Assembly: GCF_020514095.1 (NCBI RefSeq)
Contig: NZ_VTKY01000010.1
Coordinates: 1 to 43,216 of the forward strand
Reading direction: 5' to 3'
Origin: Synechococcus sp. MU1643
GTDB lineage: Bacteria; Cyanobacteriota; Cyanobacteriia; PCC-6307; Cyanobiaceae
DNA length: 43,216 nucleotides
The translations under genes were made by a program, and so were the position numbers. Shown here piece after piece: positions 1 to 43,216 of this stretch. The notes below the pieces were generated by a model. It did not search any database. It worked only from the letters and a program-made list of their open reading frames with translations, and was not told the origin of the DNA. The first letter of the stretch is position 1. Every line of letters begins with the position of its first letter.

Positions 1-155
1 ACAACACCGTGGGATCGCTCCCTCTTGGTTTCGTAAGTCGCCTCAGACACATCAAGACTTTCGCCTCAAGCGCTTCGGCTTGCACGCTCGCCTCTCGGCT
101 CCCGCGCAAGACAAAACCATAACACCATGACCTTCTTAAGTGCAATAGCAATCCT
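1..155. other. Window edge, no supported gene
   Basis: This stretch lies downstream of the minus-strand phosphatase gene and is cut by the window edge. Both plus frames 2 and 3 are open for about 40 codons, but neither has a recognisable start or protein family. A minus-strand reading of 22 codons is very Arg/Lys/Cys rich and unconvincing. The hexamer CGCCTC occurs three times between about positions 39 and 95. I see no tRNA-like fold or terminator. Confidence 0.4.
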
Positions 156-959
156 TCATGGCTGCACCAATGCCTCTCCCCAGGGAAGGAAACGCGCCAA
201 ATGAGCCCATGAACCAGCCGCCAACATTGGGAATCCGCGGTCAGCGACGTCTTCTCCCGGGGAGAGCTGCGCAGGATCAGCATCCAACCAGCGAATCGGA
301 CAGCCCAGTTCATCAAGCACCAACCATGCCGCCGCCAGATCCCAGATCTTGGGCGTGGCCTCCAGTGAAGCGATGGTCTGACCCATCGCAACACTCACCA
401 AATTGAGGCTGGCGACACCAAACAGACGAATCTTTCCTGGGAAGCGCTCATCAGGTTTGCGCTGCAGCACACGAATCGAGCGACTGCAGAGCGAAACACA
501 TGCACTGGTGGCCAAGGCTCGGGTCTCTGACGTCAGCGGTTGATTGTTTCGCGTGGCACCGCGACCACGCAAAGCGACAAAGCGTTGGTCCAGCGCCGGC
601 ACATCCAGGAAAACCTCACTGGGACGACCATCGACGAAGCGAGCCACCGAAATCGCCCAATAGTGAATGCCGGCCGCAAAGTTGGTGGTTCCATCCAGGG
701 GATCCACCACCCAATAAGCCCGCGACGTGGGAATTGTTTTTGATCCCTCCTCGCTGAGGACACCCTCCCCAGGGGCGATGCTGGCCAACCCCTCAACCAA
801 AGCTGTATCACTCCAGCGATCACAGTCTGTAATTAACGAACCATCGGGCTTCACATCTGAGCCGATTCGACCAAAGTCCTGCAGCTGTCGAGCACGGATG
901 CGATCCAGCAACAGATGAACTGCGCCCAGTTGATCGTCACTGAGCACCAACGTCACCAC
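156..959 (-). CDS. Inositol monophosphatase family phosphatase
   Basis: A 267-residue protein of the Mg2+-dependent, Li+-sensitive phosphatase superfamily (IMPase/CysQ/FBPase). The metal site is complete: an acidic pair at E70-E71, the signature DPLDGTTNF at residues 86-94, and the C-terminal WDLAAA motif at 206-211, which supplies the last Asp ligand. The length matches the family. The substrate cannot be read from sequence: inositol-1-phosphate, histidinol phosphate or 3'-phosphoadenosine 5'-phosphate are all possible. The start is a GTG at 959 or the adjacent GTG at 956. The first overlaps the end of the upstream tolC-like gene by 7 nt, which implies translational coupling. It is the last gene of the uppP-radical SAM-tolC-phosphatase minus-strand run. 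Confidence 0.9.
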   Translation of the reverse strand: MVTLVLSDDQLGAVHLLLDRIRARQLQDFGRIGSDVKPDGSLITDCDRWSDTALVEGLASIAPGEGVLSEEGSKTIPTSRAYWVVDPLDGTTNFAAGIHYWAISVARFVDGRPSEVFLDVPALDQRFVALRGRGATRNNQPLTSETRALATSACVSLCSRSIRVLQRKPDERFPGKIRLFGVASLNLVSVAMGQTIASLEATPKIWDLAAAWLVLDELGCPIRWLDADPAQLSPGEDVADRGFPMLAAGSWAHLARFLPWGEALVQP

Positions 960-2671
960 AGAGGCTGTACGGGACTGCTCTCAGTTTGATTCACCGACGC
1001 GCCGACAGACCCGACCGATGGGCAGGCGGCCTTGAGCGGCGTGGGCTCGATGGGAATCGGTAGTTGATCAGGTTCTGGCTTGGTTCCCGTCAGTGAGACA
1101 GCGTTACAGGCGATCAAGGCATCCAGGCCTGTGCGTCGCCTGAGCTGCGACAGATTGGTGTTGTAGTCGCGGATGGCACGTGCATATTTCAGCTCGGCCT
1201 GGGTGAGATCACGCTGGGTGTTAACCACCTCCCGCTGGGTCGTGACGCCTGCCTGAACCCTCAGCTGGGCCAGACGCAGAGATTCGCGAGACGAGAGAAC
1301 CTCGCTAGCTGTTGTGCCGATGTTTTGGACAGCAGTTCGAAGACCAAGGAAGCTTTGCTCAACTTGAAAGCGAATCTGATCACGAGTTAGAGCGAAATCG
1401 AAACGGCTTTGATCCGCGGCCTGCTTCGAACGCCGGTATTCGGCACGAGCACGGCCGCCGTCAAACAAACGCCATGTTGCCGTCAACGCAGAACTGTTAT
1501 CAACTCCGTAGCTGAAATCGCCCTGATCAATAGAAGTGGTTGAGGGCTGATTGGTCTGACCTTGCGTTCGAAACGCTGTGGTGGAGTTAACGAAACTCAA
1601 AACGGGCTGTACAACTGCTAGGGAAGCATTGGCCCGGCTGTTGTTTACGGAGATCTCAAGAATCAGTTGGTCCAGCTCTTCGCGGTAACTGAAGGCAGCG
1701 ACGATGCTGTCCTGCAATGACGGTTGCCACAGACCCAACGGTCTTGACGGTGATGCCGCCGTCGGTGTCACCCGCAAAGGAAGGTCCAGCACAACCGCCA
1801 GATTGCGGCGCCTCAGCTCCTGCTGTCCAAGATTTGTCGCAAGCAAGTTGCGGTCACGAGCAAGCTGAGTTTCGGCCTCCAACACCTCCAATTTGGTGTT
1901 GACGCCAGCATTGAAACGAGCCCGGGCATCACGAAGGCTGACCAGGGAAGCCTTGACACCTGCCTGACCAATACGGACCCCTTCATCAGCTTCTTGAAGA
2001 TCGAAATAAGCCGTCGCCGTCTCAAGGCGTAGATCCCGCAAGGCGATGAGATACGAATGCCTCGCTCTCTCGAATAGATCCCGAGCAGCAGCAATCTGCG
2101 GAACACGAGCAGGATTGATCAGATCCCAACTCACCCGCAGGCGCCCGTTCAGCCGCCACTCACTGCCATACCGCTCGTTGGGCCCCGGCACAAAATCTGG
2201 GTTTCGGTAGGAATAAGAGGAGAAGTATTCAGGCAGAGCGCTTGAGGTGAGGTCAACGGTCGGGTACCAGGCTGCAATTGCGGCGCGCAATGATGACTTG
2301 GCCTGATCAACCTGGCTTGCAACCGCCTTGAGGGATGGGCTGTTGAACTCCGCGAGCTGAAGCGCTTCCTCAAGGGTGAGGGGGCGCAGCTCATGGATGC
2401 GCACCTGCGCCGGCTCATCAGGAAGATCGAGAGGGGAAGGAGCAACCAACGACTCGAGAGATGCAGGCAAGGCATCTATTGCTGGAGTCATCACAGACGT
2501 ATCAGCCTTGGGACGAGCACCCTTCAGATCAATCGCATCAGGGAGACTTACCTGGTCAACCAAGGCGGACTCAGCCTGAACTAAGTCTTTGCTGAGAGCA
2601 GGGGGAAAACCGGAAGAGACAACGCCCGCTACAAGGCAAATACCCGCGGTGATCCGGCGCACAGCAATCAA
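953..2671 (-). CDS. TolC family outer-membrane efflux protein
   Basis: A 572-residue outer-membrane channel of the TolC/OEP type. The N-terminus carries a signal peptide with a hydrophobic stretch over about residues 5-25. A Pro/Asp-rich linker follows, and then the OEP opening motif (LTLEEALQLAEFNSPSLKA) near residue 97. Two helical repeats rich in Ala/Arg/Gln fit the alpha-barrel halves, with the second repeat near residues 330-520. Such proteins join inner-membrane pumps to the outer membrane for export of toxins, drugs or proteins; no partner pump lies in this window. The annotated start is a TTG at 2671; a GTG at 2662 is equally possible and keeps the signal peptide. The gene begins 14 nt after the stop of the radical SAM gene and overlaps the phosphatase gene at its 3' end, so it probably lies in an operon. 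Confidence 0.9.
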   Translation of the reverse strand: MIAVRRITAGICLVAGVVSSGFPPALSKDLVQAESALVDQVSLPDAIDLKGARPKADTSVMTPAIDALPASLESLVAPSPLDLPDEPAQVRIHELRPLTLEEALQLAEFNSPSLKAVASQVDQAKSSLRAAIAAWYPTVDLTSSALPEYFSSYSYRNPDFVPGPNERYGSEWRLNGRLRVSWDLINPARVPQIAAARDLFERARHSYLIALRDLRLETATAYFDLQEADEGVRIGQAGVKASLVSLRDARARFNAGVNTKLEVLEAETQLARDRNLLATNLGQQELRRRNLAVVLDLPLRVTPTAASPSRPLGLWQPSLQDSIVAAFSYREELDQLILEISVNNSRANASLAVVQPVLSFVNSTTAFRTQGQTNQPSTTSIDQGDFSYGVDNSSALTATWRLFDGGRARAEYRRSKQAADQSRFDFALTRDQIRFQVEQSFLGLRTAVQNIGTTASEVLSSRESLRLAQLRVQAGVTTQREVVNTQRDLTQAELKYARAIRDYNTNLSQLRRRTGLDALIACNAVSLTGTKPEPDQLPIPIEPTPLKAACPSVGSVGASVNQTESSPVQPLW

Positions 2672-2685
2672 GAATTTATGAAAGT

Positions 2686-4083
2686 TTAGGGACTTTTTCC
2701 TACGACACCCAAAACTGAGTCCACGACGTCAGCCGCCCCATGCACGATCTGAATGGGCACCTCTAGCTGCGCGGCCAGGGCCTCCAGGGTCATGTCATCC
2801 AGGAAGACGGGCTCCCCCTGTCGCAACATCACCGACGGCAGCAGCAGCTCATCGCCCAGCTCTTGGCCCTGCAGGCCAGTGAGCAGATCCTGTCCCGTCA
2901 GCAGTCCGGTCACCACCTGCTCCTGCCCCCAATAGGGACTCGGCAACCCGATCAGATGAAATTCGACGCCATCAACAGCATTAAGCCGTTCAGCCACAGG
3001 CTGCAACGCCTGAGCCACGATTTGTCCGACCACCCAGCTGCAACGACGGGGCACAGGGACGACGCTGGGCAAATCCTCAGTTGCGGCATCCAACGATTCA
3101 AGGAAGGCACGGATGCTGCCCACGCCATTTTCCTGCTGCGGGAGATCCTCGTAGTTATCGCGGGGAGGCAAAGGCGATCCCGCCACCAAATACCACTCAT
3201 CGGAGAGCCAGGCAAAACGAGTGCCTAATGACTCCTGAAAGTGCTGCTGCATGAGTTCCACCTGAGCAATCACCCTGCGGGCGCAGTCAGGATCCACAGG
3301 AACCAAGCCGTCATCCGCGGGCCTGAAGCGGGTAAGCCCCACAGGCACCACCGCCGTAGAGAGCACCGCCGGCCAGGGGCCTGCCGCGAAGGAGGCGAGG
3401 TCGTTCAGCGTTCTCTCCAAGGCAGGACCGTCGTTCAACCCTGGGCAAACGACCACCTGGGCATGGATTTGCAGATCACGCTGGTCAAACCAGGCGAGCT
3501 GGTCCATCACCTGGGCAGCACGCGGATTCACCAGCAGTCGTGAGCGCAGCTCAGGATCCGTTGCATGCACCGAAACAAACAAAGGCGATAAGCGCTGCTC
3601 CTCAATCCGCAGCCAGTCGGCCTCGCCCAGGTTGGTGAGAGTCAGATAGGAGCCGTAGAGAAAACTCAGCCTGTAATCGTCATCTTTGAGATACAGGCTG
3701 TCGCGCCGCCCAGGGGGCTGCTGATCGATGAAACAGAAAGGACAGTTGTTATTGCACTGGCGCAAGCCATCGAAGAGAGCCTCGGTGAAGGCCAGCCCAA
3801 GGCCGTCATCGGCATCTTTTTCCAGCTCCACCCGATGCAGCACACCCTTTGCATCACGCACCTCAAGGCAAAGCTCCTCCTCCACGCAGAGGTAGCGGTA
3901 ATCGATCAGATCGCGTGGACGAATGCCATTGATGCTGAGCAACTGATCGCCCGGCTCAAAACCCAGCTCCTCCCCAATCGAGCCGGACTCCACGGACGCC
4001 ACCACCGCTGGCTGCGGTTGACGACCATTGCTACTTGGATCCAGAGCTGCAACAGCAACCCCGGCGGATGGCTCATTCCACAC
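2686..4083 (-). CDS. PDZ and radical SAM domain protein (TIGR03279/DUF512 type)
   Basis: A 465-residue cyanobacterial Fe-S oxidoreductase-like protein. A PDZ-like domain at about residues 26-85 (GSIGEELGFEPGDQLLSING) precedes a radical SAM motif CNNNCPFC with cysteines 110, 114 and 117. This is followed by the DUF512 region. The fused PDZ plus radical SAM plus DUF512 layout is the hallmark of the TIGR03279 family, which is nearly universal in cyanobacteria but has no established reaction. A 4Fe-4S cluster and S-adenosylmethionine cleavage are expected from the motif. The start is a GTG at 4083; a later in-frame GTG close to the PDZ domain would give a more typical family N-terminus, so the first about 25 residues are doubtful. 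It lies between uppP and the tolC-like gene with short gaps (19 and 14 nt). Confidence 0.88.
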   Translation of the reverse strand: MWNEPSAGVAVAALDPSSNGRQPQPAVVASVESGSIGEELGFEPGDQLLSINGIRPRDLIDYRYLCVEEELCLEVRDAKGVLHRVELEKDADDGLGLAFTEALFDGLRQCNNNCPFCFIDQQPPGRRDSLYLKDDDYRLSFLYGSYLTLTNLGEADWLRIEEQRLSPLFVSVHATDPELRSRLLVNPRAAQVMDQLAWFDQRDLQIHAQVVVCPGLNDGPALERTLNDLASFAAGPWPAVLSTAVVPVGLTRFRPADDGLVPVDPDCARRVIAQVELMQQHFQESLGTRFAWLSDEWYLVAGSPLPPRDNYEDLPQQENGVGSIRAFLESLDAATEDLPSVVPVPRRCSWVVGQIVAQALQPVAERLNAVDGVEFHLIGLPSPYWGQEQVVTGLLTGQDLLTGLQGQELGDELLLPSVMLRQGEPVFLDDMTLEALAAQLEVPIQIVHGAADVVDSVLGVVGKSP

Positions 4084-4102
4084 AAGCCGGCTTCATCTGA
4101 AC

Positions 4103-4972
4103 TCAGTGTGCGCCGTAAACGCCCCACCAGACCAGCAACAGCAGCCCGAACAGCAACCGGTAGGCGACAAAGAGCCAGGTGCTGTTGCGCTGCAGAAAGT
4201 TCAGCAACCAATCGATCGCCAGCCACGACACCACTGCAGCCGAAGCAATTCCGACGAGTAATGGCAGGGGACCGGTGCCAGAGCTAGCGGTCAGAGCATC
4301 CTTGAACTCCACCAGACCCGCGATAGTGATGGCGGGAATGCCCAAAAGAAAGGAAAAGCGGGCTGCATCAGCACGCTGCCAACCGTCGAACAGGGCCGCG
4401 GTGAGGGTGCTGCCGGAACGCGACACCCCCGGGAGCAGCGCAAGCGCCTGGGCCAGTCCCACCAAAAGGCCATCACGGCCTGAAACCACTGGCAGCTGCT
4501 TGCGCCGAGCGCCGACCCGTTCAGCCAGAGCAAGCAGCAGCGCCATCACAATCGAGACGATGGCAATCGAGGGAACGCTGCGCAGGGGTGACTGTTCATA
4601 GCCCTGGGCCCAGGCGAATTTGATCCCTAAACCGATTAGCAAAATCGGCAAGGTGCCCACCACCATTGCGAACCCGAGACGCGCTTCGGGTTCACGCCAC
4701 TGGCCATAGCGAAAGGCTCGACTGATGCCCCGCAGCACCTGGCTGAGATCGGTGCGGAAAAAGGCGATGACGGCAACGACACTGCCCAGCTGAATGGCAG
4801 CGATTACGGAGACACCCGGATCGCCCCAACCCAAAAGCTCAGGAACCACCTTCAAATGGGCGGTGCTGCTGATCGGCAGAAACTCAGTGAGTCCTTGGAT
4901 CACCCCCAACACCAGATCACGCCAGCAGGCCTCAAGCAGGGTGAGGGATGCAGAGGGGTCCGCCATCAACAT
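4103..4972 (-). CDS. uppP: Undecaprenyl-diphosphatase
   Basis: An integral membrane phosphatase that converts undecaprenyl diphosphate to the monophosphate, recycling the lipid carrier for peptidoglycan and surface glycans. Both family signatures are clear: GLTEFLPISSTAHL near the N-terminus and PGVSRSGSTL in the middle, the two catalytic loops of the BacA/UppP family. Multiple hydrophobic segments fit the usual 8-10 transmembrane helices. An in-frame extension to 5029 adds a basic, low-hydrophobicity stretch; I prefer the ATG at 4972 (or 4966), giving about 289 residues, close to the family norm. It is the first gene of a four-gene minus-strand run. Its product is functionally relevant to the polyprenyl-linked glycosyltransferases at 35-43 kb, although they are far away. 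Confidence 0.95.
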   Translation of the reverse strand: MLMADPSASLTLLEACWRDLVLGVIQGLTEFLPISSTAHLKVVPELLGWGDPGVSVIAAIQLGSVVAVIAFFRTDLSQVLRGISRAFRYGQWREPEARLGFAMVVGTLPILLIGLGIKFAWAQGYEQSPLRSVPSIAIVSIVMALLLALAERVGARRKQLPVVSGRDGLLVGLAQALALLPGVSRSGSTLTAALFDGWQRADAARFSFLLGIPAITIAGLVEFKDALTASSGTGPLPLLVGIASAAVVSWLAIDWLLNFLQRNSTWLFVAYRLLFGLLLLVWWGVYGAH

Positions 4973-5075
4973 GCGTATGTCGCTTTGACGGTATCCCGGC
5001 AGGCGTAGCGGGCATGTCGGCCGCGTCACTTGGAGATGTCTTCTAAGGTTCCGTGACTTTCTTCACATAGGACTT

Positions 5076-5786
5076 TTGATCGGCGGCACCTGGCAAACCT
5101 CAGCTCCCGTTCGGTCGTGGTCCTTCCCCGTGGCCCGCATCGCCGCAGCAATGGTGGTGCTGCCGGTGTTCCTTCAAGCTCCTTGGGTGCGCCTGGATCC
5201 GTTTTCGGCCACGTTGTTCACTGCGGTGCTAATTGCAGCCGGCCTGGTACTGCATCGGAGCCGCTCCCAAACGGCATCCGACCTGGGTTCACTACTGGTG
5301 GGTTTCAGCGGCAGCTGGCTCGCGGGTTGCATTTTCTGGGGGTGGCTGCGAGCCCATCCCGTTCTGCACCTACCGGTTGAAGCTTTCGCATTGCCTGTGG
5401 CTCTGGGCGGCCTACAAGGGCGCTGGCGCCTGGCGGCGACGTTTTATCTGTCGTCCCTGGTGGGAACAGCTTGTACAGACCTGGCCATGGCGGCCACCGG
5501 AGTGATGCAGTTCTGGCCCGCGGTGGTGACCGCCTCCCTGGATCAAGCGCCGCTACTGCTTCATCAAGCGGGGGTGTATCTGCTCCAACCCCTTCCTTTG
5601 GCAACCCTGCTGATCTCAGCAGTACTTGTGCTGATGGCTGGGCATCTCCTGAGCAAGAACATCAGCGGTTTCGTAGGTGATGCTGGATCCATGGCAGCTG
5701 CTGTCTTGATCACCACCCTGTGGGTGGACGGCTTGTTCCTGCTTTCGGCCTTGCTGCAGCCCGGGCTCAGTGGCCTGATCGAGTGA
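5076..5786 (+). CDS. DUF3120 family membrane protein
   Basis: A 236-residue polytopic membrane protein, with roughly six or seven hydrophobic segments and very few charged residues, matching the cyanobacterial DUF3120 family. No catalytic motif is visible and the function is unknown. The start is uncertain: a TTG at 5076 or a GTG at 5130 that begins just before the first hydrophobic segment. The gene is divergent from uppP, with about 100 nt between them, and lies about 110 nt upstream of psbU on the same strand. The neighbourhood hints at, but does not prove, a thylakoid or photosystem-related role. Confidence 0.8.
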   Translation: MIGGTWQTSAPVRSWSFPVARIAAAMVVLPVFLQAPWVRLDPFSATLFTAVLIAAGLVLHRSRSQTASDLGSLLVGFSGSWLAGCIFWGWLRAHPVLHLPVEAFALPVALGGLQGRWRLAATFYLSSLVGTACTDLAMAATGVMQFWPAVVTASLDQAPLLLHQAGVYLLQPLPLATLLISAVLVLMAGHLLSKNISGFVGDAGSMAAAVLITTLWVDGLFLLSALLQPGLSGLIE

Positions 5787-5899
5787 AACGAACTGCAAAA
5801 GCTCCACCGATTCAGGGACTTGATCGGCGCAACGACTTGTAGTCTTCCGGGGCCGGCATCGCCGGTCGACCCGTTCCGACCCCCTGATCGAGAGTTGAG

Positions 5900-6307
5900 A
5901 TGAAGCGGCTTCTGAGCTGGCTGACCGGCGCCCTGGTGATGGCAAGTCTGATGGCAGGCCTTGTGCTTCCCAGCAGCGTCCACGCCGAAGACGACCTTCG
6001 CGACAAGTATTCCGGCAACGTCATCCGCAACGTTGTTGACGACAAGATCGCTGAACGTGAAGGGAAGGTTGACCTGAACAATTCCTCCGTGCGGCGTTTC
6101 CAGCAGTTCCCCGGGATGTACCCGACCATGGCTGGGAAGATCGTTCTCGGTGGTCCTTACGACAGCGTCGACGACGTTCTGTCCCTTGATCTGACCGAGC
6201 GTCAGCAGGAGTTGTTCGCTAAGTACCGCGACAACTTCACCGTCACCCCTCCCTCCATTGCTCTGAACGAGGGCGACGACCGAATCAATGACGGCCAATA
6301 CCGCTGA
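5900..6307 (+). CDS. psbU: Photosystem II extrinsic protein PsbU (12 kDa)
   Basis: A 135-residue precursor of PsbU, the lumenal protein that stabilises the manganese cluster and PSII thermotolerance together with PsbO and PsbV. Residues 1-29 form a Sec-type signal peptide ending in the VHA motif before EDDLRDKY. The mature part has the helix-hairpin-helix-like core of PsbU (KVDLNNSSVRRFQQFPGMYP followed by GGPYDSVDDVL). The ATG at 5900 is preceded by a GAGAGTTGAG stretch that can act as a ribosome-binding site. The gene is monocistronic or follows DUF3120, and is closed by a strong intrinsic terminator about 35 nt after the stop. Confidence 0.97.
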   Translation: MKRLLSWLTGALVMASLMAGLVLPSSVHAEDDLRDKYSGNVIRNVVDDKIAEREGKVDLNNSSVRRFQQFPGMYPTMAGKIVLGGPYDSVDDVLSLDLTERQQELFAKYRDNFTVTPPSIALNEGDDRINDGQYR

Positions 6308-6341
6308 GTCCTAACTCCGTCACAATGGTTGTGACTGGTTG

Positions 6342-6369
6342 AACCGCCGTACCACCGGCGGTTTTTTTG
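6342..6369 (+). terminator. Intrinsic terminator of psbU
   Basis: An 8-bp perfect stem, AACCGCCG (6342-6349) with CGGCGGTT (6356-6363), has a 6-nt loop, and its 3' arm runs into seven T residues (6362-6368). This is a textbook Rho-independent terminator for psbU. It also decides the start of nadB: a TTG-initiated extension of nadB to 6339 would run through this hairpin, so the ATG at 6378 just after it is the better start. Confidence 0.93.
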
Positions 6370-6377
6370 TCCTCTTG

Positions 6378-8036
6378 ATGACCCAGCCCCGCAGCTCTGA
6401 TCCAATCCCCTCAGGTCCCTGGGACGTGGTGGTGGTCGGTGCCGGGGCGGCTGGCTTGATGACTTGCCTCGATCTGCCCCGTGGGCTCAAGGTGCTGCTG
6501 CTCAACCGCAACACAGGACGGCGTTCCTGCAGCCGCTGGGCCCAGGGGGGCATCGCAGCAGTGACCCGCAAAGAGGACAGCGCCGAAAGCCATGCGGAGG
6601 ACACCGTTCTGGCTGGAGCCGGCCTTTGTGATGGCGATGCGGTGCGGCTGTTGGTGCAGGAGGCACCCCATTGCGTGGAGCGCCTGGGGCAGCTGGGGAT
6701 GGCCTTCGACCGGGATCAGGACGGCCTGGCCACCACCCTGGAAGCAGCCCACAGCTACAGACGAGTGCTGCATGTGCAAGACCGCACCGGGCGAGCCCTG
6801 GTGGATGTGCTGAGGGATCGTGTGGAGCAGCGGCCGGGGTTGTTGCACCGCCGCGGCGTTCGCGTGACGCAGCTGCTGGTGCGCGATGGGCGCTGTTGCG
6901 GCGTACAGGTGCTTGATGGGGCACATCTTCACGGGATCGAAGCCCGCGCCGTGGTGCTGGCCAGCGGCGGGGGTGGCCATCTGTTCGCCAACACCACAAA
7001 CCCTGCCCAGGCCTGCGGCGAAGGCATCGCCCTCGCTTGGCAGGCAGGCGCAGCCGTGGAAGATCTGGAATTCGTCCAGTTCCATCCAACGGCCATCCGC
7101 CTGGATGACGCCCCCTGCTTTCTGATCTCCGAAGCCGTTCGTGGCGAGGGCGGGGTGCTGGTGGATGCACTCGGAGGCAGCCCTGTGGCCCACCTGCCCC
7201 AACGCGACCTCTCACCGCGGGACCAGGTGAGCCGAGCCTTGATGCAGGCCATGCAGCGGCAGCAGGTGAAACAGATGTGGCTCGACTTCGCCGCCATCCC
7301 ACGCGACCAGGCAGAGCGACGCTTTCCAACAATCCTGGACCGCTGCGACGAACTCGGACTGAATCCGTTGGAACAGCCGATCCCTGTGGCCCCAGCCGCC
7401 CACTACTGGATGGGAGGGGTGGCCACAGACCTGCAGGCCGCCACCACGCTGCCCGGGCTCTATGCCGTGGGGGAGGTGGCATGCACTGGCCTGCATGGCG
7501 CCAACCGACTGGCCAGCAACTCCCTGATGGAATGCCTGGTGTTCGCCCATCGCCTCAAAGAGATCGAACTCGGCCCCGTCCCAACGGCCCGCGCCCAAGG
7601 CACATCGCACAAGCTCGCTTTGGACCTCGACGGCGGCAGCAGCTCGCACTTGATCGACGCCATCGAGCAGCTTCGACAGCTCTGCTGGCGACGAGCAGGG
7701 GTGGAACGATCCGCCGTTGGACTGCGCCAGGCCATCGGCAAAGTCAAAACCGACGAACAGCACCTGGAGCAGCAGGCGCTGCTGCAAGCCCTCCTACGGG
7801 AGGACCCCTGTGCCCCCAGGCTTCTAGCTGAGAGCAGCCGACGCGATCTGAACCTGTTGCTGGATCTCCACCACAGGTTGCTGACCAGCCGTCTGATGCT
7901 GGAGGCCTGCATGTTTCGCGAAGAAAGTCGAGGAGGCCACTACCGCAGCGATGCTCCCGCCCCGCAGCCGCAATGGATGCAGCATTCCCGGCAGCAACGG
8001 CAGCGGGGCATCATCACCCGTGCCGTCCGGGACTAA
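6378..8036 (+). CDS. nadB: L-aspartate oxidase
   Basis: A flavoprotein of about 552 residues that oxidises L-aspartate to iminoaspartate, the first step of de novo NAD synthesis; NadA condenses the product to quinolinate. It has the FAD dinucleotide motif VVVGAGAAGL near the N-terminus and RWAQGGIAAV, the usual flavin-contacting loop. ASGGGGHLFANTTNP, LEFVQFHPTAI, SEAVRGEGG and GLHGANRLASNSLMECLVF follow, all in the order of the succinate dehydrogenase/aspartate oxidase flavoprotein family. The C-terminal helical domain is present. The fold is shared with fumarate reductase, but the absence of SdhB/C/D neighbours and the overall length favour NadB. ATG 6378 was chosen because the upstream terminator occupies the possible extension. 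It converges on the VKOR gene with a 13-nt gap. Confidence 0.95.
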   Translation: MTQPRSSDPIPSGPWDVVVVGAGAAGLMTCLDLPRGLKVLLLNRNTGRRSCSRWAQGGIAAVTRKEDSAESHAEDTVLAGAGLCDGDAVRLLVQEAPHCVERLGQLGMAFDRDQDGLATTLEAAHSYRRVLHVQDRTGRALVDVLRDRVEQRPGLLHRRGVRVTQLLVRDGRCCGVQVLDGAHLHGIEARAVVLASGGGGHLFANTTNPAQACGEGIALAWQAGAAVEDLEFVQFHPTAIRLDDAPCFLISEAVRGEGGVLVDALGGSPVAHLPQRDLSPRDQVSRALMQAMQRQQVKQMWLDFAAIPRDQAERRFPTILDRCDELGLNPLEQPIPVAPAAHYWMGGVATDLQAATTLPGLYAVGEVACTGLHGANRLASNSLMECLVFAHRLKEIELGPVPTARAQGTSHKLALDLDGGSSSHLIDAIEQLRQLCWRRAGVERSAVGLRQAIGKVKTDEQHLEQQALLQALLREDPCAPRLLAESSRRDLNLLLDLHHRLLTSRLMLEACMFREESRGGHYRSDAPAPQPQWMQHSRQQRQRGIITRAVRD

Positions 8037-8049
8037 GAGCATTCCTGAT

Positions 8050-8979
8050 TCAGAAGTCGGTGTCGTCCTTGTAGCCGCTGAGTTCCGCCAGGGCATCGAG
8101 CCCTTTCACTCCAGAATCAATGCTGCCGTTGATCTCCCAGCTGGGGAAACCCTCCAATCCTTTGCTGCGGCAAAGGTCGGCCTGGTTGTTCTCACCATCC
8201 GGCGCACACTCCACCACCCTCAGCTGATCGGAGGCCTCCTTGCCGAACAACTCCTTCTGTTCATGGCAGTGGGGGCACCAGTAGGCGGAATACATCACGG
8301 CGCCGCTGCTGGTGAGGTGCTCAGCTAAAGCAATGGAAGCTGGCGTGCTCTTGGTGGTGACAAGCGGTGCAACGCCAGATCCGCTGGCCACGGCCTCGGG
8401 CCGATTCGGATCCACCACAGACGCCCAGATCAAGCCCCCCAACAGCACCGCCAGGGCAAGAAGCACGCCGCGAAATAGCAGCTGCCCCAAGTCGTCCCAA
8501 CCACCACCAACGATGGACAGCACGAACAGGGCCAGAGAAAGGCCAGCAGAAAGAACGCAGAAGAAGCAGAAGGCCTGAATCTTGAGCAACATCACCCCCA
8601 GCAGCACGCCGCTGAAGACAGCCATGGCCAGAGAGACCGTGAACAGGCCCCACCAGGTGCGGCGAGACAGGTCGCTCTTGTTTTCCTGCAAGCCCGGTAA
8701 CAAGGGCAGCAATGCCATCAGCAGCACGGCCCCGTAGGCCAACACCCCCACCATCGACAGCGGAATCCCGGCGAAGAGCGTCCCCCAGGCACTGTTGAGC
8801 ACCTTGTCGCAGCCATCGGCCCCCATCGGACAGGTGAGGTTGCCAAGCAGACCCCAGCGCTTCAGGGTGATCGAACCGGTGTCGATCAACCCTGCAGTGG
8901 CCAGCACCGCCATGGCAATGCGGGCCCACTTAGCGCCGGAATCCTGGCGGCGACGGCTGACGAGACGGGTGGTGCCCAT
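8050..8979 (-). CDS. VKOR-thioredoxin fusion disulfide oxidoreductase
   Basis: A 309-residue membrane protein fusing a vitamin K epoxide reductase-like domain to a thioredoxin-like domain, as in cyanobacterial VKOR and plant LTO1. The redox path is visible: loop cysteines C50 and C57, active-site CFFC (C138/C141) in a transmembrane helix next to the quinone site, and thioredoxin motif CPHC (C235/C238). The family makes disulfides in lumenal or periplasmic proteins, passing electrons to quinone; in chloroplasts it supports PSII assembly. Several transmembrane segments precede a linker at about 190-215 and the soluble Trx domain. The ATG at 8979 is clear. The gene is divergent from rimO across about 85 nt. 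Confidence 0.94.
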   Translation of the reverse strand: MGTTRLVSRRRQDSGAKWARIAMAVLATAGLIDTGSITLKRWGLLGNLTCPMGADGCDKVLNSAWGTLFAGIPLSMVGVLAYGAVLLMALLPLLPGLQENKSDLSRRTWWGLFTVSLAMAVFSGVLLGVMLLKIQAFCFFCVLSAGLSLALFVLSIVGGGWDDLGQLLFRGVLLALAVLLGGLIWASVVDPNRPEAVASGSGVAPLVTTKSTPASIALAEHLTSSGAVMYSAYWCPHCHEQKELFGKEASDQLRVVECAPDGENNQADLCRSKGLEGFPSWEINGSIDSGVKGLDALAELSGYKDDTDF

Positions 8980-9005
8980 CCTTGATCTTCAAGTGATCGG
9001 ATTCT

Positions 9006-9017
9006 GTCAGCTCTGAC
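9006..9017. promoter_or_regulatory. Short dyad GTCAG-N2-CTGAC in VKOR/rimO divergent region
   Basis: The 85-nt divergent intergenic region holds a perfect 5-bp inverted repeat with a 2-nt spacer (9006-9017). A second dyad, CTTGA-N3-TCAAG, lies at 8981-8993 next to the VKOR start. Either could be an operator, but such short dyads arise by chance, and no known regulator consensus is matched. Confidence 0.2.
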
Positions 9018-9064
9018 GTGATCAGGCCGCTTCGTAGGCTGATCCTTGGCCTGCCGGCGACGTG

Positions 9065-10441
9065 ATGACAAGCACCCCGACGAAACCGACGGTCGCCTTT
9101 GCCCACCTGGGCTGCGAAAAAAATCGGGTAGACACCGAACACATGGTGGGGCTGCTGGCGGAAGCGGGCTATGGCGTCAGCACCGATGAGCGCGATGCCG
9201 CCGTGGTGGTGGTGAACACCTGCAGCTTCATCCAGGACGCCCGCGAAGAATCGGTGCGCACCCTGGTGGGTCTGGCGGAACAGGGCAAGGAATTAATCAT
9301 CGCGGGATGCCTGGCCCAGCATTTCCAGGAGGAGTTGCTGGAGTCGATCCCCGAGGCCAAAGCCATCGTGGGCACCGGCGATTACCAGCACATCGTGGAT
9401 GTGCTGCAACGGGTTGAAGCGGGGGAGCGGGTGAACCAGGTCAGCGCCGTCCCCACCTTTGTAGGTGACGAACACCTGCCACGCCAGCGCACCACCGACC
9501 AAGCAGTGGCCTTCCTCAAAGTGGCTGAAGGCTGCGACTATCGCTGCGCCTTCTGCATCATTCCGAAGCTGCGGGGAGATCAGCGCAGCCGACCGATTGA
9601 ATCGATCGTGGCCGAAGCCCACCAACTGGCCGAACAGGGGGTGCGGGAGCTGATCCTGATCAGCCAGATCACCACCAACTACGGCCTTGACCTTTACGGC
9701 AAACCCAAGCTGGCGGAACTGCTGCGGGCCCTGGGCGAGGTGGAGATCCCTTGGATCCGGGTGCACTACGCCTATCCCACCGGTCTGACCCCAGATGTGC
9801 TGGCGGCTTACAGGGAGGTGCCCAATGTGGTGCCTTATCTCGATCTGCCGTTGCAACACAGCCATCCGGAGGTGCTTCGGGCGATGAATCGCCCCTGGCA
9901 GGCGGATGTGAACGACCGCCTGCTGGATCAGATCCGCGAACAACTCCCCGACGCGGTGCTGCGCACCACGCTGATCGTGGGGTTCCCCGGCGAAACCGAA
10001 AAGCACTTCCAACACCTGATGGGCTTCCTTGAACACCAGCGCTTCGATCACGTGGGTGTGTTCACCTTTTCCCCCGAGGACGGCACGGCAGCTGCCGACC
10101 TGCCCGATCGCGTCGATCCCGAGGTGGCTCAGGCCCGCAAGGATGCCCTGATGGCTCTGCAACAACCGATTTCGGCGGAACGGAACAGCCGCTGGGTAGG
10201 GCGCACTGTTGACGTGCTGATCGAACAACACAACCCGCAAACCGGCGAGATGATCGGTCGCTGCGCCCGCTTTGCACCCGAAGTGGACGGTGAAGTGCGG
10301 GTGCAACCCGGCGACGATGGTCAGCAAGCCGCTCCAGGCAGCCTGGTGCCAGTGGAGATCACCGGGGCCGACATCTACGACCTCAGCGGGCGGGTTGTTG
10401 GTGCCCGCGCCATGGTGGCCGCAGCGAGACGCCAGGGTTGA
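9065..10441 (+). CDS. rimO: Ribosomal protein S12 methylthiotransferase RimO
   Basis: A radical SAM methylthiotransferase that adds a methylthio group to an aspartate of ribosomal protein S12. The N-terminal UPF0004 domain carries three cluster cysteines ([32 protein letters not shown]). The radical SAM motif is CDYRCAFC in the context [22 protein letters not shown]-terminal TRAM-like region follows (about residues 385-450). The sequence around the first cysteine ([11 protein letters not shown]) is typical of RimO rather than the tRNA enzyme MiaB. A GTG at 9062 and an ATG at 9065 are adjacent; the ATG is preferred. The stop overlaps the TTG start of the downstream MFS gene (TTGA). Confidence 0.94.
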
Positions 10442-11661
10442 GCCTTCTCCAACTGCGGGCCGGGCAGCAACGCCAGCTTTTTCTGATCGCCTCCGGCATG
10501 AGCACGGCGGGTTCTTTCGCCGGCATCACCGCCAAGGGCTGGATTCTGATGAAAGGGGGCGTGGATCCCTTCGTGCTTGCCTTGAACTTCGCCGCGCTAT
10601 CGCTGCCCACACTGCTGGTGAGTGGTCCAGCGGGGGTGCGCACCGACCGCGTTGGCTGTGAACAGGTGCTGGTTCAGGCGCAATGGGCACTGCTGGCCGC
10701 TTCTGGCCTGGGAGCCCTGGCTATCCCGCTGCTGGAAGGCACAGCCCAGGTGCTGCTGCTGCTGTTCAGCACCCTGCTGGTAGGAATCGCCGGCGCCTAC
10801 GAGCTCACGGCTCGCAACAAATACTGCTCAATTTTGGTGGAACGCCCCGACCAACTGGCGGGCTACCTCACGAGCTTTTCGGTGGTGTTCAACGTGGGCA
10901 AGCTGGTGGGTCCCCCGATCGGCGGGTTATTGCTGGCGGCCACTGGCCCGGCCTGGGCCCTGGGCATTGATGCGGCCAGCTATCTCCTGCCAATCGCCAG
11001 TGTGATGTTCTTGCTCAATCCGAATCGGGATCAGGAAGTGCGGAGCAGCGGCGGCCAAGACGCCAGCTTGCTCAATGCCTGGCGCCACTGCGGCAGCACC
11101 CTGCAAGGGATGCTCAGCTTCACCGCGGTGCTGTGTCTAATCGGGTTTTATCACCCGGGACTAGCCCCGTTAATTGCCTTCGATCAACTGGGGCCCAAGC
11201 CCACGGATCTGGGGCTGTTCACCAGCGTGCTGGCGGCCGGCAGCATCGTGGGCGGTCTGGTGTTGCAACGCAACAGCCAGCGTTTCTGCCGGCGCCCGTT
11301 CCTCACCCTCGGGGGCTTTGGCTTGATTACCGCAGTGGCCCAGCTGGGAATGGCCCGGACGCCAGGGCCTATCTTCAGCCTGGCCATGGCCTTTCTGATC
11401 GGCGCCGGCACAGCAGGGCTGCTGAGCAGCTGCAACTTGATCAGTCAGATCGGCTCACCGCAGGTGATGCGCGGTCGCATGGCTGGGCTCAGCCAGATCG
11501 CCTTCCTGGGCGGAGGCGGAATCAGTGGATTGATCGTTGCCCTGATGGTGATGTTCAGCAGCCTCTCTACGGCTTTCGCAGTCACCGGTTGCCTCAGCGC
11601 TGCTTTGGCTGTGCTCTGGATGCGAAAGCGAGGTGCGAAAACATTGGAACCGCTCAGATGA
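10438..11661 (+). CDS. MFS transporter
   Basis: A 407-residue protein with about 10-12 hydrophobic segments typical of the major facilitator superfamily, resembling the EntS/MFS_3-like exporters. A basic and polar loop in the middle ([11 protein letters not shown] region, about residue 200) separates the two six-helix halves. The substrate is unknown. The likely start is a TTG whose last two bases are shared with the rimO stop codon TGA, implying termination-reinitiation; the next ATG (10498) would delete part of the first helix. At its 3' end it overlaps the petL stop by 8 bp on the opposite strand. Confidence 0.85.
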
Positions 11662-11746
11662 GCTTGATGCCCTTCAGCAGCTTGGTGAGCACAAAAGCCG
11701 TCACCAGACCGGAACCAACCAGGCCGAGATAGATGCCGACGCCCAT
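11654..11746 (-). CDS. petL: Cytochrome b6f complex subunit 6, PetL-like (30 aa)
   Basis: A tiny gene easily missed. ATG at 11746 encodes 30 residues, beginning MGVGIYLGLVGSG and ending LLKGIKLI. The protein is a single transmembrane helix with a lumenal-type neutral N-terminus and a short basic C-terminal tail. Its length, the early Tyr, the small-residue helix and the C-terminal K/R-x-LI match PetL, a peripheral single-helix subunit that stabilises the cytochrome b6f dimer in thylakoids. Other one-helix proteins (PetN, PetM, PsaM, PsbM) have different end motifs. Assignment is by memory of family features, not by a search. Its last 8 bp overlap the end of the MFS gene on the other strand. 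A GGAGGT sequence lies just upstream of the start on the minus strand. Confidence 0.75.
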   Translation of the reverse strand: MGVGIYLGLVGSGLVTAFVLTKLLKGIKLI

Positions 11747-11784
11747 GTGCAAGTACGGAGGTGACCACCATTAGATCACCCACT

Positions 11785-11846
11785 GGCCTGGGTTCAGGCC
11801 ATTGCGCTTAGGGTTTGTGAACAGCTGATACCGATTGAAAGGTATC
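11785..11846. promoter_or_regulatory. Two dyads in the petL/radical SAM divergent region
   Basis: The 145-nt region between divergent petL and the radical SAM gene holds two perfect 6-bp inverted repeats: GGCCTG-N4-CAGGCC (11785-11800) and GATACC-N8-GGTATC (11827-11846). The first could form a small hairpin; the second looks more like an operator because its spacer is longer and AT-rich. No match to NtcA, LexA or Fur consensus is evident. A TCTAAT hexamer on the minus strand at 11770-11775 is a possible -10 element for petL. Confidence 0.35.
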
Positions 11847-11891
11847 CCCAGCCGGGCCAGCCGGACGTTCCATCCACCAACGCCCGACGCC

Positions 11892-13466
11892 ATGCGCGCT
11901 CTTTTCGTTTATCCAGAGTTCCCGAAGACCTTCTGGAGTTACGAAAAGATTCTCGAGCTGGTGAATCGCAAAGTGCTACTGCCTCCCCTGGGGCTGGTCA
12001 CCGTGGCAGCACTTCTCCCTCAGGAGTGGGAGATGAAGCTTGTAGACCGGAATGTGCGGGAGGTGACGGACGAGGAGTGGAACTGGGCCGAACTGGTAAT
12101 CATTTCAGGAATGATCGTCCAGAAGGACGACATGGCCGCGCAGATCAACAAGGCCAAACAGAGAGACCTTCCTGTGGCCGTTGGTGGCCCCTTCGCGAGC
12201 TCCACACCGGATGCATCGGAATTGGATTTGGCGGATTTCAAGATCCTCGATGAAGGGGAAATCACCCTGCCGATGTTCCTCGATGCCCTGGAACGGGGGG
12301 AGACCGGTGGTCGCTTCACCGCCGAGGGCGACAAACCGGATGTGACAGCCACCCCGATTCCCCGCTTCGACCTGCTGCAGCTCGAAGCCTACGACTCGAT
12401 GAGCGTGCAGTTCTCGCGTGGCTGCCCCTTCAACTGCGAGTTCTGCGACATCATCGTTCTCTACGGCCGCAAGCCACGCACCAAGACCCCCGAGCAGTTG
12501 GTGGCAGAACTGCAATATCTGCACGACCTGGGCTGGCGGCGCTCGATCTTTCTGGTGGACGACAACTTCATCGGCAACAAGCGCAACGCCAAGTTGCTGC
12601 TGCCGCAAATCCGCAGCTGGCAGGAGGAGCGTGGGTACCCCTTTAGCTTCTCCACCGAAGCCTCCGTGGATCTGGCCGACGACGAGGAAATGATGCGGAT
12701 GATGCACGACGCCCGCTTTGAAAGCGTCTTCCTGGGCATCGAAACCCCGGACGAGGCCAGTTTGGAAACGGCTCGCAAAGTGCAGAACACGCGCAACCCA
12801 CTCGATGCCGCGGTGGACCGAATCACCGCCAACGGAATCCGCGTGATGGCGGGTTTCATCATCGGTTTCGACGGCGAGAAGGATGGCGCGGGTCACCGCA
12901 TCGTGGAATTTGTCACCCGCACCGGCATCCCCGCCGCGATGATGGGCATGCTGCAGGCCCTGCCCAAGACAGCCCTCTGGGCACGACTGGAACGGGAAGG
13001 TCGCCTGATTCAGGGTGAAGACGCCGCCAAGGGCGTAAACCAAACCAACCTGCTCAACTTCCAACCAACCCGACCGATCCGCGACATTGCCAACGAGTAC
13101 GTAGACGCGTTCTGCGCGCTTTACGAACCCAACGCCTACATGGATCGCGTTTACAGCTATTACCTGAAGATGGGGACACCCCGCTGGAAAGCCGCGGCCA
13201 AACTGCCCAGCTTGGTGGACCTCAAGGCGCTAACCATCGTGGTGTGGCGGCAGGGCATCAAGCGCAACACTCGAAACCGTTTCTGGCGTTACATGTTCGG
13301 CATGGCACGCAACAACCCAGCCCTGCTTGAACAGTTCCTGTCGGTCCTAGCCCACAACGAGCACTTTCTCGAGTACCGCTCGATTGTTCAGCAGGAAATA
13401 CGCGAACAGCTGGAATCGCTTCCACCGGAGGAACCCACGGCAACAAAAGAACTGCAACCCGCCTGA
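11892..13466 (+). CDS. B12-binding-fold radical SAM protein (DUF4070 type)
   Basis: A 524-residue radical SAM protein. The N-terminal B12-binding-like Rossmann domain spans about residues 1-135 (MRALFVYPEFPKTFW, then VPLGL-type and VGGPF motifs), without an obvious DxHxxG cobalamin-ligand motif. The radical SAM motif CPFNCEFC (C178, C182, C185) sits in QFSRGCPFNCEFCDII. The C-terminal half resembles DUF4070, as in HpnP hopanoid C-2 methylase and BchQ/BchR pigment methylases. A methyltransferase role on a lipid or pigment is therefore plausible but not proven. A TTG-started extension to 11835 would read through the GATACC/GGTATC dyad and gives a Pro/Arg-rich tail, so I chose ATG 11892. It converges on DUF4346 with a 3-nt gap. 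Confidence 0.85.
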   Translation: MRALFVYPEFPKTFWSYEKILELVNRKVLLPPLGLVTVAALLPQEWEMKLVDRNVREVTDEEWNWAELVIISGMIVQKDDMAAQINKAKQRDLPVAVGGPFASSTPDASELDLADFKILDEGEITLPMFLDALERGETGGRFTAEGDKPDVTATPIPRFDLLQLEAYDSMSVQFSRGCPFNCEFCDIIVLYGRKPRTKTPEQLVAELQYLHDLGWRRSIFLVDDNFIGNKRNAKLLLPQIRSWQEERGYPFSFSTEASVDLADDEEMMRMMHDARFESVFLGIETPDEASLETARKVQNTRNPLDAAVDRITANGIRVMAGFIIGFDGEKDGAGHRIVEFVTRTGIPAAMMGMLQALPKTALWARLEREGRLIQGEDAAKGVNQTNLLNFQPTRPIRDIANEYVDAFCALYEPNAYMDRVYSYYLKMGTPRWKAAAKLPSLVDLKALTIVVWRQGIKRNTRNRFWRYMFGMARNNPALLEQFLSVLAHNEHFLEYRSIVQQEIREQLESLPPEEPTATKELQPA

Positions 13467-13469
13467 TTG

Positions 13470-13877
13470 TTAGTCCTGGACGTAGACCCTGCCATCGCGC
13501 AGGCACTGCTCGGCCTTCTGCAACTCCCTCCCCAGATAGAGAGCATGGTCGAGGCGACTGACTGGGTGTGGGTCTTCGCCTTCCGTGAGCTGAATGCCCA
13601 GCTGTTTGGCTGTATTGCCGCGGTAGACGACTGAGGGACGCCGTGGAGCATTGCCGCCGTCGCAACACAACACCTCACCGGTTTCCGAATCCCTGGCCAA
13701 CCCCTTGTCATCAATGGTGTTGCCGTAATGCTCCAGCACCAGTTCGGCGGCTTCACGATCCAGCTTGATCAAGAAATAGCCACTGGGATCCAGAGCGATG
13801 AACCTCTGGGACAGTCGCTTATCCAGAGCATCCATCGCCGCCGCGGGGGATGCCGGTGCTTCCGGGGTGGTGGTCAT
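13470..13877 (-). CDS. DUF4346 domain protein
   Basis: A 135-residue soluble protein matching DUF4346, with the recognisable core LDPSGYFLIKLDREAAELVL and GNTAKQLGIQL. In other lineages this domain is found linked to pterin-binding (dihydropteroate synthase-like) domains; here it stands alone. The function is unknown. It is the last gene of a minus-strand operon, starting 9 nt after the acetyltransferase stop. That operon also encodes a pterin synthase-like protein and a reductase, so a pterin-related role is a reasonable hypothesis. The N-terminus (TTTPEAPASPAAA) is low complexity and may be a flexible tail. Confidence 0.8.
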   Translation of the reverse strand: MTTTPEAPASPAAAMDALDKRLSQRFIALDPSGYFLIKLDREAAELVLEHYGNTIDDKGLARDSETGEVLCCDGGNAPRRPSVVYRGNTAKQLGIQLTEGEDPHPVSRLDHALYLGRELQKAEQCLRDGRVYVQD

Positions 13878-13886
13878 CCCTTCAAC

Positions 13887-15062
13887 CTACAAAGCCAAGG
13901 CCGGAGGTTCTGCTTTGAAGGGCAGCTCCGAATTGATGGCCTCGATCTCCTCCAGCATCAAGCCATTCACCTTGGGCAACCAGGTGCGGATCAATTGATC
14001 CATCTGGGGCTGGTACCAACGGTGCAGGCTGGCATGGGGTCGTGCGACAAAGCCTCTCCGCCGTTTGTGACTGCCGCCGGCTCCAGGGTCAAAGCTGAAG
14101 ATGTCATTGGCGAGGGCCCATTCGATCGGGGAGTAATAACAGACTTCGAAGTGAAGACAATCAACCTCCTCGTGGCTGCCCCAGTAGCGGCCCCAGAGCT
14201 GACGACCGTCCTGCACGCACATCGACATCGCCACCGGATCGCGCGGGTCACCGCGATGGGCGGAAAAGAGCACCAGCTGATCGCGATGCAGCCGTGCCAA
14301 CGCTTCAAAAAAGCCCTCCTCCAGGTACTTACTACCCCATGGTCCCCAGCGAGCACAGTGCTGCTCATAGAAACGATGCATGGTTTGCAACAGCGCAAGG
14401 TCCAGCTGGTCGCCGCTGAGGGGTGTGACGGTGATCCCGGCCTTGGCTACAGCCTTGCGTTCCCGCTTGATGTTGCGGCGCTGGTTGGCATTGAAGCCCT
14501 TGAGGTAATCCTCAAAACTCTGGCCATCGCCGCGGCTCCACAGACTTTGCTGATTCAGCCAGGCGGCACAGCCGGCGGCCTCCGCTAGGGGCCGCCACTG
14601 CGGATCCACATAGAGAAAATTGCAGCTGAGGATGCCGTTCTGTTCGCAGAAGCGATCGATCGCCCGCAGCAACTCCCGGGTGAGCAGAGCCTCGTCTTCT
14701 CCAGATCGCACATGGAAGCGGTAGCCCAGCACGGGGCTGACCGGACTCATGCCAAGGAGCTTGGGATAGTAACGCAGCCCCAGATCCGCCGCCAGACGGG
14801 CAAAGGTCTGGTCGAACACAAACTCGCCATAGCTGTGGCCCTTGAGGAACAGCGGAGCCACCGCAATCGGCGTGTCATCGCGCCAGAGGGCCAGATGCAG
14901 GGGCTGCCAGCCCTGCTCGGGGATGGTGCTGCCTGAGCTTTCCAATGCCTCCAGCCAGCTCCATCGGTAAAATGGGATCGCACCAGCTCCCACCAGGCTA
15001 TTCCACTGCTGCTCCGGGATCTCGTTGATGGAGCGATGCCAACGGGCCGTGAGTGACGTCAT
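13887..15062 (-). CDS. COG3146-type GNAT acyltransferase family protein
   Basis: A 391-residue protein of the COG3146 family (peptidoglycan-recognition/FemAB-like GNAT fold). It has the family phrases RWSWLEALESSGS near residue 33, APLFLKGHSYGEFVFDQ, and in the C-terminal half FNANQRRNIKRERK and HFEVCYYSPIEWA. FemAB-like enzymes transfer amino acids or acyl groups, but the natural substrate of COG3146 is not established. It lies 33 nt downstream of the RibD_C-type reductase and 9 nt upstream of DUF4346 in a single minus-strand operon. Confidence 0.85.
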   Translation of the reverse strand: MTSLTARWHRSINEIPEQQWNSLVGAGAIPFYRWSWLEALESSGSTIPEQGWQPLHLALWRDDTPIAVAPLFLKGHSYGEFVFDQTFARLAADLGLRYYPKLLGMSPVSPVLGYRFHVRSGEDEALLTRELLRAIDRFCEQNGILSCNFLYVDPQWRPLAEAAGCAAWLNQQSLWSRGDGQSFEDYLKGFNANQRRNIKRERKAVAKAGITVTPLSGDQLDLALLQTMHRFYEQHCARWGPWGSKYLEEGFFEALARLHRDQLVLFSAHRGDPRDPVAMSMCVQDGRQLWGRYWGSHEEVDCLHFEVCYYSPIEWALANDIFSFDPGAGGSHKRRRGFVARPHASLHRWYQPQMDQLIRTWLPKVNGLMLEEIEAINSELPFKAEPPALAL

Positions 15063-15095
15063 TGCGACGGTGTCTTTGGCCTTTGTGCGGTGACC

Positions 15096-15776
15096 TTAAC
15101 CAGGTCGGATCCGTTGGTAGCGAACAAGCCACTCCCCATCCCCGAGATCCTCAGCGCCCTCAGACTGCCAAGCACCCAGTTGCGTCAAAGCAGCTGGCAA
15201 CCGCGCATCGGAGCAAGGCAACCAACTAAAGCGGCCGCCCAGGAGCTGGGGCACCAAGGTGAGCTGGAGAGTATCGACACAATCGGCTTGCAACAAATCG
15301 GCGCTGAGCTGGGCGCCACCCAGAAGCACCAGACGCTGAATCCCGGCTGCTCCAAGCTCATTGAGCCGCTCCGGCCAGGTTGGCGCCAAAGGCAACCAAC
15401 GATCAAAGCCTTGATCCACTGGTTCAGGAGCCAGCAGCCAACGTTGAAGCGGCTGATCAAAAAAACGCCAGGTGCTCGAGAAGTCAGGGGATCGGCTGAC
15501 AACCACAGCCGCCGGCTGCTCCGCCCGCCCCTCGCGACGTCGTTGCTCAAGCAGCTGAGGGTTGCGGATCAAGCAAGTGCACTTATGGGCCCGCAGGGTG
15601 CCGGCACCGATCAGGCAGGCATCCCCCCAGGCGAGCGCCTGCTCCAGAGCACGACGGTCACCCTCACCCCCCAGCTGGGCGGCACCCCCATCCGGCGGAG
15701 CCAAGCGGCCATCGATACTGATGGCCAGCACCAGCCGAACGAAGGGGCGTGAAGGGGTAGGGCGTTGGGGCATCAA
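15096..15776 (-). CDS. RibD C-terminal/DHFR-like reductase
   Basis: A 226-residue protein with the reductase half of RibD only. It has RLVLAISIDGRLAPP at the N-terminus (nicotinamide/substrate loop of the dihydrofolate reductase fold), LIGAGTLRAHK, and LVLLGGAQLSADLL for the NADPH phosphate region. The deaminase domain of a bifunctional RibD is absent. Stand-alone RibD_C proteins reduce diaminouracil-ribose phosphates, pterins or unrelated substrates. Because it starts 8 nt after the PTPS-like gene, reduction of a pterin is an attractive but unproven role; riboflavin synthesis is the alternative. Confidence 0.83.
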   Translation of the reverse strand: MMPQRPTPSRPFVRLVLAISIDGRLAPPDGGAAQLGGEGDRRALEQALAWGDACLIGAGTLRAHKCTCLIRNPQLLEQRRREGRAEQPAAVVVSRSPDFSSTWRFFDQPLQRWLLAPEPVDQGFDRWLPLAPTWPERLNELGAAGIQRLVLLGGAQLSADLLQADCVDTLQLTLVPQLLGGRFSWLPCSDARLPAALTQLGAWQSEGAEDLGDGEWLVRYQRIRPG

Positions 15777-15784
15777 GCCGTCGA

Positions 15785-16705
15785 TCAGACGGCAGCCACG
15801 GCATCGAGAGCTGCCGGAGACATCTCCAGCTGGGGTGCTTCGGCATAAACCTCGGCCGCATTGTTCGGGCTCTCCTGCAGCCGCACTTTGTGGAGGCTGG
15901 CGCCGATGGCCTTGATGGGGCTGGAGAGACGATCAGCGATATGAAGGGCAATGTTCTCTGCCGTGGGAACGCACTCCTCAAAGAAGGGGACGTCTTTGTT
16001 GAGGAAGGTGTGGTCGAACGGCTCGACCACCAGATCATCCACGAGGCGCTGCAGCGCGGAGAGGTCGCAGACCATGCCGGTACGGGGATCGATCTCACCG
16101 CGCACAGTCACATCCACCAGGTAGTTGTGGCCATGACCGTGGGGACGGGCGCACTTGCCGTAGATCGCTTCGTTCTCCTCCTGGCTGAGCTCCGGGCGTG
16201 CCAGTCGGTGAGCGGCGGCGAAGTGGGTGCGGATGGTGAGGAAGGCGTCCATGGGATGTCCGAGATAGTCGGCCCAAAGGCCCGGTTGTTCGTAGAGGCG
16301 CAACGCCGTGATCGGCAGATGATGGCTGAGGCGTTGCCAAATCACCCGCACTAGGGCCTCGGTGGTGGGGAGGCAACCTGCAGGGGTGGAAACGTCAAAT
16401 TCCGGCCAGGCCTCATTGAGGAAGCGGAAATCCAGCTGGCCCGTCACCTCATTGCGGATGGCGTGCTTCACCTCCGAAAGGTTGAGCACCATGCCGTCGA
16501 CGTCCAGACCGCCAGCCATGGACACAATCAGCTCGTAGTTGTGGCCATGGCCAGGAGCCAAAGCGCAGGGCCCAAAACGGGCAGCATTGTCATCGGCTGA
16601 CAGTTCGGGCAACCAATAGCGATGGCTGGCACTGAAACAGGCCCTCCTTGTGATGACACAACCACGACCTTGGCCGTGCCGTGCTGGTGACTTCGTTTCA
16701 GTCAT
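15785..16705 (-). CDS. Tandem-domain 6-pyruvoyltetrahydropterin synthase/QueD family protein
   Basis: A 306-residue fusion of two PTPS-fold domains. Domain 1 (about 15-148) has zinc-ligand candidates H28, H53 and H55 and the active-site Cys C47 (CALAPGHGHNY). However, its catalytic Asp-His pair reads D92-F93, so the His is lost. Domain 2 (about 155-300) is intact: H166, C185, H191, H193, the D231-H232 pair (FDHTFLN) and the late Glu of KVRLQES. The Cys-x5-HGH spacing in both domains is that of animal-type PTPS rather than the Cys-x3-HGH of QueD, although the second domain satisfies both readings. It likely acts on dihydroneopterin triphosphate to give 6-pyruvoyl- or 6-carboxy-tetrahydropterin. 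It is the first gene of the PTPS-RibD_C-COG3146-DUF4346 operon and is divergent from aroK across 51 nt. Confidence 0.88.
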   Translation of the reverse strand: MTETKSPARHGQGRGCVITRRACFSASHRYWLPELSADDNAARFGPCALAPGHGHNYELIVSMAGGLDVDGMVLNLSEVKHAIRNEVTGQLDFRFLNEAWPEFDVSTPAGCLPTTEALVRVIWQRLSHHLPITALRLYEQPGLWADYLGHPMDAFLTIRTHFAAAHRLARPELSQEENEAIYGKCARPHGHGHNYLVDVTVRGEIDPRTGMVCDLSALQRLVDDLVVEPFDHTFLNKDVPFFEECVPTAENIALHIADRLSSPIKAIGASLHKVRLQESPNNAAEVYAEAPQLEMSPAALDAVAAV

Positions 16706-16756
16706 GTGACGTTCCGGCCGCGAGGCATCCTAATGAGCTAATGCCGTTTCCGAGCC

Positions 16757-17332
16757 ATGGCGGATTCCACCCTCACCCTCAAACAGCGTCTTAGCGGGCG
16801 CAGCCTTTACCTGGTGGGAATGATGGGCAGCGGTAAGACGAGCACGGGCCGCCCCCTTGCCGAACGCCTGGGCTACGGCTTTGTGGATGCCGATGCCGTT
16901 ATCGAACAGGCGGCAAGCTGCAGCATTCCGGAGATCTTTGATCGGGATGGCGAAGCGGGCTTCCGCAGCCTGGAAAGCCAAGTGCTCAGTGCCATCAGTC
17001 AGCGCCACTCCCTGGTGGTGGCCACCGGCGGCGGTGTGGTGACCCAGCCGGAGAACTGGGGACTGCTGCACAGCGGCATCGTGATCTGGCTCGATGTGGT
17101 TCCCGATCAGTTGCTGCAACGGCTGAACGCCGACAGCACGGTGCGCCCGCTGCTGCAGACCGCTGATCCTGAAGCGGCTGTCAACGCGCTGTTGAACGAG
17201 CGCCGTCCCCTCTACGCCGAAGCCGATCTAACGGTGGTCATCAATGAGGAAACTCCAGAGACCGTGGCTGACGGGATCCTGCAACTGCTGCCAAGCCTGC
17301 TGAAGGATCCAACCCAACGCCGAACCGACTGA
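16757..17332 (+). CDS. aroK: Shikimate kinase
   Basis: A 191-residue kinase that phosphorylates shikimate at the 3-hydroxyl with ATP, step five of the chorismate pathway. The P-loop GMMGSGKTS is at residues 21-29, the shikimate/Mg motif at [10 protein letters not shown], the glycine-rich ATGGGVV at about 90, and the lid arginine in VRPLL at about 130. The family is usually about 170-190 residues. The ATG at 16757 is preceded by a short 51-nt divergent region shared with the PTPS gene. It converges on the CRR7-like gene with a 2-nt gap. Confidence 0.95.
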
Positions 17333-17334
17333 AC

Positions 17335-17598
17335 TCAAGCCGTTGGCGGCTCCAACCGCACCGCAAACCACTGCAAAGTCACCCCGGGGCTGATCTCCAA
17401 ATCACAGGCCGTATCGATCAACCGCTGCGCCGCTGATTCCACATCGGGTTGATCCGCCAGATCGGCCGGCAACTGATCAAGACTGCGCAACCAACCGCTC
17501 AGCCATGTCAACGTGTCGGCAGCGCTGAGCAGCTGCTCCGGCTTGCCTGGCTCCAGCACCACATAGTTATCAAGGGCACGGATCAGGGGATCAGACAT
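17335..17598 (-). CDS. CRR7-like (DUF3571) protein, 87 aa
   Basis: A small soluble protein whose sequence (MSDPLIRALDNYVVLEPG, then EQLLSAADTLTWL, ending LQWFAVRLE) fits the cyanobacterial/plant CHLORORESPIRATORY REDUCTION 7 family. In plants CRR7 is needed for assembly of the chloroplast NADH dehydrogenase-like complex; in cyanobacteria the role is less defined. The ATG at 17598 matches the family N-terminus; an extension to 17646 would read deeper antisense into the neighbouring gene. Its start codon and that of the divergent gene share a single CATG, so both 5' leaders must lie inside the opposite gene. Assignment is from recognised sequence features only. Confidence 0.7.
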   Translation of the reverse strand: MSDPLIRALDNYVVLEPGKPEQLLSAADTLTWLSGWLRSLDQLPADLADQPDVESAAQRLIDTACDLEISPGVTLQWFAVRLEPPTA

Positions 17599-18274
17599 GG
17601 AACGGCGGTTATGGATACTGCTGATCGGCCTCACCATCCTGCTCAATGGCGGCCCCGCCTGGGCTCAGGGAAGTCTTGAACAGCGGTTGAACAGCTGGCC
17701 CGACTGGAGCCTGCCGGCACCATTGCCGCGTCCCTCGAATCGAGACGACCTGATTTATCCCGACTGGTTTGCTGGGGTGTGGCAAGTGGAGAGCGTTGAT
17801 CTCGATGCCCCAGAGGTTCCACCACTGCTGCATCAAGCACGGTTTCAAGCCGATCGGCGCGGTCGACTGATCGGCGATCGCAGCTTCAATGCCACGGCCA
17901 TCGGTCGTGCCCTGCTTGGGGAGCAGCTGCTGGGTGTCGAAGAAGACCCCGACTCCGCCAACCGCCAGATCGCCCGACTCAAAGGCGATCTCTACCTCGA
18001 AACTACGGTGACGGGCCGCCATCAGGAGAGCCCAAGCACCGACACCTTTCTGGCAGATGAGTTGGTACTGCAGATCCTGCATGCTCCCGGACCGCCACGG
18101 CTGAGCCGGATCGAAACCCTCAGCCGCTACAGCCGCTGTGGCGAGGACATCTGCGCTGAGCAGTGGCAGGGGCGCTATGCCTCACCGGGCGAGAGTCTGC
18201 GGGATCAGGCCATCGCCCAGCACCACTATCAATTGCGCTTCACACCTCTTCCAGGGTCCGCTCCATCAATTTGA
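17597..18274 (+). CDS. DUF6816-like exported protein
   Basis: A 225-residue protein with a clear signal peptide (basic MERR, hydrophobic LWILLIGLTILL, cleavage near AWAQ at about residue 23-24), so it is lumenal or periplasmic. The mature part opens LPAPLPRP-RDDLIYPDWFAGVWQVESV, a beta-rich lipocalin-like pattern I associate with the conserved cyanobacterial/chloroplast family DUF6816. The function is unknown. A single pair of cysteines (CGEDIC) near the C-terminus could form a disulfide, which the VKOR system in this window could supply. It starts within the start codon of the CRR7-like gene, and its last 35 bp overlap the GST gene tail to tail. Confidence 0.65.
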   Translation: MERRLWILLIGLTILLNGGPAWAQGSLEQRLNSWPDWSLPAPLPRPSNRDDLIYPDWFAGVWQVESVDLDAPEVPPLLHQARFQADRRGRLIGDRSFNATAIGRALLGEQLLGVEEDPDSANRQIARLKGDLYLETTVTGRHQESPSTDTFLADELVLQILHAPGPPRLSRIETLSRYSRCGEDICAEQWQGRYASPGESLRDQAIAQHHYQLRFTPLPGSAPSI

Positions 18275-18980
18275 GTTCGATCTGGTCCCGCCACTGGAAC
18301 AGCGGCTGCAGCTTGGGGTGATCGCTCAGCCCAGGCACCCCCCTGCCTGCCAGGGCTGAGCCTGCAGAGGAGGGGAAGCGAAGCAGCGACAACTGAGCGG
18401 CGACGGCGATATCGGCCAAGGTCATGCTGTCGCCCACCAACCAGGGGCTGGACTGCACGGATGTGGCGAGCTGCTCCAGGCTGGCCAGCAGCTCGGTGCG
18501 CTCCTTCTGGTTGACCAGTTCGGTGATGTTGCTGACCCAACCGCCGGGGATCACACCCATCACCGAACGAACGGGGTCGGGCAGATCGTCAGGCAGCAGA
18601 GCAACCCGCAGCTCGGGGTCGAGTGCCGCGGCCTGCACCAAGGATGAGCGGCCGGCCATCGCCAGCGTGGTGTCGGCCCAGTCCTCCAGCAGATGCACCT
18701 GGGCGGCCTGGCGTGGGTCGGTGGGAATCAGTGCAGGGTCCGGCTCTCGCTGATCCAGATGCAGCGCAATGGCGCTGGAGTCGGCAATCACCTGATCGCC
18801 ATCAACCAACACGGGAACCTGCCGTTGGCCGGACAGCCGGAACACGGCCACCTGGCCGACGCCGGGGGTCACCTCCACGGTGCGGAAACTCAGCCCCTTG
18901 GCCTGCAACACCATCCGCACCTTGAGACAAAACGCGGAATGGCGGAATTGATGCAGCTCCAACATGTCCAAAACAGCCAT
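18240..18980 (-). CDS. Glutathione S-transferase family protein
   Basis: A 246-residue GST-like protein: N-terminal thioredoxin-fold domain (LELHQFRHSAFCLKVRMVLQ, then RQVPVLVDGD with the cis-Pro, then DSSAIALHLD for glutathione gamma-glutamyl binding) and an all-helical C-terminal domain ending with SMTLADIAVAAQLSLL, the N-capping box/hydrophobic staple. The residue where a catalytic Ser/Cys would be lies in HSAFC. The substrate is unknown. Starts at 18980 or 18965 (MLELHQF) are both reasonable. The 3' end overlaps the DUF6816-like gene by 35 bp. Confidence 0.88.
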   Translation of the reverse strand: MAVLDMLELHQFRHSAFCLKVRMVLQAKGLSFRTVEVTPGVGQVAVFRLSGQRQVPVLVDGDQVIADSSAIALHLDQREPDPALIPTDPRQAAQVHLLEDWADTTLAMAGRSSLVQAAALDPELRVALLPDDLPDPVRSVMGVIPGGWVSNITELVNQKERTELLASLEQLATSVQSSPWLVGDSMTLADIAVAAQLSLLRFPSSAGSALAGRGVPGLSDHPKLQPLFQWRDQIELKLMERTLEEV

Positions 18981-19024
18981 GGGCCCGGCAGAGTAGCCAG
19001 CAGATTTGCGAGTACGCCAGAACC

Positions 19025-19231
19025 ATGCGGGAGTTTTTCCTCAACGTCTCCCGTTACCCCCGTTATCTGGTGGCCTTCACCCTCGGGGTGATGAACTCCG
19101 TCGCCGAACCCCTGGCCGCACGCCGGAGCAATCCCGTCACGGCCGTGGCCTTGATCGGCGCCTTGATCAGCGGTGGAATCAGCCTCACCTTGGTGCTGCG
19201 TGCCATGGTGAATTCAGCACCGATGGCGTGA
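19025..19231 (+). CDS. DUF751/Ycf33 family membrane protein
   Basis: A 68-residue protein with the Ycf33 (DUF751) pattern: an amphipathic N-terminus ([22 protein letters not shown]), a small polar loop ([11 protein letters not shown]) and one strong C-terminal transmembrane segment. It is conserved in cyanobacteria and some plastid genomes but has no assigned function. Its stop codon overlaps the rbfA start (TGATG, sharing one base), suggesting translational coupling. Confidence 0.8.
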
Positions 19232-19653
19232 TGGCACAGGGGCGTCGAGTAGAGCGGGTGGCCGCCCTGATCCGCAAAGAAGTCAGCGAACTGATGATCA
19301 ACGGCATCCGGGATGAACGGGTGCACCAGGGCATGGTGAGCATCACCGAAGTGGAGGTGTCCGGCGATCTGCAGCACTGCAAGATCTTCGTGAGCGTTTT
19401 CGGAGAGGCCCAGGAGCGCGACCAGGTGCTCGAGGGGCTTCAGGCAGCCAGCGGCTTCCTGCGGGGAGAACTGGGGCGACGGCTGCAGATGCGCCGCGCC
19501 CCCGAGGTGGTGTTCCAGCTGGATCGGGGCCTGGAACGCGGCACCTCCGTGTTGGGGCTGCTGAATCGCCTCGAAGACGAACGGCAGGAGCGGGGCGAGA
19601 TTCCACCCGGAAGTGATGAAGAGCTAGGCCGCGATGAACAGCCTCCCGGCTGA
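19231..19653 (+). CDS. rbfA: Ribosome-binding factor A
   Basis: A 140-residue 30S maturation factor that binds near helix 1/helix 28 of 16S rRNA. The KH-like fold is recognisable from [39 protein letters not shown] and [18 protein letters not shown] with the Asp of the family ending ([17 protein letters not shown]). The C-terminal tail (residues 118-140) is acidic and variable. ATG 19231 is chosen because it gives the family N-terminus [11 protein letters not shown]; longer in-frame upstream sequence overlaps ycf33 entirely. It ends 20 nt inside the glycosidase gene. Confidence 0.95.
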
Positions 19654-21235
19654 CAACCTGCGTCGCCGGGTGGCGGAACTGCTGGTGCTGCGGGCCAGTG
19701 GCCATCAAAGCGACCAGCAGCGCCGCTACCCGCAGTGGGAACTGCCGAACAGCGAACTGCAGCGTCTGCTGCAGGAGGGTGTTGGCGGCGTGATCCTGCT
19801 GGGGGGCAGCGCCGTGGAACTGCAGCAGCGCACCCAGCAACTGCAGGGCTGGAGTGACCAGCGATTGCTGTTCTGCGCCGACGTTGAAGAGGGCGTGGGC
19901 CAGCGCTTCGAAGGAGCCAGCTGGCTGGTGCCGCCCCTGGCCCTTGGGCGTCTCCACCAGCGGGACCCCGAGTTAGCCTTGAATTTGAGTGAGCGCTATG
20001 GCCGCTGCACCGGCGAACAGGCCCGTCGCTGTGGCCTGAACTGGGTACTGGGCCCAGTTTGCGACGTCAACAACAACCCCGCCAACCCAGTGATCAATGT
20101 GCGGGCTTGGGGGGAGGATCCCAACAGTGCCAGCGCCCTGACAGTGGCCTTCCTGGGGGGACTGAAGCAAGCGGGTGTTCTCGGATGCGCCAAGCACTTT
20201 CCAGGCCACGGCGACACCAACAGCGACTCCCATCTGGACCTACCGGTGCTGCCCCACAGCCGCGAGCGGCTGGATCAGATCGAACTGCCGCCTTTTCGTG
20301 CCGCCATTGCCGCCGGTGTGGACAGCGTGATGACGGCCCATCTGGTGCTGCCGGAACTGGATCCGCAGCAACCGGCCACCCTCTCCAAAACCGTGCTCAC
20401 CGATCTGCTGCGGCGCCAGATGGGCTTCAACGGTCTGGTGGTGACCGATGCCCTGGTGATGGAAGCGATCAGCGCGCGGCACGGCGCCGCCGAAGCAGCT
20501 GTGCTGGCCTTTGAAGCCGGGGCCGACCTGATCCTGATGCCGGCGGATGCTGATGCCGCCATCGATGGTCTCTGCGACGGCTTCAGCAGCGGACGGCTGC
20601 CCCTCGAGCGGTTGGAAGAGAGCCTTCAACGCCGGGCTCATGCGCTGGCATCGATCCCAACCAGCACACCTTCAGGTCCGATCGTTACCGCAGCCGAGCA
20701 AGCTCTTGAAGCTGAGCTGGTGGGTCACAGCATCACGGTCAGCGGTACAGCGGTTCACCCGGAAGCAGGAATCAACCTGGTGCGCGTGGATGCAATGGTG
20801 CCCAGCGCAGCCGCCCTCAGCGGCTGGTCACCGGCCCTGCGCATCCCTGAAGCCGAGGGATTTCGCTCGGTGGTGCTGCATGGCGAGGGCCTGTCGCCCT
20901 GGAGCGGCCAGCCGGAGGGCCCCCTGGCGCTGGACCTCCTCGGTGATGGAGCGGTGCTGCTGCAGCTGTTTCTGCGGGGCAACCCCTTCCGCGCCGGGCG
21001 AGATGCCCAAGAACCCTGGGCCGCAACGATCCAACAACTAATCGCCCTCAACCGCCTGGCGGGAGTGGTGATCTACGGCAGCCCTTACCTCTGGGACAGC
21101 CTGCAGCCGCTTCTGCCCAGCGGCTGCCCTGCCGCCTATTCCGCCGGCCAGATGCAGGAAGCCCAACGCCAGGTACTCACCGCGCTGTTCCCCACCACTA
21201 CGCCGACTGGCAAAAGCGGTGCATTCACCGACTGA
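19634..21235 (+). CDS. Glycoside hydrolase family 3, NagZ-like beta-N-acetylhexosaminidase
   Basis: A 533-residue family GH3 protein. The NagZ signature [14 protein letters not shown] lies at residues 187-200 and includes the D198-S-H200 general acid/base dyad typical of beta-N-acetylglucosaminidases. The downstream [10 protein letters not shown] holds the candidate nucleophile Asp. The C-terminal about 170 residues form an additional domain beyond a minimal NagZ barrel. It probably cleaves GlcNAc-anhydroMurNAc in peptidoglycan recycling, or other beta-GlcNAc linkages. No signal peptide is visible, which fits a cytoplasmic recycling enzyme. It is translationally coupled to rbfA by a 20-nt overlap. 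Confidence 0.92.
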
Positions 21236-21300
21236 CCACCGCCAACCAACCGCACTGGCCAACCGCATCTAATCTCGCGCCAACCTCAAGCCGCCCGGCC

Positions 21301-22503
21301 ATGCTCAGCCTCTCGATGATCGTGCGCGACGAAGAGGCGCGTCTCGGAGAGTGTCTGCGCTCCGTGCAGGGCTTCGCCGAGGAGATGGTGGTGGTGGACA
21401 CCGGCTCCACCGATGCCACGGTGGCCATTGCCGAGGCTGCTGGAGCAAGGGTTGAACAGATCACCTGGCCGGGTGACTTCGCTCCAGCCCGCAACGAGGC
21501 CCTGGAATTTCTCAACGGTGACTGGGTGCTGGTGCTGGACGCGGACGAGCAGCTGCGTGCTGAGGCCATCCCCGCACTCAAAGCCCTGATGGCCCAGCCC
21601 GATGTGCTGGTGATCAACCTGCTGCGCTACGAAGTCGGGGCCGCCATGGCGCCCTATTCCAGCGTCAGTCGTCTGTTCCGCCGCCACCCTTCGATCCGGT
21701 GGAGCCGGCCGTACCACTCGATGATCGACGACAGCGTTCGCACCCTGCTGGAGACGGAACCCCAATGGCGCATTGCCGATTGCAGTGAGCCGGCAATCCT
21801 TCATGACGGCTACCGACCTGAGCTGCTGGCCGGCAGCGACAAGGCGGATCGGCTGCGGAAGGCCATGGAAGACGACCTGAAGAACCGTCCCGGTGATCCC
21901 TACGCCAGCGCCAAGCTCGGGGGACTGTTGATCAGCGAAGGCAAGACCGAAGACGCCATTCCCTTGCTGCGAAGCGGTCTGAAGCAGTGCGCAACGGCCA
22001 GTGCCGAACGCTATGAGCTGCTGCTGCACCTGGGCCTGGCCCTGAGCCCCAGTGATCCCACCCAAGCGGTGAGCTGCTACCGGCAAGCCCTGGAGATCCC
22101 CCTGGACACGCGAGTGAGTCTTGGAGCGCGTCTCAACCTGGCAGCCCGACTGATGGAACAGGGAGACCTTGCGGAAGCCATCAGCCTTACCCAAACCGCC
22201 GCCCAGCGGGCTCCTGAAGTGGCCCTCGCCTGGTACAACCTGGGGTTGATGCAGCGGAGGCGCGGCGACCTCGCTGCGGCCCTGGAGGCCTATGGGCGCG
22301 CTCTCAGCCTGGATCCCAACAACGCCGAGTGCCATCAGAACAATGCTGTGGCGCAATTGCTGGGCGGCAACATCGACGCCGCTCGCAGCAGCTTCATCCG
22401 CGCCATCAACCTGCTTCAGGCTCAAGGAAGCGCCGACGCAGCTGAGCAACTGCGCGAGAAGGTGCGGGGGATCGTGAAGCTGGACGGGGAGGCTGTGGCT
22501 TGA
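21301..22503 (+). CDS. GT2 glycosyltransferase with TPR repeats
   Basis: A 400-residue protein with an N-terminal GT2 domain: SLSMIVRDEEARLGECLRS, VVDTGSTD at 32-38 and the metal-binding D80-A-D82. This SunS/WaaE-like arrangement is short (about residues 1-190). Helical TPR-like repeats follow at about 195-390, with canonical phrases such as ALAWYNLGLMQRRRGDLAAA and LSLDPNNAE. GT2-TPR proteins act on peptides or cell-surface glycans; the target is unknown. The stop TGA overlaps the TTG start of hemD. Confidence 0.88.
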   Translation: MLSLSMIVRDEEARLGECLRSVQGFAEEMVVVDTGSTDATVAIAEAAGARVEQITWPGDFAPARNEALEFLNGDWVLVLDADEQLRAEAIPALKALMAQPDVLVINLLRYEVGAAMAPYSSVSRLFRRHPSIRWSRPYHSMIDDSVRTLLETEPQWRIADCSEPAILHDGYRPELLAGSDKADRLRKAMEDDLKNRPGDPYASAKLGGLLISEGKTEDAIPLLRSGLKQCATASAERYELLLHLGLALSPSDPTQAVSCYRQALEIPLDTRVSLGARLNLAARLMEQGDLAEAISLTQTAAQRAPEVALAWYNLGLMQRRRGDLAAALEAYGRALSLDPNNAECHQNNAVAQLLGGNIDAARSSFIRAINLLQAQGSADAAEQLREKVRGIVKLDGEAVA

Positions 22504-23297
22504 GCCATCCCTTGCAGAGCCGAACGGTGATCGTCACCCGCGCGGCCGACCAGCAGGGGGCCGCGAGACAGCTGCTGGAAGAGCGTGGGGCAACGGTGCT
22601 GGACCTTCCGGCCCTGGTCATCGGACCACCCGACCACTGGGGCCCCCTGGATGATGCCCTCGAGGACTTGGAGAGCTTTCACTGGCTGGTGTTCTCCAGC
22701 GCCAATGGCGTGCAGGCCGTGGAGCAGCGGCTGCAGCGCCTCGGCCGTTGCCTGGCCCGACGCCCCGCCAGCCTCAAGATTGCGGCGGTGGGTCGCAAAA
22801 CGGCGCAGGTGCTGGACGACCTTGGGGCAGCTGCAGATTTCGTGCCCCCGAGCTTCGTGGCCGACAGCTTGATCGATCACTTCCCAGTCTCGGGCTGGGG
22901 CCTCAAGATGCTTTTGCCACGGGTTCAAAGCGGTGGTCGCACCCTGCTGGCGGACGCCTTCGGTGAGGCCGGGGTAAGGGTGGTGGAAGTGGCGGCCTAC
23001 GAGTCCGGCTGCCCCGCCGCGATGCCGGAGCCAACAGCAGTAGCGCTAGAGGAGGGCAGGGTCGATGCCATCGCCTTCAGCAGCGGGAAGACAGCGGAGC
23101 ACACCGCGCAACTTCTGGAGCAACGCTTCGGCGCTGGGTGGGCTGAACGTTTGGAGGGGGTGAAGGTGATTTCGATCGGCCCCCAGACCAGCCGCAGCTG
23201 CCTCCAATGCTTCGGCCGGATGGATGCTGAGGCCAACCCCCACGATCTCGAAGGGTTAGCCGCAGCCTGCGCTCAGGCGATGCAGAAGGGATCCTGA
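22500..23297 (+). CDS. hemD: Uroporphyrinogen-III synthase
   Basis: A 265-residue enzyme that cyclises hydroxymethylbilane to uroporphyrinogen III for heme, chlorophyll, siroheme and bilins. HemD sequences diverge strongly, but the family phrases are present: RTVIVTRAADQQGAARQLL, DWLVFSSANGVQAVEQRL-type text (FHWLVFSSANGVQAV), IAAVGRKTAQVLDDLG, DAIAFSSGKTAEH and VISIGPQTSRSC. The TTG start shares two bases with the stop of the GT2-TPR gene; the next in-frame TTG lies four codons later. Its last 25 bp overlap the PilP-like gene on the opposite strand. Confidence 0.92.
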   Translation: MSHPLQSRTVIVTRAADQQGAARQLLEERGATVLDLPALVIGPPDHWGPLDDALEDLESFHWLVFSSANGVQAVEQRLQRLGRCLARRPASLKIAAVGRKTAQVLDDLGAAADFVPPSFVADSLIDHFPVSGWGLKMLLPRVQSGGRTLLADAFGEAGVRVVEVAAYESGCPAAMPEPTAVALEEGRVDAIAFSSGKTAEHTAQLLEQRFGAGWAERLEGVKVISIGPQTSRSCLQCFGRMDAEANPHDLEGLAAACAQAMQKGS

Positions 23298-23779
23298 GGC
23301 TCATCGTTCAGCGCCAGGCGAATGCAGCCGCGCGCCACATCGATGCTGAGCACCGACCATCCTGTCGGAAGCAGCACCGGAGCATCCTCGCCGCAGCGGC
23401 CATCGGAGACCATACAGATCACACCGCTACCGGTGGGGGTGGTCACCATGGCTCGTTTCTGATCTCCCACCAGCAGAACCCCCGTCAGGGTGAGGCCGGT
23501 CGTGGGGTCCTGATCATCCGCAGCCTCCATAGCAACCAGAGGGCCAAAGGGATCCTCCCGTCCGCCGGGGGCGGCCTGCTGCACCTCCTCAGCCGAAGGC
23601 AGAGGGATGAGACCAATCGGTGGAGCCGCCGACGCTGACGTTTCCGGCAGCGGCGCAGGTTTCACTGGCACCGGTGGCAGCACCGTGGCCGTTGGCGTTT
23701 CACCGCCACAGCCACCAACGACCACCAACACGGCAACAGGGGCAAGCCAGCGCTCAGCCGCCTGCTTCCACCAGGTCAC
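23273..23779 (-). CDS. PilP-like putative lipoprotein
   Basis: A putative lipoprotein of about 168 residues. From the GTG at 23779 the signal sequence runs to a lipobox-like VGGC with the Cys near residue 24. A Pro/Ala-rich linker follows (about 30-75), and then a small beta-rich domain opening EDPFGPLVAME and LTLTGVLLVGDQKRAMV. This DPF-x-P then LxG-vLxxg-x-AlV pattern is reminiscent of type IV pilus PilP/PilP-like domains; the match is weak. Four cysteines in the C-terminal domain suggest disulfides. A TTG at 23791 is an alternative start. It overlaps hemD by 25 bp and the SRPBCC gene by 26 bp. Confidence 0.5.
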   Translation of the reverse strand: MTWWKQAAERWLAPVAVLVVVGGCGGETPTATVLPPVPVKPAPLPETSASAAPPIGLIPLPSAEEVQQAAPGGREDPFGPLVAMEAADDQDPTTGLTLTGVLLVGDQKRAMVTTPTGSGVICMVSDGRCGEDAPVLLPTGWSVLSIDVARGCIRLALNDEPQDPFCIA

Positions 23780-24191
23780 GGAAACGGTCAAGGTTCGCCT
23801 GGAGCTCCTTGGTCACGATGCCCCCCAGGATGCTGGGTTCCATGAGCGGTGCCAAGACCCCAGGCAGTTCGTAGCTCACACTCAGCTTGACCACAGTGCG
23901 GTCATCGGCTTCGGGGTAGAAGCGGACAGCCCCTTTGGTGGGCAGCCCCCCCACCGATTCCCAGTGCAATTGCTGGGCTTCGACCCGCTGCGTGATTCGG
24001 GCTTTCCAGCTGAAGCGGAAGCCCTGGGCCGCCAAGGTCCAATCGGTGAGATCGGGATCCTCCAGGGGCTTAACCGATTCAATCCATCGCATCCAACGGG
24101 GCATCGCTTCGAGATCACTCCAGACCTCCCAGACCTTGGCGGCCGGTGCATGCACCTCGGAGGTGACCGTGTGTTCGAGCCAGCGTCCCAT
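23754..24191 (-). CDS. SRPBCC (START-like) family protein
   Basis: A 145-residue single-domain protein with the helix-grip fold of the SRPBCC/polyketide cyclase superfamily: HTVTSEVHAPAAKVWEVWSDLEAMPRWMRWIESV at the start and a long C-terminal helix (TKELQANLDRFRDLVEAGG). Such proteins bind hydrophobic ligands such as isoprenoids or quinones. The ATG overlaps the zds stop by one base (TGATG), indicating coupled expression with the zeta-carotene desaturase. A role in carrying or handling a carotenoid intermediate is a reasonable inference. Confidence 0.85.
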   Translation of the reverse strand: MGRWLEHTVTSEVHAPAAKVWEVWSDLEAMPRWMRWIESVKPLEDPDLTDWTLAAQGFRFSWKARITQRVEAQQLHWESVGGLPTKGAVRFYPEADDRTVVKLSVSYELPGVLAPLMEPSILGGIVTKELQANLDRFRDLVEAGG

Positions 24192-25657
24192 CAGGCCACC
24201 GCCGCGTTGGTCGCCAGCTTTGCAGGCTGATCGAGGATGGCAGCCGCTGCCAGATGACCGCTCATCGTGGCCCCCTCCATCGAATCGATGTAGTCCTGGC
24301 GGGTATAGCTGCCGGCCAGGAAGAAATTACGAATCGGCGTGCGCTGCTCCGGGCGGTAGGGCTCCATGCCCGGGGCTTCCCGGTACAACGACTGAGCCAG
24401 TTTCACCACGTTGCTCCAGGTGAGCTTGAGGTTGCAGGCCGAGGGGAACAGCTCGCGCACTTGGCGGTCGGTGTGGGCCACGATCTCATCCACCGACTTG
24501 GGAATCCAGGGATCACCTGGAGTGAGCACGCATTGGAGCAGGGAGCCTTCTCCCTCCTTGCGGTAATCCTCCGGGCTGGCCAGGGCCAAATCGGCAAAAC
24601 AGCTGAAATCGGCATCAGCCGTGTACAGCAAGTTGTTGAGCCCCGTGGGTGTTGCCACATCCCGGCGCTGGGCTTCCTGGGCATCGCCCAGCTCAGTCAC
24701 CCAGCCGTCGTAGCGGAGCTGAACGGTGGCCACGGGCACGGCCTCCAACTGATGAATCGCCTTGAACTGGGGGTAACGGTTCCAGGCCTCGGGCAGCAGT
24801 TTCTGAATCCCGGGAACATCACACGCGGCCAGGTAGGCGTCAGCCTCAACACGGATGTCTCCTTCGGGCGTTCCCAGCTGCAGGCCTGTGATCTCAGGGG
24901 ATTCACCCTCGCTGTAGTCCACCTGCTTCACCCGGTGACGCAGATGCAACTTGCCTCCACGCTGCTGGATGTAGTCGAAGATCGGACCCGTCAGCCAGCG
25001 GTGGGGTGATCCCTTCAGCAGATTGAGCTTGGAGGCTTCCGTCTTGGCCGCAAACATCATGAAGATGGTGAGCATGCAGCGGGCGGAGATGGCCTCGCAG
25101 TCGATGAAGCCCAGGGCATAGGCAATGGGATTCCACATCCGCCGGATGCTTTCAGGGCTGCCGCCATGGCCCACAAACCAGTCCTGGAAACTGACGGAAT
25201 CGAGAGCTCGGATGGTGCGCATCGCCCCCTCGTAATCCACCAGACCCCGCACGATCGGACTAGTACCCAAGGCCAGGGCATTGCGCAGCTTGTCGATCCA
25301 GCTGAGCTGCGGTGTGGTGAAAAACGCCTTGAGGCCGTTGAAAGGTGCACCGATGGGGAAGCGGAAATCCAGCTCCCGCAGATCACCTCCCTTGTTCACG
25401 AACAGGTGCGTGTGCTGCTTCGGCAGAAGGTTCTCGAACGCTCCCACCTTGCGCATCAGGGCAAAGAGGTTGGCGTAGTTGAAAAAGAAGACGTGCAACC
25501 CCATCTCGATGTGGTTACCGCCCTCATCCACCCAGCTGCCCACCTTGCCGCCCATGAAGGGGCGGGCTTCGTAGAGATTCACCTCATGGCCTGCATCCAC
25601 GAGGTCAACTGCAGCGGAGAGGCCGGCGAGGCCGGAACCAACGATCGCGACCCGCAC
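24191..25657 (-). CDS. crtQ: Zeta-carotene desaturase (CrtQ/Zds)
   Basis: A 488-residue FAD-dependent desaturase that converts 9,9'-di-cis-zeta-carotene to prolycopene through two dehydrogenations, as in the plant-type poly-cis pathway. The N-terminal dinucleotide motif [17 protein letters not shown] is followed by [16 protein letters not shown] and [16 protein letters not shown]. The C-terminal FAD motif is [19 protein letters not shown]. Of the two sister desaturases, phytoene desaturase (CrtP) and Zds, the text around residue 50-60 and [12 protein letters not shown] favour Zds. It starts with a GTG at 25657 and is divergent from sufA across a 70-nt region with a strong inverted repeat. Confidence 0.93.
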
Positions 25658-25678
25658 AAGATCTGGTCAACTAAGGCG

Positions 25679-25704
25679 ACTCTATGTATGAGCGTTCATA
25701 GAGT
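25679..25704. promoter_or_regulatory. Inverted repeat ACTCTATG-N10-CATAGAGT between crtQ and sufA
   Basis: A perfect 8-bp inverted repeat with a 10-nt spacer lies in the 70-nt divergent region, 22 bp from the crtQ start and 24 bp from the sufA start. Spacing of about one helical turn plus arms fits an operator for a dimeric regulator. It also overlaps plausible -10 elements (TATGTAT on plus; CATACAT on minus). It is not the CAAC-N6-GTTG palindrome described for cyanobacterial SufR, nor GTA-N8-TAC for NtcA. An mRNA hairpin is the alternative. Confidence 0.5.
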
Positions 25705-25727
25705 GAGAGCACGAGCCTGCGTCGACC

Positions 25728-26120
25728 ATGACTTCCACCCCCGATACCGCGCCGGCCCATACCGCCAAAGACGGCAAGGGCATCCTGATCACTGAACCGG
25801 CGATGCAGCAGCTCGCGAAGCTTTGTGGCGAACAGGGTGAGAACCAAGTGCTGCGCGTCGGGGTCCGCTCCGGGGGCTGCAGTGGCATGAGTTACACGAT
25901 GGATTTCGTGCCCGCCTCAGACACCCTCGACGACGACGAGACCTACGAATACGTGGCCGCTGATGGCCAGAACTTCCGGGTGATCTGTGATCCGAAAAGC
26001 CTGCTCTACATCTACGGAATGCAGCTGGACTTCAGCACTGCCCTGATCGGTGGTGGCTTCAATTTCACCAACCCCAACGCCAGCCAGACCTGTGGCTGCG
26101 GCAGTTCCTTCGCCGTATGA
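25728..26120 (+). CDS. sufA: A-type iron-sulfur carrier (SufA/IscA family)
   Basis: A 130-residue A-type carrier that holds or delivers Fe-S clusters. The three conserved cysteines are present: C51 in RSGGCSGMSY and C122/C124 in TCGCGSSF. A low-complexity N-terminus (residues 1-20) precedes the fold. The acidic loop and tail are normal for cyanobacterial SufA. No other suf genes are in the window, so the specific member (SufA or IscA) is inferred. The ATG at 25728 is unambiguous. Confidence 0.9.
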   Translation: MTSTPDTAPAHTAKDGKGILITEPAMQQLAKLCGEQGENQVLRVGVRSGGCSGMSYTMDFVPASDTLDDDETYEYVAADGQNFRVICDPKSLLYIYGMQLDFSTALIGGGFNFTNPNASQTCGCGSSFAV

Positions 26121-26169
26121 GCGAAGCCGCGTGGGAATCTGAGGGGAGATCACTGCCCTCTCCCTGTTG

Positions 26170-26589
26170 ATGGAGACTTCCCAGGACAACCTGTTTGAAC
26201 AGGCCATGGCCCGCTATCAGGCCGGCGCCGCGGCCGAAGAGGTTCTGCCTGATTTCGCCCGCATCGTTGAAGCAGCTCCCCGCCAATCAGCTGGCTGGAC
26301 CTGCCTGGCCTGGCTGCAGCTGCTTTGCGACCAGGCGGAGGAGGCGCTGCGGTCGGCACGTTTCGCCGTGAAACTCAACGGCCAGGACCCCCAGGCCAGG
26401 ATCAATCTGAGCCTGGCGTTGCTGGAGACCCAATCCAAGGGCGTGCGCGACCACATCCAGGTGGTGCAGCAGGTGATGGCCCTGGCCCCAGAGGTGTCCA
26501 GTGAACTCAAGGCCTCGATCGCCGATGGGCTCGAGCGCAAACCCGGCTGGAAGGCCCTCGAAAAAGTGAAAGCCTGGCTTGAGCTCTGA
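26170..26589 (+). CDS. TPR-like small protein
   Basis: A 139-residue helical protein with two recognisable TPR-type helical hairpins (QSAGWTCLAWLQLLCDQAEEALRSARFAVKLN and DPQARINLSLALLETQ). It ends in an unrelated helical tail (GWKALEKVKAWLEL). It has no signal peptide or transmembrane segment. A TTG at 26167 immediately precedes the ATG; the ATG is preferred. It lies about 50 nt after sufA. The function is unknown; such proteins are usually adaptors. Confidence 0.75.
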   Translation: METSQDNLFEQAMARYQAGAAAEEVLPDFARIVEAAPRQSAGWTCLAWLQLLCDQAEEALRSARFAVKLNGQDPQARINLSLALLETQSKGVRDHIQVVQQVMALAPEVSSELKASIADGLERKPGWKALEKVKAWLEL

Positions 26590-26625
26590 TCACAACGGAC
26601 GCTCTGCCTGCCTGACAGACCCTGC

Positions 26626-26718
26626 ATGACAGCCACCTGGACCATCAACCGCCTGCCGTCCCAGGTTCGCGTGCGGCCTCCATCGGATCGTTCGGATCCG
26701 AACACCTGGATGTGGTGA
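26626..26718 (+). CDS. Possible 30-aa ORF
   Basis: An ATG-started reading frame of 30 codons (MTATWTINRLPSQ to DPNTWMW) fills most of the 143-nt gap between the TPR gene and the LpxB-like gene. It is polar and Arg/Pro-rich, with no transmembrane helix. There is no strong Shine-Dalgarno (only CTGCCTGACAG upstream). It ends 14 nt before the next ATG, so it could be a coupled small protein or a spurious frame. I know no family for it. Confidence 0.25.
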   Translation: MTATWTINRLPSQVRVRPPSDRSDPNTWMW

Positions 26719-26732
26719 AGGGCACCCCGGCG

Positions 26733-27902
26733 ATGGCACGCATCCTGCTTCTCAGCAATGGCCACGGCGAAGACCAGTCAGGCGCGCTGCTGGCCCAGGA
26801 GCTGCAGCAGAAAGGGCACAGCGTGCAGGCACTACCCCTCGCTGGGCTTGGCAGCCCCTATCGCAAAGCCGGAGTGCGGCTGCTGGGACGCAGCCATGAA
26901 TTCAGCACCGGCGGCATTGGCTACACCAGTCTTCGCGGTCGCCTCACCGAGATCGTCCAGGGTCAAGTGCTGTATCTGCTCAGACGCCTGATCCGTCTGA
27001 TCCGCTACCGGCATCACTTTGATCTGATCCTGGTGGTGGGGGATGTGATCCCCGTGATCGCGGCATGGCTCAGCCACCGCCCAGTGGCGACGTACCTGGT
27101 CGCCTACTCCAGTCACTACGAAGGGACGCTGCGCCTGCCCTGGCCCTGCGCCACTCTGCTGAAAAGTCGCCGGTTCAAAGCGCTTTACAGCCGCGATCAA
27201 CGCACCGCCGAGGACCTCAGCAGGCAACTGCAACGGCCGGTGACCTTCCTGGGCAATCCCTTCATGGATTCGGTGCTAACAGCGGCACTCCCCCCGCCCA
27301 CCAGCACGGCACGCATCGCTCTGTTGCCCGGCAGCCGCCGCCCGGAACTGGAGCAGAACCTGCAACTGCTGCTGCTGCTGATCGAGCTGCTACCCCGCAC
27401 AGTTCACTGCAACGTGGATTTGGCCTTGGTGCCCAGCCTCGATGACAACAGCTTGCAGCGGCTCAGCGAACGATGCGGTTGGCATTTGGAGAGCGGAGTG
27501 CTGAAACGTGAGGGTGCCCGGGCGATCAACGTTTGCCGCGGGAGCTTCAGTGCCGTGCTGCAGCACAGCGACTTGGTGATCGGCATGGCGGGTACCGCCA
27601 TCGAGCAGGCCGTGGGGCTGGCCAAACCGGTGCTGCAGGTACCGGGCCAGGGGCCTCAATTCACAGCAGCATTCGCTGAAGCCCAACGGCGCCTGCTGGG
27701 CCCCACGGTGTTCTGCGCCCCCGGAGAGGGTGGCAGCCGTGAGGCCTTGAAGGCCACAGCGGAGCTGGCCATGGCTCTGCTGGATCGTGCGCGAAGGGAT
27801 CCTGGCTTGCAACAGCAATGCCAAGTGGAAGCCAAACGACGCCTCGGAGAAGCGGGTGGAGGCCCGAGAATGGCGGCAGCCATTTGCGCACTGCTTCCAT
27901 GA
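26733..27902 (+). CDS. Lipid-A-disaccharide synthase-related protein (TIGR03492 type)
   Basis: A protein of about 389 residues with a two-Rossmann GT-B fold. The N-terminal domain starts ARILLLSNGHGEDQSGALLAQELQ. The C-terminal nucleotide-sugar-binding region has IALLPGSRRPELEQNL, VIGMAGTAIEQAVGLAKPVLQVPG and GPQFTAAFAEAQRRLLG. This resembles LpxB, but the cyanobacterial TIGR03492 group is a distinct clade of unknown acceptor, so I would not call it lpxB. The ATG at 26733 gives the family N-terminus; an upstream GTG at 26712 is possible. It shares ATGA with the following small membrane protein gene. Confidence 0.85.
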   Translation: MARILLLSNGHGEDQSGALLAQELQQKGHSVQALPLAGLGSPYRKAGVRLLGRSHEFSTGGIGYTSLRGRLTEIVQGQVLYLLRRLIRLIRYRHHFDLILVVGDVIPVIAAWLSHRPVATYLVAYSSHYEGTLRLPWPCATLLKSRRFKALYSRDQRTAEDLSRQLQRPVTFLGNPFMDSVLTAALPPPTSTARIALLPGSRRPELEQNLQLLLLLIELLPRTVHCNVDLALVPSLDDNSLQRLSERCGWHLESGVLKREGARAINVCRGSFSAVLQHSDLVIGMAGTAIEQAVGLAKPVLQVPGQGPQFTAAFAEAQRRLLGPTVFCAPGEGGSREALKATAELAMALLDRARRDPGLQQQCQVEAKRRLGEAGGGPRMAAAICALLP

Positions 27903-28171
27903 GTGCCCCGTCAGAACCGGCCTGGAAACGCTGGCTCGACCGTCTGCTGATGGTGAATGTGCTGCTGGTGTTTATCGGAGCAGGAGTCTTCGCCGTTGCC
28001 GTGGTCAGACAGGGCCAAGGCGATGACTGGCTGATGGACCAGGTTCAGGTGTTGTGGCAACCCCTGTTCGCCCCAGCCATCAGCCTGCTGATCATGGCCG
28101 CCCTGGTGAGCGGCATCTTCAGCTGGTGGCAGCGGCGAGTGCTGAAGCCAGATCGGGGTAGCGGAAGCTGA
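27899..28171 (+). CDS. Small two-helix membrane protein
   Basis: A 90-residue protein with two transmembrane segments (LLMVNVLLVFIGAGVFAVAVV and LFAPAISLLIMAALVSGIFSWW-like) separated by a short charged loop (RQGQGDDWLMDQVQV). No family recognised. The ATG at 27899 overlaps the stop of the LpxB-like gene (ATGA); the upstream in-frame sequence is an unlikely Arg-rich extension. The 3' end runs 53 bp into the TIGR01777 gene on the other strand, the longest tail-to-tail overlap in the window. Confidence 0.72.
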   Translation: MSAPSEPAWKRWLDRLLMVNVLLVFIGAGVFAVAVVRQGQGDDWLMDQVQVLWQPLFAPAISLLIMAALVSGIFSWWQRRVLKPDRGSGS

Positions 28172-29048
28172 AGTTCAGAGCATCAAGCCGCTCCGAAGCA
28201 ACCTGCTGACCCTCCAACACCACCTTGGCGCCGTCCCCCAGCAGCACCTGCAGAACAGGGGCTGGCACCGGCAACAAACTGGGACGGCCCAGGCTGCGCC
28301 CCAACTGCTTGCAGAAGGCCGTCATGGACACCGGCTCGGGAGCCACGGCATTGATCACACCACTCCAGCTCTCGTCCTTCAGGGATTGAAGGATCAGAGC
28401 GCAGAGGTCACTGCGATGGATCCAACTCATCCACTGCCGGCCACTGCCGATCGGACCGCCAAACCCTGTGCGGAAAATCGGAAGCATTTTTCCGAGTGCG
28501 CCGCCGTCGGCGGCCAAAACAATGCCGATGCGCAAGGTCACCTGCCGAACCGCTGAAGGCACCGCCTCAGCCGCCGCTTCCCACCGCTGACACAAGCTCG
28601 CAAGGAAGTCGTCGCCCGGGTCGCTCGATTCGAGAAAACGCTTGTCCAGGCTGGATCCGTAGAAGCCAATCGCCGAGGCATTCACCAGCACCTTCGGTGG
28701 CGTTGCACAAGCCTTAATCGCCTTCACCAACTGAGAGGTCGTCTCCAGACGACTGGTTTCAAGCAACTGCCGGTGGGTCGGGCTCCAACGTTTTTCGGCA
28801 ATCGGTTCGCCCGCCAGGTTGACCACCGCATCGGCCTGGTTGAGGGCATCCAACAACCCGGCGTCGGCCCAGGTGCTGCTGCTGGCGGGGTCGAACTGCA
28901 TCCAGGTCAGTCGCCCATCCGCCCGTTCAGCGTCATAGCCACGGGCCAACCGGCGGCTGACCACCGTGAGCTGATGCCCGGCCTGGAGCAGGAGCGGCAG
29001 GAGCTCACGGCCAACAAAACCAGTGCAGCCAAAGAGCAGCAGACGCAT
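28119..29048 (-). CDS. TIGR01777 family NAD(P)-binding epimerase-like protein
   Basis: A 309-residue extended short-chain dehydrogenase/epimerase-like protein. The Rossmann motif MRLLLFGCTGFVGRELLPLLL is at the N-terminus. AVVNLAGEPIAEKRWSPTHRQLLETSRLETT marks the TIGR01777 (SulA/YfcH-type) group, and a C-terminal DUF1731-like segment ends SERLDALNFSFRYPDL. The usual Tyr-x3-Lys is not evident, consistent with this atypical group. The substrate is unknown. It is divergent from ndhO across 81 nt. Confidence 0.9.
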   Translation of the reverse strand: MRLLLFGCTGFVGRELLPLLLQAGHQLTVVSRRLARGYDAERADGRLTWMQFDPASSSTWADAGLLDALNQADAVVNLAGEPIAEKRWSPTHRQLLETSRLETTSQLVKAIKACATPPKVLVNASAIGFYGSSLDKRFLESSDPGDDFLASLCQRWEAAAEAVPSAVRQVTLRIGIVLAADGGALGKMLPIFRTGFGGPIGSGRQWMSWIHRSDLCALILQSLKDESWSGVINAVAPEPVSMTAFCKQLGRSLGRPSLLPVPAPVLQVLLGDGAKVVLEGQQVASERLDALNFSFRYPDLASALAAATS

Positions 29049-29129
29049 GAAAGCGGTGGTGGTGCGGCTGGGAGGCTAAGGGGTTTGTGGGCGAATGGTT
29101 TTAGCCTGGTGCCATCACCTTCCCCTGCC

Positions 29130-29384
29130 ATGGCCGAATCCGACGTCGCTGCCCCCGCCAAGGCCAAGCCTGCTGCGCTGCGCAAAGGTGCTTTGGTCAA
29201 GGTAAACAAGGCCGCCTACAGCGCCAGCCTTGAGGCCTCTGCCAGCGACCCCACGGCCCCCGACTACATCTTCGAAGGCCCCGGTGAACTGCTGGTGGTG
29301 AAAGGGGACTACGGCCAGGTGCGCTGGAACCGTCCCGTCCCCGACGTGTGGCTGCGGATGGATCAGCTGGAACCCTGCTCCTGA
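29130..29384 (+). CDS. ndhO: NAD(P)H-quinone oxidoreductase subunit O
   Basis: An 84-residue NdhO, the small cyanobacterial/chloroplast-specific subunit of the NDH-1 complex that takes part in ferredoxin-dependent cyclic electron flow and respiration. The conserved SH3-like text is present: KKGALVKVN-type ([19 protein letters not shown]), [18 protein letters not shown] and [13 protein letters not shown]. An Ala/Lys-rich N-terminus of about 18 residues is variable in the family. The ATG at 29130 is chosen over long upstream in-frame reading that lacks family similarity. Its last 22 bp overlap the GT39 gene on the opposite strand. Confidence 0.94.
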
Positions 29385-31429
29385 TCCTGCTCTTGTTTGG
29401 AGGCGGGCTCCAGGGCCTCCTCCACGGAAGTGACGGCCGCTCGAACTGTCGTAATGGCGGCGGGGATGCGCCAAACAGCACCGGACAGCACGCCGCTGAG
29501 ATCACCAAGCGCCGCCAGTACGGGATTCGAAACGCTGGCCCCATCCGCAGCAACGGCGGCCTGCCAGGGGTTCAAACCCGCCAAGCTCACCACACTGCGG
29601 TAAGCCGCTGGCCAGGGGTTATCGGGCAACAGCCGTTGCAGAGCCTCGAACTGCTCTGCTGCCTGAGCCGGGCGGTTTTCCAACACCGCCAGCAGAGCAA
29701 GGGTCCAACGCGGTTTTACCGCCTCCGGATCCTGGGCCAAGGTCTCCAGGGCCTCAGAACGCACCGGCTCGCGATAGCTGAAATGCCCATCGAGCATGTG
29801 CTCCTGCCCCACCACAGCGAATACCGGATCAAGCCCCACCGGCCCTGCCGCCAAGCCAGCGGCGAGATCGGGGAAACTCTCCGCGAAGGAGGGGCCTGAA
29901 ATTGGATGCGTCGCGCGGCGGCGCCAGAGGGAATAACTTCCGCCCCGGGAACGCTCAAACTGATGCACCAGCTCGAACACACCACTGCTGCGCACTGCTT
30001 GATCCAGCCGTCGTGCGGCTTTGCGCACCGATCCCTGATTTCCTTCCGCTAACACCACCCATTCCGTCCGTGCCAGCACAGGCTCACGGTCTTGGAGGCT
30101 GCCCCCCAGCTGCCGGCCAACGGTCCGTCCTCCGTGGCGACGACCGTAAAAACTGACGTTGTGCTGGTTGAGGTCGGAGGTGCTGGGCACGACGATCAAG
30201 GTGGCAGGAGGAGTGCTGGGGTCTGCACCACCGGCAGCCTTCACCACAGCCTCCACCGGGCCATGGGGCCGATTCTCAAAACGTTGGAGCTGATGGGTCC
30301 AGCCCGCCGGAAGACAAGCCATAAGACCGGCACCGAAGAGGGGCCAGACCAAGCCGGGACGCTGGGCCTTCAACCAATGGCCCCACTGCAACCAACCCCG
30401 GGCCAGGAGCAACAACATGGAGGGGATGACAGGCGTGATGTAGCGGTCGCCTTTGTTCGGACTCAGCGTGGTGAGCACCCAAGCCGCCAACAAATTGATC
30501 AAAAGCCAGCGCCAAGACCATGGATCGTCTGTGGAGTGCTGCTGACGCTGCCAGCACCAAAGCAGCAGCCCCGACAAGCCCACCACCAGCAGCACGCCGC
30601 CCAACTGCTCCGGCAACAAGTTGGGATACCACAGCCAACTGGCCAGGCTGAGCACGCCGGGATCCCCTTCCCGAGACGCCGACTCGAACACAGCCCGGTT
30701 GGTGCCCCCGAGACTGGTGATCCAGTTGTGACGCAACCAGGGGCCGATCAGTGCCGCTGTGAGCAGGGGCAGCAACATGGCCTGCCGCAACCAGGAACCA
30801 CCCCGCCGCAACGCGATCCCAGCGGCCCAGAGTCCTGCAGGGACAAGCACCAACAGAGCGCTCTGCTTCACCAGCACCGCAGCAATTGCTGCCAGGGTGC
30901 ATCCCCAGGCCTGCCCCCAGCGGCCACCGTTTTTGGGATCGCACCAGACCCCGAGACGCCAGATCGCCAAACTGCAAGTGGCGACTAGGGCCATCTCCAG
31001 CACGTAGTCCGTGCGCAGATCCAGAAAGGCTGGCGTCAATGCCGCCAACAGGCAGGCGATCAGGGCCACGCCATCCCCCTGCAGGCGCCGTCCCCAGCCC
31101 GCCATCACCACCAGGAGCAACCCGTTCCAAAGACTGAGGCTCCAGGCCGCCTGCTCTGGAGCATCTCCAGTGATCGCCATCACACTGCCGTTCACAAGAG
31201 AGGCCAATGGCGGAATTTTTGGGGAAAGATCCAGCAGCGCCTGCCAACCCCGCCAAGCGCCACCGGGCAGCAGCCCCAAAGCGCGGCCATGGTCCATGGC
31301 GCTGTTGAGGTAGTCGGCCTGATCCCAGGCAGGAACACCGGTTTGCAGGTTCCACCACAGCCGATCCACCAGAGTGGAGAGCACCCAGATCAGGGCCACC
31401 AAAGCCCAGAAACGCCAACGCTGTTTCAC
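29363..31429 (-). CDS. GT39-like membrane glycosyltransferase with helical C-terminal domain
   Basis: A 688-residue GT-C protein. The N-terminal helix and first loop contain the GT39-type acidic motif in [21 protein letters not shown]. About ten transmembrane segments follow to about residue 400. A soluble region (about 420-660) includes a nucleotide/phosphate-loop-like [17 protein letters not shown] and TPR-like repeats ([26 protein letters not shown]). The likely donor is a polyprenyl-phosphate sugar and the acceptor a lipid or protein outside the cytoplasm. The start is a GTG overlapping the dnaJ stop (GTGA). The C-terminal tail is Gln/Glu-rich. Confidence 0.83.
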
Positions 31430-32094
31430 ACGATCTCCAAGCGACGCCGTTCATCTTGGAGCCGCTTGCGTCGCTGCTTGGCCTCCCGCAGCATCTCGCG
31501 ACCATCGTGGAGATACCCATCCACATAACCCATGGTGTAGCGCTCCAGTTCGGCCAGAGCGTCCTCCACTTCCGAAAGGCAGTGGTACAGGCTCAGACCA
31601 AAACCACGGGCCGAGGCCGGCGTTGGCAATGACTGGAACAGTTGCTTGACCTTGTCCATCCGCCGTCCGCTCGACTCGAGATAGCTGCAGAACGCCTCCA
31701 TCAGCTCCTCGTCGTAGGGATCAGCCGACAGTGCCTTGAGTTGCTTGGGGAAAGGATTGATGACCTCACCGAGCATGCGATCGATGGGGGCGTAAACCCG
31801 CCGCAGCCACTCCACCAAGACATCATCCTCAGCCACAGCACGGTCGTGGACGCGGCTGGCCCGGCGCAGCTCCGTCGGCGATGCCGCTCGGCCCGGCCCG
31901 GGCCGCGCGCGATCAAAGGCCTTCCGGCGCTCGGCATCGCCGAGAACTTCCCAGGCGGCATTGAGGGCCAGCATCCGCTGGTCGTCGCCACCGGCATCGG
32001 GGTGGTGCTGCTTCACCAGCTGGCGGTAAGCCACTTTGATTTCAGCGTTGCTGGCGGTGCTGCTGACACCAAGCACGGCATAGGGGTCGCTCAC
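31426..32094 (-). CDS. J-domain protein
   Basis: A 222-residue protein with an N-terminal J domain ([23 protein letters not shown] at residues 31-33, [19 protein letters not shown]). A cyanobacterial-type helical C-terminus follows with coiled-coil character and a basic tail ([19 protein letters not shown]). There is no Gly/Phe or zinc-finger region, so this is a type III J protein that would stimulate a DnaK partner for a specific client. It overlaps cysK upstream by 4 nt and the GT39 gene downstream by 4 nt, so the three are translationally coupled. Confidence 0.92.
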
Positions 32095-33059
32095 AGCTGG
32101 CCATCCCTCCGGGCGGGGAGCTGGGACGCAGCACTGAACATTGGGGTGGAAAGGTAGCGCTCGCCATAACTAGCCAGCATCACCACCAAGCGTTTGCCCG
32201 CCATGGCGGGATCTTGGCCCACCCGCAGGGCTGCGGCCATGGCTGCTCCACTGCTGATGCCGCAGAGCAGACCCTCCTCCCGGGCCAGGCGCCGGCCCAC
32301 CTGCATCGCTTCCTCATCGCTCACCGTGAGGATCGAATCAATCCGATCCAGTTCCAGCACCGCAGGCACAAAACCAGCCCCAATCCCCTGGATGCGATGG
32401 GCCCCAGGAGGCTTCCCAGACAGCACTGCACTGGCTTCGGGCTCCACAGCAATCACCTGAAGCTGCGGCTGGCGCTGTTTCAACAAACGGCCACAACCGG
32501 TGATGGTGCCACCGGTGCCCACCCCCGCCACAAAGGCATCGATCTGGCCCTCGGTATCGCGCCAGATCTCCTCCGCCGTGGTGCGTTCATGCACGGCTGG
32601 ATTGGCAGGGTTGTCGAACTGCTGCAGCAGATAGGCGTTGGGAATCTCATCCACCAATTCCTTGGCCAGCGCGATGGCCCCATTCATGCCCTGGGCACCG
32701 TCGGTGAGCTGCAACTCGGCGCCGTAGGCCCGCAACATCGAGCGACGCTCCGTGCTCATGGTGTCCGGCATGGTGAGAATCAGCCGGTAGCCCCGGGCCG
32801 CCGCCACCATGGCCAGGGCGATCCCGGTGTTGCCGCTGGTGGGCTCCACCAGCACCGTTCGACCGGGAACGATCGTGCCGGCCTGCTCCGCCTCCAGCAC
32901 CATGCCACTGGCAATGCGGTCTTTGACCGAGGCGGATGGATTGAAACTCTCCAATTTGGCCAGGATCTCGGCCTGGCAGCCGCAGGTCTGGGGCAGACGG
33001 TTTAAGCGCACCAGGGGCGTGCCACCGATCAAGGCCGTGATATCAGGAGCAATGCTCAT
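32091..33059 (-). CDS. cysK: Cysteine synthase (O-acetylserine sulfhydrylase)
   Basis: A 322-residue PLP enzyme that makes cysteine from O-acetylserine and sulfide. The PLP lysine is K46 in [12 protein letters not shown]. The Asn/Ser/Thr phosphate loop is [12 protein letters not shown], and GTGGTITG provides the second PLP phosphate loop. The ATG at 33059 gives the family start ([15 protein letters not shown]); in-frame upstream sequence reads through the porin terminator and is not coding. Only about 30 nt separate the terminator from the start, so its promoter must sit in or just upstream of the terminator, or the gene depends on read-through. It is the first gene of cysK-dnaJ-GT39. Confidence 0.95.
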
Positions 33060-33087
33060 AGCTGCAGCTTGCCCGCAGATGGGCCAT

Positions 33088-33114
33088 AAAAAAAGCCCTC
33101 CTATGCGGAGGGCT
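33088..33114 (-). terminator. Intrinsic terminator after the porin gene
   Basis: On the minus strand AGCCCTCC-GCATA-GGAGGGCT forms a perfect 8-bp stem, and the final T of its 3' arm opens an uninterrupted tract of seven T (33094-33088). It closes the porin transcript 61 nt after the stop codon. Confidence 0.95.
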
Positions 33115-33148
33115 TGTTCTGTTTGTGTGTGAAGAAGGGTGTTCTTGA

Positions 33149-33168
33149 GGCCCAACCGAAGTTGGACC
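33149..33168 (-). other. UUCG-tetraloop hairpin in the porin 3' UTR
   Basis: The minus-strand RNA folds as GGUCCAAC-UUCG-GUUGGGCC: an 8-bp stem (one U-G wobble) capped by a C(UUCG)G tetraloop, seven nt after the porin stop. It is not a terminator itself, as no U-tract follows. Standing between the stop and the true terminator, it may protect the abundant porin mRNA from 3' exonucleases. Confidence 0.6.
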
Positions 33169-33174
33169 AAATGA

Positions 33175-34677
33175 TCAGAACTTGAAGACGGTCTGGAGGA
33201 CGGCACCGAACTGCTCCTTGCCAGATACACCCTGGGAGGAGTTGGACTCAGGCAGATAGAAGATTGCCGGAATCATGGTGATGTTCTTGGAGACCTTGTA
33301 CTTCAGAGAGGCTTCCCAAGCGAGCTCGGGAGCATCGGGATCAGTACCGTCTTGGGACTCAACGTACAGGGGAGCACCAAAACCAACAGCCAGGCTGTGG
33401 GGAGTATTGGCGACTTTGTCCCACTGCAGACCAACCATCCAAGTTTGGGCCTCGTCGACGGTGCTTCCTTCGAGATCAGACCAGCCATAAGCAAGGCTGA
33501 CGGAAGGAATGAAACCTGTCTCTTCAGGCTTCCAGAAGCCGTTCAGAGCAAAGTTCTGAGAATCGACGTTGTCACTTCCGCAGCTCTGCTTAACAGCCTT
33601 GTAGGCAGTGCCGAAGCCTGCGCCACATTGGCCATAGCGGTAGCCAAGGGCCGCGCCCCACTCCTTAGTGCCGTAACCCAGCTGGGCAGTGGTGTTGCCC
33701 TTGGATTTAGCAGTGAACATGCCTTTACCAGAGCTGGCCTGCTCTCCGTCATCAGCGACGTAGTTCAAGGCAGCAGTCAGGCGAGGCTCACCCTTGGCAA
33801 CTTTTTGCTTCCAGATCAGACCAACGAGACCGCCGGTCTCTTTGTTGTAAACGTTGCCAGCACCGAATTGACCACCGAACATATTCAGGGTCTTCACCGT
33901 GTAGGCCGTGGGCTTCATGCCCAGGCTTTCGGTGTTACGAGCCATAGGACCAACGATGGCCGTCAGACCTGAACCCACAGGGAACTTGTAGTACAAGCGA
34001 TCAAGCTTGAAGGTGTTGCCGGACATACCGGAAACATCCAGCTTGCGGAAGCCACCAGAGAAAGCAGCGCCATCCTTCATGTTGCCTGCACGCAGGCGAG
34101 CAAACAGAAGATCCTTACCGGTGAAGGAAGTCTTCAGGCCGAGGCGGTAGTCGTAGGAGAAGCTGAGCGCGTCGTCGTCAGCTTGAGCGTCGGAAGCCTC
34201 AGAATCCATGAAGCCAGTCACAAAGGTGGCTTTACCTTTGAGCTTGGTGGTGGTGGAGAACTGGGTTGCTTCCAGTTCGCCAACGCGGGCCTCGAGGCCG
34301 TCAACGCGACCCTTGACGATGGCCATCTCGGTTTCGAACTCAGCCATCAGGCGACGCAGCTCGTCGGTCACTTCGGTGACGCGATCGAGACAGGCGTTCA
34401 GCAGGGCAGCCGCTTCGTAGCGGGTCATGGCACGGTTGCCACGGAAGGTGCCGTTGGGGTAACCGGCGACGCAGCCGTAGGTCTCAACCAAACCAGCCAA
34501 AGCCTGATAGGCCCAGTCGGTGGGGTAGACGTCGGAGAACTGGGAGACGCTGGTTACCTGATCAGCGGAAGCCGCGTAATCAGAAACGCCGTTGATGTTC
34601 AGCTCGGCGGCATTGGCGCCGGTGGCCAGAAGGCCAAGGGCGGCAGGAGCCACCAGCAGTTGCTGGAAAAGCTTCAT
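33175..34677 (-). CDS. SLH-domain outer-membrane porin (Som type)
   Basis: A 500-residue outer-membrane porin of the cyanobacterial Som/iron-uptake porin family. It has a signal peptide ([23 protein letters not shown]), an SLH domain at about residues 45-100 ([38 protein letters not shown]), and a short coiled coil (about 105-140, [20 protein letters not shown]). An OprB-like beta-barrel follows, ending in Phe (TVFKF), the usual outer-membrane signal. SLH domains of this family bind the peptidoglycan layer. ATG 34677 is chosen because it starts the signal peptide behind a GAGGA ribosome-binding site; the extension to 34740 is not plausible. It has its own promoter region and terminator. Confidence 0.93.
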
Positions 34678-34684
34678 TTTGGAT

Positions 34685-34693
34685 TCCTCACAC
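34685..34693 (-). promoter_or_regulatory. Porin ribosome-binding site complementary to sRNA Yfr1 core
   Basis: The minus-strand leader reads GTGTGAGGA here, with the GAGGA Shine-Dalgarno 7 nt before the porin ATG. This is the exact complement of UCCUCACAC, the end of the ultraconserved Yfr1 core ACUCCUCACAC of picocyanobacteria. Yfr1 is known to repress Som porin translation in Prochlorococcus by pairing at this place. The Yfr1 gene itself is not in the window. The match is direct; the regulation is inferred. Confidence 0.75.
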
Positions 34694-34699
34694 AGGAAA

Positions 34700-34717
34700 T
34701 TGGCGCTACTACGCCAA
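34700..34717 (-). promoter_or_regulatory. Hairpin just upstream of the porin Shine-Dalgarno
   Basis: TTGGCG-N6-CGCCAA forms a perfect 6-bp stem whose base lies 6 nt upstream of the GAGGA/Yfr1 site. Such a stem would hold the ribosome-binding site in a single-stranded context, or present it to the sRNA. It is conspicuous in an otherwise unstructured leader. Confidence 0.4.
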
Positions 34718-34770
34718 ACCGGATTTTGAGGGCTGGTCACTCGTTATCCAATGCAGCTTGTGCCGGTACT

Positions 34771-34795
34771 TACATCGACATGTATCAGCAGATAC
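34771..34795. promoter_or_regulatory. Paired dyads in the porin upstream region
   Basis: Two adjacent, overlapping perfect dyads occupy 34771-34795: TACAT-N4-ATGTA (34771-34784) and GTATC-N4-GATAC (34782-34795). They lie about 95-120 bp upstream of the porin ATG, where a promoter or operator would be expected. No known consensus is matched. Confidence 0.3.
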
Positions 34796-34832
34796 CGTTT
34801 GCATCTCAGCGGATTCTCTCTAAATAAACGAT

Positions 34833-34860
34833 GCCCCCGCCCGGAGGTCCGGACGGGGGC
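34833..34860 (-). terminator. GC-rich hairpin, probable minus-strand terminator
   Basis: Arms 34833-34845 and 34848-34860 pair over 13 positions. Read on the minus strand, every position pairs, counting one U-G; on the plus strand the same position is a C-A mismatch, so the element fits a minus-strand RNA better. The following ATCGTTTATTT is only partly T-rich, making a moderate intrinsic terminator. It would end a short transcript carrying the 17-codon frame and insulate the porin promoter. Confidence 0.55.
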
Positions 34861-34914
34861 TCTCGCCGGGTCCACTTTTGCCGCGGAACCGGATGATCAG
34901 TCAGAAGGCGCCGT

Positions 34915-34968
34915 TCAGCCGGCGTTCTCCGCGATCAGCAGACCCTGGATCAAACAACTGGAAATCAT
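34915..34968 (-). CDS. Possible 17-aa peptide with strong ribosome-binding site
   Basis: ATG at 34968 opens a 17-codon frame (MISSCLIQGLLIAENAG). AGGAGGAGG lies five nt before it, the strongest Shine-Dalgarno in the window and uncommon in cyanobacteria. The peptide is mildly hydrophobic in the middle and ends in a small acidic/Asn tail. A structured leader lies upstream and a GC hairpin downstream, so the unit looks complete. I know no family. It could be a small protein, a leader peptide, or an incidental frame in an sRNA. Confidence 0.4.
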   Translation of the reverse strand: MISSCLIQGLLIAENAG

Positions 34969-35006
34969 GGACACCTCCTCCTGAAGGATTGTGAATGCCG
35001 GCAACG

Positions 35007-35035
35007 CCTTCGGAGTTGTGCCCACCTCCCGAAGG
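35007..35035 (-). other. Leader hairpin upstream of the 17-aa frame
   Basis: CCTTCGG at 35029-35035 and CCGAAGG at 35007-35013 are a perfect 7-bp inverted repeat; with one bulged G the pairing extends to nine pairs. An alternative fold, CUUCC-UUCG-GGAGG, uses the same segment. Two mutually exclusive folds ahead of a strong ribosome-binding site are what an attenuator or riboswitch-like leader would show, but this is speculative. Confidence 0.35.
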
Positions 35036-35111
35036 AAGCTCACACCTCTCCACGCCACTGCATCCTGAACACAAGGACCATACTCAGTTTTTAATCAGAT
35101 GAGAGCCACCC

Positions 35112-36707
35112 ATGCGCTCCGGCTCAGCTCCTGACGCAGCACCCTGGATCGCATTGGTGGGACTTGGATTGGCCGCCGCCGTTCTGGCCCTAATCGGCCT
35201 CGGCGATCTCCCTTTGCGGGACTTCGATGAAGCCACCGTGGCCCGGGTGTCCCTGGAATTCCGCCACGGACTCGGAGAAGCCCCGTTGCTGCCAACCCTC
35301 TGGGACAGGCCTTACCTCAACAAGGCCCCTGGTCTGCACAGCCTGATCGCCCTCGTGATCGGAGCAACAACCCAACCCGACCAGCTCCCTTCAGAGTGGA
35401 CGATCCGTCTGGCACCGGCCTTGCTGTCGTGCCTGGTGGTGCCCCTTGGAGGCTGGCTGCAATGGACGCTGCGGCCTGGGGATCGCTCCAGCGCCCTCGC
35501 CACCAGCGTGATTCTGCTGACGTTGTTGCCGGTAGCCCGACACGGACGTCTGGCCATGCTGGATGGCACCCAGCTGTCTGCCATGGCTCTGCTTTGGCTG
35601 GCCCTGCTGAAGCTCAACTGCAGCCGAACCAGCGCACTCTGGGGGGCCGTCGCCGGCCTGATGGCCAGCGCCATGCTGCTGCTCAAAGCCCCGCTGCTGA
35701 TGCCCGCGGCAGTGGCCGCCGGTTTGGCACTGACCTGGGGCCAGGAGTGGAGATGCTGGAACAACAGATCGGCAGCCCTTATCGGAATGCCGCTGGGCCT
35801 GGCACCGGGGATCGGCTGGCATCTCTGGCATGCCCACATCCGAGGCAGCGAAGCGCTCTGGCTCTGGGGCGGTGATGGCGCTGGGCGGGTTCTTCTGGAT
35901 GCTGGCGAGGGCAGTGATCTGGGCTGGCGGGTCCCGGTGATCGAAGTGCTGGAGGGAGGATGGGCCTGGCTGCCGCTGCTGCCCTTCGCCCTGGTCTGGG
36001 CCTGGCGGTGCCGTCAGAGCCGTTGGGGCCGTTGGTCTCTGTCCTGCCTGCTCACTTTGGCCGGGGCCATTCTTCCCCTGCGCACCCAGCTCCCCTGGTA
36101 CAGCCATCCTCTCTGGCTGCCCATTGCTCTCCTCTGTGCTCCGCTGCTCGCTTGGCTGGTGGAGCAGCCCTCTTCTTCGTCGAATTCAGCTGGCAATCCA
36201 AAGCCCCCCTGGCGCTGGTTGCTGATGCAGCTTCCTTCGTTCTGGTGCGGACTCGGACTGCTGCTCCTGTTGCTTTGGCTGAGCAGCTTCAGCAGCATCG
36301 GCAGCGGCCTTGCGCCCTACCGCAGCCTGGCGGTTGTACTGGGCCTCGGCTGGTGTATGGGCGGATGGTGGCTGCGCTCTGGCGCACCACAGCGACGACA
36401 ACTGGGGGTGATCTGCCTCAGCTGCGGCAATGTGGCAGCCCTGACCCTGCTGTTTCACTCCCCCCTGTGGTTGTGGGAGCTCAACGAAACCTGGCACGTA
36501 GAACCTGTGGCAGCCCTGGCCAGAGCCAACCCTGGAAGCGAGATCAGGCTGAGGGGTTACGACGAACGTCCCAGCCTGAACTGGTATGCCGAACAACGCA
36601 TTCAGCGCTTCAAAGGTGGCCCAGGCCGCCGTCTCAGCGACAAGACCCAGAAGGACTGCATCACCGAAGGCCAGGCGGGGCGATGGACCCTGTCCAACTG
36701 TCGGTAA
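35112..36707 (+). CDS. GT39/ArnT-like membrane glycosyltransferase
   Basis: A 531-residue GT-C protein with about 12 hydrophobic segments. After the first helix comes the ArnT/PMT-type acidic motif LRDFDEATVARVS (D39-E40), and then the periplasmic-loop phrase LPTLWDRPYLNKAPGLHS, typical of family 39 enzymes that use polyprenyl-phosphate sugars. A short soluble tail ends with GRWTLSNCR. The likely role is adding a sugar (or aminosugar) to a lipid or protein outside the cytoplasm. The next gene, DPM1-GtrA, starts 23 nt later on the same strand, so the two are probably cotranscribed. Confidence 0.87.
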   Translation: MRSGSAPDAAPWIALVGLGLAAAVLALIGLGDLPLRDFDEATVARVSLEFRHGLGEAPLLPTLWDRPYLNKAPGLHSLIALVIGATTQPDQLPSEWTIRLAPALLSCLVVPLGGWLQWTLRPGDRSSALATSVILLTLLPVARHGRLAMLDGTQLSAMALLWLALLKLNCSRTSALWGAVAGLMASAMLLLKAPLLMPAAVAAGLALTWGQEWRCWNNRSAALIGMPLGLAPGIGWHLWHAHIRGSEALWLWGGDGAGRVLLDAGEGSDLGWRVPVIEVLEGGWAWLPLLPFALVWAWRCRQSRWGRWSLSCLLTLAGAILPLRTQLPWYSHPLWLPIALLCAPLLAWLVEQPSSSSNSAGNPKPPWRWLLMQLPSFWCGLGLLLLLLWLSSFSSIGSGLAPYRSLAVVLGLGWCMGGWWLRSGAPQRRQLGVICLSCGNVAALTLLFHSPLWLWELNETWHVEPVAALARANPGSEIRLRGYDERPSLNWYAEQRIQRFKGGPGRRLSDKTQKDCITEGQAGRWTLSNCR

Positions 36708-36730
36708 CCTGAGCCCGACTGGAGCCCACT

Positions 36731-37861
36731 GTGTCGTCCACCGCGGAACGTGAAGGAACGACAAGCCAAAGCGGCCTGTCCATCGTGTTGCCCACCTTCA
36801 ACGAGGGCGGTTCCATCCGCCAGGTGATCGAATCCCTGCTGCACCTAGGGACAGATCTTCCGCTTGAAATACTTGTCGTTGATGACGATTCCCGCGATGG
36901 CACCCCTGATCTGGTTCGCGCCCTTGCCCGCCAAGACCCCAGGATCCGGATCATCCAACGGGTGGGACGCTCCGGACTGGCCAGCGCCATCAAGGAAGGC
37001 TTGATCGCAGCCCTCTATTGCACCGCTGTGGTGATGGACAGCGATGGCCAGCACGAACCTGCCTCCGTTGAAGAAGCCGTGCAGCTGCTAAATCGAGAGG
37101 GACTGGACCTTGTGGCGGGGAGCCGCTTCCTCGACCACTCCGAAATACGAGGCCTCAGCGATCGACGCACCGATGGCTCCAACCTTGCCAACCGTCTGGC
37201 CCGTTGGAGCCTGCCAAGGTCATACCGGCACGTCACCGATTGCATGAGCGGCTTCATCGTGCTGCACCTCAACCGCTGCCTGCCGCTGGTGCGTCAAGTG
37301 GATGTGAACGGCTTCAAATTTTTCTATGAACTCCTGGCCATCAGCCGCGGGCGCTTGCAGGTGGGAGAGATTCCTCTGCGCTTTCAGCCGCGGCTGCACG
37401 GCAGCTCCAAACTCGATCTCGCCGTCCTCTGGGACTTTGTCGTATCTTTGATTCACACCGCAACCCTGCGACTGCTTCCTCGGCGGGCGATCAGTTTCGG
37501 GCTTGTGGGCGCCTCAGGCGTGGTGGTGCAGCTGCTGTCCACAGCACTGCTAATGGGCCTGTTCAACCTGGCGTTTCAGCAAGCACTTCCAGTGGCCGTG
37601 ATCACCGCCGCAAGCTCGAACTATCTGGTAAACAACGCTCTGACCTTCCGCGACCGACGCCAGAGCGGACGTCAACTAATCCAGGGGTTGCTGAAATTCC
37701 TACTGGTGGCATCTCTGCCCGCGCTTGCCAACATTGGCCTTGCCACAAGCTTTTACAAGCTGATACAGGACCATGCCCTGTGGGCTCAACTGGTCGGGAT
37801 TGTGGTCGTCTATGTCTGGAACTATGCGGCCTCATCCCGCTTTGTCTGGAACAATCCCTAG
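36731..37861 (+). CDS. DPM1-like polyprenyl-phosphate glycosyltransferase fused to GtrA
   Basis: A 376-residue fusion. The N-terminal GT2 domain of the dolichol/undecaprenyl-phosphate mannose synthase type has LSIVLPTFNEGGSIRQVI, LEILVVDDDSRDGTPDLV (D51-D53) and VVMDSDGQHEP. A GtrA domain (about 245-375) has four transmembrane segments: FGLVGASGVVVQLLS, ASSNYLVNNALTFRDRR, and ending VYVWNYAASSRFVW. It would charge polyprenyl phosphate with a sugar and help translocate it, supplying donors to the neighbouring GT39 enzymes. It starts with GTG 36731. The following gene overlaps its end by about 38 nt. Confidence 0.93.
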   Translation: MSSTAEREGTTSQSGLSIVLPTFNEGGSIRQVIESLLHLGTDLPLEILVVDDDSRDGTPDLVRALARQDPRIRIIQRVGRSGLASAIKEGLIAALYCTAVVMDSDGQHEPASVEEAVQLLNREGLDLVAGSRFLDHSEIRGLSDRRTDGSNLANRLARWSLPRSYRHVTDCMSGFIVLHLNRCLPLVRQVDVNGFKFFYELLAISRGRLQVGEIPLRFQPRLHGSSKLDLAVLWDFVVSLIHTATLRLLPRRAISFGLVGASGVVVQLLSTALLMGLFNLAFQQALPVAVITAASSNYLVNNALTFRDRRQSGRQLIQGLLKFLLVASLPALANIGLATSFYKLIQDHALWAQLVGIVVVYVWNYAASSRFVWNNP

Positions 37862-39359
37862 GCCGGCCTGGCTACCCATCGGCCTGGGAAGCCTGCTGCG
37901 GCTGGTGCAGATCTGGATGCCGGTGCTGGGGGTCCACAGCTGGAGGCAGGCCGACACCGCCGCAATGGCAAGACATTTCGCTGAACAAGGCACCCCCATT
38001 TGGCTTCCACAAATCGACTGGGGCGGTGCAAGCGCCGGATTCGTGGAGTCGGAGTTTCCCATCTACCCCTTTCTGGTGAGCCGCCTTTATGCGCTGGTCG
38101 GCCTTCACGAGTGGCTAGGCCGCGGTCTGTCGGTGCTCTGCAGCGCCTTGACCATCTGGCTGGTGATGCGCTTTGGCCGGCGTTGGTTCAACCCCCAAGC
38201 TGGGTGGTGGGGGGGTCTGGTCTTTGCCATCGCACCTTTGGGGGTGTATTTCGGGCGCGCCTTTCAAGCCGAAGCCCTATTGCTGCTCTGTGCCGCAGGG
38301 GCCCTGGAGAGCCTGAGCCTCTGGAATGAACGACGGTTGCCCTGGTCCATGGGCTTGAGCTGGTTGTGCTTCACAACTGCCGGGCTAATAAAAGTGATCC
38401 CCCTGCTCTGGCTGGGGCTACCCCTGCTGATGGTTCAGCTCAGCTCCAATCCACAAGGCCAGGCCCCACCCCTTCGCACCCTGCCTGGCCGGGTACTTCG
38501 CCTGCTGAAATATCCGGGCTTCTGGCTGTACATAGGCACCAGCCTGTTGACGATCGCTAGCTGGTACTGGCATTCCCATCAACTGGGCCAAGCCAGTGGT
38601 CTGAGCTTCGGTTTCTGGGGATCGGGAACCGATCGCAGCAGCATCAGTCTTCTGCTGGACCTCAACGGCTGGATCAACCTCCTGCTGAGGGTGGGCCTTC
38701 GTGTTCTGGTGTTGGTGGGAGTGCCGTTCCTGCTGATCGGCTTCAAATCAAGCTGGTGCAGCGCGGGTGGGCAAATCGCCATCAGCGGCGTAGTTGGAGT
38801 GCTGCTCTGCACAATCGCCACCATGCGTGCAAGCACAGTTCACGAGTACTACCAACTACCGCTGCTGCTGTTCAGCTCCCCATTAATCGGCTTGGGCTGG
38901 CAAACCTGGTACAAACAAAGGCCCCGCTGGCAGCCTCGATCATTGCTATGCCTTGCCCTGGCGGTAAGCCTCACAGTTCTCTCAGTGGATTACTGGGCTC
39001 TGGAGTATCGCCAGCGAGAGGCGTGGATGCCGTTAGCCCTCACCATCCGCAGGGATCTGCCCAGCGACGCGCGGATTGTGAGTATTACCAGCACCGATCC
39101 CACTCTGCTCAACCTGGCTCGCCGTCAGGGCTGGCTGATCTCCAGCAAACACCTCACACAAGAGCAATTGCAGCACTGGAAACATGCTGGAGCCAGCCAT
39201 CTGGCCGGCAGCTTCGTGTGGGACAACACCTACCGACCGATGCCGGAACAGCAGCAACAGCTCCTGCAGGAGATGGTGGACGCAAGCCCACGCGCCTGGG
39301 TGGACCCGCGCAGCAAGACCTACCTGATCCCGATCGATGATCTCCAGTCCGAGCAATGA
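37824..39359 (+). CDS. GT39-like membrane glycosyltransferase
   Basis: A GT-C protein of about 511 residues with a first loop GVHSWRQADTAAMARHFAEQG, which holds the family acidic residue in a WRQAD context. About ten transmembrane segments follow, and then a C-terminal soluble part (RRDLPSDARIVSITSTDPTLLNLARRQGW). The start is uncertain because the frame is open well into the previous gene; ATG 37824 gives 38 nt of overlap, and a TTG at 37842 would also do. It lies in a run with DPM1-GtrA upstream and the DUF2079 protein downstream (23-nt overlap), consistent with one transcript. Confidence 0.84.
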   Translation: MRPHPALSGTIPRPAWLPIGLGSLLRLVQIWMPVLGVHSWRQADTAAMARHFAEQGTPIWLPQIDWGGASAGFVESEFPIYPFLVSRLYALVGLHEWLGRGLSVLCSALTIWLVMRFGRRWFNPQAGWWGGLVFAIAPLGVYFGRAFQAEALLLLCAAGALESLSLWNERRLPWSMGLSWLCFTTAGLIKVIPLLWLGLPLLMVQLSSNPQGQAPPLRTLPGRVLRLLKYPGFWLYIGTSLLTIASWYWHSHQLGQASGLSFGFWGSGTDRSSISLLLDLNGWINLLLRVGLRVLVLVGVPFLLIGFKSSWCSAGGQIAISGVVGVLLCTIATMRASTVHEYYQLPLLLFSSPLIGLGWQTWYKQRPRWQPRSLLCLALAVSLTVLSVDYWALEYRQREAWMPLALTIRRDLPSDARIVSITSTDPTLLNLARRQGWLISSKHLTQEQLQHWKHAGASHLAGSFVWDNTYRPMPEQQQQLLQEMVDASPRAWVDPRSKTYLIPIDDLQSEQ

Positions 39360-40731
39360 CTCCCGGCGATCGCGCCCGCAGAGCTGCCCCCCGCTGCTGA
39401 TAGTCCTGTCTGTAGGGCTAGGTCTGCTGCTCTGGGGCATCACGGCGGCACGCCATGGCCTGCTGCAAAGCAATGCCTACGACCTGGGGCTGTTTGATCA
39501 GTGGGCCTGGCTGATCGGCTCAGGGGCAGCGCCCATCTCCTCGATGGAGCATGTGCATGTGATGGCCGATCATGGCGCCTGGATGCTCTATCTGGCGGGC
39601 GGGGCCTATCGAATCCTGCCGAGCATCCATTGGCTCCTGGCCAGTCAGGCACTGGCCCTGAGCATCACTGCGGTGCCGATTTGGTGGCTCACACAGCAGG
39701 CGGGTTTGGGACCTCGGCAGTGCTGGCTGGTCTGCGCACTGTGGTGGCTGCAGCCGGTGGTGTTCAACGCCGCTCTGTTTGATTTTCACCCCGAAACCTG
39801 GGTGATGCCCGCCTTCGCTCTGGCGCTCTGGGCCGAGCGCAACAGCCGACCCCAGATCTGGTTTGGCTTGCTGCTGCTAATGCTGGGCTGCCGCGATGGC
39901 TTGTTACTGATAATCGCTGGCATGGCCATCGATCTTGCTTACCGGCGGCGTTGGCGCTGGAGCCTGGCGGCCTGGGGCCTGAGCATCGGCTGGCTGCTGA
40001 TGCTCAGCCGTTGGCTCTACCCACTGCTCCGGGATGGGGAAGGCCCCAAAGCCGCATCGCGAATGTTCAACCATTTGAACGGCGATCCGCTCACGGTTCT
40101 CAGTGGCCTGGATTGGGCCGGAGGAGCTGAATATCTGCTGCTGCTTTGCCTGCCCTGCATCGCCCTGTGGCGTCGGACCTCGCTCAGCACGTTGCTGATC
40201 GGACTTCCGCTGGTGCTGGTGAATCTGCTCTCGGCATCCGCGAGCTACCGCACCCTTGTGCATCACTACAGCCTGCCCCTGGCACTGGTGGCCGTGGTGG
40301 CCTGCATCGATGGCCTGCAGGAAAAAGCCCAGCCCCAGCGGAGCTTTCCCTGGATGCTGTGCTGGGCGGTGGCCTGTTGGCTGGCGCTGGCCAAGCCCTG
40401 GTTCTTCTCCGGGCCCTACCTGACGCGAGTGCCCCAGCTAAAAGGCGTTGGTGAAGCGCAGGCTCTGATCCAACCGGAAGACGCCGTGCTCACCACGAGC
40501 TATCTGGTTCCACAGTTCAGCCAACGGATCAACGTCGGCTTCCCGAAGACCAAACAGGTCATTGCGGAGTGGAACGTGCTGCTGCTCAATCCCAATGACC
40601 CAGGCTGGGGTTCGAGCCGAACAATCCAGGAAAGCTTACTTGCTCAAGCGAAGGCAAGGAGCTGGACATGCCGTAGCTGGCTTTCGGGACTGGTGCTGTG
40701 TCGAGAACAAGCAGTTTCAAATCATGAGTGA
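39337..40731 (+). CDS. DUF2079 family membrane protein
   Basis: A 464-residue multi-span membrane protein of the DUF2079 family, distant GT-C-like proteins. Family phrases are seen: SNAYDLGLFDQWAWL, HVHVMADHGAWMLYLAGGAYRI, and LFDFHPETWVMPAFALALW. The C-terminus (TSYLVPQFSQRINVGFPKTK, then DPGWGSS) is the soluble tail. The function is not established; a glycosyltransferase or transport role is suspected from the fold. It is the last plus-strand gene before the abrupt shift to AT-rich DNA at about 40.73 kb. Confidence 0.87.
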   Translation: MISSPSNDSRRSRPQSCPPLLIVLSVGLGLLLWGITAARHGLLQSNAYDLGLFDQWAWLIGSGAAPISSMEHVHVMADHGAWMLYLAGGAYRILPSIHWLLASQALALSITAVPIWWLTQQAGLGPRQCWLVCALWWLQPVVFNAALFDFHPETWVMPAFALALWAERNSRPQIWFGLLLLMLGCRDGLLLIIAGMAIDLAYRRRWRWSLAAWGLSIGWLLMLSRWLYPLLRDGEGPKAASRMFNHLNGDPLTVLSGLDWAGGAEYLLLLCLPCIALWRRTSLSTLLIGLPLVLVNLLSASASYRTLVHHYSLPLALVAVVACIDGLQEKAQPQRSFPWMLCWAVACWLALAKPWFFSGPYLTRVPQLKGVGEAQALIQPEDAVLTTSYLVPQFSQRINVGFPKTKQVIAEWNVLLLNPNDPGWGSSRTIQESLLAQAKARSWTCRSWLSGLVLCREQAVSNHE

Positions 40732-40977
40732 CATCACCGCGGGAATAAACACATCTGCATTTCACCAAAAGCAACAAGTGATTCAAGAAATCGAATAAAC
40801 CCCTGCCATAGGCCCAAGAAGTTGAAGGCAAGAGAAAAACAAAGACTCAAACAACATCTCCTACGACGCAAAATCAAACGACGAAAAACTCGATCGCACA
40901 TCATTCTTGGAATAAAAAAGAAGGAGATCCAAGCCAGAGCAGATATTGTTGAAAAAAGATTATCACCAAATTCCTTC
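40732..40977. other. AT-rich gap at the composition boundary
   Basis: This 246-bp stretch separates the convergent DUF2079 and AT-rich GT39 genes. It is A-rich on the plus strand, with no recognisable terminator hairpin. A basic Lys/Arg-rich plus-strand frame (40822-41028) runs antisense into the GT39 gene and is rejected. No direct repeat, tRNA remnant or integrase is visible at the boundary. Confidence 0.5.
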
Positions 40978-42540
40978 TTACCTAAAGTAAGTTTTCTCGA
41001 ACAAGCCATTGGCAAATTGTTGCGATAATTTGTCTTTCGCTTCGCCAGGAATAACTAAGCACTTCTTCGAAAAGGACCGAAGATCTTTCGACCCATCCAA
41101 TACATAGGACTTGTCTAAGTAAAATTTCAAAACAGTCAAATCTTTACTAGACAAACCATAGAGATACACACCAGACGAACGGCACTCAGCATTTATCACA
41201 CTAGCTAACGACTTTAGTTCTTTATTAGTACTCCATATCAGACCTCCTCCCGCCAAAGCAGAAAGAGACAAAAACTGAGAGACAAAAATCACAAGAAATA
41301 ATGCAAATGGAGTCACCTTTTTCAGAAAAAGTATTTTAAGACTAAAAGTACAAAAACACAATAACGAGCAAACAAGCAGAACGAAAAATGCAAAATAAAT
41401 CGAGGCCTCTATTACACCTCCTGGTCGCAATAGATAAATCAGACAAGCCCCCAGCAAATAAAGGAGCCCTAAGAAGGCAATAAAATAAGCCTCAAACTTA
41501 AATTGTCGACTCTTTGAAGAAAGATCTATACGGGCTATATTTAAAGCAAAGAAAGGAACAAGTGGAATCAAATAATGATAATGCCTCGTACCCATCAATG
41601 ATAATGTTGATAGATATATCAGCGGAAACAACACCGCAAGAGAATTGATCTCACTTTTCAACGAAGCAAAAACTGACGGCGATAGACCCTTTTTTACAGA
41701 TTTAGCATTCGAAAGAATAATAAGAAATAGAGGAAAAGTAAGGAGTAAAGCCCTCGAAAAATAGAAAGAAATACTCGGGAATGCTCCGAATCCAGTCGCA
41801 CCAACCTTCTTAGAGGCAAAAGAAAATAACGACAGCAGTCCAGCGCTGCCATGATCAATAAAAACAGCATGTAAGTTTAACAGCAATGGGAAAGAACCCA
41901 AAAGCACACCAAAAAAAGTCCAGGCCCAAAAAGATACAGATTTATAGTAGTATCGAGAAAGAATCAACGGCACCAACGAAATGATAGGGATAAGCGCAAC
42001 AAAACTGCGCACAAAAAAAGCCAGGGAAATGCATACCCCAAGGCCAATCATTTTTAAGCGGCTTGACAAATAAGATGACTCATTTATTGATACCAAGAAA
42101 TGTACCTGGGCAATTACAATCAAAACAAAAAACATATCCGGACCTGATGTGCGCGAATATTGAAAGTAAAGAGGTGTAGCCAACAATGCCAATGACGCAA
42201 CAAAAGATCTGCGCGAATTAAAGTATCGCCGCGAGACAAAGTAGAATAAGCTTGTGGCAATTATTGCCGATAAAATACTCGGCAATCTAGCTGCCCAATC
42301 GCTGACACCAAAGAGCTTAAAGCTACTCGCAATTGGCCAGTATGATCCAACTGTCTTATGATGAGGAGTTAAAAATGGTGAAAGCCAATCCCCAGACTCG
42401 AAAAGAAGTTTGGCTCTTCTTGCGTATAAACCCTCATCGTGAGCAACCAAGCTTTGCGTATCGAACCAAAATAGAGTTATGAACGAGATCAACAGCAAGA
42501 TAAATATAATTAGAACATGGCAGTGCGTCTGATGTTTCAT
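40978..42540 (-). CDS. AT-rich GT39-like membrane glycosyltransferase
   Basis: A GT-C protein of about 520 residues. It has the clearest GT39 opening of the window: LVAHDEGLYARRAKLLFESGDWLSPFLTP, followed by KTVGSYWPIASSFKLFGVSDWAARLPS. The Asp-Glu after the first helix is the catalytic motif of ArnT/PMT-type enzymes, and about twelve hydrophobic segments follow. Codon use and base composition are much more AT-rich (many Phe, Ser, Ile, Lys) than the rest of the window, so recent transfer or island residence is likely. ATG 42540 (MKHQTHCHV) was chosen over a TTG at 42591. Tail-to-tail with the DUF2079 gene. Confidence 0.9.
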   Translation of the reverse strand: MKHQTHCHVLIIFILLLISFITLFWFDTQSLVAHDEGLYARRAKLLFESGDWLSPFLTPHHKTVGSYWPIASSFKLFGVSDWAARLPSILSAIIATSLFYFVSRRYFNSRRSFVASLALLATPLYFQYSRTSGPDMFFVLIVIAQVHFLVSINESSYLSSRLKMIGLGVCISLAFFVRSFVALIPIISLVPLILSRYYYKSVSFWAWTFFGVLLGSFPLLLNLHAVFIDHGSAGLLSLFSFASKKVGATGFGAFPSISFYFSRALLLTFPLFLIILSNAKSVKKGLSPSVFASLKSEINSLAVLFPLIYLSTLSLMGTRHYHYLIPLVPFFALNIARIDLSSKSRQFKFEAYFIAFLGLLYLLGACLIYLLRPGGVIEASIYFAFFVLLVCSLLCFCTFSLKILFLKKVTPFALFLVIFVSQFLSLSALAGGGLIWSTNKELKSLASVINAECRSSGVYLYGLSSKDLTVLKFYLDKSYVLDGSKDLRSFSKKCLVIPGEAKDKLSQQFANGLFEKTYFR

Positions 42541-42665
42541 TGATCTTAGATGGGTAGCATTTTCTTTGAAAATATCTTCTTGGATTAGCAAAATCTAATT
42601 GCTACAGCAATTCTCATCGAATACCTCCAAGAAATTTATTTTTCGGCTTGACCTCCTGGAAAATA
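42541..42665. other. AT-rich spacer
   Basis: 125 bp between two minus-strand genes. It presumably holds a promoter for the GT39 gene. No hairpin terminator or recognisable small gene is seen. Confidence 0.4.
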
Positions 42666-43216
42666 TCATATCCTTCGTACTTCATAGAGATAATAGCGTT
42701 CAGGTTCATTATAGGATCGCAGAAACTGCTTAATAAAGCTGATCGTGAATCCCTCAGAGAGCCGCAAATCTACAGAATGAAAGCTATCACCCAGATCTGA
42801 ACTTTTACTTAAAATCACAAGAAGTGAGTCTAAATTTTTATTCTTTTTCATATAATCTAAGATATGGTTTAATGAATCCTCTCGGCGCAAATTTGAATCT
42901 CTATTTATCCACTCTGTAAAAGTACCTCTTCTTTTTAATTCTGGATAATGAATCGAAGACCCAAGATAGCCCGACACAGAAGTCACTTCGACATCTCTAG
43001 TACCAAACAATGGCCAATTAGAATATTCCGAATTTCTTATAAATTCAGCAACCTCTTTGCTAGCAGAGTAAGGGTAAACTAAATCAAGCGAGACGCGATG
43101 TATTCCGGCAAAAAAATGTATCGAAAGAATAAAGACAATAAAATAAGAAAAATAGAAGTTTGATTTATGCTCGAATGTATCGCTCACAGGTTGTACCTCT
43201 ATCGACAACATACCCC
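42666..43216 (-). CDS. C-terminal part of an unidentified membrane protein (cut by window edge)
   Basis: Minus-strand frame open to the window edge; the first internal ATG is at 43211. The visible part has one hydrophobic helix (FYFSYFIVFILSIHFFAGIH), and then a soluble domain with YPYSASKEVAEFIRNSEYSN, FGTRDVEVTSVSGYLG and EWINRDSNLRREDS. This order, a last transmembrane helix followed by a soluble alpha/beta tail, resembles the C-terminal end of large multi-span surface-polysaccharide or GT-C proteins. I therefore think that most of the gene lies outside the window. Composition is AT-rich like its neighbour. No family is recognised with confidence. Confidence 0.55.
   Translation of the reverse strand, partial: GMLSIEVQPVSDTFEHKSNFYFSYFIVFILSIHFFAGIHRVSLDLVYPYSASKEVAEFIRNSEYSNWPLFGTRDVEVTSVSGYLGSSIHYPELKRRGTFTEWINRDSNLRREDSLNHILDYMKKNKNLDSLLVILSKSSDLGDSFHSVDLRLSEGFTISFIKQFLRSYNEPERYYLYEVRRI

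Follow-up and report, generated by a model that had tools for sequence, protein, structure and literature searches.

A Som-type porin gene of Synechococcus sp. MU1643 carries, across its ribosome-binding site, the nine-nucleotide sequence GTGTGAGGA, which is exactly complementary to UCCUCACAC, the nine bases at the 3' end of ACUCCUCACAC, the Yfr1 core. The best reading of this arrangement, and one that we regard as very probable, is that Yfr1 and a Yfr10-like RNA repress translation of the porin by occluding its ribosome-binding site, and that Yfr2 relieves the repression. The basis for this is formed by the site itself, the small RNA genes found in the same genome, the complementarity between them, and the conservation of both the site and a hairpin that precedes it. 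Positions are those of the window, the whole 43,216-nt stretch of DNA that was analysed, unless a contig (C1, C2) or locus (L) is named.

The porin leader and its complementary site

The porin (500 aa, minus strand, 33175..34677) was recognised from its open reading frame together with matches to SLH and OprB domains, and shares 35-49% identity, over the best segment, with Prochlorococcus relatives. Its leader reads TTGGCGTAGTAGCGCCAATTTCCTGTGTGAGGAATCCAAAATG. Within it the Yfr1/Yfr10-complementary site GTGTGAGGA, assigned on complementarity, placement and conservation, occupies 34685..34693 on the minus strand, overlapping the ribosome-binding site. Between it and the ATG, the A of which is at 34677, lie the seven bases 34684-34678. 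A first-pass annotation of the window had proposed a perfect 9-nt complement to the 3' end of the Yfr1 core with the Shine-Dalgarno sequence inside it, 7 nt from the ATG, and this is borne out in both respects: the complement runs from 34693 to 34685 on the minus strand, and AGGA at 34685..34688 is the putative Shine-Dalgarno sequence. The duplex between site and core is contiguous over 9 nt, with a computed energy of -15.2 kcal/mol.

As a bare nine-mer the site is unremarkable, since matches with at most one mismatch number four in the window against 9.9 expected; the exact sequence occurs there once. When the pattern was placed relative to a start codon (GTGTGAGGA-N3-14-ATG), the 2.07-Mb genome gave two matches, both at porin starts, and the reversed-pattern control one. 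These two placements are not independent and count as one event, because the porins are paralogues that are nearly identical at their start and have the leader core in common. Summed over 34 genomes of the genus, the placed pattern gave 93 matches against 19 for the reversed control and was present in 30 of the 34; G261, among the four without a placed match, carries the site before GTG starts. Of 54 porin leaders examined that have the nine-mer, 52 fit the placed pattern. For the shorter GTGTGAG-N3-18-ATG there is hardly any enrichment in the genome (15 matches, control 12).

The second site-bearing porin is the paralogue at C1:290777-292303, and a third porin of the genome, at C1:275985-277547, is without the site. 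The coding sequences of the paralogues are identical over their first 351 nt (34677-34327 of the minus strand in the window, compared with L002) and have two mismatches in the first 440 nt, yet the proteins are 55% identical overall. Gene conversion is the likely origin of this SLH part of both genes, and the leader core that they have in common may be a product of it as well.

Small RNAs bearing the core or complementary to it

Yfr1, upon which the annotation depended, is not missing from the genome: yfr1 (RF01116) was found at C1:46667-46723 with a score of 67.1 bits and the exact 11-nt core, and its predicted fold places the core, unpaired, between two stem-loops. This core has been reported as perfectly conserved (PMC2190773). 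Three copies of the 11-mer are present in the genome, against one of its reversed control, namely in yfr1, at C1:662799 and at C2:265732. At the second of these positions, ACTCCTCACAC (core at L284 1501-1511 (-); G000:C1:662799-662809) is followed directly by a strong hairpin and eight Ts that resemble a terminator, and the stretch is read as a putative Yfr10-like RNA gene. The third occurrence of ACTCCTCACAC, at C2:265732, was considered as a third small RNA and rejected, as it proved to be a Yfr2 copy read on the opposite strand.

Two copies of the Cyano-1 RNA (RF01701), which we take to be Yfr2, are present in the genome. In the copy at C2:265678-265746, GTGTGAGGAGT is found close to the 5' end; this end reads GTTTGTGTGAGGAGTGCC and therefore holds a perfect 11-nt complement to the core, with a duplex energy of -18.5 kcal/mol as opposed to the -15.2 kcal/mol of the porin site. 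The second copy is without a perfect match to the core. Near-complementarity of Yfr2 to motifs of Yfr1 and Yfr10 was noted earlier (PMC2518516), and Yfr2 is reported to pull down both RNAs (PMC6778093).

Across the family, the placed pattern was found in 351 of 400 genomes and Yfr1 in 336, leaving 64 without an RF01116 match. Twenty of these 64 were searched for porins, nine of them at least 90% complete (17 of the 64 are); the other 11 are 53-81% complete, so that yfr1 may be missing from the assembly. Eight of the nine near-complete genomes carry a core followed by a terminator-like stretch, as judged by eye, and all 25 porin leaders fetched from genomes other than G025 keep at least 7 nt of the site (17 nine, six eight and two seven). 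In G008, G091 and G063 (L287, L279 and L293) the core is followed by a terminator-like hairpin unmatched by RF01116, and the porin sites read GTGTGAGG-TTC or TTGTGAGG-TTC. The cores in genomes without an RF01116 match agree with the report that Prochlorococcus SS120, which was thought to be without Yfr1, expresses Yfr10 (PMC6778093).

The use of such genomes as a clean natural experiment was dropped, as most of those examined carry other core-bearing stretches, and only G025 (L154, L173, L334) is thus informative. One exact and 27 one-mismatch cores were found in G025 (reversed control 33), none of which resembles a small RNA gene by eye; a core at L331 is followed by five Ts. The site is present in none of its three porin leaders, and the genome keeps four placed patterns that are not assigned to genes. 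Co-loss of the core RNA and the porin site is possible in this one lineage.

These distributions bear on the identity of the partner. The second ACTCCTCACAC with its strong terminator-like hairpin, and the near-complete genomes that keep the site together with such stretches and have no RF01116 match, fit a real site whose main partner is the Yfr10-like or another core-bearing RNA and not Yfr1. We consider this unlikely, though by no means far-fetched, as an account of the leader: against it stand the presence of Yfr1 in the great majority of the family genomes and the repression by Yfr1 of a reporter for the MED4 homologue (PMC6778093).

Conservation and folding of the leaders

The site proved to be conserved when the porin leaders of relatives were compared. 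Among the matches listed, the 91 leaders from 31 genomes of the genus comprise 54 with the nine-mer, 14 with GTGTGAGA and 23 with neither, and 27 of the 31 genomes have at least one nine-mer leader. For named Synechococcus and Prochlorococcus strains, 53 leaders were obtained from 59 loci, of which 39 have the nine-mer, three keep eight nt, one keeps seven, three have the GTGTGAGA variant and seven have none or no usable start. In a profile of 68 non-redundant leaders, positions 1-9 hold 1.48-1.97 bits, positions 3-7 being invariant by construction as the set was anchored on a 7-nt motif; position 10 holds 0.99 bits, and there is little information upstream except for a pyrimidine tract of up to 0.94 bit. 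Because of this built-in invariance, anchoring on the Shine-Dalgarno sequence (AGGA) alone was added, a choice made to avoid circularity. The set so treated comprised 144 leaders (the 91 of the genus and the 53 named, partly from the same genomes); in 98 of them AGGA lies 3-14 nt upstream of the start, and GTGTG stands directly 5' of it in 93 of the 98, or 46 of 50 after removal of near-duplicates. That the sequence is kept across picocyanobacteria is strong support for a site of base pairing.

Two further kinds of leader were observed. In class C (14 of the 91; L185, L188, L216, L218, L230, L244 and others) GTGTGAG is kept and the next bases are changed to A(A); most of these leaders have a hairpin of the CTGGCA/TGCCGG type and a TTCTC arm, and pairing with the core falls to 7 bp and -10.5 kcal/mol. 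A site-less porin type has a conserved 11-codon upstream open reading frame (xLRHG.IA...) in all seven leaders looked at (L006 1469-1504; also L187, L189, L192, L193, L194 and L252), the stop codon of which overlaps the porin ATG, thus suggesting translational coupling.

Could the block have been kept merely as a strong ribosome-binding site, or another cis element of an abundant mRNA, with an incidental match to Yfr1? The Shine-Dalgarno sequence does lie inside it, the A at position 10 is conserved in 52 of 68 leaders and is not explained by pairing with Yfr1, and an upstream UUCC/UCCU arm could pair with the block. However, GTGTG lies outside the Shine-Dalgarno sequence and yet is found in nearly all of the non-redundant AGGA-anchored leaders, the block is the complement of the core, class C keeps GTGTGAG where the bases after it change, G025 is without both the porin site and a recognisable core-bearing RNA, and the cis arm fails a re-dealing control described below. 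We therefore hold an incidental match to be improbable.

The arm in question is seen in the window leader, where the Shine-Dalgarno sequence is predicted to pair with UUCCU just upstream, a point absent from the first-pass annotation. In the minimum free energy fold, TTCCT-GTGTG-AGGAA (34684..34698, minus strand) forms a possible small hairpin with the Shine-Dalgarno sequence paired and GTGTG in the loop, and GTGTG has a modelled mean unpaired probability of 0.92 in the leader. An arm able to pair with the Shine-Dalgarno sequence is present in 37 of the 68 leaders, against 23.1 with shuffled upstreams; upstreams re-dealt among the leaders gave a mean of 38.8 and a largest value of 44, and the masking hairpin was rejected as a selected element. 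The four class C leaders in the set of 68 do match their own arms, and the upstreams of the other leaders match the altered Shine-Dalgarno sequence in 10% of combinations, which is no more than suggestive.

Ranking by energy did not bring the site to the top. Among the 1617 start-like positions of the window it came third with the core alone (scored by energy and accessibility, the best 200 rescored), and with the bases flanking the Yfr1 core it was not among the best start-like positions there; the rank says little either way because the background includes the starts of spurious open reading frames.

Upstream of the site, the stem that had been placed at 34700-34717 is present at these coordinates, as TTGGCG-TAGTAG-CGCCAA (34700..34717, minus strand), at the predicted 5' end of the mRNA. 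Of 70 non-redundant leaders bearing the motif, 60 have a stem just 5' of the site, where mononucleotide shuffles lead one to expect 15.0. Dinucleotide shuffles served as a second control: here 58 of 68 leaders have the stem, whereas the 60 shuffled sets average 15.8 and reach 25 at most. Stems of 4-8 bp were allowed in the search. Among the 58 hairpins there are 49 different 5' arms, thus the fold is retained and its sequence is free. In the window, a -10-like CAAAAT (34723..34728, minus strand), recognised from its sequence and from the placement of the hexamer in relatives, is preceded after a 17-nt spacer by a putative, weak -35-like TTGGAT (34746..34751, minus strand) with three of six matches to TTGACA. 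In 24 of the 58 leaders an xAxxxT hexamer has its end at a distance of exactly 6 nt from the hairpin, on the upstream side, and each of the other 23 offsets tested gives such a hexamer in 1-13 leaders. As the -10-like hexamer sits 6 nt before it, the transcription start is predicted to lie at the hairpin, at about 34717-34716 and hence upstream of the site. A search of 34600-35110 at a relaxed E-value gave Rfam matches that were all far below their gathering scores.

The hairpin had been proposed to keep the site exposed, and this stands only in part. It is conserved, and the modelled cost of opening the site is about 1 kcal/mol lower with the native hairpin than with it shuffled (4.46 vs 5.41 kcal/mol), the native value being the lower in 51 of 58 leaders; however, the modelled mean unpaired probability of the site is not raised by it (0.418 vs 0.441, p 0.19). 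Exposure of the site thus has modest energetic support from the model, and protection of the mRNA is an equal candidate. The som/PMM1121 mRNA is among the longest-lived in MED4, with a half-life of 13.0 min by qRT-PCR and 28.6 min by microarray (PMC2897979), which would fit a protective 5' stem-loop. That the hairpin and its U-rich tail form an attenuator terminating transcription before the porin is very improbable: short stems followed by Ts do occur in many leaders, but the stems are mostly of 5-7 bp, the run of Us is broken, each of the positions -5 to -1 being a T in 29-51 of 68 leaders, and with the -10-like hexamer 6 nt upstream transcription would start at the hairpin and leave no leader to attenuate.

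Proposed mechanism and its relation to known systems

The control favoured here, which is also the one that the first-pass annotation proposed and which the present results support, could proceed as follows. A short stem-loop would form the beginning of the porin mRNA; a linker rich in U would come next, and then GUGUGAGGA, which holds the Shine-Dalgarno sequence. Yfr1, whose expression is reported to be near-constitutive, and the Yfr10-like RNA would pair with the site through UCCUCACAC, blocking ribosome binding and lowering porin translation, and the Yfr2 motif GUGUGAGGAGU would pair with the same core over 11 nt, titrating Yfr1 so that translation resumes. The start site and the pairing in the cell are putative, and the repression and its relief by Yfr2 are proposed by analogy with reporter work in MED4.

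Richter 2010 is said to be the original Yfr1 target paper and to contain mutation tests. It is cited in PMC6974561 and PMC3142192. In published reporter work, expression from a PMM1121 5'UTR fusion fell 4.7-fold with Yfr1 and was restored by Yfr2 (PMC6778093). The same source reports that Shine-Dalgarno sequences are no commoner than chance in MED4 and questions their blocking as a general mode (PMC6778093). PMM1119 and PMM1121 of Prochlorococcus MED4 resemble the present case in the small RNA core, in a porin type alike by its domains, in a site over the ribosome-binding site and in having Yfr2 as antagonist. They differ in organism and paralogue, and the Synechococcus case is known from its sequence.

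In Escherichia coli, the small RNA MicF blocks translation of the mRNA of the porin OmpF. That system (mentioned in PMC6202907) works alike, although its small RNA and porin are unrelated to those considered here. In Nostoc PCC 7120, the conserved Yfr1 core likewise acts on 5' leaders and porin mRNAs are among the predicted targets, whereas the targets are mainly cell-wall genes and, in the available text, a porin leader with hairpin plus site is not described (PMC6974561).

The control itself is thus known, and what is new is this porin as a further case; the anatomy of the leader may also be undescribed before, a search of open-licence papers having found no description of Synechococcus porin leaders or of the conserved hairpin, which is only a weak sign that none exists. 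Control of the kind known for two porins of MED4 would then reach marine Synechococcus and, judged by the pattern, most of the sampled genomes of the family. Tentatively, it is conceivable that picocyanobacterial porin mRNAs have a two-part leader, with a 5' stem-loop fixed in position and free in sequence, and a Yfr1/Yfr10 site on the Shine-Dalgarno sequence; the stem-loop might keep a silenced, abundant mRNA alive as a stored pool that Yfr2 could free without new transcription. The sequence-free hairpin before the site would in this way offer a hypothesis as to how an abundant, long-lived porin mRNA stays switchable by a near-constitutive small RNA.

A separate element was noticed in the interval that separates the porin promoter from the gene next to it, where about 155 nt (34835-34990, minus strand), with a terminator-like hairpin at the end, are nearly identical among the window and the six relatives aligned. 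No Rfam match at gathering scores was obtained for this stretch. It contains a 17-aa open reading frame, MISSCLIQGLLIAENAG, at 34968-34915 with a strong Shine-Dalgarno sequence, and as the remainder is about as conserved as the frame, a structured RNA is a possible reading of the element. Upstream of it lies an imperfect palindrome, which recalls, by description only, that given for Yfr103 (PMC5069720).
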